Assembly: GCF_016862915.1 (NCBI RefSeq)
Contig: NZ_BONW01000044.1
Span: 62,001-126,000, forward strand
Direction of reading: 5' to 3'
Source: Plantactinospora endophytica
Lineage (GTDB): Bacteria; Actinomycetota; Actinomycetes; Mycobacteriales; Micromonosporaceae
DNA: 64,000 nt
The position numbers and the translations under genes were made by a program. The notes under the pieces are model-generated. The model made no database searches and had not been told where the DNA came from. It saw only the letters and a program-made list of their open reading frames with translations. Below are positions 1 through 64,000 of the stretch, piece after piece; positions within the stretch are counted from its first letter, which is position 1; each line of letters opens with the position of its first letter.

Positions 1-2416
1 CCAGCGCCCGGCGCACCTCGTCGGCCGGCACGTCGGCGTCCAGCACCAGCGCCACGTCGATCAGCGCGGGCGGGTACCCGGAGATCTGCGGCGCCGGCAC
101 CACCGGGGCGGGCGGCAACGCGTCCAGGTCGAGTTCGAGGGCACTGGTCCGGGCCGGCAGGTCCAGCGCGGCCAGCGCCGCCGGATGCAGTTCACCGGCG
201 TGCCCGACCAGTACGTCGTCGACCCGGAACTCGGCACACCTGCCGGGGTGCCAGGGCGCGTACGCCGTCTGCCGGACCACGATCCGGTCACCCGCGATCC
301 CGGCGGCGGCCAGCACCATCCGGCCCGCCTCCACCGCGTCCGCCCAGCCGGCCGGGCGACCGGCGCCCCACCAGCCGGCCGGCTCGACCTCGCCGCTGAG
401 TACGGCGGCGACCCGCCACGGCTGGTCCGGGAGTACGGCGTCGGCGGCCCGGAACTCCTCGTCGCTCGGCCGGTGGTCGACACCCATCGCGGGCGGCGCC
501 CCGGTGTGCGGTCGGGGCAGGAAGACCATGCCGATCTCGTAGAGCGCCACGTCCCGGTGGCCTCGGCCGAGGTTGCGACGCAGCGTGCCGAGCAGGGTGC
601 CGAGCAGCATCGTCCGCATCAGCGGCTCGGTGTCGGCGAGCGGGTTGGCCAGCCGCACCGCGTTCCGGCGCGGGTCGTCGGCGGGCAGACCGAGCCGGTC
701 GAACAGCTCCGGGGCGACGAACGGCGGGGAGAGCGCCTCGACGTAGCCGTTCTCGGCCAGCGTCCGGCTCACCGAGCGGCGCCGCCGCTGCTCCGGGGTC
801 AGCCCCCGGCCGGGCGGCGCGACCGGCAGCACCGACGGCACCTTGTCGTAGCCGTCCAGCCGGATCACCTCCTCGACCAGGTCCGCCGGGTCGGTGAGGT
901 CCGGCCGCCAGCTCGGCGGGGTCACCACCAGGGTGTCCGGGCCGCTCGCGTGCCGCCCCCCGTGCCCGTTGCCGGTCGCGGTACGCCCGTCGCCGATCGC
1001 CACCGCGCAGCCGACCCGCTCCAGCAGCGCGATCGTCCGCTCCGGCTCGTACGCCACCCCGGCGCGTCGAGCCGGCAGGTCCGCCTCGATCACGATCCGC
1101 TGGGCGGGGCGGACGTGGTCGATGTCCAGCACCTCGGCGCCGGCCGTGCCACCGCCGTACGTGGTGAGCAGCTCGACCGCCCGCTCCAGGGCGACCAGCG
1201 GCAGGGCCGGGTCGACGCCCCGCTCCCAGCGCTTGGCTGCCTCGCTGAACAGCCGGTGCCGGCGGGCCGTCCGGCCGACCACCACCGGGTCCCAGTGCGC
1301 CGCCTCGAAGAGCACGTCGGTGGTGCTGTCGGCGACCTCGCTGGTCTCGCCGCCCATCACGGCGGCAAGCGAGATCGGCACCCCGCCGTTCGACGCTCCA
1401 CCGTTCGGCACTCCGCCGTCCCCGGCAGTCCCGCCGTTCCCGCTCGCCCCGCCGGGCAGGCCGGCGTCGCAGATCACCAGGTCCTCGGGGTCGAGGGCCC
1501 GGTCGACGCCGTCCAGCGTGGTCAGCCGCTCCCCGGGCACCGCCCGGCGGACCACCAGCTCGCCCCGGAGCGCGGCCAGGTCGAAGGCGTGCATCGGCTG
1601 GCCCAGCTCGACCATCAGGTAGTTGGTGATGTCGACCGGCAGCGAGATGGTCCGGATGCCGGCGTGGGTGAGCCGCTGCCGCATCCACTTCGGCGACTCG
1701 GCGGCCGGGTCGATCCCCCGTACCACCCGGGCGGCGAACCGGTCGCAGCCGACGGTGTCCAGCACCCGGACCGGGTACGCCGGCTCCGCCGTCGCTCCCG
1801 TGGCGGGCGCCAGCCCCGGGTCGCGGAACGGCACTTCGAAGGCGTGCGACAGCTCCCGGGCCAGGCCGCGTACGGAGAGCGCGTACCCCCGGTCCGGGGT
1901 AATCTCGACCTCGACGATCACGTCGTCGAGCCCGACCAACGGCCGCGCGTCGTCGCCGGGCTTGGCCGGCACGTCCTCGGGCAGCACCAGGATGCCGTCG
2001 TGGTCGTCGCCGATGCCCAGCTCCCGGACCGAACAGATCATCCCGTTCGAGTTCCGCCCGTACGTCTTCCGGGCGCCGATGGCGAACCCGCCGGGCAGTA
2101 CGCCACCGGGCAGGATCACCACCACCCGGTCACCGACGACAAAGTTCGTCGCCCCGCAGACGATCTCCTGCGGCTCGCCGCTGCCGTTCGCGGCGCCGAC
2201 GTCGACCCGGCAGAACCGAATCGGCTTCTTGAACCCGGTCAACTCCTCGATTTCGAGCACCTCGCCGACCACCAGCGAACCGGTGACGGTCGTCCGCAGG
2301 TCCACGATGGACTCGACCTCGATGCCGAGGTTGACCAGGGCCTGGTCCAACTCCTCGGGGCTCAGCTCGGCCGGCAGGTCGACGTACTCGCGCAGCCAGG
2401 AAAGAGGGATTCGCAT
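1..2416 (-). CDS. pheT: Phenylalanyl-tRNA synthetase beta subunit (3' end beyond window)
   Basis: Beta chain of the cytoplasmic alpha2-beta2 PheRS that charges tRNA-Phe. The frame opens with MRIPLSWLREYV, which is typical of PheT, and stays open to the left edge, so the C-terminal FDX-ACB domain is incomplete. About 805 codons are visible: an N-terminal tRNA-binding OB fold (about residues 40-150), then the B3/B4 and B5 domains with motifs such as GQPMHAFD and SLAAVMGGETSE. Two low-complexity insertions stand out. One is a Gly/Asn-rich run of roughly 25 residues just before the VMGG motif (about 1379-1459). The other is a shorter GNGHGG-type insert in B5. pheT lies 90 bp downstream of pheS with a tiny ORF between them. 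Confidence 0.97.
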   Translation of the reverse strand, partial: MRIPLSWLREYVDLPAELSPEELDQALVNLGIEVESIVDLRTTVTGSLVVGEVLEIEELTGFKKPIRFCRVDVGAANGSGEPQEIVCGATNFVVGDRVVVILPGGVLPGGFAIGARKTYGRNSNGMICSVRELGIGDDHDGILVLPEDVPAKPGDDARPLVGLDDVIVEVEITPDRGYALSVRGLARELSHAFEVPFRDPGLAPATGATAEPAYPVRVLDTVGCDRFAARVVRGIDPAAESPKWMRQRLTHAGIRTISLPVDITNYLMVELGQPMHAFDLAALRGELVVRRAVPGERLTTLDGVDRALDPEDLVICDAGLPGGASGNGGTAGDGGVPNGGASNGGVPISLAAVMGGETSEVADSTTDVLFEAAHWDPVVVGRTARRHRLFSEAAKRWERGVDPALPLVALERAVELLTTYGGGTAGAEVLDIDHVRPAQRIVIEADLPARRAGVAYEPERTIALLERVGCAVAIGDGRTATGNGHGGRHASGPDTLVVTPPSWRPDLTDPADLVEEVIRLDGYDKVPSVLPVAPPGRGLTPEQRRRRSVSRTLAENGYVEALSPPFVAPELFDRLGLPADDPRRNAVRLANPLADTEPLMRTMLLGTLLGTLRRNLGRGHRDVALYEIGMVFLPRPHTGAPPAMGVDHRPSDEEFRAADAVLPDQPWRVAAVLSGEVEPAGWWGAGRPAGWADAVEAGRMVLAAAGIAGDRIVVRQTAYAPWHPGRCAEFRVDDVLVGHAGELHPAALAALDLPARTSALELDLDALPPAPVVPAPQISGYPPALIDVALVLDADVPADEVRRAL

Positions 2417-2419
2417 GAC

Positions 2420-2500
2420 TCAGACCACCGCATCCGTTCCGTCGTCCACCAGGATGTCGTCCATCAGGATGTCGTCCGTCAGGATCACGTCGTTCGCCAT
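2420..2500 (-). CDS. Possible 26-residue acidic peptide between pheS and pheT
   Basis: An ATG ORF fills the gap between pheS (stop at 2506) and pheT (start at 2416). It encodes a strongly acidic peptide with an imperfect repeat (ILTDD, ILMDD, ILVDD) from a 15-bp tandem DNA repeat. GAGG lies about 10 nt upstream of its ATG, and its stop lies 3 nt before the pheT start. I do not recognise a family. It may be a translated spacer that couples pheS to pheT, or just expanded repeat DNA that happens to stay open. Confidence 0.3.
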   Translation of the reverse strand: MANDVILTDDILMDDILVDDGTDAVV

Positions 2501-2505
2501 CCCGC

Positions 2506-3975
<1,470 letters not shown>

Positions 3976-4860
3976 TTATGCGCCCTCGGGCGCGGAACGG
4001 GCGGCCCCGGGTCGCAGGGCTCTGGCCGAAGCGTACAGGCAGACGGCGGCGGCAGCAGCCAGGTTGAGGCTCTCGGCCCGGCCGTGCAGCGGCACGCGTA
4101 CCCGGGCGTCGGCGGCGTCGGCCAACTCCGCCGGCAGGCCGTGCGCCTCGGAGCCGAACAGCCAGGCGGTCGGCCGGGCCAGGCCACCGGCATCGGTCAA
4201 CTCGTCCAGGTCGGTCTCGCCGTAGCCGGAGGCGGCCAGCACGGTCAGTCCGGCCGCGCGCAGTTCGGCCAGCACGGCGATCGGGTCGGCGGCCCGGACC
4301 ACGTCGAGGTGGAAGAGGCTGCCGGCTGACGAGCGCACGCACTTGCCGTTGTACGGGTCGACCGCGTCCCCGGCGAAGACCACCGCACCCGCCCCGGCCG
4401 CGTCGGCGGTACGGAGCACGGTGCCGGCGTTGCCCGGATCACGGATCTCGGCCAGCACGGCGACGAGCCGGGGGCGCCTGGCCAGCGCCTCGCCGATCGA
4501 CACGTCCACCTGGGCGCAGACGGCGACGATGCCCTGCGGGGCGACGGTCTCGGCCAGCGCCGCCAGCCCCTCCTCGGTCACCCCGGAGACCGGCACTCCC
4601 GCCCGGCTGGCGGCGTCGGCCAGCTCGGCGTACCGGTCGAGCCCGGCCGGGGTGCCGAACAGCTCGACCAGCACGCCCGGTGCGGCCAGCGCCTCCCGGA
4701 CGGCCTGCGGGCCCTCGGCCAGAAACCGGCCGGTGGTGTCGCGTTCGCGGCGCCGGTGCAGCCGCCGCGCCGCGACGATCCTCGGGGTACGCGGAGTGAA
4801 CAGCGGCTGCTCCGCCGCCCGGACATGGTCGAGGCGTCCCACCTGCGGGTTGACCGGCAT
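3976..4860 (-). CDS. SpoU/TrmH-family RNA 2'-O-methyltransferase
   Basis: A 294-residue SPOUT methyltransferase expected to methylate a ribose 2'-OH in rRNA or tRNA using SAM. An N-terminal substrate-binding domain (about residues 25-105) precedes the SpoU domain with its three motifs: NAGTVLRTADAAG (motif 1), FGSEAHGLP (motif 2) and VPLHGRAESLNLAAAAAV (motif 3). The ATG at 4860 has GAGG 8 nt upstream and lies 29 bp after rplT, so it probably extends the infC-rpmI-rplT transcript, a frequent arrangement in actinobacteria. The target nucleotide cannot be read from sequence. Confidence 0.92.
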   Translation of the reverse strand: MPVNPQVGRLDHVRAAEQPLFTPRTPRIVAARRLHRRRERDTTGRFLAEGPQAVREALAAPGVLVELFGTPAGLDRYAELADAASRAGVPVSGVTEEGLAALAETVAPQGIVAVCAQVDVSIGEALARRPRLVAVLAEIRDPGNAGTVLRTADAAGAGAVVFAGDAVDPYNGKCVRSSAGSLFHLDVVRAADPIAVLAELRAAGLTVLAASGYGETDLDELTDAGGLARPTAWLFGSEAHGLPAELADAADARVRVPLHGRAESLNLAAAAAVCLYASARALRPGAARSAPEGA

Positions 4861-4889
4861 GCGGGACGCCTCGATCGGGTGTCGCGGAA

Positions 4890-5282
4890 TCAGGCGGCCT
4901 GAGCCGACGCGCCACCGGTGCCCTCGGCCGCCACGGCGGCGCGGGCGACCTCGACGATGGCCGCGAAGGCCGTCGGGTCGTTGACGGCGAGGTCGGCCAG
5001 GATCTTGCGGTCCACCTCGACGCCGGCCAGCTTCAGGCCCTGGATGAGCCGGTTGTAGGTCATCCCGTTGGCGCGGGCTGCCGCGTTGATCCGGGTGATC
5101 CAGAGCTGCCGGAAGTCGCCCTTGCGGTCGCGCCGGTCCCGGTAGGCGTACTGCATCGAGTGCAGCACCTGCTCCTTGGCCTTGCGGTAGAGCCGGGACC
5201 GCTGGCCACGGTAGCCGCTGGCGGTCTCCAGCAGCGTACGGCGCTTCTTCTGGGCGTTCACTGACCGCTTGACGCGTGCCAT
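4890..5282 (-). CDS. rplT: 50S ribosomal protein L20
   Basis: L20, an early 23S rRNA-binding assembly protein, 130 residues starting [15 protein letters not shown], with the basic N-terminal helix and the globular part containing [18 protein letters not shown]. The C-terminus has an Ala/Gly tail ([11 protein letters not shown]) seen in high-GC actinobacteria. It lies 32 bp after rpmI in the standard infC-rpmI-rplT operon. Confidence 0.98.
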
Positions 5283-5314
5283 CTCAACTACTCCTTCAGG
5301 TCAAGGGGCGCGCG

Positions 5315-5509
5315 TCAGCGGGCCAGCAACTTCTTGATTCGCTTGAAATCGGCCTTGGCCACCTCGACGGTGCCGGTGAGCCGGCGAGTCCGGGTGGAGG
5401 ACTTCTTCTCCAGGTTGTGGCGGAGGCCGGCCTGCTGGGCAACGATCTTGCCCTTGCCGGTCACCTTGACCCGCTTGCCCATCCCGGTGTGGCTCTTCAT
5501 CTTCGGCAT
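5315..5509 (-). CDS. rpmI: 50S ribosomal protein L35
   Basis: L35, 64 residues, starting MPKMKSHTGMGKRVKVTGKG and ending KRIKKLLAR. It is basic, full length and very conserved. It lies 20 bp after infC and 32 bp before rplT. Confidence 0.98.
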   Translation of the reverse strand: MPKMKSHTGMGKRVKVTGKGKIVAQQAGLRHNLEKKSSTRTRRLTGTVEVAKADFKRIKKLLAR

Positions 5510-5529
5510 CTTGGTGCGTCTCTCCCCTG

Positions 5530-6168
5530 TTACTCGCCGGTGGTTCCGGCGGGTCCGGCCGGGCCGGGCGCTGCCTCGGCGACCGGCGATGCCTCGGCGA
5601 CACCGGCCTCCCGCTCACGCGGCGAGCCAGCCCGGGCAGCCGTGGCGGCGGCCTTGGTGGCCCGGTGCGGAGCCAGGACCATGATCATGTTACGGCCGTC
5701 CTGCTTGGGAGCGGCCTCGACGTACCCCAGTTCCGAGATCTCGGATTCGAGTCGGCGCAGGAGCCGGTAGCCCAGCTCCGGTCGACTCTGCTCGCGACCG
5801 CGGAACATGATCGTCACCTTGACCTTGTCGCCCGCCTTGAGGAACCGCACCACGTGACCCTTCTTGGTCTCGTAGTCGTGCGGGTCGATCTTCGGCCGGA
5901 GCTTCATTTCCTTGATGACGGTCTGTTGCTGGTTACGCCTGGCTTCGCGCGCCTTGAGTGCGGACTCGTACTTGTATTTTCCGAAGTCCATGAGCTTGCA
6001 CACCGGCGGGCGCGCCATCGGCGCAACCTCGACCAGGTCCAGGTCGACGTCCGCGGCCAGCTGCAGAGCGCGCTCCAGTGGGACGATGCCCACCTGCTCG
6101 CCCTCAGGGCCGACCAGTCGGACCTCACGTGCCCGGATCTGCTCGTTCACGCGTGGCTCGACGCTGAT
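5530..6168 (-). CDS. infC: Translation initiation factor IF-3, probable ATC start
   Basis: IF-3 binds the 30S subunit and monitors start-codon selection. The protein has the N-terminal domain (about residues 8-80), a Lys/Arg linker and the C-terminal domain with the [17 protein letters not shown] segment, followed by a roughly 35-residue Ala/Glu/Pro tail. The first conventional start, GTG at 6150, is 22 nt from any Shine-Dalgarno. An in-frame ATC at 6168 lies 4 nt after AGGAGG and adds the residues I-S-V-E-P-R seen in actinobacterial IF-3. infC in E. coli uses AUU, and rare starts let IF-3 repress its own translation. It is the first gene of infC-rpmI-rplT. Confidence 0.93.
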
Positions 6169-6178
6169 GGGGCCTCCT
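6166..6178 (-). promoter_or_regulatory. infC ribosome binding site and rare ATC start
   Basis: On the minus strand AGGAGG (6178-6173) is followed by CCCC and then ATC. No ATG, GTG or TTG lies at a usable distance, so this site decides the start. The arrangement fits IF-3 autoregulation through a start codon that IF-3 itself rejects. Confidence 0.7.
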
Positions 6179-6234
6179 CGTGGTGATCCTCACCGGCCGC
6201 GCGTCAGCGGTGGCCGGTCCTGTTGTCTTCGACC

Positions 6235-6266
6235 CAAAGCAGAAGGCCCCGGCACATGCCAGGGCC
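6235..6266 (-). terminator. Attenuator-like hairpin in infC leader
   Basis: Minus-strand GGCCCTGGCA and TGCCGGGGCC pair with one G-U over 9-10 bp (6245-6266), followed by TTCTGCTTT. It lies about 75 nt before the infC start, so it looks like a leader terminator or attenuator rather than a gene-end terminator. No competing antiterminator stem was worked out. Confidence 0.5.
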
Positions 6267-6391
6267 CGCTCGACCGGTCGTGGCGATCGACGATCGCACC
6301 CGAATCGGCAAAGCCGAACCGGTGACCGGACCCGGCCACCGGAGATGGCGACGCGGGTGGGAGCAGGCGCTCCGCTTCTTGACTGCCTGTG

Positions 6392-6421
6392 GATAGACCC
6401 AGACAGTGGTCGACTGGTAAA
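6392..6421 (-). promoter_or_regulatory. Candidate infC promoter
   Basis: TTTACC (6421-6416) and TCTATC (6397-6392) are separated by 18 bp on the minus strand, placing a start point about 130 nt upstream of the attenuator-like hairpin. The -10 match is imperfect. Confidence 0.3.
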
Positions 6422-6490
6422 GACTAGCAGGTCAGCCCGCAGGATGCCAAAACGGGCACGCCGGGGACGGCGGGCCGCCGAGGGACGGTT

Positions 6491-7033
6491 TTACTCCGCC
6501 GGTCCCGCCGGGGCGGCCAACGACGCCGACGGGGCTTCCTGTCCCGGGCCGGGCTCGTGTGGCAGGTGGGCCGCCTGGTGCGCGGCGTGCAGGGCGCGCA
6601 GTCCGCGTACCCCGTCGACCGCCAGCTCGCGGTCCACCGCCTGCAACGCCAGCACCGACACCAGCTCGTCGTCGTGCAGCTCCAGGCTGGCCCAGGCCGA
6701 GCCCCGGTCGAACCGTACCGCCCGGACCACGTCCCAGGGCAGGTCGTAGCTGCCGAAGACGTTGCGCACCCGGACCCCACGGGCGTCCGCCTCCACCCGG
6801 GGCCGGGTGAAGAGCAGCACCACGAAGCCGCCCAGCACGCCCAGCCCCACCATGGCGAGCTGGTCGCCGCGCTGGAAGGTGGCCGCACCCGAGCCGGTCG
6901 AGCCGCGCAACCCGATGCTCAGCAGGGCGAACATGACCACCAGCGCGGGAGCCAGGATCCAGCAGACCAGCCGGATGCGTCGCGGACGCACGCTGACGGT
7001 GCCGGGATCACGGGCGACGGCGGAATCGGTCAC
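6491..7033 (-). CDS. PH-domain membrane protein
   Basis: A 180-residue protein with two hydrophobic helices (about residues 20-42 and 58-76) followed by a small bacterial PH-like domain containing RVRNVFGSYDLPWDVVRAVRF and LHDDELVSVLALQAV. The last 35 residues are Ala/Pro/His-rich. The frame extends upstream, but the GTG at 7033 (VTDSAVARDPG) gives the usual short N-terminus before the first helix. Proteins of this type near translation genes are common in actinobacteria. Their role is unknown. Confidence 0.75.
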   Translation of the reverse strand: MTDSAVARDPGTVSVRPRRIRLVCWILAPALVVMFALLSIGLRGSTGSGAATFQRGDQLAMVGLGVLGGFVVLLFTRPRVEADARGVRVRNVFGSYDLPWDVVRAVRFDRGSAWASLELHDDELVSVLALQAVDRELAVDGVRGLRALHAAHQAAHLPHEPGPGQEAPSASLAAPAGPAE

Positions 7034-7228
7034 GCCGCCCAGTCTGCCATCCGACACCCGGCCGACCACCGCCAGCCCGGCGCACCGGCCCGAAGATCGG
7101 CCGCCCGGCACAGTGAGCCTGCACCGGCGGAGGTCCGGGACGCAGTTGACGCAGCCCGATGCCGATCGCCCGAGTCCCGTCCCGACCGACAGCGGCGGCG
7201 GGGCGGTTCAGGTGGCAGGCGGGGCAGT

Positions 7229-8179
7229 TTAGGTGGCGGCCGGGGTGCCCCGGGCGGCCCGGCCGGAGACCACCACCGCGAGCAGGGTCAGCACCGCGCC
7301 GACCAGTACCGCCAGGCTCGCGCCCGGTCCCCCGGGCCGCAGGTCGAGCAGGAGCGCCCCACCCAACTGCCCGGCGACCAGGGCCAGGCCGGTCCGGAGC
7401 AGCCCCATCGACCGGATCCCGACCAGCAGTGCCACGGTGATGCTGACGCCGAGCGGGCCGCCGACGTACAGGTACCACTCGTCGGGCCAGTCGACGGCGC
7501 CGAGTTGGGCTACTGCGCCGGTCACCGCCGCCACCGGCAGCATCGCCGCGCTGCTCACCGCGAAGTTGACCGCCGTGGCGGCGGCCGGGTTGGCGGTCGT
7601 GGAGATCCGGCCGTTCAGCGCACCCTGCACGGCGACCAGCACCCCGCAGACGACACCGAGGAGTACCAGCCCCACCGCCAGGTCGCCGACCGGCCGGCCG
7701 AACTGGGCCAGCGCCACCGCCGCGATCCCGAGCAGCGCCCCGGCCACCCGGGACCGGGTCAGCCCCATCCGGCCGGCCGGAGCCAGCCGGGTCCGGTCGA
7801 CCACGAGTCCGCCGCCACTGTTGCCGGCCACCTGGGCGATCGTGTAGACCGCGACCCCGAGTACCGGGACGATGTACGTCGCCGCGACGATGAAGAACGC
7901 CCCGCACAGTCCACCGAGGTACGTCCACCACGGCAGCCGGGTCCGGCGCAGCACCCCCAGCGCGGTACGCATCGACGGCAGCGCGACCAGACCGAGCAGC
8001 ACCAGCGCCACTCCCCCGGCGTTGTTGACCAGCGCCCCGATGATCGGATGCCCGGCCCGCTCGCCCATCTCGGCGTTGGCCAGGCTCTGCGCCGCCGACC
8101 CGACTCCGGCCAGCACGGTCAGGCCGATCGCGGCCCAGCCGGGCAGTACCTTCACCGGGATACCCGGCACCCGTCCCAC
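7229..8179 (-). CDS. YdcZ-like (DUF606) DMT-superfamily transporter
   Basis: A 316-residue integral membrane protein with about ten hydrophobic helices. Two homologous halves carry the DUF606 pattern: SAAQSLANAEMGERAGHPII near the N-terminus and VAVQGALNGRISTTANPAAA in the middle. The family belongs to the drug/metabolite transporter superfamily, and the substrate is unknown. A GTG at 8239 is in frame, but the GTG at 8179 follows GGAG by 7 nt and removes a polar leader that looks untranslated. It appears to be monocistronic. Confidence 0.8.
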   Translation of the reverse strand: MGRVPGIPVKVLPGWAAIGLTVLAGVGSAAQSLANAEMGERAGHPIIGALVNNAGGVALVLLGLVALPSMRTALGVLRRTRLPWWTYLGGLCGAFFIVAATYIVPVLGVAVYTIAQVAGNSGGGLVVDRTRLAPAGRMGLTRSRVAGALLGIAAVALAQFGRPVGDLAVGLVLLGVVCGVLVAVQGALNGRISTTANPAAATAVNFAVSSAAMLPVAAVTGAVAQLGAVDWPDEWYLYVGGPLGVSITVALLVGIRSMGLLRTGLALVAGQLGGALLLDLRPGGPGASLAVLVGAVLTLLAVVVSGRAARGTPAAT

Positions 8180-8323
8180 AGCGACACTCCGTCCAGTCGC
8201 ACCGTCCGGTCGGGTCGCCGTTCGACCCGCCCCTCGCACAGCGCCGGTCCAGCTTCACAGCCGGCGGGTACGGCTGGCAGTGATCGTGACCAGGATCGCT
8301 CCGGCCCGGCCGGGCGCCGTTCG

Positions 8324-8402
8324 GCGATCACAGCCGATACCTGCGCGATCACAGCCGAGAACTGCGCAATCACAGCCGAGCCTGCGCGATCGCGGCCGTC
8401 GG
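8324..8402. repeat. Four-copy 21-bp tandem repeat
   Basis: Core GCGATCACAGCCGA recurs at 8324, 8345, 8366 (one change) and 8386 (degenerate, truncated), with a period of 20-21 bp. It lies between divergent promoters. Helical phasing of two turns would suit a protein-binding array, but no such protein is known here. Confidence 0.8.
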
Positions 8403-8493
8403 CGGGCGGACGTCGGCGGGCCGGTCACCTGGACCTGGGAGCATTCCGGCGGCGACGGTGGACACCGGCACCGGCGGTCGCTGGTCCGGGGAC

Positions 8494-8499
8494 GACAAT
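8494..8499 (+). promoter_or_regulatory. Possible -10 box for leaderless YchJ mRNA
   Basis: GACAAT ends 6 nt before the GTG at 8506, so transcription would start on or next to the start codon. No clear -35. Confidence 0.3.
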
Positions 8500-8505
8500 C
8501 GTCGG

Positions 8506-8919
8506 GTGGCGAAACGTAGGACCCGCCGGGCGGGCGGCGACGAGTCCGGCCGGCCCTGCCCGTGCGGCGCCGGACCGGCGTACGAGGAGTGCTGCGGCGC
8601 ACTGCACCAGGGGCGTACGGTCGCGGCGACCGCCGAGGCGCTGATGCGCTCCCGGTTCACCGCGTACGCCGTCGGCGACCCCGGGTACCTGCTGCGGACC
8701 TGGCACTCCCGCACCCGCCCGGCGCGGCTGGCGCTCGACCCGGCGGACCGGTGGACCCGGCTCGACATCCTCGACACCGAGCGGGGCGGGCTGTTCGACA
8801 CCGCCGGCATCGTGGAGTTCCGGGCCCACTACCGTCACTCGGGCCGCCCGGGCGAGCTGCACGAACGCAGCCGGTTCGGTCGCGAGGACGGCCAGTGGCG
8901 CTATCTCGACGCGGGATGA
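8506..8919 (+). CDS. YchJ family protein (SEC-C metal-binding motif)
   Basis: A 137-residue protein with an N-terminal SEC-C-like Cys cluster (PCPCG, then EECCG) followed by the YchJ domain containing ALMRSRFTAYAVGDPGYLLRTW. The C-terminal part is a small NTF2-like fold (VEFRAHYRHSG, DGQWRYLDAG). The SEC-C motif probably binds zinc. The biochemical role of YchJ is not established. A start at 8458 is in frame, but the GTG at 8506 places VAKRRTRR directly before the Cys cluster, as in relatives, and suits a leaderless mRNA. Confidence 0.85.
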   Translation: MAKRRTRRAGGDESGRPCPCGAGPAYEECCGALHQGRTVAATAEALMRSRFTAYAVGDPGYLLRTWHSRTRPARLALDPADRWTRLDILDTERGGLFDTAGIVEFRAHYRHSGRPGELHERSRFGREDGQWRYLDAG

Positions 8920-8956
8920 GTCCGTCGGTAGCGGCTCGTCTTCACCCCCGACGCGG

Positions 8957-9001
8957 GTCACCACGCGACCGGTCACCACGCGACCGGTCATCGGGCGACC
9001 G
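8957..9001. repeat. Three 15-bp tandem repeats at the merR gene end
   Basis: GTCACCACGCGACCG occurs twice exactly and a third time with changes, running across the stop codon of the minus-strand MerR gene (8988). It lies in the convergent gap with the YchJ gene. Confidence 0.85.
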
Positions 9002-9413
9002 GATCGGCGGACGGCAGTGGGCACTGCGCAGTTTCCGCACACTCGACCAGGTCGGCGCAACCGGCCGACAGCGCCGCGCGTAGCGTGTCCGCGACGGTGG
9101 TCAGCTCGGCGATCCGCCCCTCCACCTCGGCCAACTTGACCCGGGCCCGCTCCGGCAGGCTGGGCTCGGCTCTTCGGCGCAGCGCCGGCCGGCCGGTGTC
9201 GAGCAGTTCGGCGACCTCGGCCAGGCTGAAGCCGAGCCGCTGCGCCGTCTTGATCGCCCGGAGCAGTGTCACCGCCTCCGCCGGGTACGTCCGGTGCCCG
9301 CCAGGTGTGCGGGCCGGCTCGGCGAGCAGGCCGCGCCGCTCGTAGTACCGCAGGGTCTGCTGGTTGACCCCGGCTGCCGCCGCGAGCTGGCCGGGGCGCA
9401 GGCCGTCAGGCAC
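8988..9413 (-). CDS. MerR-family regulator with C-terminal cysteines
   Basis: A 141-residue MerR regulator: winged helix (GQLAAAAGVNQQTLRYYERRGLL, residues 8-30), a hinge region, and a dimerisation helix ending in Cys119, Cys125 and Cys131. The DLVEC and QCP spacing resembles Hg/metal-sensing MerR proteins, but the helix Cys equivalent to MerR Cys82 is absent (Arg-rich there). The GTG start overlaps the preceding ORF by 8 bp, so the two are translationally coupled. It is probably autoregulated from the MerR-type promoter upstream. Confidence 0.88.
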   Translation of the reverse strand: MPDGLRPGQLAAAAGVNQQTLRYYERRGLLAEPARTPGGHRTYPAEAVTLLRAIKTAQRLGFSLAEVAELLDTGRPALRRRAEPSLPERARVKLAEVEGRIAELTTVADTLRAALSAGCADLVECAETAQCPLPSADPVAR

Positions 9414-9756
9414 GGTGCCCGTCTGCCGGTACCCGGGCGGCCAGCGCGTCGAGCACCCGGAGCTGCCCGGCTGGCACGGTGATCTCCCAGCACAGCCGGC
9501 CGTCGACCAGACCGAGGTGGAAGGCGAAGAAGGAGCAGCAGCCGGCCTCCCGGACCATCAGGTCGGCGACCCGGGCCGCCACCTGCGGGGTCGGAGTCAG
9601 TTCCAGCCGGAGCCGGGCCGGCTCGGCCCGGTACACCGAGCGGACCGCCGTGCCGAGCACCTCGTCGAACTCCGCGAGCCGCAGCGGCTGCTCCGCCGTC
9701 GGCAGGGTGCAGGCCGCCGGTACCGCCCCGGACGGGAAGTGTGCGATGTCTGCCAT
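9406..9756 (-). CDS. Small cysteine-containing protein coupled to MerR
   Basis: A 116-residue cytosolic protein with a central EAGCCSFFAFHLGL segment. The CC pair and a further Cys in RLCWEI suggest metal or thiol chemistry. I know this type as an uncharacterised actinobacterial family found beside MerR genes; that association is from memory and was not searched. The ATG at 9756 lies 6 nt after a -10 box, so the mRNA is probably leaderless. Its 3' end overlaps the merR start by 8 bp, so the protein and regulator are made together. Confidence 0.7.
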   Translation of the reverse strand: MADIAHFPSGAVPAACTLPTAEQPLRLAEFDEVLGTAVRSVYRAEPARLRLELTPTPQVAARVADLMVREAGCCSFFAFHLGLVDGRLCWEITVPAGQLRVLDALAARVPADGHRA

Positions 9757-9762
9757 ACCTCG

Positions 9763-9794
9763 ACGGTAAGCCGGTACCCCGGTACCGGTTGCAA
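9763..9794 (-). promoter_or_regulatory. MerR-type promoter with palindromic operator
   Basis: On the minus strand, TTGCAA (9794-9789) and TACCGT (9768-9763) are 20 bp apart. The spacer contains an inverted repeat with 8-bp arms, CCGGTACC and GGTACCGG (9771-9788). Long spacers of 19-20 bp with an operator between the boxes are the hallmark of MerR-controlled promoters. The ATG of the first gene is 6 nt past the -10. Confidence 0.75.
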
Positions 9795-9838
9795 GCCTGG
9801 GGCGGCACAGACCGCTGGCCGCCACGCGGCGTCGGCCG

Positions 9839-9844
9839 TACGGT
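9839..9844 (+). promoter_or_regulatory. Possible -10 box for leaderless DUF4037 mRNA
   Basis: TACGGT ends 7 nt before the ATG at 9852. No Shine-Dalgarno is present. Confidence 0.3.
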
Positions 9845-9851
9845 GAGCCGG

Positions 9852-11105
9852 ATGTGGGCGCCGTTCGTGCCGGGGCTGCGACTGTGCCGGCTCTTCTACA
9901 CCGAGGCGGTACGCCCGCTGCTGGTCGAGGCGTTTCCCGGGCTGCGTCACGCGGCGGCCCGGCTCGGGGCCGGGTCGGAGGTGCTCGGCTTCGACACCGA
10001 GCGCTCGGTCGACCACGACTGGGGCCCCCGGCTCACCCTGTTCCTCTCCCCCGCCGACCTGGCCCGGTACGGCGAACGGATCCCTGCGCTGCTGGCGGAA
10101 CGGCTGCCGAAGCAGGTCGCCGGCTGGCCGACCCATTTCCTCCCGGCGGAGGGCCGGTCCCGGGTGCTCGCCCCGACCGACGGGCCGGTGACACATCTGG
10201 TGCAGGTCACCGAACTGGGCGCCTGGTGCGACGCACAGCTCGGCTTCGATCCCCGGCGTGGGGTCGACACCTTCGACTGGCTGGCCACCCCGACGCAACT
10301 GCTGGCCGAGGCGACCGGTGGTGCCGTCTTCGCCGACGACAGCGGTGAGCTGACCGCGCTGCGGACCGGCCTGCGGTGGTATCCGGACGACGTCTGGCGC
10401 TACCTGCTGGCCTGCCAGTGGGCCCGGATCGGCGAGGAGGAGCCGTTCGTGGGACGGGCCGCCGAGGCGGGCGCGGAGGCGGGCAGCCGGATGCTTGCGG
10501 CCCGGCTGGTCCGGGACGTGATGCGGCTCTGCCTGCTGCTGGCCCGCCGCTATCCGCCGTACGGGAAGTGGCTGGGCAGCGCGTTCGCGGCCCTGGACGA
10601 CCCGGCAGCGATCGGCACCGCACTGGACGACGCGTCGGCGATCGGCGCCGCACCGGGCGACGCGTCGGCGATCGGCACCGCACTGGAGGGGGCGCTGACG
10701 ACCGGGGACCCGGAGCAGCGGCAGGCGGCGCTCTGCACCGCGTACGAGGCGGCCGGGGCGTGGCAGAACCGGCTCGGGCTGGCCGCACCGGTCGAGCCGA
10801 CCCGACGGTTCTTCCACAGCCGGCCGTACCCGGTGATCGACGCCGGCCGGTTCACGGCCGCCCTGCTGGCCGGGATCACCGACCCCGAGATCACCCGGCT
10901 TCCCCTGGTCGGCGGCATCGACCAGTACGTGGACAGCACGCCGTTGACGGCCGGTACCGCCTACGCGCACCAGGTCCGCCGGGCATTCGTCCAAGCTTGG
11001 GCCGGCCCCTGCTCCAACGAGTGGGCAGGGCCGGCCGAGCCATCCCCGGCTGTACGGGTTGAGCACAGGCGAGGATCAGATGATCGGCAGGTCGGCTCCG
11101 ACTGA
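9852..11105 (+). CDS. DUF4037 protein, nucleotidyltransferase-like
   Basis: A 417-residue cytosolic protein with the DUF4037 signature near the N-terminus: a GSEVLGFDTERSVDHDWGP segment whose G-S...D-x-D arrangement resembles the nucleotidyltransferase active site. A helical C-terminal half follows (WRYLLACQWARIGEEEPFVGRA). The substrate is unknown. About residues 249-278 are three tandem 10-residue repeats encoded by exact 30-bp units. ATG 9852 was chosen over GTG 9843 because of the -10 box at 9839. It is divergent from the merR pair. Confidence 0.8.
   Translation: MWAPFVPGLRLCRLFYTEAVRPLLVEAFPGLRHAAARLGAGSEVLGFDTERSVDHDWGPRLTLFLSPADLARYGERIPALLAERLPKQVAGWPTHFLPAEGRSRVLAPTDGPVTHLVQVTELGAWCDAQLGFDPRRGVDTFDWLATPTQLLAEATGGAVFADDSGELTALRTGLRWYPDDVWRYLLACQWARIGEEEPFVGRAAEAGAEAGSRMLAARLVRDVMRLCLLLARRYPPYGKWLGSAFAALDDPAAIGTALDDASAIGAAPGDASAIGTALEGALTTGDPEQRQAALCTAYEAAGAWQNRLGLAAPVEPTRRFFHSRPYPVIDAGRFTAALLAGITDPEITRLPLVGGIDQYVDSTPLTAGTAYAHQVRRAFVQAWAGPCSNEWAGPAEPSPAVRVEHRRGSDDRQVGSD
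10596..10685 (+). repeat. Three 30-bp repeats inside the DUF4037 gene
   Basis: Units at 10596, 10626 and 10656 encode DDPAAIGTAL, DDASAIGAAP and GDASAIGTAL. The period is a multiple of three, so the frame is kept. Confidence 0.9.
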
Positions 11106-11297
11106 GCCGAGGCGACGAGGACGAGCAGGGCTGACCCGGCGGTCGCGTCGGTGCCCGCCGAGCTTGACCAGGGCGTTGACGGCCGCCGCGCGGGGCAGTC
11201 GGAAGTTCTCACCAACCGTGTACCCGTCCCGGAGCGGCGGGCGAGAACACCGGCCAGCTCCGACAGCAGGGGCGTCGGTCCACTTGCGATGGCCGGC

Positions 11298-11303
11298 TAC
11301 CGT
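11298..11303 (+). promoter_or_regulatory. Possible -10 box for lipoprotein gene
   Basis: TACCGT lies 8 nt before the ATG at 11312, giving a nearly leaderless mRNA. Confidence 0.3.
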
Positions 11304-11311
11304 CCTGCCAC

Positions 11312-11836
11312 ATGACCCACGCAGTGCTGCGCACAACTCGTCACGCCTCCGGCCGTCGCGAGCGGTGGCGGAGTACCGGACCGGTCCATCTCGGTCTCGT
11401 CGGACTGTCGCTCCTGGCGTCGGGCTGTACCGGTCAGCAGCCGGCCGCGACGAGGCCCGCAGCACCGCCGGCGGTGACCGCCTCGCCAACCCCGAGCGCC
11501 CTGCCTGGCACCGCAACGCCGAACACCCCGCCGGCTGCGGAGGACGGCTGCCCGGTCGACGCGGCGACCCTCTACACGGCGCTCAAGGCCAACCGGGAAC
11601 TGACCAACGCCCTCAGCGCCGAGATGACCGGCGTCCGGGACCCGGCCTGCCACCGGGGGTACGCGACCGGGACGACGATCGTGCCCCTGGACAAGGCCGA
11701 CCCGGCCCTGGTCGCCTTCAAGTACGACCGGGACAGTGCGACGTGGACGGCGCTGATGGCCGGTACCGACGGAGTCTGTGAGGATGTCGTCCCGGCCGAC
11801 ATCATTCCGAAATTGCCCGGCTGCATCGGCTCCTGA
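11312..11836 (+). CDS. Putative lipoprotein
   Basis: A 174-residue protein. A long basic n-region (RRERWRS) and a hydrophobic stretch end in the lipobox LASGC at about residues 36-40. A Pro/Thr/Ala-rich linker leads to a roughly 100-residue extracellular domain with three conserved-looking cysteines (DGCPV, DPACH, DGVCED) and DRDSATWTALMAG. I do not recognise the domain. It is monocistronic and lies ahead of the c-di-GMP gene. Confidence 0.75.
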   Translation: MTHAVLRTTRHASGRRERWRSTGPVHLGLVGLSLLASGCTGQQPAATRPAAPPAVTASPTPSALPGTATPNTPPAAEDGCPVDAATLYTALKANRELTNALSAEMTGVRDPACHRGYATGTTIVPLDKADPALVAFKYDRDSATWTALMAGTDGVCEDVVPADIIPKLPGCIGS

Positions 11837-11946
11837 CCACCGGCCGATCATGCCCGATCGGCGTATCATCGCGACCTGGCCCGCCAATTCCGCGTATCGA
11901 CGGCTCCAAACATGCTCCGGTAGGCTCCTCGGCGATTATCTGAAAA

Positions 11947-11979
11947 TTTCCGGAAGTTGATCCGACCAACTGCCGGAAA
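11947..11979. promoter_or_regulatory. Inverted repeat upstream of GGDEF-EAL gene
   Basis: TTTCCGG(A)AGTTG and CAACT(G)CCGGAAA pair over 7+5 bp around a short centre. It lies 70-100 bp upstream of the start at 12049 in a relatively AT-rich segment. It could be an operator or an RNA hairpin. Confidence 0.45.
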
Positions 11980-12048
11980 GCCACTTTTCCCACCGGACCG
12001 ATCCGGCCTTCGCGATCCGCAGAGCGGCTGGTGCAGGAGGTGATGGCC

Positions 12049-15000
12049 GTGGTCGACCGCCCCATTATCGGCGTGCTCACCATGTCCGTCGGTTGCGACT
12101 ATTTCGGCAGCATTCTCGGTGGAATCGCACGTACGACGGCAGCCGCCGGCGGACGCATGATCGCGATCCAGACGCTGGGCGCCGGGACGTTCGACGTCGA
12201 CCCACCCGAGGCTCCGGACTTTCCGCACCTGGTGGCCTGGGACCACGTCTCCGCGTTCGTCGTGATCCTCAACTCCGCGCCGTCGGCCTACCTGACGGCG
12301 ATCCAGCGCACCGGCAGACCGGTAGTAATGATCAGCCACGAAACGCCCGGCGTCTCCTGCCCGGTCGTACTGCCCGACAACCGCAGTGGTGTCCGGCAGG
12401 CCGTACTGCACCTGGTCGAACACGGGCATCGGGAGATCGCCTTCGCCGGCTACCTGGAAGTAGGTGACCTGCACGAGCGGTACGAGGCATATCGCGACGC
12501 CCTGGTCGAGTGCGGGATAACGCCCCGCGCCGATCTTCATTTCGACACCGGCGACAACCGGGAAAGCGGCGGCGAGCGCGCTGCTCAGGCAATGCTCGCG
12601 GCCGGACTGCCGTCCACGGCGGTGATCGCCGGAAACGACCTCAACGCGGTCGGACTGCTCCGCGCGTTGCGGGCGGCCGGCGTCGACGTACCGGGCCGGC
12701 AGGCGGTGGTCGGCTTCGACGACATGGAAGGCGTCGTCTACCTCACCCCGAGCCTCTCCACCGTCCGGCAGAGCTTCGACAACCTGGGCCGGGTCGCCGC
12801 CGGGCTGGCACTGCGGGCCGTCGCGGGCGAGGAGATCGAGGCCGGCGCCCGCTACGTACCCACCTCGTTCCAGGCCCGCGAATCGTGCGGCTGCCCGGAC
12901 ACCCTGGCTCCGGGTACGCTGCCGGCCGCCTCGGACGACGAGCTGTCGACCGCCGACGACCTGGTCACCCGGCTCGTCACGGCATTCGCCCCCGGCCCGG
13001 TCGACCCGGCCCACCGGGCCACGGTCACCCGGGCCGGCAAGCTGGTCGCCGACACCCTCACGGCAGCCGCCGACGGCACGCCGGGGCCGGACCGCCTCGA
13101 GTTCCGTCAGGCGCTGATCGGCCTACAGGCGCTGAACCAGCGGCATCCGGAGGAGGTGGCCCGGATGATGCAGTACGTCCGGCGGTTCGGGCTGAACCTG
13201 GCCCGGCGTACGGCGGCCCGGGACGAGGCCGGGGCCGAGCGGGTCCGGTCCGGTACCGAGGACATCGTCGTGGCGCTGGCGCAGAGCCGGTCGCGGGCTC
13301 GGAAAATCGAGGAGGACGAGTTCCAGACCACCCTCAAGATGCTCTACACGGTCAGCAAGAACCTGCTGCGCAGCCACGAGCGGGATCCCCGGGGACTGGC
13401 CTGGATCCAGGACACCAACGCCCGCGGCGGCTGCCTCGGCCTCTGGTCCGGCGCCCCGACCGGCACCGACGACGGCGAGTCCACCCTGGACGTGGTGACC
13501 ATGTTCGAGCGGGACCGCGGGCCGGTACCGGCGCCGGTCGGCCCGGTGTCGCCCCGGTCGTTCCCGCCGGCCGAACTGGTCGACCTCGCGGACCTGGACG
13601 CCGACCAGATGGTCTACGTGGCGCCGCTGCGGATCGGCTCCAGCGACTGGGGGATGCTCGCCCTGGTCGGCCCGATCGAGGCCGACGTGGCCAGCGGCCG
13701 GGAGATGATGAACCAGTGGGCGGCGCTGCTGACCATCGCGCTCGACCACGGTGCGGTGCTCAAGTCCCTGCGTGCCCAGGAGGACCTGCTGCGGCACGCG
13801 GCGCTCTACGACCCGCTGACCGGGCTGGCCAACCGGACGCTGTTCCTGGACCGGCTCGAGGCGGCGGTGGTCGCCCAGGCCCGCCATCCGGAGCGGCACT
13901 ACTCGGTACTGCTGCTGGATCTCGACGGCTTCAAGCTGGTCAACGACAGCCTGGGCCACCTGGCCGGCGACCGGCTGCTGATCCAGGTCGCCGAGCGGAT
14001 CCGGGCCAGCGCCCGGGAGGCCGACGTCGCGGCCCGGTTCGGCGGGGACGAGTTCGCCGTACTGCTGCGACACCGGCCCGGGGGTGAGGACCCGGTCGCG
14101 GTGGCGGAGCGGATCCGGGGCGCGCTGGGCGTACCGTTCCGGCTCGGCGAGGAGGAGTTCGTCGTCTCGGCCAGCATCGGCATCTCCCGCAGCACCACCG
14201 GCTACCAGCACGCCGAGGACGTGATCCGGGACGCCGACACCGCCATGTACTCGGCGAAGTGGCAGCGCAAGGGCTTGCACGCGGTCTTCGACATCGCCAT
14301 GCACGAGCGGGTCGTCGGGCGGCTGCGTACCGAGGCGGAACTGCGCCGGGCCCTGGAGGTCGGCGGCTTCGAGCTGCGCTACCAGCCGATCGTCCGACTC
14401 GGCGACGGCGGCACCTCCGCCTTCGAGGCCCTGGTCCGCTGGCGGCACCCGGTACGCGGGCTGGTGGCGCCGGGCGACTTCCTGCCGATCGCCGAGGAGA
14501 GCGGGCTGATGCCGCCGATCGGGCGCTGGGCGCTGACCGAGGCGTGCCGGCAGCTCGCCGCCTGGCGGGCGAGCGGTTCCGCCCCGGACGGGCTGCGGAT
14601 GAGCGTCAACGTCTCCAACCGGCAGTTCTGGCACACCCGGCTGCTGGAGGACATCGAGGAGAGCCTGCGGGCGGCCGGGTTGGAGCCGGCGGCTCTGATC
14701 ATCGAGATCACCGAGGGCGTGATCGTGCACGACGTGCCGGCCGCCCGGACGAAGCTGGCCGCCCTGCACGAGCTGGGCGTGCAGCTCCACATCGACGACT
14801 TCGGCACCGGGTACTCGTCGTTGCAGGCCCTGCACCACCTGACGATCGACGCGTTCAAGATCGATCGGTCCTTCGTGGCGCCGCTGGCCACCGACGGCAA
14901 GAGCCGCGAGCTGGTGCGGTCGATCGTGTCCATGGGGCTCAACCTGGGGCTGGAGCTGGTGGCCGAGGGCATCGAAACCACCGCCCAGCGGGACCAGTTG

Positions 15001-15132
15001 CGCCGCTACGGCTGCCATCACGGCCAGGGCTACCTCTTCGCCGGGCCGGTCTCCGGGGCGGAGGCCGAGGCGATCCTCCGCGACGGGATGCCGACCAGCG
15101 TCCCCCGGCTGGCGGCCCGGGCCGTCCGCTAG
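12049..15132 (+). CDS. LacI-type sensor fused to GGDEF and EAL domains
   Basis: A 1027-residue cyclic-di-GMP protein. Residues 1 to about 280 form a periplasmic-binding-protein-like domain of the LacI/GalR ligand type (PIIGVLTMSVGCDYFGSIL, VVGFDDMEGVVYLTPSLSTV), but without the LacI HTH and without a signal peptide, so it should sense a small molecule in the cytosol. A linker and a GAF-like middle region follow. The diguanylate cyclase domain has DPLTGLANR, an RxxD inhibitory site (READ) and an intact GGDEF near residue 665. The phosphodiesterase domain has FEALVRW, DDFGTGYSSL and KIDRSF. GTG 12049 is preferred because AGGAGG lies 8 nt upstream. ATG 12043 would be only 2 nt from it. Confidence 0.92.
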   Translation: MVDRPIIGVLTMSVGCDYFGSILGGIARTTAAAGGRMIAIQTLGAGTFDVDPPEAPDFPHLVAWDHVSAFVVILNSAPSAYLTAIQRTGRPVVMISHETPGVSCPVVLPDNRSGVRQAVLHLVEHGHREIAFAGYLEVGDLHERYEAYRDALVECGITPRADLHFDTGDNRESGGERAAQAMLAAGLPSTAVIAGNDLNAVGLLRALRAAGVDVPGRQAVVGFDDMEGVVYLTPSLSTVRQSFDNLGRVAAGLALRAVAGEEIEAGARYVPTSFQARESCGCPDTLAPGTLPAASDDELSTADDLVTRLVTAFAPGPVDPAHRATVTRAGKLVADTLTAAADGTPGPDRLEFRQALIGLQALNQRHPEEVARMMQYVRRFGLNLARRTAARDEAGAERVRSGTEDIVVALAQSRSRARKIEEDEFQTTLKMLYTVSKNLLRSHERDPRGLAWIQDTNARGGCLGLWSGAPTGTDDGESTLDVVTMFERDRGPVPAPVGPVSPRSFPPAELVDLADLDADQMVYVAPLRIGSSDWGMLALVGPIEADVASGREMMNQWAALLTIALDHGAVLKSLRAQEDLLRHAALYDPLTGLANRTLFLDRLEAAVVAQARHPERHYSVLLLDLDGFKLVNDSLGHLAGDRLLIQVAERIRASAREADVAARFGGDEFAVLLRHRPGGEDPVAVAERIRGALGVPFRLGEEEFVVSASIGISRSTTGYQHAEDVIRDADTAMYSAKWQRKGLHAVFDIAMHERVVGRLRTEAELRRALEVGGFELRYQPIVRLGDGGTSAFEALVRWRHPVRGLVAPGDFLPIAEESGLMPPIGRWALTEACRQLAAWRASGSAPDGLRMSVNVSNRQFWHTRLLEDIEESLRAAGLEPAALIIEITEGVIVHDVPAARTKLAALHELGVQLHIDDFGTGYSSLQALHHLTIDAFKIDRSFVAPLATDGKSRELVRSIVSMGLNLGLELVAEGIETTAQRDQLRRYGCHHGQGYLFAGPVSGAEAEAILRDGMPTSVPRLAARAVR

Positions 15133-15172
15133 CGGACACCCGCGCCGTCGTCGGCCATCGGGCCGTCCGCCA

Positions 15173-15324
15173 GCCGGCCGGCGCCGCTCTCGGCCGTCCG
15201 GGCCGTCGAGGCCGATCAGCGCCGTTCCCGGCCGTCCGGGCGGTCGGGGCCGATCAGCGCCGTCCTCGGCCGCGTGGGCGGTCGGGGCCGATCAGCGCCG
15301 CTCTCGGCGGCGCGGGCCGTCGGG
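15173..15324. repeat. Four 38-bp tandem repeats after the GGDEF-EAL gene
   Basis: Units begin at 15173 (degenerate), 15211, 15249 and 15287. The last three share GCCGATCAGCGCCG and a GGGCGGTCGGG-like end. A further partial unit precedes them. The array starts about 40 bp past the stop codon. Confidence 0.85.
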
Positions 15325-15428
15325 GCCGACCTCCCGATCGGGTACGCCCGGGCCGGCGGTACGCCCGGGCCGCCGTACGCCGGATCGTCGCCGTCGCGCG
15401 GCGGTGCGTGCGCGTTCCGGGGTGGCGG

Positions 15429-15495
15429 AACCATCACTAGACATCGATGGTTGCCGTTGAATATATTTCGATCGACGCTCCGAAATGTTTCAACG
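15429..15495 (+). promoter_or_regulatory. Inverted repeats upstream of CE4 gene
   Basis: AACCATC/GATGGTT (15429-15452) has a 10-bp centre. Next, CGTTGAA...ATTTCG and CGAAAT...TTCAACG form an imperfect inverted repeat at 15455-15495. Inside it are two short palindromes, GAATATATTTC (15459-15469) and GAAATGTTTC (15482-15491), with centres about 22 bp apart. Such dual sites suit a dimeric repressor controlling a polysaccharide-degradation gene. Confidence 0.45.
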
Positions 15496-15543
15496 CCCAC
15501 CACCACCGGCAGGGCAAGCCCTGCCATGCGCCGAGGAGTTGCC

Positions 15544-16605
15544 ATGCCCCATCCGCGTTCCGCGCCGAGAGGCCTGTTCGCCATGCTCGCCGCCTCCGCC
15601 CTGGCCGTCGCCGCCGGAGCCGTGACCCTCACGGTGGCGACGCCGCCGGTCGCCGCCGCCGCCTGCAACGGCTACGTCGCACTCACCTACGACGACGGCC
15701 CCAACAGCGGCACCACGACCGCGCTGCTCAACGCGCTGCGCTCGGCCGGTGCCCGGGCCACCTTCTTCAACGTCGGCCAGCGGGTCCAGCAGAACGCCGC
15801 CCTGACCCGCGCACAGCAGCAGGCCGGGATGTGGATCGGCAACCACAGTTGGACGCATCCGCACATGACCCAGCTCAGCACCGCCCAGATGACCTCGGAG
15901 ATCAGCCAGACCCAGCAGGCCATCCAGCAGGCCACCGGGAGCGCGCCGAGGCTGTTCCGGCCGCCGTACGGCGAGACCAACGCCACGCTCAGGTCGGTGC
16001 AGGCCCAGTTCGGACTCACCGAGGTCTTGTGGAGCGTGGACTCCCAGGACTGGAACGGGGCCAGTACGGCCGCGATCGTGCAGGCCGCCAACAGTCTCCA
16101 GGACGGCGGCGTCATCCTCATGCACGACGGCTACCAGACCACCATCAACGCCGTACCGCAGATCGTCTCGAACCTGGCCAACCGCAACCTCTGCCCCGGG
16201 ATGATCTCCCCGACCACGGGCCGGGCAGTCGCCCCCGACGGCACCAACCCGCCCACCAACCCACCGACGAACCCGCCCACCAACCCGCCCACGAACCCGC
16301 CGACGCAGGGACCGGGGGGCTGTACCGCCACGGTGTCGCTGAACTCCTGGAACGGCGGCTTCGTGGCCACCGTACGGGTGACCGCCGGTTCGTCCGGCAC
16401 CAACGGCTGGTCGGTACGGCTGACCCTGCCCTCCGGGGCCACGATCACGAACTCGTGGAACAGCCAGCGCAGCGGCACCAGCGGCGCGGTGACGTTCACC
16501 AACGTGAGCTTCAACGGCCGGATCGCCGCCGGCCAGTCGGTCGAGTTCGGTTTCCAGGGCACCGGCAGCGGGAGCGGCATGACCCCCACCTGCACCGCGA
16601 GCTGA
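15544..16605 (+). CDS. Secreted CE4 polysaccharide deacetylase with CBM2 module
   Basis: 353 residues. A signal peptide (about 1-39, hydrophobic core then PVAAAA) is followed by a NodB/CE4 domain (about 44-215) with all five motifs: TYDDGPN, NHSWTHPHM (the metal His pair), RPPYGETN, WSVDSQDW and ILMHDG. A repeated NPPT linker (about 235-256) joins a C-terminal family 2 carbohydrate-binding module containing NGWSVRLTLPSGATITNSWN. The architecture matches acetylxylan esterase AxeA of Streptomyces lividans. Chitin or xylan deacetylation are both possible. GAGGAG lies 5 nt before the ATG at 15544. Confidence 0.93.
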   Translation: MPHPRSAPRGLFAMLAASALAVAAGAVTLTVATPPVAAAACNGYVALTYDDGPNSGTTTALLNALRSAGARATFFNVGQRVQQNAALTRAQQQAGMWIGNHSWTHPHMTQLSTAQMTSEISQTQQAIQQATGSAPRLFRPPYGETNATLRSVQAQFGLTEVLWSVDSQDWNGASTAAIVQAANSLQDGGVILMHDGYQTTINAVPQIVSNLANRNLCPGMISPTTGRAVAPDGTNPPTNPPTNPPTNPPTNPPTQGPGGCTATVSLNSWNGGFVATVRVTAGSSGTNGWSVRLTLPSGATITNSWNSQRSGTSGAVTFTNVSFNGRIAAGQSVEFGFQGTGSGSGMTPTCTAS

Positions 16606-16751
16606 GCCACGGATGACCGGTGCGGAGGACCGTCCTGACCTTCGTACCGGCACCCGGCCCGGTCGCCGCCAGGACTGCGGCGCGGAGCGCGAGGGCGTAC
16701 CCGATGGGTCGACGTGTCCTCGGCGGATCACCGATAGGGCAGTGATCTGAC

Positions 16752-16796
16752 GTCGGGCGCCCGGCGGGCCGTGAGGCCGCCAGCCGGGCGCCCGAC
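16752..16796. terminator. Perfect 14-bp stem-loop, probable terminator
   Basis: GTCGGGCGCCCGGC and its exact reverse complement flank a 17-nt loop that can itself pair (GGCC repeats). It is 146 bp past the CE4 stop. No U-tract follows, as is common for actinobacterial terminators. Confidence 0.55.
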
Positions 16797-17010
16797 CCGG
16801 ACCTCGGGTGTCACGGACGCGCCGCCGCCCCCGGCAGTTCGTCCGCGGCGCCGTCTACGACGGGCCTTCGGTCTCTGCGAAACCTTGTCCCGTCTCCCCC
16901 GTTCACGACGACACCTCCCCAGGTTCGCCCGCCCCGGCATAATCCTCTCGGCGTGCCTGCCCGAGCGTTCGCAGCGATGATACGCACACGGCAGGTGATC
17001 CCGTCAACAT

Positions 17011-17039
17011 TTGTGGACACCCCTGTGGCATGCTGTAAA
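17011..17039 (+). promoter_or_regulatory. Candidate promoter of XRE operon
   Basis: TTGTGG and TGTAAA are separated by 17 bp. AAGGAGG lies 4 nt before the ATG at 17069, so this mRNA has a leader of about 20-25 nt. TGTGG recurs three times around the boxes and might be an autoregulatory site. Confidence 0.4.
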
Positions 17040-17068
17040 CCACTGGATCCAGTCCCGAAGGAGGCCGG

Positions 17069-17518
17069 ATGGCTGAGGAGTCGGGCGAGGTCCGCGTTCC
17101 CGGGGTGCTGGCCGACCGGCTGGACCGGCTCTTCGACCGGATCCGGAAACCCGACGGCAGCGCGTACAGCCTTCGCGAGGTCGCGGACGCGATCACCGCG
17201 CAGGGCGAGTCCATTTCGCACACCTACATCGGACAGTTACGTACCGGCAAGAAACGCGACCCCAACCTCAGCCACCTCCGGGCGCTGGCAAGGTTCTTCG
17301 GCGTACCGGTCGAGTACTTCACCAGCGACCGGCTGGCCGCCGACGTCGACAAGGAACTCGACCTCGCCGCCGCGTTGCAGCAGGTACGCGCCCGCACCGT
17401 CGCGCTGCGCAAGTCCGTCATCCCGGAGGCACAGTCGGCCATCGACGCCCTCACCGAACTACTCGGCGTGATCCGCGAGCTTGAACAGGGCAAGCCGGAC
17501 GCGGATGATGGCGCGTGA
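17069..17518 (+). CDS. EspR-like XRE-family regulator
   Basis: 149 residues. An N-terminal helix-turn-helix (about 12-85) contains LADRLDRLFDRI, ISHTYIGQLRTGKKRDPN and ALARFFGVPVEYFTSD, closely matching the layout of mycobacterial EspR (RLNRLFD, YLSQLRSGNRTNPS, ALANFF...YFTDD). A C-terminal helical region (about 95-145) would dimerise, as in EspR. It starts at ATG behind AAGGAGG. The stop is directly followed by the ATG of the ImmA/IrrE gene, so the two are co-translated. It probably controls this operon. Confidence 0.88.
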   Translation: MAEESGEVRVPGVLADRLDRLFDRIRKPDGSAYSLREVADAITAQGESISHTYIGQLRTGKKRDPNLSHLRALARFFGVPVEYFTSDRLAADVDKELDLAAALQQVRARTVALRKSVIPEAQSAIDALTELLGVIRELEQGKPDADDGA

Positions 17519-18073
17519 ATGCGGATCGCGGTCTGGCGACAGCACGCCGCACTGAGGGACGGTGGGCCCATGACGCTACGGCAGGTTCGCCGACGCTGTG
17601 AGCAGCTCGCGCGCGGTATCCGGGTGCCGGACCCGTTCGATCTCGACACGTTCATCAGCGACTTCGGCACCGACCGGGGGCGTCCGGTCCACCTGATCGC
17701 GTTCGACCTGCCGCCGGGAGCACCGTGCGGGCTGTGCGTATCGACCGACGTGGCCGACTACCTGGTGGTGACCTCGGCCGCGACCGGGATGCAGCGGGTG
17801 CACATCGCCCTGCACGAGCTGGCCCACCTGCTGCTCGAACACCGACTGCACCTGATCGACGACGTACAGGGCAGCCGGCAACTGTTCCGGCACCTCGATC
17901 CGGGCGTGGTCCGCGCGATGTTCGCCCGGACCAACTACAGCAGCCAGGAGGAACAGGAGGCGGAGACGCTGGCCTCGTTGCTCGGGCAACGGGCCGGGCT
18001 GTGGCGCCCGCCGGCACCGCGTACCCCGAGCGACCCGGTGGTCGAGCGGCTCGGCCGGTCGCTGGAACACTAG
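17519..18073 (+). CDS. ImmA/IrrE-family metallopeptidase
   Basis: 184 residues with an HELAH zinc-peptidase motif at residues 99-103 followed by LLLEH, characteristic of the ImmA/IrrE (COG2856) family. Members cleave or antagonise XRE repressors (ImmA/ImmR, IrrE/DdrO). Adjacent placement immediately after an XRE gene, with no gap, suggests that the XRE protein is its target. No signal peptide is visible, so it is cytosolic. The last codons and stop fall inside a 30-bp repeat that continues downstream. Confidence 0.88.
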   Translation: MRIAVWRQHAALRDGGPMTLRQVRRRCEQLARGIRVPDPFDLDTFISDFGTDRGRPVHLIAFDLPPGAPCGLCVSTDVADYLVVTSAATGMQRVHIALHELAHLLLEHRLHLIDDVQGSRQLFRHLDPGVVRAMFARTNYSSQEEQEAETLASLLGQRAGLWRPPAPRTPSDPVVERLGRSLEH

Positions 18074-18165
18074 CGTTCACCGGAGCGGTCGCTGAAATCG
18101 TCGCCGGAACACCAGCGTTCACCGGAGCGGTCGCTGGAACACCAGCGTTCACCGGAGAGCACTAG
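18064..18165 (+). repeat. Three 30-bp repeats spanning a gene end
   Basis: Units at 18064 (containing the ImmA/IrrE gene stop codon), 18106 and 18136, with a 12-bp insertion after the first. The shared core is AGCGTTCACCGGAGCGGTCG. The gap to the next gene consists almost only of this array. Confidence 0.9.
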
Positions 18166-18176
18166 AGTGATGCCGG

Positions 18177-19442
18177 ATGGACGGTAAGAGCGGCATCTTC
18201 CTGTTCTGCGCGGCGGTGGCGTGGATCGCGGTCGGCTACAAGGTCGCCGCGCTGGCCCGCAACCCCCGCAACCTCAACCTCTGGATCCTGACCCTCTGCA
18301 TCGCCCTGCCGGCCGCCGGGTTCACCATGGCCATAACGGCCGTCTACACGGCGGTGAGCCGGCTCTTCGGCGTACCGAACCTGGCCTCGCTGCTGGTCTA
18401 CAGCTGCATCGTCGGCTACAGCATCACCGCGCTGATCATGCTGATGCTCTGGCACATGCCGGCGGCCGAGGCACTGCCCCGGGCCAGGGTGCTGGTGGTC
18501 TTCTACGGCCTGGTGCTCGTCGCGATGGCGGTACTCTTCGCTTTCAGCGGGGCCACCGTCGAGAGTCCCAGCGACTTCGACGACATCTACGGCCCCCGGC
18601 CGGTCGGCGGCACGTTCCTGCTCGTCTACGTCTCCGCCTTCGCCTTCGGGCTCGGAGTCGCCGCCTGGCGCAGCCTCCAGTTCGCCAACCGGGTCGCCCG
18701 GACCGACGGCCGCCCGTGGCTGCGCCGAGGGCTGCGACTGGTCGCGGCCGGATCGATCGTCGCGCTCGGCTACTGCCTCGGCAAGGCGGGGTACGTCATC
18801 GCCGCCTGGCTCGGCACCCGACTGCCGGCCCTCAGCGACATCGGTACGCTCTGCGCCTGCCTCGGCGCGCTGGTGATCACCGTCGGCTTCACCATCCCGT
18901 CCTGGGGGCCGCGCCTGTCGGCCGGTGCGGACCGGGTCGGACGGGCCCGCAGCTACCTCCGGCTCTATCCACTGTGGCACGCGATGTACCAGGGGATGCC
19001 GGAGATCGCCCTGGACCCGCCGACGTCACGCGGGGCCGACCTGCGGATGCTGCGGGACCTCGACTTCGCGCTCTACCGGCGGCTCGTCGAGATCCGGGAC
19101 GGCCGGCTCGCCCTCGCGCCCTACCTGACGCCGGTCGACGCGGCGGATCTGCCGACCGGCCGGAACGCCCGGTCGGACGACGCGACCCGGGAGGCGATCC
19201 GGATCCGCGACGCGCTCACTCGACTGCGGGCCGCCGGCCCGGAACAGCAGCCGGGCGGGGAGGCCCCTACGGCACGACAGGCAGGTCCGACCGCACCGCA
19301 GGCAGGTCCGGGGGCGCCGTCGTCGGGCGGTGACGAGGACCCGGCCGGGGACCTCGAATTCACCGTCAGGGTCTCGGCGGCGCTGCGCCGACTGCCACCC
19401 GCCGCCGCGCACACCGACCCCGGCGTACCGGCGCGGAGCTGA
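18177..19442 (+). CDS. MAB_1171c-like multispanning membrane protein
   Basis: 421 residues with about seven transmembrane helices in the first 245 residues (for example IFLFCAAVAWIAVGYKVAAL, LLVYSCIVGYSITALIMLML and LGALVITVGFTIPSW). A cytosolic domain follows with YLRLYPLWHAMYQGMPEIAL, typical of the uncharacterised MAB_1171c family often labelled putative transporter. The tail from about residue 355 is Gly/Pro/Ala-rich. It lies in the XRE-ImmA/IrrE gene cluster. Its function is unknown. The identification rests on remembered sequence features. Confidence 0.75.
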   Translation: MDGKSGIFLFCAAVAWIAVGYKVAALARNPRNLNLWILTLCIALPAAGFTMAITAVYTAVSRLFGVPNLASLLVYSCIVGYSITALIMLMLWHMPAAEALPRARVLVVFYGLVLVAMAVLFAFSGATVESPSDFDDIYGPRPVGGTFLLVYVSAFAFGLGVAAWRSLQFANRVARTDGRPWLRRGLRLVAAGSIVALGYCLGKAGYVIAAWLGTRLPALSDIGTLCACLGALVITVGFTIPSWGPRLSAGADRVGRARSYLRLYPLWHAMYQGMPEIALDPPTSRGADLRMLRDLDFALYRRLVEIRDGRLALAPYLTPVDAADLPTGRNARSDDATREAIRIRDALTRLRAAGPEQQPGGEAPTARQAGPTAPQAGPGAPSSGGDEDPAGDLEFTVRVSAALRRLPPAAAHTDPGVPARS

Positions 19443-19450
19443 CCGGGACG

Positions 19451-20569
19451 ATGCTGCACCGCCCCGGCCGCTTCGACCGGCTACGCGAGATCCGCCGCCT
19501 CGACCCGGTACGGGACAGTCACCGGATCTACCGGACCACCGCACTCTGGGAGTTTCCGTTCGACGTCCGGATGGGACTGCTGCTGGCGTTCTGGCGTACC
19601 TTCGCCGTGCCGTCGATCGCCGAACTGTTGGCCGCGACGGGTGAGACGACGCAGCGTACCGAGCGGCGGGCCGACGACACCGGCATCCTGATGTACACGC
19701 TGATCGAGCACGGCCTGGACCACCCGCTCGGGCGGGCGGCCACCCGCCGGCTCAACCAGTTGCACCGGCGGTACGCGATCGACAACGACGACTACCGTTA
19801 CGTGCTCGGCACCTTCGTCTTCGTCGGTCTCCGCTGGCTCGACCGGTACGGCTGGCGCCCGCTCTGCTGTCACGAGCGCACCGCCGTCTACCACTTCTAC
19901 GCCGAACTCGGCCGTCGGCTGCGGATCGCCGACATTCCGCCGGACCTCGACAGCTACGCGAAGTGGTACGACGCGTTCGAGGCGGAACGCTTCGCGCCCA
20001 GCCCCGCCGCGCGGCAGCTCATCACCGCGACCAAGAGCCTGCTCGCCGACCTGCCGAGGCCACTGGTACCGGTCGGCGGCCGGGTCGCCGACGCGCTGCT
20101 CGATCCGCCGCTGCGCGAGGCGGTCGGGGTGTCCCCGCCACCGTGGTGGGCCCGGGCACTGCTGGCCGGCGGGCTCGCCGGACGGGCCGCGTACCTGCGG
20201 CACGGCGCGACGCCCCGGAGCCGGCAGTATCTCGAAGGTGGCGTGCGGGCCAAGTCCTACCCCGCCGGCTACGACATCGCCACGGTCGGCCCGCCCGACC
20301 ACCGTCCGGGGCCCGCTCGGGAGCGGACGGAGTTGCGGGTGGAGGTCGTACACCTGCTCGTCGGCCGCGGCCTGCTGATGCTCTCCGGACGACGTACCGG
20401 TGGCCCGCTCGCGATCGGAGACATGGTGTCGATCCGGACGCCGGGCGGCGCGACCGTCCGGACCACCATCCGGGTCGTCGAACTGCACGGTCGACCGGGC
20501 ACGACGACGGTCGGGATCGAGCCCGGCGTCGGCGAGATCCCGGCCGGTTCGGTCCTGCACACCGGCTAG
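19451..20569 (+). CDS. MpaB-like (DUF2236) oxygenase with extra C-terminal barrel
   Basis: 372 residues. Residues about 20-285 match the oxygenase MpaB/latex-clearing-protein family (DUF2236), with HRRYAIDNDDYRYVLGTF and WLDRYGWRPLCCHERT. Members studied so far are heme b proteins. Residues about 294-372 form a separate beta-rich segment with RGLLMLSGRRTGGPL, IGDMVSIRT and a GSVLHTG end, resembling the second beta-barrel domain of EF-Tu-type proteins. I know of no such pairing. The start at 19451 is 8 bp after the upstream gene, so it is in the same operon. Heme binding is inferred from family only. Confidence 0.72.
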   Translation: MLHRPGRFDRLREIRRLDPVRDSHRIYRTTALWEFPFDVRMGLLLAFWRTFAVPSIAELLAATGETTQRTERRADDTGILMYTLIEHGLDHPLGRAATRRLNQLHRRYAIDNDDYRYVLGTFVFVGLRWLDRYGWRPLCCHERTAVYHFYAELGRRLRIADIPPDLDSYAKWYDAFEAERFAPSPAARQLITATKSLLADLPRPLVPVGGRVADALLDPPLREAVGVSPPPWWARALLAGGLAGRAAYLRHGATPRSRQYLEGGVRAKSYPAGYDIATVGPPDHRPGPARERTELRVEVVHLLVGRGLLMLSGRRTGGPLAIGDMVSIRTPGGATVRTTIRVVELHGRPGTTTVGIEPGVGEIPAGSVLHTG

Positions 20570-20621
20570 ACGTCCGCGCTCCTGGCCGCTGCCGAGGCCG
20601 TCGGCGAGATCGGACCGGGCG

Positions 20622-20738
20622 GGGAGTTCGCGTCCAGCCTGCCACGCTTCAGAGCAGGGACGATCAGCCCGTCCACGCCATGGGAGTTCGCGGCCGGCCA
20701 CGCTTCCGAGCGGGGACGATCAGCCCGCCCACATCGCC
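20622..20738. repeat. Two imperfect 60-bp direct repeats
   Basis: Each copy runs from GGGAGTTCGCG through a GCCACGCTTC segment to GACGATCAGCCCG (copies from 20622 and 20682). Confidence 0.8.
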
Positions 20739-20822
20739 GGCGAGCAGCCCGGCCGCGTTGTCCGCGCGTCCGCCGGACCTCGGCCCGCGTCGTCTCCGCG
20801 CCACCCTCACCCGGGCGCGGGG

Positions 20823-20866
20823 TGGCATCGACGCGATGTCGTTCATATGCGTGTGGCATCGACGCG
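20823..20866. repeat. 13-bp direct repeat ahead of VOC gene
   Basis: TGGCATCGACGCG at 20823-20835 and 20854-20866, spaced 31 bp or about three helical turns, 48 bp before the ATG at 20914. It could be a regulator site. Confidence 0.5.
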
Positions 20867-20913
20867 CTGGCACAATGGCCGCGCTCAGACGCCGGAACGG
20901 GGACGGGAGATCG

Positions 20914-21720
20914 ATGGTGACGACGACCGACGAGCGGAACACGCCGGACGAGCGGATGGCGCAGGACGAGCGGAAGATGCACGACGAGCGGATTGTGCCG
21001 GACGAGACGACAGTGCCGATGCTGCCCTGCGTGTCGGCGGACGAGACGCTGGCCTTCTGGCGGGCGCTCGGTTTCGAGGTGACCTGGGAGCAGCGGAAGC
21101 CGTACCTGTATCTGGCGTTCCGGTGGAGCGGGTTCGAGCTGCACTACGGCGCCGCTACGGCCGGCCTCGACCCGACGGCCGAGAACACCGGCGGCTGCCT
21201 GGTGATGGTCGGCGCGGTCGCGCCGTACCACGCGGCGTTCGTGGCGGCGATGCGGAAGACGTACGGGAAGGTGCTCGCCAAGGGGCTGCCGCGGATCACC
21301 CGGTACCGGCCGGGTGCCTCCCGGTTCAGCATCGTCGACCCGTCCGGGAACTCGATCGTCTTCATCCGGCGCGACGAGCCGGAAGGACTGGAGTACGGCG
21401 GTTCGAAGCGGCTTACCGGGCTGGCCAAGGTACTGGACAACGCCCGCATCCTGCGCGAGTTCAAGACCGACGACAGGGCCGCCTTCCGGGCGCTCAACTC
21501 GGGGCTGCGCCGGCACGGCGACGCGGCCACGGCCGTCGAACGGGCCACGGCGCTCGCCGCCCTGATCGAGCTGTCGATCGCGCTCGACGAGCCGGACCGG
21601 GTGCCGGAGTGGGGTTCCCGACTGCGGGAGATCCCGCTGAGCGGATCGGACCGGGAGCAGGTGGAACGCGCCGTCGCCGACCCGGCGACGCTGAGCGGGT
21701 GGCTGGCTGACGAGGCGTGA
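20914..21720 (+). CDS. Glyoxalase/bleomycin-resistance-type (VOC) protein
   Basis: 268 residues. A short N-terminus is followed by a tandem repeat (residues 6-35) and then a VOC fold (about 38-150) with FWRALGFEVTWEQRKPYLYLAF and FSIVDPSGNSIVFIRR. A helical C-terminal domain (about 160-268) contains KVLDNARILREFKTDDRAAF. Function could be resistance to a small molecule or a dioxygenase-like role; metal ligands were not traced. Its 3' 227 bp are antisense to the EamA coding frame. ATG 20914 follows GGGAGA. Confidence 0.78.
   Translation: MVTTTDERNTPDERMAQDERKMHDERIVPDETTVPMLPCVSADETLAFWRALGFEVTWEQRKPYLYLAFRWSGFELHYGAATAGLDPTAENTGGCLVMVGAVAPYHAAFVAAMRKTYGKVLAKGLPRITRYRPGASRFSIVDPSGNSIVFIRRDEPEGLEYGGSKRLTGLAKVLDNARILREFKTDDRAAFRALNSGLRRHGDAATAVERATALAALIELSIALDEPDRVPEWGSRLREIPLSGSDREQVERAVADPATLSGWLADEA
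20929..21018 (+). repeat. Five 18-bp repeats at the VOC protein N-terminus
   Basis: Units start GACGAGCGGA (last unit GACGAGACGA) every 18 bp and encode DERxxx hexapeptides just before the domain. Confidence 0.9.
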
Positions 21721-22600
21721 GCCTCGGGGCGGCGCGGAGGAGCGCGACGAGGCGTACGGCGAGGGGTTGACCGAGCAGGATGCCGAGGAGAACCAGTACG
21801 AGCCCGCAGATCTGTTGCGGCGCCAGGGTCTCGCCGGCCACGGCCGTGCCGAGCAGTACGCCGGTCACCGGGTTGAGCAGCCCGACCAGGCCCACCGTGC
21901 CGGCGCTCAGGTGCCGCAGTCCGGTGAACCAGGCGGCGAAGGCGAGCGCGGTGGCCACCACCGTGACGTACCCGAAGCCGGCGACCGCCGGCCAGTCCAG
22001 GGCGGGCGGTCGTCCCTCCACCGCGACGGCGGCCGGCAGCAGGACCATGCCCCCGGCGACGAGCTGCCAGGCGGTCAGCGAGAAGACGTCGGTGCCCGCG
22101 CTCCACTTCTTGGCCAGCACGTAGCCGAGTGAGGACATCAGCATCGCCGCGACGGAGGCGAGTACGCCGGAGAGGTCCACGGCGACCGCGCCGTCGAGTA
22201 GCAGGAGGCAGACGCCGCCGATCCCGATGCCGGCGCCGAGCAGGTGCGTGATCCGGGGACGTTCGGAGAGCGCTGCCCAGGCGATCAGCATCATGCTGAC
22301 CGGTGCGGTCGCCATGATCGTCGAGGCGATGCTCGTCGGCAGGACCTGTGCCGCCAGGTACACCAGGGCGAAGAACGCGCCCATGTTCAGGGTGCCGAGG
22401 ACCAGTGACCGCCACCACCACGAGCCGTGCGGAAGATTCCGGCGTACGAGCAGGAGCAGGAGGCCGGCGGGGAGCGCCCGGATGGCCGCCCCGTACAGCG
22501 GATAGTCGGCCGGCAGGAACCGGTGGGTGACGAAGTAGGTCGCGCCCCAGGCCACCGGAGCGATCGCGGTCACGGGTACCCATCGGAAGTTAGCTTCCAT
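21494..22600 (-). CDS. EamA/DMT-family transporter with long C-terminal tail
   Basis: 368 residues. Two EamA repeats of about five helices each (from WGATYFVTHRFLPADYPLYG, and from SSLGYVLAKKWSAGTDVFSL) make an inner-membrane metabolite or drug exporter. Conserved sequence ends near 21750, where similar proteins stop. Here the frame stays open to 21494, adding about 75 Arg/Pro-rich residues and overlapping the convergent VOC gene by 227 bp. ATG 22600 lies inside a CTTCCATGGAAG palindrome and 7 nt after a TATGGT -10 box, so the mRNA is probably leaderless. It is controlled by the divergent MarR. Confidence 0.88.
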   Translation of the reverse strand: MEANFRWVPVTAIAPVAWGATYFVTHRFLPADYPLYGAAIRALPAGLLLLLVRRNLPHGSWWWRSLVLGTLNMGAFFALVYLAAQVLPTSIASTIMATAPVSMMLIAWAALSERPRITHLLGAGIGIGGVCLLLLDGAVAVDLSGVLASVAAMLMSSLGYVLAKKWSAGTDVFSLTAWQLVAGGMVLLPAAVAVEGRPPALDWPAVAGFGYVTVVATALAFAAWFTGLRHLSAGTVGLVGLLNPVTGVLLGTAVAGETLAPQQICGLVLVLLGILLGQPLAVRLVALLRAAPRLTPRQPATRSASPGRRRRVPPAPGPIRSAGSPAVGNPTPAPGPARRARSTARSGRRAPWPVRRPWPRRRAGAAPS

Positions 22601-22605
22601 GGAAG
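22594..22605. promoter_or_regulatory. MarR operator 1
   Basis: CTTCCATGGAAG covers the EamA start codon. It shares the arms and the 2-bp spacer of operator 2, with centres 21 bp apart. Confidence 0.65.
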
Positions 22606-22607
22606 AC

Positions 22608-22633
22608 ACCATACCTTCCGAGGAAGGTATAGT
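22608..22633. promoter_or_regulatory. MarR operator 2 and divergent -10 boxes
   Basis: ATACCTTCCGAGGAAGGTAT (22611-22630) has 9-bp arms around GA. It overlaps TATAGT (22628-22633), the -10 of the MarR gene 6 nt before its GTG, and TATGGT on the minus strand (22613-22608), the -10 of the EamA gene. Binding here would block both promoters. Confidence 0.72.
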
Positions 22634-22639
22634 GCGAGG

Positions 22640-23170
22640 GTGACCGAGTACCTGGATCATGTGGCCCGGATCCAGCAGGCCTGGGCCCGCGAACGGCCCG
22701 ACCTCGACGCGAGCCCCCAGGGCGTGATCGGCCGCCTGCACCGCCTCGCCGACCACCTCGGCGAACAACTCCGGGTCGTCTACCGGCGGTACGGGCTCGG
22801 CGAGGGCGAGTTCGACGTCCTCGCCACACTCCGCCGGGCGGGCGCGCCTTTCGAGCGCGCCCCCGGCGAACTGGCTGCCTTCACCATGGTCACCACGGGC
22901 GCGATGACGAAACGCATCGACCGACTGGAACGCGACGGGCTGGTCACCCGGCGCCCCAGCACTTCCGACGGACGAGGACGGGTCGTCGCCCTCACCGAGG
23001 CCGGTCGGGAACTCATCGACCAGGCGTTCACCGAGCACATGCGCAACGAGCGCCGCCTACTCGACCTGCTGCCGCCGGACGACGCCGCTCAACTCGAACG
23101 ACTCCTCGCGACCTGGCTCGCGTCCTTCGAGGCGCCACTTCGGACGGAAGTGTCGGACGACGATTCGTAG
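22640..23170 (+). CDS. MarR-family transcriptional regulator
   Basis: 176 residues with the winged-helix MarR fold: GEGEFDVLATLRRAG, FTMVTTGAMTKRIDRLERDGL (recognition helix) and the wing RRPSTSDGRGRVVALTEAG, flanked by dimerisation helices. The frame extends far upstream, but GTG 22640 is 6 nt past TATAGT and is the only start compatible with the promoter. Divergent from the EamA transporter, it most likely represses both genes until a ligand, perhaps the transported compound, binds. Confidence 0.92.
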   Translation: MTEYLDHVARIQQAWARERPDLDASPQGVIGRLHRLADHLGEQLRVVYRRYGLGEGEFDVLATLRRAGAPFERAPGELAAFTMVTTGAMTKRIDRLERDGLVTRRPSTSDGRGRVVALTEAGRELIDQAFTEHMRNERRLLDLLPPDDAAQLERLLATWLASFEAPLRTEVSDDDS

Positions 23171-23296
23171 CCGCGCGGCGCGACGCAGCACAGCCGTGCG
23201 GGGTGACGCCACAGCCACTCGGCGTGACGCACCGGGAAACTGTAACCCAACGGTCCCGAACCCCTCCGGCGCCCACTTGAACCGACCTTGCCATTG

Positions 23297-23320
23297 AGAT
23301 ATGTCTCTATAGATATGTCT
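23297..23320. repeat. 10-bp direct repeat in AT-rich patch
   Basis: AGATATGTCT at 23297-23306 and 23311-23320, unusually AT-rich for this chromosome and touching the stop codon of the minus-strand gene. Confidence 0.7.
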
Positions 23321-23717
23321 AACTCGTAAAGGTATCTACGATGAGCGAAATCCGACGGATCACCACCGAGTCCGCGATCATGCCGGCCAGCCCGAGCGCG
23401 GCGAAGACGAGCGCGGCGACGAGCAGGCGACGGGCGAGCACGGGTTGGCCGCCGACCAGGTAGGTGGAGACCCCGAAGGCGCCACCGACGACACTCAACG
23501 CCATCGGAATCAGCCTCATAGGCGTGACGTCACCCGAAAAGATCAAGAAGCCGGAGACAACAGCGAAGAAGATCGCTACGTTCGCGAGGGCGTTGCGGAA
23601 CAGCCGGAAGGAACTCTCCCGCAGTGCCCCGACCTCCTGCTGATATCTCTCAAGTGGCTCCTGTCCCGGCTTGGAGGCTCGTCGCCATACGTCACGCCGC
23701 GGTTGCCCTGGGCTCAT
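23319..23717 (-). CDS. Small three-helix membrane protein, unknown
   Basis: 132 residues. A polar N-terminus (about 45 residues, with ERYQQEVGALRESSFRLF) is followed by three hydrophobic helices (about 48-65, 72-92, 98-116) and a short tail. I do not recognise the family. ATG 23717 is 10 nt after TACTAT. Upstream in-frame starts (23747 and beyond) cannot be excluded. It has no obvious partner gene. Confidence 0.5.
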   Translation of the reverse strand: MSPGQPRRDVWRRASKPGQEPLERYQQEVGALRESSFRLFRNALANVAIFFAVVSGFLIFSGDVTPMRLIPMALSVVGGAFGVSTYLVGGQPVLARRLLVAALVFAALGLAGMIADSVVIRRISLIVDTFTS

Positions 23718-24479
23718 GGCAGACACGATAGTAACGTCGGGCATTACCGTCAGTCCCAGTCGATCAGGGACCGTCACCGGGACACGCGCCGCTGCTTTCT
23801 CGACGCATCGAGTGGGTCGCACACGTCGATGGCAGGTCAAGGGCACTGACCGGGTCGAAGATCGTGAGCAGATCGGGGTGGCTCCGATGCCCTGACAAAG
23901 ATGCCCCTCACGCTGACTCGCGCGCCCTGCCGGTATCCCGGTACGCCGGACCCGGTGCGGCGGGGGCGTCCTTCCCTCCGCACCGGGTATCCGCCGGCGT
24001 CAACTGGCGGCGCCGGTGGGCCGCCGCCGTTGCCTGGCAGCACAGGTGACGCTCGTCCCGGCCCGGATCCGGTGCCGTGGAAGCCGGATCCGGCTCGACG
24101 GCCCGGCAACGAGCAGCCGTTCGTAGCTGATGCCCCGCCACCCGCAGGCGGCCCGGCATCGGATCGGTGGCATCCCGCCGGAACCTGACGACAGGTTGCC
24201 GAAAACTTCCGATAATCCAGCCCCGTCGATGAACCGTACCACTATTAATACCGATCGGAGCCCGTCCACACAAGACCTGGGTGGGATGGATGTGAGCCCG
24301 CCAACAGCTCCCGGAAGAGAGCCGGAACTTCCGGCGCCACGATCGCCCAGCGGTGTCTCCGACCCATGGCCGACCAGCGCTTCCACCCCGGCTCGGCACG
24401 GCCGAGCAGGGACTCGCCCGTCCGGGGCCGGAGAAACAGCCTGCGGAACGGGTACGGGTCCCTGCTCGGCAGCACCGAT
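23718..24479. other. Long intergenic region without clear gene
   Basis: 762 bp. A proline-rich open frame (plus, 23901-24188) ending in HPAGT has no initiation signal and could be the tail of a decayed gene. A hairpin (23950-23988) is present. Around 24180-24270 the composition is AT-richer, as in a promoter region. Confidence 0.45.
23950..23988. terminator. 11-bp stem-loop
   Basis: ACCCGGTGCGG and CCGCACCGGGT pair perfectly around a 17-nt loop. Orientation and role are uncertain, and there is no U-tract. Confidence 0.35.
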
Positions 24480-25214
24480 CTAGCTGCGGCGGTACACGGA
24501 GACGTGACTCTGGCTGTCGCCGTCGAACGGTCGCCGGTGCCAGTCGGCGTACCGCTCGGCGAGTCGGAGACCGGCCTGTTCCGCCATCTGGTCGATCTGC
24601 TCGGGCCAGGCGTACCGCATGCCGAACGGCTTCAGGTGTACGCCCTGAGCGTCGAACCTGATCGTCTGCCGGACGAACGTCTGCGCGGCCCGGTCGAACC
24701 GGTGCAGCCGGATGGTCGCCGAGTCTTCCGTCACGTCCCGGACCTGGACCTGCTGCTCGCTCCGGTCCATGTCGGCCGGGTCGGGGACGTACGCCTCGAT
24801 CACGAATGCACCGTCCGGCGCCAACACCCGGGCGACGTTACGGAAGCAGTCCTCCTGCCGCCGTACGTCGACCAGGTTGAACAGCGTGTTGTAGACCAGG
24901 TATGCCAGTGTGAACGGTCCGGTGACCGGTACGTCCGCCATGTCGCCGATGGCAACCGGCAACTGCTCGCCGCCCGGCTTGGCACGGAGTTGCGCCACCA
25001 TCTCCTCGGACGCCTCGACGCCCTCGACGGCGAGGCCGCGCGCGGCCAGCGGAAGCGCGACCCGGCCCGTGCCGATCGCGAGTTCCAGCACCGGCCCGCC
25101 GTCGGCGAGACCCTCGAGGAAGTCCACCGCCGGTCCTGGGTCCGGGTTGGGGCCGTTGTCGTAGCCGGCGGCCCAGAGCCGCCCGAAGAGCCCGGGATCG
25201 TCGAGTACGGACAT
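24480..25214 (-). CDS. Class I SAM-dependent methyltransferase
   Basis: 244 residues. SAM-binding motif I is VLELAIGTGRVALPLAARG (about residues 42-60), followed by the acidic VEGVEASEEMV, the IGDMADVP motif and FTLAYLVYNTLFNL, then a C-terminal beta-rich cap. It resembles small-molecule methyltransferases. The substrate is unknown. ATG 25214 follows GGAGGGCGG. A possible 36-residue ORF lies 60 bp upstream on the same strand. Confidence 0.88.
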   Translation of the reverse strand: MSVLDDPGLFGRLWAAGYDNGPNPDPGPAVDFLEGLADGGPVLELAIGTGRVALPLAARGLAVEGVEASEEMVAQLRAKPGGEQLPVAIGDMADVPVTGPFTLAYLVYNTLFNLVDVRRQEDCFRNVARVLAPDGAFVIEAYVPDPADMDRSEQQVQVRDVTEDSATIRLHRFDRAAQTFVRQTIRFDAQGVHLKPFGMRYAWPEQIDQMAEQAGLRLAERYADWHRRPFDGDSQSHVSVYRRS

Positions 25215-25274
25215 CAGATCCGCCCTCCGCGACCGCCCGGCGCCATCGCCGGGAGCGTGCCGGTCGGACCTGTC

Positions 25275-25385
25275 CTACCGACCGCCGCCCACGGCGTGTT
25301 TGCTGAGATCAGCGTAGTCATGAAGCCTCGTATCTCCTGGGTAGACAACGAATTCCTGCTGGCGGGTCCTCGACGTCGGCCTCAT
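25275..25385 (-). CDS. Possible 36-residue small protein upstream of methyltransferase
   Basis: ATG ORF with AAGGGAG 6 nt upstream, one of the best Shine-Dalgarno matches in the region. The peptide begins MRPTSRTRQQEF, has a Tyr/Asp-rich middle (VVYPGDTRLHDYADLS) and ends KHAVGGGR. It has no Cys and no membrane segment. Nothing in memory matches it. It could be an uncharacterised small protein, a RiPP-like precursor for the adjacent methyltransferase, or a leader peptide. Confidence 0.4.
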   Translation of the reverse strand: MRPTSRTRQQEFVVYPGDTRLHDYADLSKHAVGGGR

Positions 25386-25745
25386 GGTCGTCTCCCTTCG
25401 ATCGGCTCGGCACAGGACAACAGATGCCCGAACGCGGCGGCAACCGGATTACCTCCCACGCGTCCCGAGCGCTGACGCGCCGCAGCCCACCAGCGGTCCT
25501 GCGGGACATGGTCACGAGCGGCGTCGCCAGCACCCGGGCAGGCGCCGGCCGGACGACGACCTGAGCCGGGTCGGCCGACCCGCCGGTTGACCGCTCGTAC
25601 CGGCACGGCGGGTCCGTGGCGGATCGCTCACGGACGATCCGCCGGAGCGGACCGGTTGTCGCCGGACCCGGCAGACCCTACGGGGAGTTGTGCTGACCGA
25701 ACGACGGGTGACGCCCGCCAGGGCCACGGCACAACACTGTGCACC
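25386..25745. other. Intergenic region ahead of TM2 gene
   Basis: 360 bp between divergent transcripts. Overlapping short frames exist on both strands, but none has a domain or a ribosome site. Confidence 0.45.
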
Positions 25746-26216
25746 GTGACATATCAGGACTCGCCGTACCCGTGGCAGCCGCCACCGCCGGGCCAGGAGT
25801 TGGCCCTGCCCGACCGGCACCTGCCCACGCCGTTGCCGCCCACCCTGCCGTTGCCGCTTTCCCCGCCGGCCGTACCGGTCCCGGTGGTACCGATGCCCGT
25901 TCCGATGGCGGTTCCGATGGCGGTTGCCGTGCCGCAGAAGTCGGCAGGTGCCGCCGTCGCCCTCGAACTGGTACTCGGACTCTTCGGCATCTTCGGGGTC
26001 GGCAACCTCTACGCCGGCCGTACCGCCGCCGGGGTGATCCTGATGCTGTCGTTCTGGGGGTTGTTCTGGGTCAACCTGTTCCTGGTCCTGCTGTTCATCG
26101 GCTTCGTGACGATGCCACTGACCTGGGTGGGCTACCTCGTGATCAGTCCACTGCTCGCCGCGCGCGGCGTCGAACGCCACAACGCGCGGGTCCTCACCGG
26201 ATATCCCGGCTACTAG
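25746..26216 (+). CDS. TM2-domain membrane protein
   Basis: 156 residues. The N-terminal 70 residues are Pro/Leu/Val-rich, with near-repeats of PVPM and AVPMAV. Then comes a TM2-type pair of helices with GLFGIFGVGNLYAGRTAAGVILMLSFWGLFWVNLF and a third hydrophobic segment. GTG 25746 begins VTYQDSPYPWQ, the usual YPW-type N-terminus of such proteins. The role of TM2 proteins in actinobacteria is unknown. The 3' end overlaps the convergent VOC gene by 4 bp (CTAG). Confidence 0.75.
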   Translation: MTYQDSPYPWQPPPPGQELALPDRHLPTPLPPTLPLPLSPPAVPVPVVPMPVPMAVPMAVAVPQKSAGAAVALELVLGLFGIFGVGNLYAGRTAAGVILMLSFWGLFWVNLFLVLLFIGFVTMPLTWVGYLVISPLLAARGVERHNARVLTGYPGY

Positions 26217-26641
26217 CTCGTGGTGCCGCCGGACGAAACTACCGGACCGGCGGCGGGCCCCAGCAGGTCCCACCGGTTCCCGGCAACGTCGAGAAACACC
26301 GCCACCCGCCCGTACGGCTCGGTTCTCGGTACGGTCACGAACTCGACGCCGGCCGCCACCATCCGGTCGTACGCGGATTCGAAGTCGTCGACGCGGAGGA
26401 AGAATCCGACGCGCCCGGCCACCTGGTCGCCGAGCACGGCAGCCTGCCGCTCGCCGTCGGCGCGGGCGAGCAGGATGCCGGTCTCGGCGCCGGGCGGCCG
26501 GACCACGACCCACCGTTTCGGCCGGCCGTCGTTCGTCAGCGACGGCGAGTCCTCGACCAGGTCGAAACCGAGCACTCCGGTGAAGAACTCGATCGCCGGC
26601 TCGTACTCCGCCACCACGATGGTCACCAGGTCGATCCGCAC
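26213..26641 (-). CDS. Glyoxalase-like VOC protein
   Basis: 142 residues forming one VOC module pair: IDLVTIVVAEYEPAIEFFTGVLGFDLVED at the N-terminus and VGFFLRVDDFESAYDRMVAAGVEF followed by YGRVAVFLDVAGNRWDLLGP. The final DVAGNRWDLLGP is the typical VOC end motif. The frame is open upstream to 26710, but GTG 26641 is 7 nt after TAGGCT, consistent with a leaderless mRNA. Confidence 0.85.
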   Translation of the reverse strand: MRIDLVTIVVAEYEPAIEFFTGVLGFDLVEDSPSLTNDGRPKRWVVVRPPGAETGILLARADGERQAAVLGDQVAGRVGFFLRVDDFESAYDRMVAAGVEFVTVPRTEPYGRVAVFLDVAGNRWDLLGPAAGPVVSSGGTTS

Positions 26642-26648
26642 CCGCCGA

Positions 26649-26654
26649 AGCCTA
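26649..26654 (-). promoter_or_regulatory. Possible -10 box for leaderless VOC mRNA
   Basis: TAGGCT (minus) ends 7 nt before the GTG at 26641. Confidence 0.3.
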
Positions 26655-26740
26655 GACGCCCCGGCCGGCGCTCGGTCTCGGCGGGCAGGAGCCCACGTCC
26701 GCAGTCGCAACGCGGCTGCCGCGAACCCGGGCGATGCTGC

Positions 26741-27520
26741 CTAGGCGTCCCGGCCGACGCGTACCCGGTCGAGGTAGTCGACCAGCGCGCGCATCTGGTC
26801 GGTCGGCCACGGCAGGCGCCGGCCGATCTCCTCGCTGTTCTCGGCCCACATCCGCCGCGCCACCGTCCTGGTCCGTTCGCCGTCGGCGCCGGCCGGGTGG
26901 AACCGGTCCGCCAGCGCGTCCCAGCGGTCGACCAGCGCCCGTACCGCCGGGTCGTCGGTCGGGCTGTCCTCCTGTACGTGCCGCAGCAGTTCCGCCACGA
27001 GTCCGGCCCACTCCAGCCTGGCCGTCTCCACGCCGTCCGGGCCGAGTGCCGCCCGCCGCTCGGCCAACTGCTCCCGCTGTTCGGTGCTGAACGAGGTGTC
27101 GAACACAGAGATCATCTCCAGGGTCGTCAGGAACTGGTCCGGACCGGGCATCGACGCCGATTCGAGCTGGCCGAGCAAGCCGTGCAACCGCTCGGTGAGC
27201 TGCCTGAGCCGGATCGCGTGCGTCTCCAGCCCACGCAGTTGGGCCGTCAGCAGCTCACGCATCGCGGCCAGGTCGTCCGCCGTGTCGGCCAGTACCGCCG
27301 CGATCTCCTCCAGGGACAGGCCGAGCCCCCGCAGCGCCCTGATCCGGTACAGCCGGCGCAGGTCGCGCTCGGTGTACCGGCGGTGCCCCGACGTGGTGCG
27401 TTCGGCCGCCCGGAGTAGGCCGATCTCGTCGTAGTGGTGCAGCGCACGGACCGTCGTCCCGGTGAGCCGTGCCAGCTCACCGATGCTCCACCGACGTCCG
27501 GTGGCGTCTCTCCCGGTCAC
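26741..27520 (-). CDS. MerR-family regulator with TipAS-like ligand domain
   Basis: 259 residues. The MerR winged helix (SIGELARLTGTTVRALHHYDEIGLL, then RRYTERDLRRLYRIRALRGLGLSLEEI) is followed by a coiled coil and a C-terminal helical domain with FSTEQREQLAERRAALGPDG and ARRMWAENSEEIG, like the TipA antibiotic-binding domain. It probably senses a drug-like ligand and activates transcription, including its own. GTG 27520 is 7 nt past the -10 of a MerR-type promoter. Confidence 0.88.
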   Translation of the reverse strand: MTGRDATGRRWSIGELARLTGTTVRALHHYDEIGLLRAAERTTSGHRRYTERDLRRLYRIRALRGLGLSLEEIAAVLADTADDLAAMRELLTAQLRGLETHAIRLRQLTERLHGLLGQLESASMPGPDQFLTTLEMISVFDTSFSTEQREQLAERRAALGPDGVETARLEWAGLVAELLRHVQEDSPTDDPAVRALVDRWDALADRFHPAGADGERTRTVARRMWAENSEEIGRRLPWPTDQMRALVDYLDRVRVGRDA

Positions 27521-27527
27521 GTCGGGA

Positions 27528-27558
27528 ACGCTACGACCTCCCGTGGCGTCAGGTTCAA
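27528..27558 (-). promoter_or_regulatory. MerR-type promoter, 19-bp spacer
   Basis: TTGAAC (27558-27553) and TAGCGT (27533-27528) are 19 bp apart on the minus strand, with ACCT...AGGT half-sites in the spacer. The GTG follows 7 nt after the -10, so autoregulation and a leaderless mRNA are both expected. Confidence 0.7.
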
Positions 27559-27942
27559 GTCCGGCCGGGGCCGACCAGGAACCCCGACGGACCACAGGAA
27601 CCCCGACGGACCACCGGACACCAAGCACGCGGCCACCGGGCCCCGGGCACCCGGGCGTCTGGGCACCACGCATCTCGGCACCCAGGCATCCGGGCATCCG
27701 GGCACGGGACACCCGGCACCGGACATCAGTTCCTCGGGGCGACAGCACGGGACAGCAGCCGGAAGCACGGGCTGCGCCGGGAGCACGGGACAGGGCCCTG
27801 AGCTGGATCAACAGCGGAGCGCCGTCCGAAACCCGCCGGGTACGCTGGCTCCCACCACCGGCTCGGCCGACCGTCACGGCTGGGCCGGGGACCGCACCGG
27901 AGTCCGCCGAACCGGAAGGACGTACCGAGGAGTCAGCGCCCG
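27559..27942. repeat. Repeat-rich intergenic region before pucR-like gene
   Basis: AGGAACCCCGACGGACCAC occurs twice near 27580-27620. Degenerate 9-10-bp CATCCGGGCA-type units follow (about 27640-27720), and then CACGGGACAG-type repeats. A plus-strand frame through it is repetitive Gly/Thr/Pro and is not a credible gene. GAGGAG for the next gene lies at its right end. Confidence 0.6.
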
Positions 27943-29736
27943 ATGAGCCGGGAACCGATGGACGTGGCCACCGCCAGTCGTACCCAGGATCTGCTGACCC
28001 TCGCCCGCCTGGCGGTCGGTCCGGACGCGGTACGCGGCGTCCTGGACTGGCTCGGTCGGCGCAGTGGCGGCGTCGCCCTGCTGGTCGGGGCCGACGGGAA
28101 GGTACTCGCCGGACCCGGTGGCCGACGTACGCCCGAACCCCGGACGCTGCGGTCCGTCGCCTCGGCCGTCGCGGGACTGACCGAGCGTGGGGCCGGCGCC
28201 GCCGTCGTCGACACCGACGGGCCGGCCAGCCTCCACCTGCTGCGGCTGGGCGGCACCGTCCCGGACCGGTCCGCCGCGTCACTGATCGCCGGGGCCGAGG
28301 AGCAGCTCGCGTACCTGGTGCTGGTCGCCGCCCCGGAGCAACAGCTCGGCGACCTGCTGGCCGACGCCGCGCGGACGCTGTCGCTGTGCTGGCGGGTCGA
28401 GCAGGCGGACCGGGCCCGCCGACGGATCGTCGCCGCCGACGCGCACGGCCGGGAGGCGGTGCTGCACCTGCTGATGGTCGGCGACGTGCCACCGGCCCGG
28501 CGGATCGCCTCGGCACTCCGCCCACACCTGCCGGACGCGATCCGGATCTGCGTGATCGAGTGTGTCGGTCGGCAACGGTACGAGGTCGCGGCCGAGATCG
28601 ACCGGTCCCTGACCGGACGTGCCTGGATCATCCCGTGTCCGGTCCGCTCGAACCATCTCATCGCACTCGTGCCGGCCGAGCTGCCGTTCGGCGACGACCG
28701 GTCGCCGGGGCACGTGCCGATGCAGCGTGGCAGCGGCCGTACCGATCCGGCGGACCGGCTCGGGCGCCTGATCACCGCCCGCGCCCGGCAGTGCCGGGTC
28801 GGGATGAGCGAGCCGGTCGGGCTGCCCGACACCGCCACCGGGTACGAGCAGGCGTTCCACGCGCTGGCGGTGGCCCGGGCGACGAGCGGCGGGTACGCCC
28901 GCTTCGACCGGCGGCACGACCTGGTGCCGCTCACCGGCACCGACGGGTACGCCTGGGCACAGCGGCTGCTGCGGCCGTGTCTCGAGTACACCCCGGCCCG
29001 CCGGGCCGACCCGGGGGCGGCGGAACTGCTCGGTACGCTCAGCTCGTGGCTCGCCTTCGACAGCGCGGCCAGCCGACACCTCAAGATCCACCGGAATACC
29101 CTGGCCAGCCGGTTACGACTGCTCAACACGCTGCTCGGGCTGGATCTCCTCCGGGTCGGTGACCGGTCAGCCGCCTGGTTGGCGCTGCGGCTGCGCGACG
29201 CACCCCGGCCGGACGGCCCGGACACCGCGCCGCGCACCACCGAGGGAGCCGGGACGACCACCGGTCAGGGCTCCGGAACGACCGCCCGGGTGAGCGCCGC
29301 TCCGGAAGCCGAGACTGTCGCTGCTCCGGGAGCCGGAACGACAGCCCGGACGAGCGCCGCTGCGGAAGCCGAAACAACCGCCCGGACGAGCGCCGCTCCG
29401 GGAGCCGGGGCGACGGCCACCGGGTGGGTGTCGGTCGACGGGGAGGTGACCCTCGACGCGCTGCTCGCCACACCGGCCGTGACGGCGTGGGCGCGGAGCC
29501 GGCTCCGGCCGTTGCGGACGGGCGACCGGTCCACCGGGTTCGAGACCGTCCGGGCCTGGCTGGCGGCCGACACCAACCTCGCCGCCACCTCGGCCGTGCT
29601 CGGCATCTCGCAGTCGGCCACCCGCAAGCGGCTGGCCCGGGCCGAGCAGGCGCTCGACCGCTCGCTGCTGCACGCACCGGACGCCCGACACGAACTCTGG
29701 CTCGCCCTTCGCGCGACCGAACTGGCGGACGGCTGA
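27943..29736 (+). CDS. PucR/CdaR-type regulator with two C-terminal HTH modules
   Basis: 597 residues. An N-terminal sensory region and a central GGDEF-related CdaR domain are followed by a typical PucR-type C-terminal module (about 345-428) with LSSWLAFDSAASRHLKIHRNTLASRLRLL. After a Thr/Ala-rich repetitive linker (about 429-490) a second, similar module appears, containing VRAWLAADTNLAATSAVLGISQSATRKRL and again ending in a WLALR segment. Members usually have a single HTH. Targets of this family are often nitrogen or small-carbon catabolism genes. No target is obvious nearby. GAGGAG lies 10 nt upstream of ATG 27943; ATG 27958 is an alternative. Confidence 0.85.
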   Translation: MSREPMDVATASRTQDLLTLARLAVGPDAVRGVLDWLGRRSGGVALLVGADGKVLAGPGGRRTPEPRTLRSVASAVAGLTERGAGAAVVDTDGPASLHLLRLGGTVPDRSAASLIAGAEEQLAYLVLVAAPEQQLGDLLADAARTLSLCWRVEQADRARRRIVAADAHGREAVLHLLMVGDVPPARRIASALRPHLPDAIRICVIECVGRQRYEVAAEIDRSLTGRAWIIPCPVRSNHLIALVPAELPFGDDRSPGHVPMQRGSGRTDPADRLGRLITARARQCRVGMSEPVGLPDTATGYEQAFHALAVARATSGGYARFDRRHDLVPLTGTDGYAWAQRLLRPCLEYTPARRADPGAAELLGTLSSWLAFDSAASRHLKIHRNTLASRLRLLNTLLGLDLLRVGDRSAAWLALRLRDAPRPDGPDTAPRTTEGAGTTTGQGSGTTARVSAAPEAETVAAPGAGTTARTSAAAEAETTARTSAAPGAGATATGWVSVDGEVTLDALLATPAVTAWARSRLRPLRTGDRSTGFETVRAWLAADTNLAATSAVLGISQSATRKRLARAEQALDRSLLHAPDARHELWLALRATELADG

Positions 29737-30035
29737 CCACCGGATCCGCGTACCGGCGGGCGGGAACCTGGAAGACAGTCGGTGCCGACGGCCCGGAGCA
29801 ACGTCACTGTGCAGGGCGGAACCGGCAGCCCGGTCGCTGTGCAGATCGCTCCCTCGCGGCCCGGTCCCGGACGGCCGTACGGTGGGCCTGCCGACACGGG
29901 GGGACGGGCCACCGGCTGGCGACCCTTCGGAGTGCCACGAGGGCGAGGGGCAGCCAGCCGGGTGGCCCCGGCGACGACGTACGCGCCGCCGGGGAGTCGA
30001 CCGGGTCCGCCCGGGAGCGGCCGGGAGCGGCCGGG
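29737..30035. other. Convergent intergenic region
   Basis: 299 bp between the PucR-type gene and hisG stops. A short CCGGGAGCGG repeat lies near 30010-30035. No gene is seen. Confidence 0.45.
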
Positions 30036-30881
30036 CTACAGCCGGCAGGCGTCGATGGCGGTGACCAGGATCGCCCGGGCACCGACGTCGTACAGCTCGT
30101 CCATGATCCGGTGTACGTCCTGGCGCAGCACCATCGCCTGTACCGCCACCCAGCCCTCCCGGTGCAGCGGCGAGATGGTCGGCGACTCGATTCCCGGGGT
30201 GAGCGCGGACGCCTTCTCCAGCAGGTCGGCCCGTACGTCGTAGGCGAGCATCACGTAACGCCGGGCGACCAGCACCCCCTGGAGGCGCCGGACGAGCTGG
30301 TCCACCTGTGCGTTGGCCGGGGCACCCGTCCGACGCACCAGTACCGCCGACGAACGCAGGATCGGCTCCCCGATGATCACCAGTCCGGCCTGCCGGAGCG
30401 TGGCGCCGGTGGAGACGACGTCCGCGACCACGTCGGCCACGCCGAGGCGTACGGCGTTCTCGACCGCGCCGTCGAGCCGGATCACCGTCGCGCTGATCTG
30501 GTGTGCGGCGAGATAGCCCTCGACCACCCCCGGATAGGCGGTGGCGATCCGCCGGCCGGCGATCTCGTCGACGGTCGAGACCGTTTCCGGCCGAGCGGCG
30601 AAGCGGAAGATCGACCCGCCGAAGTCGAGGTCGACGACCTCCTCGGCCGGGCTGGCCGAGTCGACCAGCAGGTCCCGGCCGGTGATGCCGAGGTCGAGGT
30701 CGCCGGAGCCGACGTAGGTGGCGATGTCCTTGGGGCGGAGGTAGAAGAATTCGACGTCGTTGGCCTCGTCCCGGCAGATCAGGTCGCGGTCGTCGGCGCG
30801 TTGGCGGTAGCCCGCCTCGCGCAGCATCTGGGCGGCCGGGCCGGACAGGGTGCCCTTGTTGGGAATGGCGATGCGCAGCAT
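30036..30881 (-). CDS. hisG: ATP phosphoribosyltransferase
   Basis: First enzyme of histidine synthesis (ATP + PRPP to phosphoribosyl-ATP). 281 residues, the long form with a C-terminal regulatory ACT-like domain, so no HisZ is needed. Visible motifs are MLRIAIPNKGTLSGPA, SGDLDLGITGRDLL and the PRPP-binding ADVVADVVSTGATLRQAGL. ATG 30881 has GGAG 8 nt upstream. It is downstream of hisE on the same strand (108-bp gap), the usual actinobacterial pairing. Confidence 0.97.
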   Translation of the reverse strand: MLRIAIPNKGTLSGPAAQMLREAGYRQRADDRDLICRDEANDVEFFYLRPKDIATYVGSGDLDLGITGRDLLVDSASPAEEVVDLDFGGSIFRFAARPETVSTVDEIAGRRIATAYPGVVEGYLAAHQISATVIRLDGAVENAVRLGVADVVADVVSTGATLRQAGLVIIGEPILRSSAVLVRRTGAPANAQVDQLVRRLQGVLVARRYVMLAYDVRADLLEKASALTPGIESPTISPLHREGWVAVQAMVLRQDVHRIMDELYDVGARAILVTAIDACRL

Positions 30882-30989
30882 CGGAGGTGCTCCTCGCTGG
30901 TCAGAGATCGAGATCGGTGGTCGGGGATCGAGATCGGGCTGACGCGCGGCGTCCGGGCCGGAGAGGATGGCCGGGACGCGGCGGGGCAC

Positions 30990-31253
30990 TCACAGATGTC
31001 GGTAGACGTCCTTGAGCTCCAGGCCGGTGGCGAGCATCAGCACCTGCGCCTGGTAGAGCAACTGGGAGATCTCCTCGGCGGCCCGCTCCGGGCCTTCGTG
31101 CTCGGCGGCCATCCACGCCTCGGCCGCCTCCTCGACGACCTTCTTGCCGATCGCGTGCACGCCGCGCTCCAGCGCGGCCACCGTCGCCGAGCCGGGGGTG
31201 CCGGCAGCGGCCTTGGCCTGCAACTCGGCGAACAGCTCCTCGAACGTCTTCAC
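30990..31253 (-). CDS. hisE: Phosphoribosyl-ATP pyrophosphatase
   Basis: Second histidine enzyme, a MazG-like all-alpha pyrophosphohydrolase of 87 residues: [11 protein letters not shown], then [19 protein letters not shown] with the metal-binding EExxE-type acidic helix, and [15 protein letters not shown]. The GTG start at 31253 follows a short GGAAG. It is in an operon with hisG. Confidence 0.96.
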
Positions 31254-31405
31254 GGCTTCCGATTCTCGCAGCCGGCCGACACCGGTCCGGTCGCCGGGTC
31301 GGCCGGCGGCCCACCAGGTGGACCGCCGGCCGCTTCCCACCGCACCCGTCGGGGGGCGTGGTCGTGGTCGAGCCGCACCGTCACGGCGTGGTCGGCGTCG
31401 AGTTC

Positions 31406-32668
31406 TCAGCGCACCGTCACGGTGTGGTCGTCGAGGTACTGCTCGCTCCCGTCGGCCAGGGAGATCGCGTACGCGGTAAGCGTGTACCGGCCAGGCGGCA
31501 GCGAGACGGTGAACTTCCGCTCCCCCTGGGCCGGCCCGGCCTCGGAGAGCGTGACGAACTGCTCGCGTACCGTCCGCGATCCCCGCTGGATCCGGAACTG
31601 GGCCGTCGCCTCGGGCAGGATGCCGGCGACGTGCACCTGGAAGCTGCGGCCGACCGCGTCGCCGTGCTGCGGCGAGATCAGCCACACCGGGGCCAGCACC
31701 TCCATCGCCGGCGCCCGGCGCAGTACCCCGGAGATGTCGACCCGGCCCCAGAGCCGGTCGACCGGTGCGCCGTCGAGCCGCAGCCGCAGCCCGGACACCC
31801 CCGGCACCGCCGTCACGGTCCAGACGAGCTGCTGCACGGCCAGCCGCGCGGTGACCTCGTCGACCCCGGCACGGGCGGCACCGGCCAGGTCGACCGTGGC
31901 GACGCCGTCGCCGACCGTCACGTCCCGCAGGTCGGTACCCTCCGGCCAGGCGCTGCGGTAGTCCGGGTCCATTCCGACCGGGCTGTCCAGCAGGTTCCGC
32001 AGGGCGGCGGTGATCCGGTCCCGGGCCGAGCCGTCGTGCAGCCACAGCCGGTGGAACTCGCGGTAGAGCCGGGGGCGGGCCGGGTCGCCACCGAGGTAGT
32101 AGACCGCCAGGGCGGCGGTGGTGGCGGCGGGCGCCGTGGTCTGGGTACCCGTGCTCTGGCCGGCCGACGGGGCGACCGGGCCGCCGGGTGGTGTCGGACC
32201 GGGGCGGACGTCGTCGACCGTCGGTACCGGCGTCGCCGACCGTTCCGCGCCGGCCGCGCCCGGCGGCGGCCCGGGCCGCTCGGACGGTGTCGGTACGACC
32301 GTGCTGGCCAGCCCGACCACCACCGCTGCCACGTTCAGCGTGGCCACCGTCACCGTGCCGGCCGCCAGCGGCGACCAGCCGCCCCACCGGCCCCGGGCAC
32401 CCCGGGGCAGCGCCCGACCCGGCCCGCGCCACCAGCGGCGGGCACCGGCCCGGTCACCGGCCCGGATCCGCCGCTGGATGCCGGGCAGCGCGCCCGGTCC
32501 CGGCTCGATCCGGTCGGCCTCGGCCGCGAGTACCCGGCGCAGCACCTCCTCGCCCGCCGCCACCGACTCCCCCGGTCCCGACCCCGATCCCGGTCCCGAC
32601 CCCGATCCCGGTCCCGGTCCCGGCCTGTCGCCGGGAACTCCGCCGTGCCGCCAGCGTCCGTCGTTCAT
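31406..32668 (-). CDS. GerMN/Gmad2 membrane protein coupled to SigE-family sigma factor
   Basis: 420 residues. The N-terminal cytosolic part has a Pro-Gly-Ser repeat (PGPGSGSG) and a helical stretch with [23 protein letters not shown], similar to partners of SigE-family sigma factors. One transmembrane helix (about 100-125) and a Pro/Thr linker follow. The extracellular part has a GerMN domain ([33 protein letters not shown]) and a C-terminal Gmad2 immunoglobulin-like domain ([29 protein letters not shown]). The start overlaps the sigma factor stop (ATGA). An anti-sigma or sensor role is inferred from the coupling. Confidence 0.85.
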
Positions 32669-33186
32669 CGTTCTGCCCCCAGGCTCTGCTTCAGCGCGGC
32701 CAGTCCCCGGAAGGTGTGGCTCTTCACCGCGCCCCGGCTGACACCCATCAGGTCGGCGGTCTCGGCCTCGGAGAGGTCGAGGTAGTAGCGCAGCACCAGC
32801 GCCTCCCGCTGCCGGCCCGGCAGGGTACGCAGCGCGGCGATCACCGCGTCGTGCCGGAGCAGGTCGAGCGCGCCGCTCTCCGCGCTCGGCGCGTCCGCCG
32901 CCGGCCCGGTCTCCGCGAGGTACGCGGTCACCACCCGGCGGTGTCGGAGCGCCGACCGGCACCGGTTCACCACACTGGTCCGCAGGTAGCCCACGGCCCG
33001 GTCGGCGTCCCGCAGTCGGGACCAGTGCCCGTGCAACGCGACGTAGCCGTCCTGCACGATCTCCTCGGCCGCACCCCGGTCGTGCAGGAGCAGCGTGGCG
33101 AGTCGTACCAGCGGGCGGTAGTGGGCGGCGAAGAGGCTGGTGATCGCCTCGTCCGCCGACCACTCCGGTGTGCCCGGTCGTGTCAT
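32665..33186 (-). CDS. SigE-family ECF RNA polymerase sigma factor
   Basis: 173 residues. Region 2 (LFAAHYRPLVRLATLLLHD, EEIVQDGYVALHGHW) and region 4 (LPGRQREALVLRYYLDLSEAETADLMGVSRGAVKSH) are separated by a short linker, as in the actinobacterial SigE/ECF-like family. GGAGG lies 3 nt before ATG 33186. The ATGA overlap with the GerMN gene implies coupled translation. Target promoters cannot be told from this window. Confidence 0.93.
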   Translation of the reverse strand: MTRPGTPEWSADEAITSLFAAHYRPLVRLATLLLHDRGAAEEIVQDGYVALHGHWSRLRDADRAVGYLRTSVVNRCRSALRHRRVVTAYLAETGPAADAPSAESGALDLLRHDAVIAALRTLPGRQREALVLRYYLDLSEAETADLMGVSRGAVKSHTFRGLAALKQSLGAER

Positions 33187-33360
33187 GGTCCTCCCGCCGG
33201 GCGGGTCGGAGACCAGTTGGGTCGTCACGGCAGCATGACGCGTGACCCCCCGTTCCGGTTTACCGTCCGGAGCGGATCGGCACCATCCGACAGGCCGGTG
33301 ACGGGCCGACATGCCCGGATGGCCGATGGGACGATCTATGGATCTTCGTCGAAGTGTGCC

Positions 33361-33366
33361 TATGCT
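33361..33366 (+). promoter_or_regulatory. Possible -10 box for leaderless transporter mRNA
   Basis: TATGCT ends 7 nt before ATG 33374. Its ATG (33362) is in the same frame, but a start there would sit inside the -10. Confidence 0.35.
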
Positions 33367-33373
33367 GTCGGCC

Positions 33374-34231
33374 ATGGCTCGCCGATCTCTGCCGGTCGCG
33401 CTCACGACCGCCACCGTTGTGCTCGCCGCCCTCGTCGGCTGCGCGCCCCAGACTCAACCCACCCCCGGGCCGCCGCAGGCCACCTGCACCAAGGCCGAGT
33501 TGAAGACCCGTACGCCGGGCAAGCTGACGATCGCCACCGACGATCCCGCGTACGCGCCGTGGTTCGCCGACAACCTGCCGGCCAACGGCAAGGGCTTCGA
33601 GTCCGCCGTCGCGTACGAGGTCGCCAAGCAGCTCGGCTTCGCCCGCATCGACGTGCAGTGGGTACGGGTCAAGTTCGACACCGCGATCGCGCCGGGGCCG
33701 AAGGAGTTCGACTTCGACGTCAACCAGTTCTCGATCACCGAGGAGCGCAAGCAGGCGGTCGACTTCACCTCGCCGTACTACCTGGTCCGGCAGGCCGTGG
33801 TGGCCGGCAAGGGGTCGAAGATCACGGGTAGGTCGCAACTGGCCGACCTCCAGGGGGCCAAGCTCGGCGCCCAGGTGGGCAGCACCAGCTACCAGGCCAT
33901 CACCGACGTGATCAAGCCGACCGTCAAGCCGCAGGTCTACAACACCAACGACGACGCCAAGAAGGCCCTCCAGAACGGCCAGCTCGACGGCATCGTGGTG
34001 GACCTGCCCACCGCCTTCTACATCACCTCGGCCGAGATCAAGGACGCCACCATCGTCGGGCAGTTGCCGCAGGTCGGCCTGCCGGAGACGTTCGGCCTGC
34101 TGCTCGACAAGAACTCACCACTTACCGGCTGCGTCAGCGGTGCCGTCGACGCGCTCCGCTCCAACGGCACGCTCGGCAACCTGGAGAAGACCTGGCTCTC
34201 CGAGGTGGCCGGCGTACCCGACCTGACGTGA
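33374..34231 (+). CDS. Polar amino-acid ABC transporter, substrate-binding lipoprotein
   Basis: 285 residues. A lipoprotein signal peptide ends in LVGCAP (lipobox Cys about residue 23). The mature part is a family 3 solute-binding protein, with KLTIATDDPAYAPWFADNLP, EFDFDVNQFSITEERKQAVDFTSPYY and KLGAQVGSTSYQAI. It captures an amino acid or related polar compound and delivers it to the downstream permease. The GTGA overlap with the permease gene shows one operon. Confidence 0.92.
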   Translation: MARRSLPVALTTATVVLAALVGCAPQTQPTPGPPQATCTKAELKTRTPGKLTIATDDPAYAPWFADNLPANGKGFESAVAYEVAKQLGFARIDVQWVRVKFDTAIAPGPKEFDFDVNQFSITEERKQAVDFTSPYYLVRQAVVAGKGSKITGRSQLADLQGAKLGAQVGSTSYQAITDVIKPTVKPQVYNTNDDAKKALQNGQLDGIVVDLPTAFYITSAEIKDATIVGQLPQVGLPETFGLLLDKNSPLTGCVSGAVDALRSNGTLGNLEKTWLSEVAGVPDLT

Positions 34232-35073
34232 GCCTGCTCGACCACCACCCCTCCCCGATCGCCCGCGAGCGGGCCGCCTACCGGAAACGGCAGACGGTCC
34301 GCTCGGTGCTGGTCGCCGCCGCCTCGACCGGAATTCTCGGCACCCTGCTGGTGGTCGCGGTCACCGGGTCGCCGGGCTGGGAGCGGGTACGACAGTCGTT
34401 CCTCGACCCGCGCATCGGCCGCGAGGCGCTGCCGGAGATCCTCAGCGGACTCTGGCTCAACGTCCGGCTGCTGGTCTTCTGCGCTCTCGGCGCGCTCGCC
34501 CTCGGGCTGGTGGTGGCAGTGCTGCGTACCCTGCGCGGTCCGGTCTTCTTCCCGGTCCGGGCGCTGGCCGCCGGCTACACCTACACGTTCCGCGGCCTGC
34601 CGCTGATCATCGTGATCTACGTGCTCACCCTCGGCGTGCCGGGGCTGCGGTTGCAGGGCATGCCGCCGGTGCTGGTGCTCGGCGGGATCGCCCTGGTCCT
34701 CACCTACGGCGGCTATCTGGCCGAGGTGTTCCGGGCCGGCATCGAGTCGATCCATCCGAGCCAGCTCGCCGCCGCCCGGTCGCTGGGGCTCACCTACCGG
34801 CAGACGATGCGGCACGTGGTGCTGCCGCAGGCCGTCCGTCGGGTCGCCCCGCCACTGCTCAACGACGTGGTCGCGTTGCAGAAGGACGTCGGGCTGGTCT
34901 CGCTGGCCGGGCCGATCGACGCGGTACGCGCCGCGCAGATCGCCACCGCCGAAAGCTTCAACTACACGCCGTACATTCTCGCGGGGGTGCTGTTCGTGCT
35001 GCTCGCCGTTCCGCTGATCGCGGTCACCGACTGGGTGACACTGCGCGCCGCCCGCCGGCAGGCCGCCCGATGA
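34228..35073 (+). CDS. Polar amino-acid ABC transporter permease
   Basis: 281 residues with five or six transmembrane helices of the HisM/GlnP type and the EAA loop (AARSLGLTYRQTMRHVVLPQAV) that contacts the ATPase. A cytosolic N-terminus of 30 residues precedes the first helix. Starts at GTG overlapping the upstream stop by 4 bp, and ends in ATGA with the ATPase gene. Confidence 0.93.
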   Translation: MSLLDHHPSPIARERAAYRKRQTVRSVLVAAASTGILGTLLVVAVTGSPGWERVRQSFLDPRIGREALPEILSGLWLNVRLLVFCALGALALGLVVAVLRTLRGPVFFPVRALAAGYTYTFRGLPLIIVIYVLTLGVPGLRLQGMPPVLVLGGIALVLTYGGYLAEVFRAGIESIHPSQLAAARSLGLTYRQTMRHVVLPQAVRRVAPPLLNDVVALQKDVGLVSLAGPIDAVRAAQIATAESFNYTPYILAGVLFVLLAVPLIAVTDWVTLRAARRQAAR

Positions 35074-35828
35074 GCCCGCCCGTGTTGAGCTGTCGGGGCA
35101 TCCGGAAGGTCTTCGGCGGGCAGGTCGTACTCGACGATCTCGACCTGGACGTGGCCGAGCACGAGGTGGTGGCGCTGATCGGCGCCTCCGGCTCCGGCAA
35201 GTCCACCCTGCTGCGCTGTGCCAACCTGCTGGAGGAGATCGACGACGGCACCATCGCACTGGACGGCGAACACATCACGGACCCGCGCACCGACCCCGAC
35301 CTGGTACGCCGACGGATCGGCATCGTCTTCCAGGCGTACAACCTCTTCCCGCACCTGCGGGTGCTGGACAACATCGCCCTGGCGCCGGTCCGGGTGCACC
35401 GGCGGGACCGGGCCGAGGCCGAGGCACAGGCGCGCGAACTGCTCGCCCGGGTCGGGTTGGCGGAGAAGGCCGGGGACTATCCCGACCGGCTCTCCGGCGG
35501 CCAGCAGCAGCGGGTGGCGATCGTCCGGGCACTTGTCAACTCGCCCCGGCTGCTGCTGCTCGACGAGGTGACCTCGGCGCTCGACCCGGAACTCGTCGGC
35601 GAGGTGCTGACGATGATCCGGGACCTGAAGGCGGACGGGATGACCATGGTGCTGGCCACCCACGAGATGAGCTTCGCCCGCGAGGTCGCCGACCGGGTCT
35701 GCTTCCTGGACGGCGGACGGATCATCGAGGAGGGACCGCCGGAGCAGGTGCTCGGCGAGCCGACCCAGCCCCGTACCCGGCAGTTCCTCCGCCGGATCAT
35801 CGAGGCGGGCCGGCTCCAGGTCGGCTGA
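35070..35828 (+). CDS. Polar amino-acid ABC transporter ATPase
   Basis: 252 residues of the GlnQ/HisP type: Walker A GASGSGKST, Q-loop VFQAYNLFPHL, signature LSGGQQQRVAI, Walker B LLLLDEVTSALD and the His switch LATHEM. It powers the upstream permease. Start ATG 35070 overlaps the permease stop. Confidence 0.96.
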   Translation: MSPPVLSCRGIRKVFGGQVVLDDLDLDVAEHEVVALIGASGSGKSTLLRCANLLEEIDDGTIALDGEHITDPRTDPDLVRRRIGIVFQAYNLFPHLRVLDNIALAPVRVHRRDRAEAEAQARELLARVGLAEKAGDYPDRLSGGQQQRVAIVRALVNSPRLLLLDEVTSALDPELVGEVLTMIRDLKADGMTMVLATHEMSFAREVADRVCFLDGGRIIEEGPPEQVLGEPTQPRTRQFLRRIIEAGRLQVG

Positions 35829-35897
35829 CCGCCGATCACCGCGCGGGTTCGGCGCCCGCTTCGTGCGAGGTCGGGAAGTACCGGACCCTCACCAGCA

Positions 35898-37651
<1,754 letters not shown>

Positions 37652-37732
37652 GCCGGCCGCTCCGCTGCGCTCCGGCCCGTCATGAGACTCATCCGCACTC
37701 AACTGGCTGATTCGCTCGCCCCGCTCGCTCAT
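37652..37732 (-). repeat. Interspersed coupling repeat copy R1 (between ribE and ribBA)
   Basis: 81 bp starting at the ATG that overlaps the ribE stop and ending just before the ribBA ATG. It encodes a peptide related to those of copies R2 and R3 (ER.SQ.SA and PERSG motifs) but is one base longer, so it reads into ribBA in frame instead of ending in TGA. GGAG lies 8 nt before the ribBA ATG. Confidence 0.8.
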
Positions 37733-38358
37733 GCCACGGCCTCCAGTCCGTCGACCGGCAGGCGCCCACCGGTCGTCAGCAGTCGTTCGACGTACTTGGC
37801 GAGGACGTCAACCTCGAGGTTGACCGGCTCGCCGACACCCTTGCGGCCCAGCGTGGTGGCGGCCAGCGTGGTCGGGATCAGCCCGACCGAAAAGGTCTGC
37901 GCGGTCAGCCCGGCGACGGTCAGCGACACCCCGTCGACGGTGATCGAGCCCTTCTCCACCACGTAGCGGGCCAGTTCGGTGGGCAGGCCGAAGGTCACCG
38001 TCTCCCACTGCTCGGCCGGCTGCCGTCCGACGATCTCGGCGACCCCGTCGACGTGGCCCTGCACCAGGTGCCCGCCGAGCCGGCTGCCGAGGGTGGCGGC
38101 CCGTTCCAGGTTGACCGGGTCACCCGGCCGCAGCGCCCCCAGGGCGGTACGCCGGAACGTCTCGCCCATCACGTCGGCGGTGAACGTGTCGCCGTCGATC
38201 TCCACGACGGTCAGACAGACGCCGTTGACGGAGATCGAGTCGCCGTGCCGGGCGTCCGAGGTGACGACCGGGCCACGGATCGCGACCAGGGCCGAGTCGC
38301 CGCCCGTGTCGTCGCGTCGGACCAGTTCGCCCAGCTCTTCCACGATGCCGGTGAACAT
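37729..38358 (-). CDS. ribE: Riboflavin synthase alpha chain
   Basis: 209 residues with two lumazine-binding repeats ([13 protein letters not shown]...[13 protein letters not shown] and [15 protein letters not shown]...[11 protein letters not shown]). It dismutates two lumazines to riboflavin. ATG 38358 is 6 bp after the ribD stop. The stop overlaps the start of repeat copy R1. Confidence 0.97.
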
Positions 38359-38364
38359 CTTCAG

Positions 38365-39426
38365 TCAGCCCTCCGTCTTCCGGGGAAACGCGGTGACCCG
38401 CAGATCGGGGCCGACCGGCGTGATGTCGGTGAACTCCAGGTCGATGACCTCTGAGATGGAACGCGCGCCGGCGTCGCCCAACGCCGCCGGGCCGGCGCCG
38501 AGCAGCTTGGGCGCCAGGTAGCCGACGACCTTGTCGACCAGGCCGGCGGCGAGGAAGGCGCCGGCCAGGGTCGGACCGCCCTCCAGCAGCGCCGCCCGGA
38601 CGCCGCGCCGGTACAGCTCGGCGAGCAGCCGGGGCAGGTCGACGTGGCCGTCCGGGCCGGTGCCGACCTCCTTCGCGGTCGCCACCCAGGTGGGCGCGGC
38701 GCCGTCCCGGACCCGGGCGTCCAGCGGGGTACGCCCGTCGCTGTCCACCACCACCCGCAGCGGCTGCCGGATGGCCAGGGTGCCGTCGCGCAGATTCCGC
38801 ACGGTCAGTCTCGGGTCGTCGGCGAGCACCGTGCCGACCCCGACGACAACCGCGTCCACGGTGCCGCGCAGCGCGTGCACGTCGATCCGGGCCGCCTCGG
38901 AGGTGATCCACATGCTGGTGCCGTCGGCCGCCGCGATCCGACCGTCCAGGGTCGCCGCGTACTTCCAGATCAGGTACGGCCTCCTCCGGCGTACGGCGGT
39001 CAGCCAGGCCAGGTTGCCGGCCTCCACCTCGGCGGCGCGTACCCCGACCTCGACCTCGACCCCGGCGGCACGCAGCCGCTCGATCCCGCCCGCCGCGATC
39101 GGGTTCGGATCGGCGACGCCGACCACCACCCGGCGGACCCCGGCCGAGATCAGCGCCCCGCTGCACGGCCCGGTACGCCCGGTGTGGTCGCACGGTTCCA
39201 GGGTCACCACGGCGGTACCGCCCCGGGCCCGCTCGCCGGCCTGGGCCAGCGCGACGATCTCGGCGTGCGGCCCACCCGCGTACGCGTGGAAACCCTCGCC
39301 GACGATCTCGCCGCGCGGGTCGAGCAGGACACAGCCGACCAGGGGATTGGGGCTCGTCGTGCCCAGGCCACGGGCCGCCAGCGCGATGGCCCGGCGCATC
39401 GCCTCGTCGGCGGAGACGCCCCCCAT
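38365..39426 (-). CDS. ribD: Riboflavin biosynthesis deaminase/reductase
   Basis: 353 residues. The N-terminal cytidine-deaminase-like domain has the zinc motif GGPHAEIVAL and LEPCDHTGRTGPCSGAL. The C-terminal reductase domain has YLIWKYAATLDGRIAAADGTSMWI and ALLEGGPTLAGAFLAAGLVDK. It performs two successive steps on the GTP cyclohydrolase product. ATG 39426 follows AAGGGAA. It is the first gene after the FMN riboswitch. Confidence 0.96.
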   Translation of the reverse strand: MGGVSADEAMRRAIALAARGLGTTSPNPLVGCVLLDPRGEIVGEGFHAYAGGPHAEIVALAQAGERARGGTAVVTLEPCDHTGRTGPCSGALISAGVRRVVVGVADPNPIAAGGIERLRAAGVEVEVGVRAAEVEAGNLAWLTAVRRRRPYLIWKYAATLDGRIAAADGTSMWITSEAARIDVHALRGTVDAVVVGVGTVLADDPRLTVRNLRDGTLAIRQPLRVVVDSDGRTPLDARVRDGAAPTWVATAKEVGTGPDGHVDLPRLLAELYRRGVRAALLEGGPTLAGAFLAAGLVDKVVGYLAPKLLGAGPAALGDAGARSISEVIDLEFTDITPVGPDLRVTAFPRKTEG

Positions 39427-39535
39427 GCCGTTCCCTTCCCCTTCGCATCGCCCGTCGTCGTGACGCGCGGGCGGGTGTGGGAGGGGTGCCGGCCGGTGGC
39501 CGGACGTGCGGCGGCGGAGCATGGGAACGGCAGTC

Positions 39536-39562
39536 GCCGACCCCGAGGGAACGCGGGTCGGC
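39536..39562 (-). terminator. Hairpin downstream of the FMN aptamer
   Basis: GCCGACCC and GGGTCGGC pair perfectly around an 11-nt loop between the riboswitch and ribD. It could be part of the expression platform. There is no U-tract. Confidence 0.4.
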
Positions 39563-39594
39563 ACACACGGCCGCCCACGGACCCATCCGTCCCG

Positions 39595-39764
39595 CGCGCT
39601 GTCTCCCATCCGGACTGTCTGGGCGCGGAATGCTCCGCTCCCAACCGTCGGCCCTGGGTTCTCACCAGGTCCACCGGGCGGCCGAGGCCGACCGGGTCGC
39701 GGGCTTACCGGGCTTGCGCCCGGATCACCGCCGGTTCGGAATTACACCGAGTCCCGCCAGCGCG
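39595..39764 (-). ncRNA. FMN riboswitch (RFN element)
   Basis: On the minus strand, the conserved core segments appear in order: AACCGGCGGTGAT, GCAAGCCCG, GCCGACGGTT and ACAGTCCGGATGGGAGA, with a closing P1 helix of CGCGCT (39764-39759) and AGCGCG (39600-39595). An enlarged internal arm is GC-rich. It senses FMN and should shut off ribD-ribE-ribBA-ribH, the first start being about 170 nt downstream. Confidence 0.95.
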
Positions 39765-39846
39765 TGGTGGGTACGGATCGAGTCTTACACGGATTCGGGG
39801 CTCTCGGGTCGTCGAGGCGACCGACCTCACAACGACGTGACCGTGG

Positions 39847-40854
39847 TCACTTCGCGCCGCGCCGCCGCTCGCCCGCCTCCTCCGCCGATCCGCCCGGGGT
39901 ACGCCGCCGGTCCATCGCCACGTACGACCCGGGTTGGCTCTTGGCGACCGTCTTCATCTCGGAGGCCGCCGCGATCACTTCGAGCGGGTCGGTGAACCGT
40001 CGCTCGGGCACCGACAGCGAGACCCCGATGGAAAGGGTCACCAGGTGCGCCCGCTGGATGTTGCCGCGCCGGTCCTTCAGCTCGACATAGCCACGCTTGG
40101 CGTCCTGCGGGTCGTACAGCTCGTCGGCAGTCTTCTCGAAGTCGATCACGGCCCGTTCGGTGAGCGGCCGGACCTGCTCCGGAGCGCAGACGATCACGAA
40201 GTCGTCGCCGCCGATGTGGCCGAGGAAGGCCGGCGGCAGCCCGACCGAGACCACCGCCCGGTGCAGGCTGCGGGCCAGCGCGCTGATGAACTCGTCGCCC
40301 CGGACGAAGCCGTACCGGTCGTTGACGCTCTTGAACCGGTCGATGTCGACGTAGCCGACGGCGTAGTCGACGCCACTGCGTACCCGGTCCCCGATCTCCC
40401 GGCGGACCCGGGTGTTGCCGGGCAGCCCGGTCAGCGGGGAGACCTCGCGGAACTCCTTGTTACGACGCAGCGTGGAGCTGATCCGGGCGACGAGTTCGGC
40501 GGTGTCGAAGGGCTTGACCAGGTAGTCGTCGGCGCCGGCGGTGAGGCCGTGCACCTTGTCCACGGTCAGCCCCTTGGCGGTCAGCATGATCACCGGCAGT
40601 GCCGAGGTCATCGGGTTGGCCCGCAGTCGCCGGGTCAGCTCCAGCCCGTCGATCCGGGGCATCCGCAGGTCGACGACGGCGAGGTCGGGCCGGCGCTGCT
40701 CGATCACCTCGAGCGCCTCCTGGCCGTCCCGGGCCTGCACCACCTCGAAGCCGTGCAGCCGCAGATTGAACGAGACGAACCGGACGATGTCCTCGTCGTC
40801 GTCGACCACCAGGATCAGGTCGGGCCGCTCCTCGGCGGCGCCGTCGACGCTCAT
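39847..40854 (-). CDS. Response regulator with GGDEF-type output (PleD-like)
   Basis: 335 residues. A receiver domain (about 14-125) has the acidic VVDDDED pocket, phosphoacceptor in LAVVDLRMPRIDG, and the LVKPFD Lys. An output domain (about 140-310) follows with SPLTGLPGNTRV, YVDIDRFKSVNDRYG and HIGGDDF in place of GGDEF. No RxxD inhibitory site precedes it. GGDDF can be active or not, so the enzyme state is uncertain. ATG 40854 overlaps the stop of mini-ORF R2. No histidine kinase is adjacent. Confidence 0.9.
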   Translation of the reverse strand: MSVDGAAEERPDLILVVDDDEDIVRFVSFNLRLHGFEVVQARDGQEALEVIEQRRPDLAVVDLRMPRIDGLELTRRLRANPMTSALPVIMLTAKGLTVDKVHGLTAGADDYLVKPFDTAELVARISSTLRRNKEFREVSPLTGLPGNTRVRREIGDRVRSGVDYAVGYVDIDRFKSVNDRYGFVRGDEFISALARSLHRAVVSVGLPPAFLGHIGGDDFVIVCAPEQVRPLTERAVIDFEKTADELYDPQDAKRGYVELKDRRGNIQRAHLVTLSIGVSLSVPERRFTDPLEVIAAASEMKTVAKSQPGSYVAMDRRRTPGGSAEEAGERRRGAK

Positions 40855-40934
40855 GCCCGCCCTCCGCTCCGCTCCGTGCGGGCACGAGGCTCTCCCGCAC
40901 TGCGCTGACTGGTTCGCTCGCTGCGCCCGCTCAT
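40851..40934 (-). CDS. 27-residue mini-ORF, coupling repeat copy R2
   Basis: Starts at an ATG overlapping the stop of mini-ORF R3 and ends in a TGA overlapping the ATG of the response regulator. GGAGG sits 6 nt before that next ATG, inside the repeat. The peptide is Arg/Ser/Gly-rich ([14 protein letters not shown], then RTERSGGRA). It is more likely a coupling device than a functional peptide. Confidence 0.5.
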   Translation of the reverse strand: MSGRSERTSQRSAGEPRARTERSGGRA

Positions 40935-41014
40935 GCCCGCCCCCCGCTCCGCTCCGGGCGACCATGAGGCACCCCTGCACTGAGCTGACTGGTTCGCTCG
41001 CCGCGCCCGCTCAC
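40855..41014 (-). repeat. Interspersed coupling repeat copies R2 and R3, 80-bp tandem
   Basis: Two head-to-tail 80-bp copies related to R1 at 37652. Each begins at a gene stop codon and ends one base before the next ATG. Confidence 0.85.
40931..41014 (-). CDS. 27-residue mini-ORF, coupling repeat copy R3
   Basis: GTG start overlapping the rpe stop (GTGA), 27 codons, and a TGA overlapping the ATG of mini-ORF R2. The peptide is nearly the same as R2 ([14 protein letters not shown], then RPERSGGRA). Head-to-tail with R2 at an 80-bp period. Confidence 0.5.
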
Positions 41015-41691
41015 GGCTGTGGCGCGGCGCGCTCGGCGAGCCGCCGGAGCTGGGTCACCGCCGCGGCCGGGTCCGCCGCGCCGTAGACGGCGGTGCCGGC
41101 GACGAACGCGTCCGCACCGGCCGCCGCCGCCTGCTCGATGGTGTCGGCCGCGATGCCGCCGTCGACCTCGATCCGGAGTTCGAGGTGACCGGCGGCGGCG
41201 TGCCGGCGGGCGGTCCGGACCTTGTCGAGCAGTTCGGGGATGAACCGCTGCCCCCCGAAGCCCGCCTTGATAGTCATGATCAGCAATGTATCGAAGCTGG
41301 GCAAGAGGTCAAGGTACGGTTCGATCGGAGTGTCCCGGTCGATCGCCAGCCCCGCCTTCGCCCCGGCCGACCGAAGGTCCTTGGCCAGCGAGACCGGGTT
41401 GTCGCACGCCTCGGCGTGGAACGTCACGTTGTACGCACCGGCGTCCGCGTAACTCGGCGCCCACCGGCGCGGATCGTCGATCATCAGGTGTACGTCGAAC
41501 GGCAGCGCGGTCGCGGCCAACAGGCTCTGCACCACCGGCAGCCCGATGGTCAGGTTGGGCACGAAGTGGTTGTCCATCACATCGACGTGCAGCCAGTCCG
41601 CCGTGGCCTCCACCGCCTGCACCTCGTCGGCGAGCCGGGCGAAGTCTGCGGCGAGGATGCTGGGCGCGACGATCGGCGCTGGTACGGTCAC
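41011..41691 (-). CDS. rpe: Ribulose-phosphate 3-epimerase
   Basis: 226-residue TIM barrel linking ribulose-5-P and xylulose-5-P in the pentose phosphate pathway; ribulose-5-P is also the DHBP synthase substrate, which fits its place before the riboflavin genes. Motifs: [48 protein letters not shown] and IEVDGGI. GTG 41691 is 6 nt after TACACT, suggesting a leaderless mRNA. The stop overlaps mini-ORF R3. Confidence 0.95.
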
Positions 41692-41697
41692 CGCGCC

Positions 41698-41703
41698 AGT
41701 GTA
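41698..41703 (-). promoter_or_regulatory. Possible -10 box for leaderless rpe mRNA
   Basis: TACACT (minus) ends 6 nt before GTG 41691. No clear -35. Confidence 0.35.
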
Positions 41704-41799
41704 CGAATGCCGGCCACCCCGCCCGCCCGTCACCCTCCGATCGCGCTCGCCCCTGCTCGGCGACGCGCTCGCCGTGCGCGACGACAGCCGGGTCGGTCG

Positions 41800-43926
41800 T
41801 CAGCGGACCACTGACGCCCCGTCGGCGAAGAACCGGTCCGGGGTGATCGGCAGGTCGCGGACGCGTACCCCGGTGGCGTGCTGCACGGCGTTGGCGATCG
41901 CCGCGGCGGTGCCGACGATGCCCAGCTCACCGATGCCCTTCGACCCCATCGGGTTGACGTACGGGTCGTCCTCGGCGAGCAGGTGCACCTCGACCGTACC
42001 GACGTCTGCGTTGGTCGCGATGTGGTAGTTGGCCAGGTCGTGGTTGACCACGTGCCCGAACCGGGGATCGAGTACGCACTGCTCGTGCAACGCCATCGAC
42101 AGCCCCATGGTCATTCCGCCGAGCAGTTGGGACCGGCCGGTCTTCGGGTTGATGATCCGGCCGGCGGCGAAGACGCCGAGCAGCCGGGGCACCCGTACCT
42201 CGCCGGTCGCCTCGTGCACCCGGACCTCGGCGAACTGGGCGCCGAAGGCGTACATCGAGAAGCGCTCCCGGTCGGGGTTCTCCGGCATGTCGGCGGCGGC
42301 CTCGATCCCGGACGCCGGTATCCCGTCGACGTGCTCGGCGGCCTCCCGGGCGCGGAGCCGACGGGCGGCCTCGACCACCGCGCTGCCCCACGAGGTCATC
42401 CCGGACGAGCCGCCCGCCGCCATCGCCGGCGGCAGTGCCGTGTCACCGATCCGCAGGTCGATCCGTTCGACCGGTACGGCCAGCGCGTCGGCGGCGATCT
42501 GGGCCAGCGTGGTCCAGGTGCCGGTACCGAGGTCGGCGGCGCCGATCGACACCACGTACCGGCCGTCGGGCTCCAGTCGGATCGTCGCCGACGAACCGGG
42601 AAGCTGGTAGACCGGGTACACCGAGGACGCCACCCCGGTGCCGACCAGCCAACCGCCGGCCGCCCGACGTACCCCCGGAGTCGGGTCCCGGCCGGCCCAG
42701 CCGAACCGGCGGGCGCCGTCGCGCAGGCAGGCGACCAGGTTACGGGTGGAGAACGGCAGGTCCAGTTCGGGATCGACCGGCGGCTCGTTGGCGATCCGGA
42801 ACTCGACCGGGTCCTGCCCGCAGGCGATCGCCATCTCGTCCATCGCCGACTCCAGCGCGTACATCCCCGGGGTCTTCCCCGGGGCGCGCATGATCGTCGG
42901 CACCGGCACGTCGAGCCGGACCATCCGGTGCGTGGTACTGCGGTGCGGCGCCGCGTACATCACCCGGGTCGGCGTGACGGTCTGCTCGGCGAACTCCTTG
43001 TGCCGGGCCGTCTGCTGCACCGCCTCGTGGCTGACCGCGACCAGCTTCCCGTCCCGTCCGGCGCCGAGCCGGATCCGCTGGAACGACGGCGTGCGGTAGC
43101 CGACCTGGGAGAACATCTGCTGCCGGGTGAGCGCGAGCTTCACCGGCCGGCCGGGCACGGCGAACGCGCACAGCACCGCGAGTACGACGTCCGGATGGGC
43201 GTGCAGCTTGCCGCCGAACGCGCCGCCGACGTACGGCGAGATGATCCGGATCCGCTCCGGTTCGAGCCCGAAGAGGGTGGCCAGCGAGTCCCGCAACCGG
43301 TGCACGCCCTGACTGCCGACGTAGAGGGTGAGCCGGTCGCCGGCCCAGGTGGCGATCGTGGCGTGCGGCTCGATCTGCGCGTGCTGGTACCAGGCGGTGG
43401 TGTAGGTGGCGTCCAGGCGTACCGCCGCCTCGGCCAACGCCGCCTCCGGATCGCCGTGCACGCTGTCGGTGGCGAACCCGCCGTTCACGACCGCCGGGGC
43501 GTACCGGTCCGGGTGGTCGGGCCGCAGCTCGACGTCGTGCGGGCCGGTCCGGTAGTCCACTCCGACCAGGTCGGCGGCCCGGCGGGCGGCCTCCGAGGTC
43601 TCCGCCACGACGGCGGCGACGAACTGCCCCCGGTACGCCACCTCGGGCGTCTGCAGGATCGTCATCTCCGCGTCGTCGGTGGAGGCGACCCGGGGCGCGT
43701 TCTCGTGGGTCAGCACGGCCAGCACTCCCGGCTCGGCCAGCGCGGCCTCGGTGTGCACCGCGACGATCCGCCCGACGGCGACGGTGGCCTGCACCGGGAA
43801 CAGGTAGGCCGGCCGGTCGACGGGGTGCTCGAAGGCGTACCGGGCGGTGCCGGTGACCTTCGCCGGCCCGTCGAACCGGTCCAGCGGCCTGCCGATGGCC
43901 CGGACCGCCAGCGTCTTCCCGTCCAC
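41800..43926 (-). CDS. Molybdopterin-binding subunit of a xanthine-dehydrogenase-type enzyme, orphan
   Basis: 708 residues of the large, molybdenum-cofactor subunit family (PaoC/YagR, CoxL-like). The N-terminal hammerhead domain (DRFDGPAKVTGTARYAFE) is followed by the cofactor domain with GGAFGGK, IMRAPGKTPGMYALESAMDEMA, AADLGTGTWTTLAQIAADAL and GSKGIGELGIVG (catalytic Glu). Usually three subunits are encoded together; no FAD or [2Fe-2S] subunit is found here. GTG 43926 is 7 nt after TAGATT, consistent with its own leaderless promoter. The substrate is unknown. The partner subunits may be elsewhere. Confidence 0.9.
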   Translation of the reverse strand: MDGKTLAVRAIGRPLDRFDGPAKVTGTARYAFEHPVDRPAYLFPVQATVAVGRIVAVHTEAALAEPGVLAVLTHENAPRVASTDDAEMTILQTPEVAYRGQFVAAVVAETSEAARRAADLVGVDYRTGPHDVELRPDHPDRYAPAVVNGGFATDSVHGDPEAALAEAAVRLDATYTTAWYQHAQIEPHATIATWAGDRLTLYVGSQGVHRLRDSLATLFGLEPERIRIISPYVGGAFGGKLHAHPDVVLAVLCAFAVPGRPVKLALTRQQMFSQVGYRTPSFQRIRLGAGRDGKLVAVSHEAVQQTARHKEFAEQTVTPTRVMYAAPHRSTTHRMVRLDVPVPTIMRAPGKTPGMYALESAMDEMAIACGQDPVEFRIANEPPVDPELDLPFSTRNLVACLRDGARRFGWAGRDPTPGVRRAAGGWLVGTGVASSVYPVYQLPGSSATIRLEPDGRYVVSIGAADLGTGTWTTLAQIAADALAVPVERIDLRIGDTALPPAMAAGGSSGMTSWGSAVVEAARRLRAREAAEHVDGIPASGIEAAADMPENPDRERFSMYAFGAQFAEVRVHEATGEVRVPRLLGVFAAGRIINPKTGRSQLLGGMTMGLSMALHEQCVLDPRFGHVVNHDLANYHIATNADVGTVEVHLLAEDDPYVNPMGSKGIGELGIVGTAAAIANAVQHATGVRVRDLPITPDRFFADGASVVR

Positions 43927-43933
43927 ACCTGAC

Positions 43934-43939
43934 AATCTA
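43934..43939 (-). promoter_or_regulatory. Possible -10 box for the molybdopterin subunit gene
   Basis: TAGATT (minus) ends 7 nt before GTG 43926. Confidence 0.35.
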
Positions 43940-43994
43940 GGTGCGGAAACGCCGCCGGCTGCCCGCTTCGGTGGAAGTGGGCAGCGGCCGGTGG

Positions 43995-45638
43995 TCAGCC
44001 CCGGCGCAGCACCGCCAGGAACATCGCGTCCGTGCCGTGCCGGTGCGGCCAGAGCTGCACGGTCGGGCCGTCGCCGAGGCCGGGCATGCCGGCCGGCAGC
44101 AGCGGCCGGGCGTCCACGAAGTCGACGGGTACGCCGGAGCGGCGGGCCGCCTCGGTCACCGAGACGTGCGTCTCCACCACGTGCGGCGAGCAGGTCACGT
44201 ACGCCACCACCCCGCCGGGGCGGACCGCCCGGAGCGCGGCACCGAGCAGCTCCCGTTGCAACCGGGTCAGTGCCGGCAGGTCGGACGGCTGGCGGCGCCA
44301 GCGGGACTCGGGACGCCGTCGCAGCGAGCCGAGACCGGTGCAGGGCGCGTCGACGAGTACCCGGTCGAAGGTGTCCTCCGGCAGGTCCGGGTCGCGCCCG
44401 ACGGTACGGCCGTCGGCGGTCAGCACGGTCACCGGCAGCCCGCGTACGGCCTGGGAGACCAGGTTCGCCCGGTGCTCGGCCACCTCGACGGCGGTCAGTC
44501 GGGCGCCCCGCTGCGCGGCCAGTGCGCCGAGCAGGCCGGCCTTGCCGCCCGGCCCCGCGCAGAGGTCCAACCAGCGCTCGTCGGTGCCGTCGAGTTCGGC
44601 GGCGGTGAGCGCGGCGGCCACCAACTGCGAGCCCTCGTCCTGCACGTGTGCCCGCCCGTCGGCGAGCACGGCGAGTTCGCCGGGTGCACCGCCGGGCAGG
44701 TAGACCGCGTACGGCGAGAACGCACCCGGGGCGCCGCCCACCTCGTCGGCGACCTCGACCGCGTCCGCCCGGCCCGGACGGACGCAGAGGTGTACCGGCG
44801 GTCGCTGGTTGTCCTCGATCAGCAGCCGGGTGGTCTCGCCCAGGTCGCCGCCGAGCGCCTCGGAGAAGGCCCGGACGATCCACTGCGGATGGCTGTAGGT
44901 GAGCGCGGCGTGCCCGATCGGGTCGGTCTCGGCCGACGGGGCCAGCTCGGTCAGCCAGGTGTCGACGTCCTTGCCGGCGACCTCCCGCAGCACGGCGTTG
45001 GCGAACCCGGTCGCACCCGGGGCGACGGAGCGGACCAGGTCGACGGTGGAGGAGACGGCGGCGTGCGCCGGCACCCGGGTGTAGAGGAGCTGGTAGGCGC
45101 CGAGCCGCAGCGCGTCCCGGGGCTGCGGGTCGATCCGTGCGACGTCCCGGCCGGCGGCGGCGGTCAGGATCGCGTCCAGGGTGCCCCGGACCCGCAGCGT
45201 GCCGTAGGTCAGTTCGGTGGCGAAGGCCGCGTCCCGGCCGTGCAGCCGGCGGTCGCGCAGGATGCCGGGCAGGACCAGGTTCGCGTACGCGTCGTCCCGG
45301 TGCACCGCCTCGATCGCCTCGTACGCCGCCTGCCGGGGCAGGTCCACCGCCGGGCGTCCGGCTCGCGGCGACCGCCCGTCGCGGTCCCGCTGTCCCCCGC
45401 CGCCGCCCCGGGCACCCCGGTCGGCACCGCCGCGCGCACCGGCCCGGTCCGCGCCGAACCTGCCGCCCCGGTCGGCGCCGCCCCGCGCGCCCGTCCGGTC
45501 GGCCGCAGCCCGGCCGCCCCGGTCGGCGCCGAACTGGCCGGTACGGCCACGGCCCTCGCGTCGCCGGTCGGTGTCGTCCTGCCCCCGGTCGCCCCGGCTC
45601 CGCTCGGTGCCGCCGACCTGTTCCGTACGCTCGCTCAT
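43995..45638 (-). CDS. rsmB: 16S rRNA m5C967 methyltransferase with RG-rich N-terminus
   Basis: 547 residues. The first roughly 95 are Arg/Gly/Asp-rich with repeated RGGADR and FGADR units. Then come the NusB-like domain ([24 protein letters not shown]) and the RsmB catalytic domain with [19 protein letters not shown] (SAM site), [20 protein letters not shown] (PC motif) and [14 protein letters not shown] (second catalytic Cys). Methylates C967 of 16S rRNA. The start overlaps the fmt stop by 4 bp (ATGA). A shorter start within the RG region is possible. Confidence 0.93.
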
Positions 45639-46561
45639 CCGAACTGCTCCCCACCGGCCACCCGGACGCCTCTGGCCCAGTCCGGCGCCGGCATCGCCCG
45701 CTTGCCGGCCGCCCGCACCTCACCCAGTTCCACAGGCGTGCTGGCGGTACCGGCCAGCACCCGGCCACGCTCGACCAGCAGCTCGCCGGGCTTGAGTTCG
45801 GGGCCGTCGCCGACCGGCCGCACCGGGCCGAGCTTGACCCGGTCGCCCCGGAAGGTGCTCCAGGCGCCGGGAGCCGGAGTGGCGGCCCGGATCCGCCGGT
45901 CGACCGCGAAGGCCGGCTCCGACCAGCGGACCTCGCCGTCCGCGACGGTCAGCTTCGGCGCCAGCGAGACCCCGTCGGCGGGTTGCGGCACCGCCCGCGC
46001 GGTCCCCTGCCCGATCGCGTCGAGCACGGTGACCAGCAGCCCGGAGCCGCTGGCGGCCAGCCTTTCCAGCAGGTCGCCTGCGGTGTCGGTGGGCCGGACC
46101 TCCTCGGTCACCGTGCCGAAGACTGGCCCGGTGTCCAGCCCGGCCTCCAGTTGGAAGACGCTGGCGCCGGTGACCTCGTCGCCGTGCAGCACCGCGTGCT
46201 GCACGGGAGCAGCGCCCCGCCAGGCGGGCAGCAGCGAGAAGTGCAGGTTGACCCAGCCGTGCGCGGGGATCTCCAGGGCCACCGGCGGCACCAGCGCGCC
46301 GTAGGCGACCACGGGTACGCAATCCGGGGCGAGCTGGCGCAGTCGGTCGAGGAACTCCGGCTCCCGGGGCTTGGCCGGGGTCAGCACCTCGACGCCCCGC
46401 TCGTCGGCCCAGGCGCCGACCGGTGACCGGGCCAGCCCTCGGCCCCGCCCGGCGGGGGCGTCGGGCCGGGTGACCACGGCCAGCAGTTCGTGCCCGGAGG
46501 CGGCGATGGCGTCCAGGGCGGGCAGGGCGACGGCCGGCGTACCGGCGAAGATCAGGCGCAC
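45635..46561 (-). CDS. fmt: Methionyl-tRNA formyltransferase
   Basis: 308 residues. Formylates initiator Met-tRNA. It has [45 protein letters not shown] (catalytic His-containing SLLPxxRG motif) and a C-terminal OB-like domain. GTG start at 46561, 7 bp after def, and coupled to rsmB by ATGA. Confidence 0.97.
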
Positions 46562-46568
46562 CGGGCGG

Positions 46569-47189
46569 TCACCGGCCCAGGCCGAACGGGCTGGCCGGGC
46601 GCTCCGGGCCGCCGAGGCCGAGTTTGGCGGCGAGACCCTGGCGCCGGTTGGCCGGCGGGTCGTGCGGGCTGACCTTGACGACCGGCGGGGCGTCCTTGTC
46701 GTACCAGTCGGCCTGCCGGATCGCCTTCATCGCCTCCTTGCGCCCCTCGGCGTCCAGCCGGTCGAGGAAGAGCACCCCGTCGAGGTGGTCGGTCTCGTGC
46801 TGCACGCACCGGGCCATCAACCCGGTGCCGACGATCTGCATCGGGTCGCCGTACTCGTTGAAGCCCTTGGCGACGACGTTGAGCCGGCGCTTGGTGTCGA
46901 AGTAGAGCCCGGGGATGGAGAGGCAGCCCTCCGGACCGTCCTGCTCGTCCTCGTCGGGGAACTCCAGTACCGGGTTGACCAGGTGCCCGAGCACGTCGTC
47001 GACGTCGAAGGCGAACACCCGCAGGCCCACGCCGAGCTGCGGCGCGGCAAGGCCGGCGCCGTTGCTCTCGCGCATCGTGTCGGTCAGGTCGGCGACCAGT
47101 CTGCGCAGCTCGGCGTCGAAGTCGACGACCGCTTCGGCCGGGGTGCGCAGCACCGGGTCCCCGAAGAGACGGATGGGCTGGACGGTCAC
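46569..47189 (-). CDS. def: Peptide deformylase
   Basis: 206 residues. Motif 1 [12 protein letters not shown], motif 2 EGCLSIPG and motif 3 QHETDHLDG supply the Fe/Zn ligands (Cys and two His) and the catalytic Glu. It removes the formyl group from new proteins, complementing fmt directly downstream. GTG 47189 has AAGGAG 9 nt upstream; the frame also opens at 47207. A basic C-terminal extension of about 25 residues is present. Confidence 0.96.
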
Positions 47190-47380
47190 GCGGGAGGGCT
47201 CCTTCACGAAGGTGTTTCGGTGCGGCCGTACACCAGTCTACGGGCGCACTCCGGGCCCGACCGGCGAGCGGGCGGCACCGGTCGGGCATGGTCGCCGGAG
47301 CGGCATCCGGCTGCCGCGCCACGCGGTCCGGCGGGACGGGGTTCGGGTGGAACCAGGGATCGGGTGGGACGGGGATCGGG

Positions 47381-47396
47381 CGTGACGTCGGTCACG
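47381..47396. promoter_or_regulatory. Inverted repeat upstream of def
   Basis: CGTGACGTCGGTCACG, with 6-bp arms, lies about 190 bp upstream of def and 50 bp past the kinase stop. It is flanked by GATCGGG-type short repeats. Operator or hairpin cannot be decided. Confidence 0.35.
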
Positions 47397-47447
47397 ACAC
47401 CGTCGGCTCTCCGGTCGACGGATGGTGCGGACTCCGACGGCTGGGGG

Positions 47448-48431
47448 TCAGGGCTGGGTGCCCGGCTCGCCGGCCAGTACGGCGTCGGTGCGCTCCAGGA
47501 TGTGCTCGGGCAGCGGGAGCTGGGTGCCGTGCGCGGCGTCCCAGTCGTAGATCACGCTCAGTCCGACCTCGGCCCGGAAGTACTCGATGGCGCTGAGCCC
47601 GCCGACCACCTGCTCGTCGCACTCGGCGACGAGTTGGCCCGGCACCAGCTTGAAGCCGTTGCGCAGCGCCGCACTGAGCCGCCGGTGCCCGTCGACCACG
47701 AAGAACTTCTCGCCGGTGTAGCCGATCCGCAGCGGCTCCAGCGCTTCCTCGCCGGCCTGCCCGATCTCCGCGACGTAGTCCGACTCCCAGAGGCCGCGCA
47801 GCCCCTGGATCTCCTGGGTCGGGTAGATCCGGGCCGGGTCGAGCAGCAGCAGCGGGGGGGAGTCGCGGAGGATCTGCTGGCCGAAGGAGCCCTCGTAGGC
47901 GGCGATGACGTGCGCCACCACCTCGTCGGCGGACGCCTTGGTGCTGTCGCAGATCAGGTCGTAGTTGCGCAGCTTCGCCTTGTCGACGCCGTACCGGACG
48001 AGGAAGCGGTTGCGCTCGCTCTCGCTGCGCTCGTGCAGCTTGGCCCGGGCCTCCTCGATCGAGGTGTAGCTCTCGGCCGGTCCGGACGGCCGGGCGAGCA
48101 CCCGGCGGGCCGCCTCGGTCGGCTCGGTGATCATGTGGATCTTCAGGGCGTGCTTGAAGAAGTGCCAGGCGAGCCGGCTGTCCACGATCAACTGCTCGCC
48201 GGAGTCGGCGATGTCCTGCTGGAGCTGGTCGACGTAGCCGTCGACCGCCTGGTCCAGCTCGGCGTGCAGGTTGAGCTGGAGCGCGGTCATCTGCCGCTGC
48301 TGGGCCATCTCCCGGTAGAGGTCACCCACGCTGACCCGGCGCAGCCCGAGCCGCTTGGCCAGCTCGATGGAGACGGTGCTCTTGCCACTGCCAAGGTCAC
48401 CGTTCAGGACGATCGACTGACGACCGGTCAC
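47448..48431 (-). CDS. P-loop kinase-like and ParB-like domain fusion protein
   Basis: 327 residues. The N-terminal half resembles cytidylate/adenylate-type kinases: P-loop NGDLGSGKST (10-19), a VSVGDLYREMA segment and IVDSRLAWHFF, with an Arg-rich lid region. The C-terminal half (about 195-300) resembles the ParB/sulfiredoxin fold, with DPARIYPTQEIQGLRG and FFVVDGHRRLSAALRNG; the DGHRR (247-251) matches the ParB GERR-like box. I do not know a characterised protein of this layout. It sits between priA and def on the same strand, with roughly 240-bp gaps. The substrate is unknown. Confidence 0.78.
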   Translation of the reverse strand: MTGRQSIVLNGDLGSGKSTVSIELAKRLGLRRVSVGDLYREMAQQRQMTALQLNLHAELDQAVDGYVDQLQQDIADSGEQLIVDSRLAWHFFKHALKIHMITEPTEAARRVLARPSGPAESYTSIEEARAKLHERSESERNRFLVRYGVDKAKLRNYDLICDSTKASADEVVAHVIAAYEGSFGQQILRDSPPLLLLDPARIYPTQEIQGLRGLWESDYVAEIGQAGEEALEPLRIGYTGEKFFVVDGHRRLSAALRNGFKLVPGQLVAECDEQVVGGLSAIEYFRAEVGLSVIYDWDAAHGTQLPLPEHILERTDAVLAGEPGTQP

Positions 48432-48651
48432 GACCTACCCACCCCTGATCCCAGGTTGTTCAAGATCAATAGATTGAACGCCGAACCGGCGCGGTCACTC
48501 TCCGTCACGTCTCCCGCGTGGAGCATGAGGGGCGATGGTATCACCCGAATCCCCGACCACCGGTCGGACTCCGGGTCCGTCAGGCTCCCGTTACCCACTC
48601 CGGACGGTAACCGAAACAACCCTCCGTGTCGGATTCTCGGTCAGCATCCGG

Positions 48652-48722
48652 TCAGAAGATGTCCTGCGGATCGACTCAGAACATGTCCGGGGATCGATTC
48701 AGAAAATGTCCTGCGGATCGAC
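48652..48722 (-). repeat. Three copies of the priA 3' end
   Basis: 23-24-bp units at 48652, 48676 and 48699. The third contains the last codons and stop of priA (VDPQDIF). The two extra copies lie downstream of the stop. Confidence 0.9.
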
Positions 48723-51020
48723 CTGGATCCGTACCGGCTGGCCCGCCTTGCGGGCGGTCCGCAGCGCCGCCGCACCGTGCAGGGCGGCGGCCAGGGCGGC
48801 AGCCTGGGACCGGGGCACCCGGACCAGCATCCGTTCCTGCCCCTCGGCCGCCGGCACCGGACCGAGCACCTCGGCCGCCGGCGGCAGCCGGGCCTCGTCG
48901 AGCAGCTCCGCCACCGCCGCCGCCGTGCCGGTCAGGCTGGCCATCCGGGCGGCCGGCGGAAAGCCCAACTCGCGCCGCTCGGCCAACTCCCGACCGGCGA
49001 ACCAACCGGGGTCCCAGCGCAGCAACGCCTGCACCGGCGCCAGCGCACCGTCCGCGACCACCACCACCCGGCCGCCGGCCGGGGCGGGCCGGGCCAGCGC
49101 CGCCGCCGCCAGCCAGCGGCGCAGCGCCTCCTCCCCGGCCCGCAGGTCGGCCCGGGTCAGCAACGCCCAGGAGTCGAGCAGCAGCACCGCGCCGTAGCCG
49201 CCGTCGGCGACCGGCTCGGCGCCGGGTGTCGCGATCACCAGGCCGGCGTCGCCGGGCACGGTACGCAGCACCTCGTCCCGCCCCGAGGTCCGCACCGGCA
49301 CACCGGGAAACGCCCGGCCGAGTTCCTCGGCGGTACGCCGCGCACCCACCACCGCCGCCCGGAGCCGCCGGGCGCCGCACTCCGGGCAGGCGTACCCGGC
49401 CGCCACCCGGGCACACCAGCGACAGGTGGGAGTGGCGCTGGCCGAGCGCAGCGCCAGTGGACCGGCACAGTGCGGGCAGCGGGCCGGGGTCCGGCACTGT
49501 GCGCAGGCCACCGCCGGCAGGTAGCCACGGCGGGGCACCTGGACCAGTACCGGCGAGTCGGCCTTCAGCGCCGCCCGGGCCGCGTCCCAGGCCAGGCTGG
49601 GCAGCCGGGCCGAGGCTGCGGCGGGATCCCGGGCAAGCTGTGGGTCGTCGCCGGTCGGCGTGATCCTCGGGGTACGCGCCCGCAGCGTCGACCGGTCCGG
49701 CACGATCTCCCTGGCCCACCCGGTCTCGACCAGCAACCGCGACTCGGCGGTACGGGCGTACCCGCCGACCAGCACCGCCGCGTCGGCAAGCTGCGCCCGG
49801 GTGAGCAGCACCTCCCGGGCGTGCGGGTACGGCGCCCGGGGCTCGGCGTGCAGGTCGTCCCCGTCGTCCCAGATCGCCACCAGACCGAGATCGGCGACCG
49901 GGGCGAACATCGCCGCCCGGGTGCCGATCACCACCGGCACCCGCCCGCGACAGGCGGCGAGGAAGGCCCGGTACCGCCGGGCCGGCCCGAGTGCGGCGGA
50001 GAGCGCCACGTGCCGTCCGGGGCCGAGCAGCCCGGTCAGCGCGGTGTCGAGCCGTTCGAGGTCACCGGCGTCGGCGACCACTGCCACCACGCCCCGACCA
50101 CCGCGTACGGTCGCCGCCGCCGCCTCGGCGAACCGGGTCGCCCAGTCCTCGCCGGGCAGCGCCGACCAGACCGCCCGGGGCGCCCGGCCGTCGGCCAGGG
50201 CCCGCAGGAACCCCGGCCCGGCCGGATAGCTCCACCAGCCTCCGTCGGCAACTCCGGCGGCCCCATCGACTCCGGGGGCCCCAGCGACTCCGTCGGCCCT
50301 GCCAACTCCGTCGGCCCCAGCGACTCCGGCGTCCTCGCCAGTTCCGGCGGCCTCGGCGACTCCGTCGGCCGGCTCGCTCGCGCGGGCCGGAGTCGCCACT
50401 ACGGTCGCGTCGGCGGGGGTCAGCGACTCGGTCGGGTCAGCCGGAGTCAGCGGCTCGGCCGGATCGGCCGGGGTCACCGGCACGGCCGATGCGGCCGGGG
50501 TCAGCGGCTCGGGCGGATCAGCCGAGGTCACCGGCACGGCCGGTGCGGCCCGGTCGGACGGCGCCACCGGCTCGGTCGGGTCGCTCAGTGCGGCCGGCTC
50601 GGTCGGGTGGGCCGGTGCGGCCAGCTCCGGAGTGTCGGTCGGTGCGGCCGGCTCGGAGGTGTCGGTCGGTGCCGCCGGGTCGGGCGTGTCGGTCGGTGCG
50701 GCTTCGCGCTCGACCCGGGCGTGCCGGGGCGGGACGGCCAGCCGGAGCACGTCGGCCAGGTTGCCGGCGTACCTGTCGGCCACCGCCCGGGCCAGTCGGG
50801 CGACCTCCGGGGTCAGCACCGGCTCGGGCGAGACCAGCCGTTCCAGGTAGCTCAGCCGACCCTCGTGGGCGGAGAGTTCGGCCCGGTCCAGCAGCCAGCC
50901 GTCGACCAACTGGCCGGCGAAGCGCACCCGGACCCGGGTGCCCGGTCGGGCCTGGTCGGCGAGTTCGGCCGGGACCAGGTAGTCGAACGGCCGGTCCAGA
51001 TGGGCCAGCGGCACATCCAC
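48699..51020 (-). CDS. priA: Replication-restart protein PriA, helicase-dead actinobacterial form
   Basis: At least 773 residues. The N-terminal DNA-binding domain (VDVPLAHLDRPFDYLVP...) is followed by a roughly 150-residue Pro/Ala/Thr repeat insert, then the helicase-like domain and the zinc cluster (CAQCRTPARCPHC, TCRWC, ACPECG). Walker A and the DEEH box are absent (WDDGDD instead), as is usual for actinobacterial PriA, so it is probably an assembly factor and not a helicase. GTG 51020 is the first standard start, but the conserved LPVARVC leader lies upstream of it in the same frame. A CTG at 51083 overlaps the metK stop (CTGA). Confidence 0.9.
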   Translation of the reverse strand: MDVPLAHLDRPFDYLVPAELADQARPGTRVRVRFAGQLVDGWLLDRAELSAHEGRLSYLERLVSPEPVLTPEVARLARAVADRYAGNLADVLRLAVPPRHARVEREAAPTDTPDPAAPTDTSEPAAPTDTPELAAPAHPTEPAALSDPTEPVAPSDRAAPAVPVTSADPPEPLTPAASAVPVTPADPAEPLTPADPTESLTPADATVVATPARASEPADGVAEAAGTGEDAGVAGADGVGRADGVAGAPGVDGAAGVADGGWWSYPAGPGFLRALADGRAPRAVWSALPGEDWATRFAEAAAATVRGGRGVVAVVADAGDLERLDTALTGLLGPGRHVALSAALGPARRYRAFLAACRGRVPVVIGTRAAMFAPVADLGLVAIWDDGDDLHAEPRAPYPHAREVLLTRAQLADAAVLVGGYARTAESRLLVETGWAREIVPDRSTLRARTPRITPTGDDPQLARDPAAASARLPSLAWDAARAALKADSPVLVQVPRRGYLPAVACAQCRTPARCPHCAGPLALRSASATPTCRWCARVAAGYACPECGARRLRAAVVGARRTAEELGRAFPGVPVRTSGRDEVLRTVPGDAGLVIATPGAEPVADGGYGAVLLLDSWALLTRADLRAGEEALRRWLAAAALARPAPAGGRVVVVADGALAPVQALLRWDPGWFAGRELAERRELGFPPAARMASLTGTAAAVAELLDEARLPPAAEVLGPVPAAEGQERMLVRVPRSQAAALAAALHGAAALRTARKAGQPVRIQVDPQDIF
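50220..50700 (-). repeat. Low-complexity repeat insert within priA
   Basis: Degenerate repeats of ACCGACC, CCGACCC and GTCGCCG-type units encode PTDTPEP/AAPTD and PADPTEPLTP motifs. The inserted segment is absent from compact PriA proteins, as far as I recall. Confidence 0.8.
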
Positions 51021-51079
51021 GCAGACGCGAGCGACCGGCAGCCCGTCGGCGGGCTGCCGGTCGCTGCGCTTGCCGGTGG

Positions 51080-52273
51080 TCAGGCTGCCGCGGCCGACTT
51101 GAGGTCGGCGGCGCGGTCAGTGTTCTCCCAGGTCAGGGTGGGCAGCTCACGGCCGAAGTGGCCGTAGGCGGCGGTCTGCCGGTAGATCGGGCGGAGCAGG
51201 TCGAGGTCCCGGATGATCGCCGCCGGACGGAGGTCGAAGACCTCGCCGACCGCGTGCTCGATCCGGTCCACCGGGACGTTCTCGGTGCCGAAGGTCTCGA
51301 TGAAGAGGCTCACCGGGTGGGCCTTGCCGATCGCGTACGCGACCTGCACCTCGCAGCGCTCGGCCAGCCCGGCGGCCACCACGTTCTTCGCCACCCAACG
51401 GGTCGCGTACGCCGCCGAGCGGTCGACCTTGGACGGGTCCTTGCCGGAGAACGCGCCACCGCCGTGCCGGGCGTACCCGCCGTAGGTGTCGACGATGATC
51501 TTGCGGCCGGTCAGCCCGGCGTCACCCATCGGGCCACCGATCTCGAACCGGCCGGTCGGGTTGACCAGCAGCCGGTAGCCGTCGATGTCGAGGCCCAGCT
51601 CCTCCAGCTCCGGCGCGATGACGTGCTCGCGGATGTCCGGGGTGAGCAGCGACTCCAGCGAGATGTCGGCGGCGTGCTGCGACGACACCACGACGGTGTC
51701 CAGCCGCACCGGGCGCAGCCCGTCGTATTCGATGGTCACCTGGGTCTTGCCGTCCGGCCGCAGGTAGGGGATGGTGCCGTCCTTGCGGGTCGCGGAGAGC
51801 CGGCGGGCCAGCCGGTGCGCCAGGGCGATCGGCAGCGGCATCAGCTCGGGCGTCTCCGAGCAGGCGAAGCCGAACATCATGCCCTGGTCGCCGGCACCCT
51901 GGGCGTCAAGCGCACTCTCCGAGGAGCCGGAGCGCAGCTCGATCGCGCTGTCCACGCCCTGGGCGATGTCCGGGGACTGCGACCCGATCGACACGCTGAC
52001 GCCGCAGGAGGCGCCGTCGAAGCCCTTCTTCGACGAGTCGTACCCGATGCCGAGGATCGTCTCGCGGACGATCGCCGGGATGTCGGCGTACGCCTTCGTG
52101 GTCACCTCGCCCGCGACGTGCACCTGCCCGGTCGTGATGAGGGTTTCGACCGCCACCCGGCTACGCGGGTCCTGGTCCAGCAGCGCGTCGAGGATTCCGT
52201 CGCTGATCTGGTCAGCGATCTTGTCCGGGTGGCCTTCCGTGACCGACTCCGAGGTGAACAAGCGACGTACCAC
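51080..52273 (-). CDS. metK: S-adenosylmethionine synthetase
   Basis: 397 residues. The N-terminal [21 protein letters not shown] (catalytic His), [21 protein letters not shown], and [21 protein letters not shown] with [19 protein letters not shown] are the MAT signatures. It makes SAM from methionine and ATP for the many methyltransferases. GTG 52273 follows AGGAG by 4 nt; the frame is open upstream to 52321. Coupled to priA by CTGA. Confidence 0.97.
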
Positions 52274-52310
52274 GGTGCTCCTAAAGATCTCGAATTCAGA
52301 TGTGCGCGGC

Positions 52311-52316
52311 AGTGTA
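52311..52316 (-). promoter_or_regulatory. Candidate metK -10 box
   Basis: TACACT (minus) about 40 nt upstream of the metK start. The -35 is unclear. Confidence 0.35.
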
Positions 52317-52363
52317 GTCACGGCCGCCTGGTCCCCCGACCATGCCTGTAGGGTGCTACCCGC

Positions 52364-53569
52364 TCATGACAGGGCGGTTAAGCGCGTTACTACCAGATCC
52401 CAGACGCCGTCGGCGAGATCTTCCTTGGATTGCTCCGGAAACGCTGTCGTCGACCCGTCAGCGCCGAGTACGACGGCGGTGTTCGTGTCGGCGCCGAACA
52501 CCTTGTCGGGTCCGACCTCGTTGACGACGATGAGGTCGGCACGTTTGCGGACGAGCTTGGCCCGGGCGTTGGCCTCGGCGTCGGTGGTCTCCGCCGCGAA
52601 GGCGACCAACACCTGGTCGGGCCGTCGACGCTCGCCCAGCTCGGCGGCGATGTCGGGGTTGGCCACCAGGTCGACGCTGAGGGTGGCGCCCCGGTCGGAC
52701 TTCTTGATCTTCTCCGGGGCGTACGTCGCCGGCCGGAAGTCGGCCGGTGCCGCCGCCATCACCACCGCGTCCGCCGCCTCGGCCGCCTCCAGGGTGGCCT
52801 TGCGCAACTCCTCGGTGGTGGAGACCCGGACCACGTCCGCGCCGGCCGGGTCCGGCAGCGCCACGTTGGCGGCGATCACCGTCACCCTGGCTCCCCGGGC
52901 CACCGCCGCCCGGGCGAAGGCGTAACCCTGCTTGCCCGACGACCGGTTGCCGAGGAAACGCACCGGGTCGAGCGGCTCCCGGGTGCCTCCGGCGGTGACC
53001 ACCACCCGGCGGCCGACCAGGTCCCGGGGCTCGCCGACGCCCCGGGCGAGCACCCGGCGGGCCACCGCGAAGATCTCGGCCGGGTCGGGCAGCCGGCCCT
53101 TGCCGGTGTCGACGCCGGTCAGCCGGCCGCTCGCCGGCTCGATCACCAGGACACCCCGGCGACGCAGCGTCGCGACGTTCTCCACCGTGGCCGGGTGCTC
53201 CCACATCTCGGTGTGCATCGCCGGGGCGAGCAGCACCGGGCAGCGGGCGGTCAGCAGCGTGTTGGTGAGCAGGTCGTCGGCGAGCCCGTGCGCGGCCTTG
53301 CCGAGCAGGTCGGCGGTGGCCGGGGCGACGACCACCAGGTCGGCGGCTTGGCCGAGCCGGACGTGCGGCACCTCGTGCACGTCGGCCCAGACCTCGTCGG
53401 CGACGGGCTGGCCGCTCAGTGCCGCCCAGGTCGGCGCGCCGACGAAGCGCAGCGCGGACGCGGTCGGCACGACCCGGACGCGGTGCCCCGACTCGGTGAA
53501 GAGTCGGAGCAGCTCACATGCCTTGTAGGCGGCGATGCCACCGCCCACCCCGAGTACGACCGCGGTCAT
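52364..53569 (-). CDS. coaBC: Phosphopantothenoylcysteine decarboxylase / phosphopantothenate-cysteine ligase
   Basis: 401 residues, bifunctional for coenzyme A synthesis. The N-terminal CoaC flavoprotein has VLGVGGGIAAYKACELLR, PAMHTEMWEHPA and the substrate clamp. The C-terminal CoaB has VVVTAGGTREPLDPVRFLGNRSSGKQGYAFA and KIKKSDRGATLSVDLVANPDI. ATG 53569 is 19 bp after rpoZ. Standard actinobacterial order gmk-rpoZ-coaBC-metK. Confidence 0.97.
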   Translation of the reverse strand: MTAVVLGVGGGIAAYKACELLRLFTESGHRVRVVPTASALRFVGAPTWAALSGQPVADEVWADVHEVPHVRLGQAADLVVVAPATADLLGKAAHGLADDLLTNTLLTARCPVLLAPAMHTEMWEHPATVENVATLRRRGVLVIEPASGRLTGVDTGKGRLPDPAEIFAVARRVLARGVGEPRDLVGRRVVVTAGGTREPLDPVRFLGNRSSGKQGYAFARAAVARGARVTVIAANVALPDPAGADVVRVSTTEELRKATLEAAEAADAVVMAAAPADFRPATYAPEKIKKSDRGATLSVDLVANPDIAAELGERRRPDQVLVAFAAETTDAEANARAKLVRKRADLIVVNEVGPDKVFGADTNTAVVLGADGSTTAFPEQSKEDLADGVWDLVVTRLTALS

Positions 53570-53588
53570 CGCCGACGCCCGGACGACC

Positions 53589-53852
53589 CTACGGCTGGTC
53601 GGTCGGCTCGGCGGTGAGCAGACCCGCGTTGATCTCCCGCATCGCGATCGAGAGCGGCTTCTCCTGCGGCGTGGTCTCCACCAGCGGGCCGACGTATTCC
53701 AGGAGGCCCTCGCCGAGCTGGCTGTAGTAGGCGTTCACCTGGCGGGCGCGCTTGGCGGCGAAGATCACCAGAGCGTACTTGGAGGTGGTCTTCTCGAGCA
53801 GCTCGTCGATCGGCGGGTTGGTGATGCCTTCGGGACTGGCGATGGATCCCAC
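53589..53852 (-). CDS. rpoZ: RNA polymerase omega subunit
   Basis: 87 residues: [41 protein letters not shown], the omega signature. It assists beta-prime folding and RNAP assembly. It lies between gmk and coaBC. Confidence 0.97.
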
Positions 53853-54000
53853 GGAGATAAACCTCGGTGTCTTCTCGACCGCCCGGCGGCGGTCGGGTCG
53901 GAGTTGGCTCAGGTCTGTGCCCGACTCGAATCCGCGTCGACCGCGTCGGCGGCACCCACGTGCGGCTGCCCAGGTCGGGGCTGCCCGCGTCGGCGGCGCC

Positions 54001-54513
54001 TCAGGTCGGCGTCAGAAAGGACGAACCGAGCAAGCCTACCAGTTCGTCCGCAGCGCGCCCGACCACGTCGTTCACGACCGTCGCGTCGTATTCACGGCCG
54101 GCCGCGCGGGCCTGCGCCGGGGTCGCGGCGAGGTAGACCAGCCGCGCCTGCGGCATCGCCGCCCGCACCTGCCGGGCGCCGCCCGGATCGATCGGGAGCA
54201 GCACCGGCCGGCCGGCCGACAACCGGATCCGCACCGGTTCGCGTGGCGTCCCGTACCGGTGGACGCCAATTTCCGACCACTCCAGCAACGCTCCGGCGTC
54301 GAGCAGTCGGCCGAATTCGGCCCGGTCGACGAAGCGATAGTGCACCCCGTCGATCTCGTACCGCCGACGGGGGCGGGTGGTCACCGGGATCGAGAGCCAC
54401 AACTGCGGCGATCGGGCCCGGACAAGTTCCGTCACGCTGTCCTTGCCGGCCCCGGAGGGACCGGCAAGGACCGTGAGACGAGCCGCGCAGCGGACATCGT
54501 CATGCGTACCCAC
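54001..54513 (-). CDS. gmk: Guanylate kinase, shortened and with altered P-loop
   Basis: 170 residues. GMP kinase features are present: [53 protein letters not shown] and [19 protein letters not shown]. The segment after YLA is about 26 residues shorter than usual (the lid with its arginines is missing) and resumes at YDATVVNDV. The P-loop has Asp where Ser/Thr normally follows Lys. It sits in the gmk position of mihF-gmk-rpoZ. GTG 54513 is 26 bp after mihF. Activity is doubtful. Confidence 0.8.
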
Positions 54514-54539
54514 TGCTTGTTTCTACACGGCGAGTGGAA

Positions 54540-54857
54540 CTAGTTCGCCGCGAATTCTCCAAGCAGTGCCTTGCGCTGCTGCTCACCGAGGCCACGGAGG
54601 CGACGGCTGTCGGCGATCTTGAGCTTCTCCATGATCTGGGTGGCCCGGATCTTGCCGATTCCCGGCATGGCCTGAAGTACGGCCGATACCTTCAGCTTGC
54701 CGACGACGTCGTCCGACTCCGCACGGTCGAGGACGGCGGCGAGGTTGGTCTTGCCCTGCTTGAGCTCTTCCTTGAGCTTCGCCCGGGCCTTGCGGATCTC
54801 CGCGGCCTTCTCCAGCGCGGCTGCGCGCTGTTCGGGGCTCAGTTGGGGGAGCGGCAC
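54540..54857 (-). CDS. mihF: Actinobacterial integration host factor mIHF
   Basis: 105 residues; a helical protein (N-terminal charged helix, then AVLQAMPGIGKIRATQIMEKL, a helix-hairpin-helix DNA-binding motif). It binds DNA and bends it, is essential in mycobacteria and was described as mIHF/sIHF. Transcribed toward gmk. Confidence 0.96.
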   Translation of the reverse strand: MPLPQLSPEQRAAALEKAAEIRKARAKLKEELKQGKTNLAAVLDRAESDDVVGKLKVSAVLQAMPGIGKIRATQIMEKLKIADSRRLRGLGEQQRKALLGEFAAN

Positions 54858-55028
54858 CAGCTCTCCTCAGGTCCCTATCGCGACGGGCGGGAAGCGCCGT
54901 CGCATCTGTGAAACGTGGTGTGCCTGGCAACCAAAGGGGTATGTGGTTCCCAGCGCGGGGAAAACTAGCGGCCAACGGAGGTTTCGGCAACGTGGGCACG
55001 CCATGATCATGTCAGCGTAACCAGAAGA

Positions 55029-55871
55029 TCACTGACCGGCAGCGGTCAGCGCGGCCCGACAGTCGGCCAGCGCCCGGTCCGCGGCGGCGCGCAGCGCGGC
55101 CGGATCGGGGCCCGCCCCGAGCACCTCCCGGGAGTACGACGGGAGCACCTTGGAGAGCTCGTTCCCGAAGACCGTCCGCAGGTCGTCGGCGCGTCCGCCC
55201 TGCGCGCCGAGGCCCGGAGCGAGCAGCGGACCGCCCACCCCGGAGAGGTCGTGTCCGGTCTCGCCGATGGTGGCACCGACCACCAGCCCGAAGCTGCCGA
55301 GCGGCTCGGCACCCGCGTTGAGCTGCGAAATCTCTTCGATGATCGTTTGCGCGACGGTGCGCCCGTCGGCGCCGACGGCGCGCTGGACGCTGGCGCCCTC
55401 GGGGTTGGAGGTGAGCGCCAGCACGAAGACGCCGCCGCCGTACTTGCGCGCCGTGTCGAACATCGGGGCGAGCGAGCCGACCCCCAGGAAGGGGCTCGCG
55501 GTGACCGCGTCGACATACATCGGGCTGGATGGATCCAGGTACGCGTCGGCGTACGCGGCGACCGTGGAGCCGATGTCGCCGCGCTTGACGTCAAGCAGAA
55601 CGAGCGCACCCGCGCCCCGCAACTGTCGGATAATTGACTCAAGAACTCCGACCCCTTGCGACCCGAACCGCTCGAAAAATGCCGACTGCGGCTTGACGAC
55701 CGCGACCCGGTCGCCGAGCGCGTCGACGACGGTCTCGCTGAACCGGGTCAGCCCGGCGATGTCGTCCGACAGACCCCACCGGGCGAGTAGCGCGGGGTGC
55801 GGGTCGATGCCCACGCAGAGCGGTCCGCGCTCCGCCATCGCCCGGTGCAGCCGGCTGCCGAAGGTCTCCAT
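55029..55871 (-). CDS. pyrF: Orotidine 5'-phosphate decarboxylase
   Basis: 280 residues of the actinobacterial long type. LCVGIDPHPALL, the catalytic DVKRGDIGSTVAAYADAYL, TASPFLGVGSL and GLVVGATIGETG are visible. Last step to UMP. ATG 55871 follows AGGAG. Downstream of bioA and then pyrD. Confidence 0.96.
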   Translation of the reverse strand: METFGSRLHRAMAERGPLCVGIDPHPALLARWGLSDDIAGLTRFSETVVDALGDRVAVVKPQSAFFERFGSQGVGVLESIIRQLRGAGALVLLDVKRGDIGSTVAAYADAYLDPSSPMYVDAVTASPFLGVGSLAPMFDTARKYGGGVFVLALTSNPEGASVQRAVGADGRTVAQTIIEEISQLNAGAEPLGSFGLVVGATIGETGHDLSGVGGPLLAPGLGAQGGRADDLRTVFGNELSKVLPSYSREVLGAGPDPAALRAAADRALADCRAALTAAGQ

Positions 55872-55992
55872 GCGGCTCTCCTCTCCGCAGGCGCCATGAC
55901 CACCTGTCGTGGCGCCACGACTCGCTGTCACGATCTCGACCGGACCGGCCCCCCCGGTCGGCGTACCGCACCGGGGCGTCGACGGGGCCGGC

Positions 55993-57267
55993 TCAGCCGG
56001 CCTTGGCCGCCGCGCCGATCGCCGCACAGATCCGGGCGACGTCGTCGTCCCCGGTGACGTACGGCGGCATCGTGTAGATCAGATCCCGGAACGGGCGCAG
56101 CCAGACGCCGTACGCCACCGCCGCCTCGGTCGCCGCCGCCATGTCGACGTCGTGGTCGAGCTGCACCACCCCGATCGCGCCCAGCACCCGGACGTCGGCC
56201 ACCCCGGCGGAGCCCCGTAACGGCGCCAGGCCGGCCGAGAGCCCGTCGGAGATCCTCTGCACGTCCATTGCCCAGTTTCGGGCCTGTAGCAGCCCGATAG
56301 AGGCGTTTGCGACGGCACAGGCAAGCGGGTTCCCCATGAACGTCGGCCCGTGCGCCAACACTCCGGTCGCGGAGATGCCCTCGGCGACCGCCGGGGTGCA
56401 GAGCGTCGCCGCCAGGCTCAGGTAGCCGCCGGTGAGCGCCTTGCCCAGGCACAGCACGTCCGGAGTCACCCCGGCATGCTCCGCCGCGAAGAGCGCGCCG
56501 GTCCGGCCGAACCCGGTGGCGATCTCGTCGAAGATCAGCACGATGTCGTACGCGGTGCAGACCTCGCGGAGCAGCCGCAGGTATTCCGGGTTGTGGAAGC
56601 GCATCCCGCCGGCGCCCTGCACCACCGGCTCGACGATCACCGCGGCGAGTTCGCCGGCATGCCGGTGCAGCGCGTCGACGAGCGCGGTCGCGTACGCCTC
56701 GTCGACCGGGGCGTCGAAGCCGGGCGGGGGCAGGCCGGCGAAGACCTGCCGGGGCAGTACGCCGGTCCACAGCGAGTGCATCCCGCCGACCGGGTCGCAG
56801 ACGCTCATCGGATGGAACGTGTCACCGTGGTAGCCGCCCCGCCAGGTGGCCAGCCGCTGCCGCTCCGGGCGGCCCCGACCGCGCTGGTACTGCAACGCCA
56901 TCTTGACCGCCACCTCGACCCCGACCGAGCCGGAGTCGCAGAGGAAGACGTGCTCCAGGCCGGGCGGGGTGATCTCGACCAGGGTGCGGGCCAGCGCGAC
57001 GGCGGGCTCGTGGGTCAGCCCGCCGAACATCACGTGGCCCATCCGGCCGAGTTGGTCGGTGACGGCGGCGTCCAGCACCGGATGCCGGTACCCGTGGATC
57101 GCCGCCCACCACGACGACATGCCGTCGACGAGTTCCCGGCCGTCGGCCAGGCGCAGCCGGACCCCCTCGGCGCTCTCCACCACGTACGGGTCGGTGCGGG
57201 CCGGCATCGGGGCGTACGGGTGCCAGACGTGCGCCCGGTCGGCCGCGACGATCTCCTCCGGGGTCAC
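55993..57267 (-). CDS. bioA: Adenosylmethionine-8-amino-7-oxononanoate aminotransferase
   Basis: 424 residues. A PLP fold-type I aminotransferase of biotin synthesis (SAM as amino donor): [63 protein letters not shown] and [16 protein letters not shown] (PLP lysine). GTG 57267 follows GGAGGG and is 37 bp after pyrD. No other bio gene is in view, so it is an isolated biotin gene inside a pyrimidine cluster. Confidence 0.95.
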
Positions 57268-57304
57268 GGACGTCCCTCCGATCCTGTGGCGGCCTCCCCG
57301 GGGC

Positions 57305-58371
57305 TCACGGCCGGGTCGCCCGGGCCACCGCGCGGACCAGTCCCGGCCCGCCGTAGACGAAACCGGTGTAGAGCTGCACCAGACTGGCTCCGGCGTCGAG
57401 CAGCGCGGTCGCGTCCGCCGGGTCGAGGATGCCGCCCACCCCGACCACCGGCAGCGCGCCGTTGGTCTCGCGGTGTACGAACGACACCACCTCGCGGGCA
57501 CGCGCGGTCAGCGGCCGGCCGGAGAGCCCGCCCGCCTCACCGGCCCGGTGCGCGTCGGCCGGGGCGATCCCGTCCCGGCCCAGCGTGGTGTTGGTGGCGA
57601 TCACGCCCGCCGCACCCCGGTCCAGGCAGACCTGGAGCACCTCGGCGACGGCCGCCTCGGTCAGGTCCGGGGCGATCTTGACCAGGATCGGCTTCTCCCC
57701 CACCAGCGCGGTCAGCAGCGCGTCGAGGTGCGCCCGGTCCTGCAACGCCCGCAGCCCCGGGGTGTTCGGCGAGGAGACGTTGACCGCGAAGTAGTCGCCG
57801 TACGGCGCCAGCGCCCGGTAGGAGGCCAGGTAGTCGGCGACCGCGTCGTCCAACGGGGTGACCTTGGACTTGCCGAGCGAGATGCCCAGCGGCACCCCCA
57901 GCGGCCGGCGCAACGCGGCCAGTCGCCGGGCCAGCGCCTCCGCACCGGCGTTGTTGAAGCCCATCCGGTTGATCACCGCCGCGCTGCCCGGCAGCCGGAA
58001 CAGCCTCGGCCGGGGATTGCCCGGCTGCGGGTACGCGGTGACCGTGCCGACCTCGACGAAGCCGAAGCCCAGCGCCGGCCAGGCCGGCAGCGCGGCGCCG
58101 TCCTTGTCCATCCCGGCGGCCAGCCCGACCGGGTTCGGGAACCTGACCCCGAAGACGGTGCGCGGGGCGGCGACGGCGTACCGGGCCCGGAGCAGTGCGA
58201 GCGCGGCCGGACTGCGGGACAGCCCGGCCAGCCGACGCAGCGTCCACTCGTGCGCGGTCTCGGCGTCGCCGCCGCCGAGCCGGAACAGCGCCGGCCGGAC
58301 GAGGCGGTCGAAGACCGCTCCCCCGCCCGCCGTGCGCCGGCCCGCCCCGGTCTCCGTCGTCGTCGGCGGGC

Positions 58372-58375
<4 letters not shown>
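57305..58375 (-). CDS. pyrD: Dihydroorotate dehydrogenase (class 2)
   Basis: 356 residues, membrane-associated quinone-dependent class 2: N-terminal helices ([22 protein letters not shown]), then [45 protein letters not shown] with the Ser base, [10 protein letters not shown] and [16 protein letters not shown] 58375 overlaps the carB stop by 4 bp (GTGA). Confidence 0.96.
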
Positions 58376-61694
<3,319 letters not shown>

Positions 61695-61695
<1 letters not shown>

Positions 61696-62843
61696 CAGGA
61701 GCCCTTCTTCTCGCTCGGTCCGGCGCCCGGCCGACCCTCGATCAGTTCCGCGAAGCGGTCGAAGAGGTAGTCCGCGTCGTGCGGGCCGGCCGCCGCCTCC
61801 GGGTGGTACTGCACGGTGAACGCCGGTACGTCCTTCGCCCGCAGCCCCTCGACGACGTTGTCGTTCAGGCAGACGTGGCTCACCTCGACCCCGCCGAAGT
61901 CGGTGTCGATCACCTTGTTCAGTGGCGCGTCGACGGCGAACCCGTGGTTGTGGCTGGTCACCTCGACCTTGCCGGTGGACTGGTCCAGCACCGGCTGGTT
62001 GATGCCCCGGTGGCCGTACCCCAGTTTGTAGGTGCCGAAGCCGAGCGCCCGGCCCAGGATCTGGCTGCCGAAGCAGATCCCGAACAGCGGGATCTGCCGG
62101 CGCATCACCTCGCGGGCCAGCCCGGTCGGATGGTCGGCGGTGGCCGGGTCGCCCGGCCCCGGCGAGAAAAAGACCGCGTCGGCGCCGGTGGCCAGCAGGT
62201 CGTCGATGGTCGACGAGGCCGGCAGCACGTGCGTGGTGACGCCCCGCGCGGCGAGCCGGCGCGGCACGTTCCGCTTGATCCCCAGGTCGAGCGCGGCCAC
62301 CGTGAACCGGTGCTCCCCCTCGGCCTCGACGACGTACGGCTGCGCCGTGGTCACCTCGGCGGAGAGGTCGGCCCCCTCCATCCGGGGCGCCTCCCGGACC
62401 CGGGCCAGCAACTCCTTCGGGTCCTCGGTCAGGCTCGACACCCCGACCCGCATCGCGCCGCGCTCCCGCAGGTGCCGGGTGAGTGCCCGGGTGTCCACCC
62501 CGGCGATCCCGACCACGCCCTCGGTGGCCAGCCGGTCCTCCAGGGCGCCGGTGGCCCGCCAGTTCGAGCCGATCCGGGCCGGGTCCCGGACGACGTATCC
62601 GGCCACCCAGATCCGGCCCGACTCGTCGTCCTCGGTGTTCACCCCGGTGTTGCCGATGTGCGGCGCGGTCTGCACCACCACCTGGCGGTGGTACGACGGG
62701 TCGGTCAGCGTCTCCTGGTAACCGGTCATCCCGGTGTTGAAGACCGCCTCGCCGAAGGTCTCCCCCACACTGCCGTACGCCTCGCCCCGGAAGGACCGGC
62801 CGTCCTCCAGCACCAGGATCGCCGGTCGTCTGCGGTTGCCCAC
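61695..62843 (-). CDS. carA: Carbamoyl-phosphate synthase small subunit
   Basis: 382 residues. N-terminal domain ([32 protein letters not shown]) and class I glutaminase with [14 protein letters not shown] (nucleophile Cys) and [13 protein letters not shown]. Supplies ammonia to CarB. The GTG start is 1 bp past the pyrC stop. Confidence 0.97.
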
Positions 62844-62844
62844 C

Positions 62845-64000
62845 TCAGCGCACCGCCTTTCCGTCCAGCACCGTCGGCTCGCCGCGCAGGAAGGTCGCGA
62901 CGATCCGGCCGGGCAGGGTCAGCCCGGCGTACGGCGTGTTGCGGCTGCGGCTGGCCTGCTCGCCCGGGTCGACGGTGCGGCGGGCGGCCGGATCCACCAG
63001 GGTCAGGTTGGCCGGTACCCCCGGAGCGGGGTTGCGCCCGTGCTCGGTCAGTCCGGCGATCCGGGCCGGGGTCCGGGACATCCGCTCGGCGATCAGGTCC
63101 CACCGTTCGCCGAGTACGTCGAGCAGCACCGAGAGCGCCGTCTCCAGCCCGAGCATGCCCGGCCGGGCGTACGCCCACTCGCACTCCTTGTCCTCCAGCG
63201 CGTGCGGGGCGTGGTCGGTGGCGACGATGTCGATGATCCCCTCGACCAGCGCCGCGCGCAGCGCGCTGACGTCGGCGGCGGTACGCAGCGGCGGGTTCAC
63301 CTTGAACACCGGGTCGTAGCTGGCGGCCCGCTCGTCGGTCAGCAGCAGGTGGTGCGGGGTCACCTCGGCGGTGACCCGTACCCCGCGCTTCTTGGCGTGT
63401 CGGAGCACCTCGACGCTGCCGGCGGTGGAGAGGTGGCAGACGTGCAGCCGGCTGCCGACGTGCTCGGCGAGGAGCACGTCCCGGGCGATGATCGCCTCCT
63501 CGGCGACCGCCGGCCAGCCGGTCAGGCCGAGCCGGGTGGAGACCTCACCCTCGTGCATCTGGGCGCCCTCGGTGAGCCGGGGCTCCTCGGCGTGCTGCGC
63601 GATCACCCCGTCGAACGCCTTGACGTACTCCAGTGCCCGGCGCATCAGCTTCGGGTCGGCGACGCAGTGCCCGTCGTCGGAGAAGATCCGCACCCGGGCG
63701 GCGGAGTCGGCCATCGCGCCCAGCTCGGCGAGGCGCTCGCCGGCCAGCCCGACGGTGACGGCGCCGATCGGCTGCACGTCGACCAGCCCGGCCTCGCGGC
63801 CGAGCCGCCACACCTGTTCGACCACGCCGGCCGTGTCGGCGACCGGCGAGGTGTTGGCCATCGCGCAGACGGCGGTGTAGCCCCCCAGCGCCGCCGCCCG
63901 CGAACCCGACTCGACCGTCTCGGCGTCCTCCCGGCCCGGCTCCCGCAGGTGCGTGTGCAGGTCGACCAGGCCGGGCAGTGCGACCAGCCCGGCACCGTCG
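62845..64000 (-). CDS. pyrC: Dihydroorotase (5' end beyond window)
   Basis: Zinc amidohydrolase, class I, converting carbamoyl aspartate to dihydroorotate. The visible 384 codons begin at the metal motif [14 protein letters not shown] and continue with [62 protein letters not shown] and the C-terminal ANLTLVDP. About 50 N-terminal residues lie outside. It is first in the visible pyrC-carA-carB-pyrD block; pyrB would be expected beyond the edge. Confidence 0.97.

Follow-up and report, generated by a model that had tools for sequence, protein, structure and literature searches.

The three related repeat units R1, R2 and R3 on the minus strand of the window, by which we mean the whole 64,000-nucleotide stretch of Plantactinospora endophytica DNA analysed, are best understood as copies of a non-autonomous element, some 80 bp long, whose insertion target is the start codon of genes and which carries a mini-ORF through which ribosomes would be relayed to the gene behind it. 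We put the probability of this reading at roughly 0.83. Direct reading of the locus (Table 1) bears out the original prediction of three related units with NTGA stop/start overlaps at their ends. The rpe TGA overlaps the GTG of R3 (GTGA), every junction in the chain rpe-R3-R2-response regulator is a 4-nt NTGA overlap, and the ORF coordinates agree with the proposal that R2 and R3 make up two mini-ORFs of 27 codons chaining rpe to the response regulator. At the other site, the ribE TGA overlaps the ATG of R1 (ATGA). R1 has one extra base, as had been pointed out, and for that reason has no stop codon ahead of the native start of ribBA (ATG at 37651); the frame opened at the ribE/R1 ATGA thus crosses R1 into ribBA as a single ORF of 450 codons. 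The gapped identity is 87% between R2 and R3 (73/84), 76% between R1 and R2 (65/85) and 75% between R1 and R3 (64/85). Rfam at gathering scores returned only an FMN riboswitch for positions 34000-43000, and no RNA family for the repeat. The response regulator was found to have a GGDEF domain in addition to its receiver domain.

Table 1. Features of the repeat-bearing locus in window coordinates; unit limits include the NTGA shared at both ends.
Feature	Position	Strand	Identification or remark
rpe (ribulose-phosphate 3-epimerase)	41011..41733	-	Ribul_P_3_epim, PF00834
R3, repeat unit, 27-codon mini-ORF, GTGA to ATGA	40931..41014	-	
R2, repeat unit, 27-codon mini-ORF, ATGA to ATGA	40851..40934	-	
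3' hairpin of R2, stem contains the ATGA overlap	40851..40887	-	R2 fold; covariation over 26 units
Receiver-GGDEF response regulator, start from R2	39847..40854	-	Response_reg PF00072, GGDEF PF00990
ribD (start codon chosen by us)	38365..39426	-	RibD PF01872, PF00383
ribE	37729..38358	-	Lum_binding, PF00677
R1, 85-nt repeat unit, one extra base	37648..37732	-	Same form in genome G004
ribBA with repeat-derived N-terminal leader, 450 codons	36380..37732	-	DHBP_synthase and GTP_cyclohydro2, PF00926, PF00925

The predicted dispersal of the repeat is evident from 22 matches of the 84-nt consensus in this genome (E <= 1e-3; best 1.9e-29). Matches occur in all seven genomes of the genus, with 2 to 38 in each, in 38 of the 61 genomes of the family and also in four other families of the same order; 18 of the 44 genera covered by the family survey are without any match. 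Among 72,556 plasmid and 50,697 phage records no match to the consensus was obtained (blastn, E <= 1e-3), and carriage by plasmids or phages was rejected on that account.

That the R1-R3 unit is not only dispersed but inserted is supported by the comparison of filled sites with their empty counterparts in related genomes, drawn from junction groups that included ilvN, dop, gpsA and luxR. Seven of 20 aligned pairs, representing four junctions, exhibit one clean 80-bp insertion, and six further pairs have a split gap without compensating indels; the remaining seven alignments are not length-exact. The segments aligned were chosen such that their lengths are about 80 or 160 nt apart; the net insertion length was therefore discarded as evidence, and what counted was whether compensating indels were lacking. 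The rpe-response regulator junction holds zero, one or two units among congeners, a difference between species: two in G000, one in G001 and G002, with R3 missing in G004 and G005. The ribE-ribBA junction is filled in G000/G004, G027 and G011 and empty in G003, G005 and G006. The empty ribBA sites read ATGAC, not ATGAGC, which we count against the main explanation. Inspection by eye of array ends and alignments for a target-site duplication longer than NTGA gave none to be claimed, since the 5' ends are nearly uniform (NTGAGCGA) and the 3' flanks follow the gene.

Orientation with respect to the gene is pronounced. In 137 of 145 arrays the best coding frame is the one opened by the 3' ATG, compared to 34% of 3605 control ATGA sites, and seven of the eight other arrays open short ORFs of 6-33 codons that end in NTGA. 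The copies do not lie mainly off gene junctions or face at random, the outcome that would have spoken against the original prediction. Sites with GGCATGAGC outside the called units already reach 59.5% (of 42), a count held against the main explanation; some of these sites are possibly remnants, which would explain the figure. Only 80 of the 145 arrays have their 5' TGA as part of the best coding frame upstream and the other 65 do not, and at ilvN the upstream stop is placed ~10 nt before the native start. From the sequence comparisons, the target is supported to be the start codon of the gene, not solely or specifically the operon overlap. The idea of a portable coupling cassette therefore stands in part: the unit is inserted, faces the gene and has an open frame from NTGA to NTGA, but the operon overlap is not its specific target.

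The frame within the unit is kept open with considerable stringency. An internal stop is absent from 182 of 183 units, the exception being L102; among 118 units none has an internal stop, compared to 21% in a neutral simulation. Unit length is a multiple of three in 174 of 183, and six of the other nine fuse in frame; derivatives of varied length have a spacing of 2 mod 3 in 17 of 20. An SD-like motif is present in 173 of 179 unique units, as compared to 23% in shuffles. The 3' hairpin that holds the start codon covaries over 26 units, with 28 covarying cells versus 6.2 in shuffled and 6-9 in slid alignments. The folding energy of single units was no better than that of shuffles (8 sequences, z -1.08 to 1.95), and it was dropped as evidence of structure.

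Open frames with starts and stops in place could suggest small-protein genes, that is, a family of functional peptides of 25-27 residues copied beside many genes. The peptide itself is without conservation: entropy is flat across the codon positions (0.66, 0.72, 0.72), and one DNA is read in three main ways through compensated frameshifts, MSERSER.. in 142 units, MSERQRAN.. in 22 and MSELASES.. in 15, with four units reading otherwise. Remnants of nine codons retain the overlap yet little of the peptide. Given the flat entropy and the differing peptides obtained from related DNA, the small-protein family was rejected, and we regard it as highly improbable. Still less credit, the least of all, is due to the proposal of old vertical relics, in which duplicated gene starts have decayed in place with no mobility involved. 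Degenerate copies at the junctions of gpsA and a LuxR-type regulator would suit it, but one sequence is common to unrelated gene starts, the corresponding sites in congeners have native starts that are intact, and the occupancy of the ribE-ribBA junction varies between genomes as described above.

REP/BIME elements are dispersed, short, palindromic and non-autonomous, and are associated with RAYT transposases. The R1-R3 family resembles them in being dispersed, as single and tandem copies, short and non-autonomous, and in having a covarying 3' palindrome, which together lend some credence to a DNA element moved by a Y1 (RAYT/IS200) transposase, with the ORF as a by-product of sequence. The family differs in its start-codon target, fixed orientation and conserved open frame, and an ORF arising as by-product fails to explain the position at the start codon, the orientation and the frame keeping in shortened copies. 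Furthermore, Y1_Tnp (PF01797) occurs in only one of seven genus genomes (G001) and is absent from G000, G002 and G003, the genomes with most copies. The search for a mobilising enzyme found none, Y1_Tnp being missing in six of the seven genus genomes, this one included. On this ground Y1/RAYT mobilisation was rejected, and we consider the by-product reading very unlikely. A non-Y1 mobilising enzyme is possible and would be compatible with the start-codon-inserting relay element as well.

Mechanistically, we envisage the relay element to insert at N^TGAGC or a sequence close to it, whereby the native first base would remain at the 5' end (NTGA) and a new ATG be brought in for the gene, with the effect that some native GTG starts would turn into ATG. 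A mini-ORF of ~25-27 codons would then be driven either from the gene's own ribosome-binding site or, via the stop/start overlap, from the gene before it. With the mini-ORF's stop overlapping the ATG of the gene, and a GGAG resembling an SD a short way upstream, ribosomes that terminate there could start again on the gene. Host selection would keep the relay open and leave the peptide free. The 3' hairpin, with UCAUG paired to CAUGA, might keep the gene start inaccessible as long as the mini-ORF is not translated, and/or it might serve as recognition structure for mobilisation. Units may be amplified into tandem arrays, be shortened by deletions that preserve the frame, or become fused to the gene, as with ribBA here. 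Translation of the mini-ORF, its coupling to the gene and the involvement of a mobilising enzyme are what we infer from the arrangement of the DNA.

There exist clear analogies to the mycobacterial interspersed repetitive unit (MIRU), reportedly described by Supply et al. in 1997. MIRUs target DTGA and are a main typing marker of mycobacteria. The R1-R3 repeat is likewise short (~80 bp), dispersed, apparently mobile, inserted at start codons and oriented with the gene; judged from its layout it shares an internal NTGA-to-NTGA ORF with a 4-nt gene overlap, and its tandem copy number varies at one locus, here between species. It differs in having an 80-bp unit compared to the 51-53-bp spacing of MIRU-motif arrays. 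To the eye, the two have in common just the NTGA at their ends, a GAGCGAAGCG stretch and an end that resembles an SD. An R1 model, under strict filters, gave no match in the MIRU genus g47, and this comparison detected no homology in sequence. A MIRU motif occurred in 15 of the 298 genomes scanned, each belonging to g47, and in none of the family f1 genomes. Rickettsia palindromic elements lie inside genes and are translated in frame; the fusion of R1 to ribBA resembles them, with the difference that fusion is exceptional here, the usual arrangement being a separate ORF in front of the gene. In the literature, MIRUs are repeats measuring some 40-100 bp and scattered across many sites (PMC2734929), characterised by start-codon location, internal ORF, -4 nt gene overlap, gene orientation and tandem arrays (PMC12548453, PMC2734929, PMC4128351). 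The relay idea itself is not new, for a 2025 review describes MIRUs in the same terms of start codon and ribosome relay and considers the relay the likely means by which they spare the host gene (PMC12548453). Outside mycobacteria, the literature matches listed, from a search lying mostly outside subscription journals, held nothing on the same element.

Lastly, it is conceivable, although we would rather bet against it, that the order holds a class of start-codon-specific mobile elements, comprising the R1-R3 family, the CGCAGTCGCGA family and the MIRUs, whose sole selected product would be ribosome delivery. A recombinase acting in trans might read the covarying hairpin together with the TGAGC core, and gene starts would be repeatedly rewritten (GTG to ATG) and N-terminal leaders added, as in RibBA. 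Our study has importance in that the logic of the MIRUs appears again across the Micromonosporaceae, in a sequence family of its own. Congeners with and without a unit at a given site, a drifting peptide in a kept frame and a covarying hairpin around the gene's start codon make the relay hypothesis testable in harmless soil actinomycetes. For annotation there is a warning, as in such genomes a repeat may be the source of many gene starts and of many short extensions at N-termini.

Direct reading of the sequence confirmed the layout that the original prediction had given for R1, R2 and R3, three repeat units of about 80 bp, as regards their positions, the mini-ORFs, the four-nucleotide stop/start overlaps (NTGA) and the fusion of R1 to ribBA. 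All three junctions in the chain rpe-R3-R2-RR are NTGA overlaps, and through the extra base of R1 the frame that begins at the stop of ribE continues into ribBA. R2 and R3 share 87% identity, R1 75-76% with either. An FMN riboswitch lies ahead of ribD, so that the downstream rib genes, together with R1 at the ribE-ribBA junction, may constitute one riboswitch-controlled operon. A 40-nt direct repeat elsewhere in the window appears by eye unrelated to R1-R3.

Table. Repeat units, neighbouring genes and further features, in window coordinates
Feature	Position	Strand	Remarks
rpe	41011-41733	minus	upstream neighbour of R3
R3	40931-41014	minus	27-codon mini-ORF; follows rpe
R2	40851-40934	minus	27-codon mini-ORF; follows R3
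RR	39847-40854	minus	receiver-GGDEF response regulator; follows R2
FMN riboswitch	39594-39765	minus	RF00050, 71.5 bits; ahead of ribD
R1	37648-37732	minus	between ribE and ribBA; one base longer than R2/R3
ribBA frame with R1	36380-37732	minus	450 codons; frame opened at ribE stop
Direct repeat, 40 nt	18058-18169		three copies (GTCGCTGGAACACnAGCGTTCACCGG..)

Judged by sequence matches, the repeat is dispersed both in this genome and across the family. With a consensus query (E <= 1e-3), 22 matches were obtained in the genome of the window (G000) and 13, 35, 38, 13, 2 and 7 in the six other genomes of the genus (G001 to G006, in that order). When the named genomes were scanned once with a 19-base pattern, 97 stretches matched; among the 80 matches listed of the 97, 74 carried titles belonging to Micromonosporaceae (Micromonospora, Verrucosispora, Plantactinospora, Actinoplanes, Virgisporangium, Catenuloplanes, Phytohabitans, Asanoa and others) and 6 carried other or undetermined titles. 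A covariance model (model R1), built from 26 units and applied with strict filters, matched 38 of 61 genomes and 26 of 44 genera in the family, and 35 of 200 genomes in the order, 12 of them from four other families. At the 30 loci from eight of these 12 genomes, NTGA is present at both ends in 27 and the frame is open to the terminal TGA in 28.

A search with nhmmer and the first alignment identified 227 distinct units in the collected loci, of which 183 are full length and the 44 partial ones were dropped. Full units make up 145 distinct arrays (runs of one or more units), all flanked by 200 nt or more, and coding was scored by codon usage over 180 nt in six frames after training on 351 ORFs. 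In agreement with the original prediction, the copies do not lie mostly off gene junctions or in random orientation: the frame from the 3' ATG scores best in 137 of the 145 arrays, compared to 34% of 3605 ATGA sites, 37.6% of 370 ATGAGC sites and 59.5% of 42 GGCATGAGC sites outside units. In seven of the remaining eight arrays the ATG leads into another short ORF (6 to 33 codons) ending in NTGA, in the eighth into 396 codons. Upstream, the frame ending at the unit's 5' TGA is best in 80 arrays; in the other 65 it is not, which may reflect a preceding spacer, promoter or older remnant.

Frame 1 is free of internal stops in 182 of the 183 units; stops close frame 2 in 180 of them and frame 3 in 114. 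None of the 118 units of 84 nt has a stop, compared to 21% under random substitution at the observed divergence and 5% under column resampling, in a simulation that assumes a star phylogeny and is a guide rather than an exact test. Unit length is a multiple of three in 174 of 183; among the other nine, six are joined in frame to whatever follows (unit, mini-ORF or gene), two reach a stop 5 nt beyond the 3' ATG and the last is disrupted. Twenty derivatives selected by eye (shortened, decayed or foreign-family) show a spacing of 2 mod 3 in 17 cases and a stop exactly at the overlap in 16, the three with other spacing comprising an in-frame fusion and, twice, a tandem array of a second repeat family. 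Forms of 26 bp account for seven of the 20 (at nuoG, nuoI, trpB and rpe-RR, and at dop of three genomes) and would fit deletion between the unit's two GAGCGnAGCG copies. Given codon-position entropies of 0.66, 0.72 and 0.72 and three different readings of related DNA (in 142, 22 and 15 units, with 4 others), it is not the peptide that selection keeps. In 173 of 179 unique units, GGAG, GAGG or AGGA is present as an SD-like motif 4 to 10 nt ahead of the 3' ATG, versus 23% in shuffles.

The second family (NTGAGCGCGAGGA..CGCAGTCGCGA..) was seen at ribE-ribBA of G021 (locus L217) and at trpB of G003 and G001 (L295, L297). Like the R1-R3 family, it has an open frame from NTGA to NTGA and sits at gene starts of that kind, and it occurs in tandem as three copies at 80-bp and two copies at 62-bp spacing. 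Upstream of dop (named by eye; L008, L057, L073, L041, L298-L300), all seven genomes of the genus have a nine-codon, remnant-like leader, MGxRSEAxx, that terminates with ATGA, either at a full unit or at the gene itself. In six genomes a box resembling TAGGCT or TACGCT lies just 5' of the leader's ATG (TACCCT in G005) and might indicate a leaderless transcript.

Orthologous junctions were located by an 18-gene probe, 60 upstream regions were taken and read, and gene names (ilvN, argG, argJ, nuoG, nuoC, nuoI, nuoN, trpB, dop, gpsA, fabG-like, luxR-type) were assigned by reading the first residues. Between rpe and RR, the junction is bare (GTGAGCGTCGAC) in G004 and G005 and holds one unit in G001 and G002, two in G000, one unit plus a shortened in-frame unit in G003, and a 26-bp remnant in G006. 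The ribE-ribBA junction is empty in G003, G005 and G006 and filled in G000 and G004, units being present also in G011 and G027 from other genera. Among 20 filled/empty alignments, seven (argG, ilvN and one unnamed gene twice each, nuoC once) have one clean 80-bp gap and no further indel, six split the gap but need no compensating indels (80, 160, 80, 81, 81, 80) and seven are inexact, requiring compensating indels; because the design itself gives the compared windows a length difference of about 80 or 160 nt, only the absence of other indels counts as evidence. Insertion at N^TGAGC is suggested by the first base of the 5' end (A 168, G 13, T 2 among 183 units) and of the 3' end (A 180, G 3), by 3' junctions reading ATGAGC or ATGAGT in 165 of 183 units, and by G000 at rpe-RR, nuoG and fabG-like, where the G of the relatives' native GTG start is retained at the 5' end and the gene start is now ATG. 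Since ribBA starts at empty sites read ATGAC, a close match seems to suffice as target. The mechanism originally proposed, a portable repeat that would couple translation, is mostly upheld, with the gene start codon replacing the operon gene junction as the target. Locus L354 (G001:C166:3904-4137) is the sole Y1 transposase match among the seven genomes of the genus.

For ribBA of G000, both the unit's 5' ATG and the native ATG are possible starts. G004 has ACG in place of the native ATG, and the unit's 5' ATG is the only in-frame ATG, GTG or TTG seen by eye ahead of the conserved domain; its RibBA is therefore likely to carry a real, repeat-derived N-terminal leader of 27 residues. Several leader residues differ between G000 and G004, hence give no sign of a function for the leader.

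Two hairpins specified by us were evaluated on 26 diverged units, with 91.7% of cells paired. Two-sided changes were found in 28 cells, compared to 6.2 in shuffles (0 of 500 reach 28), a test inflated by the relatedness of the sequences, and to 6 to 9 with partners slid, a control that retains the relatedness. Six of the nine affected pairs belong to the 3' helix, UCAUG with the final CAUGA. Taken singly, eight units showed no clear folding advantage over shuffles (z -1.08 to 1.95). A gene start hidden in the 3' stem would render the downstream gene dependent on translation of the mini-ORF. Alternatively or in addition, the 3' stem could be a mobilisation signal.

The kind of element, a start-codon repeat with relay layout, is already known in mycobacteria, whose MIRUs (mycobacterial interspersed repetitive units) PMC12548453 describes in such terms. 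According to PMC4128351, a 77-nt class I MIRU is the 5' UTR of parA in M. bovis, and M. marinum parA is leaderless. A MIRU motif, with up to 2 mismatches allowed, matched 15 of the 298 genomes searched in the order, every one from a single genus (g47), at a tandem spacing of 51-53 bp; the reversed motif gave 0 among the matches listed. At 14 of the 20 motif loci listed, NTGA follows within a few bases, as read by eye. Model R1 had no match in g47 in the strictly filtered order search, which apparently covered ten of the 15 MIRU-motif genomes, judged from handle order. The R1-R3 element shares the MIRU layout and appears to work like it, and may or may not descend from a common element. Among the literature matches listed, which covered few subscription journals, there was no report of the element in Micromonosporaceae. 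New here are a sequence family of its own, widespread and with empty sites, a frame conserved without the peptide, a covarying hairpin at the start codon and an apparent gene fusion in RibBA.
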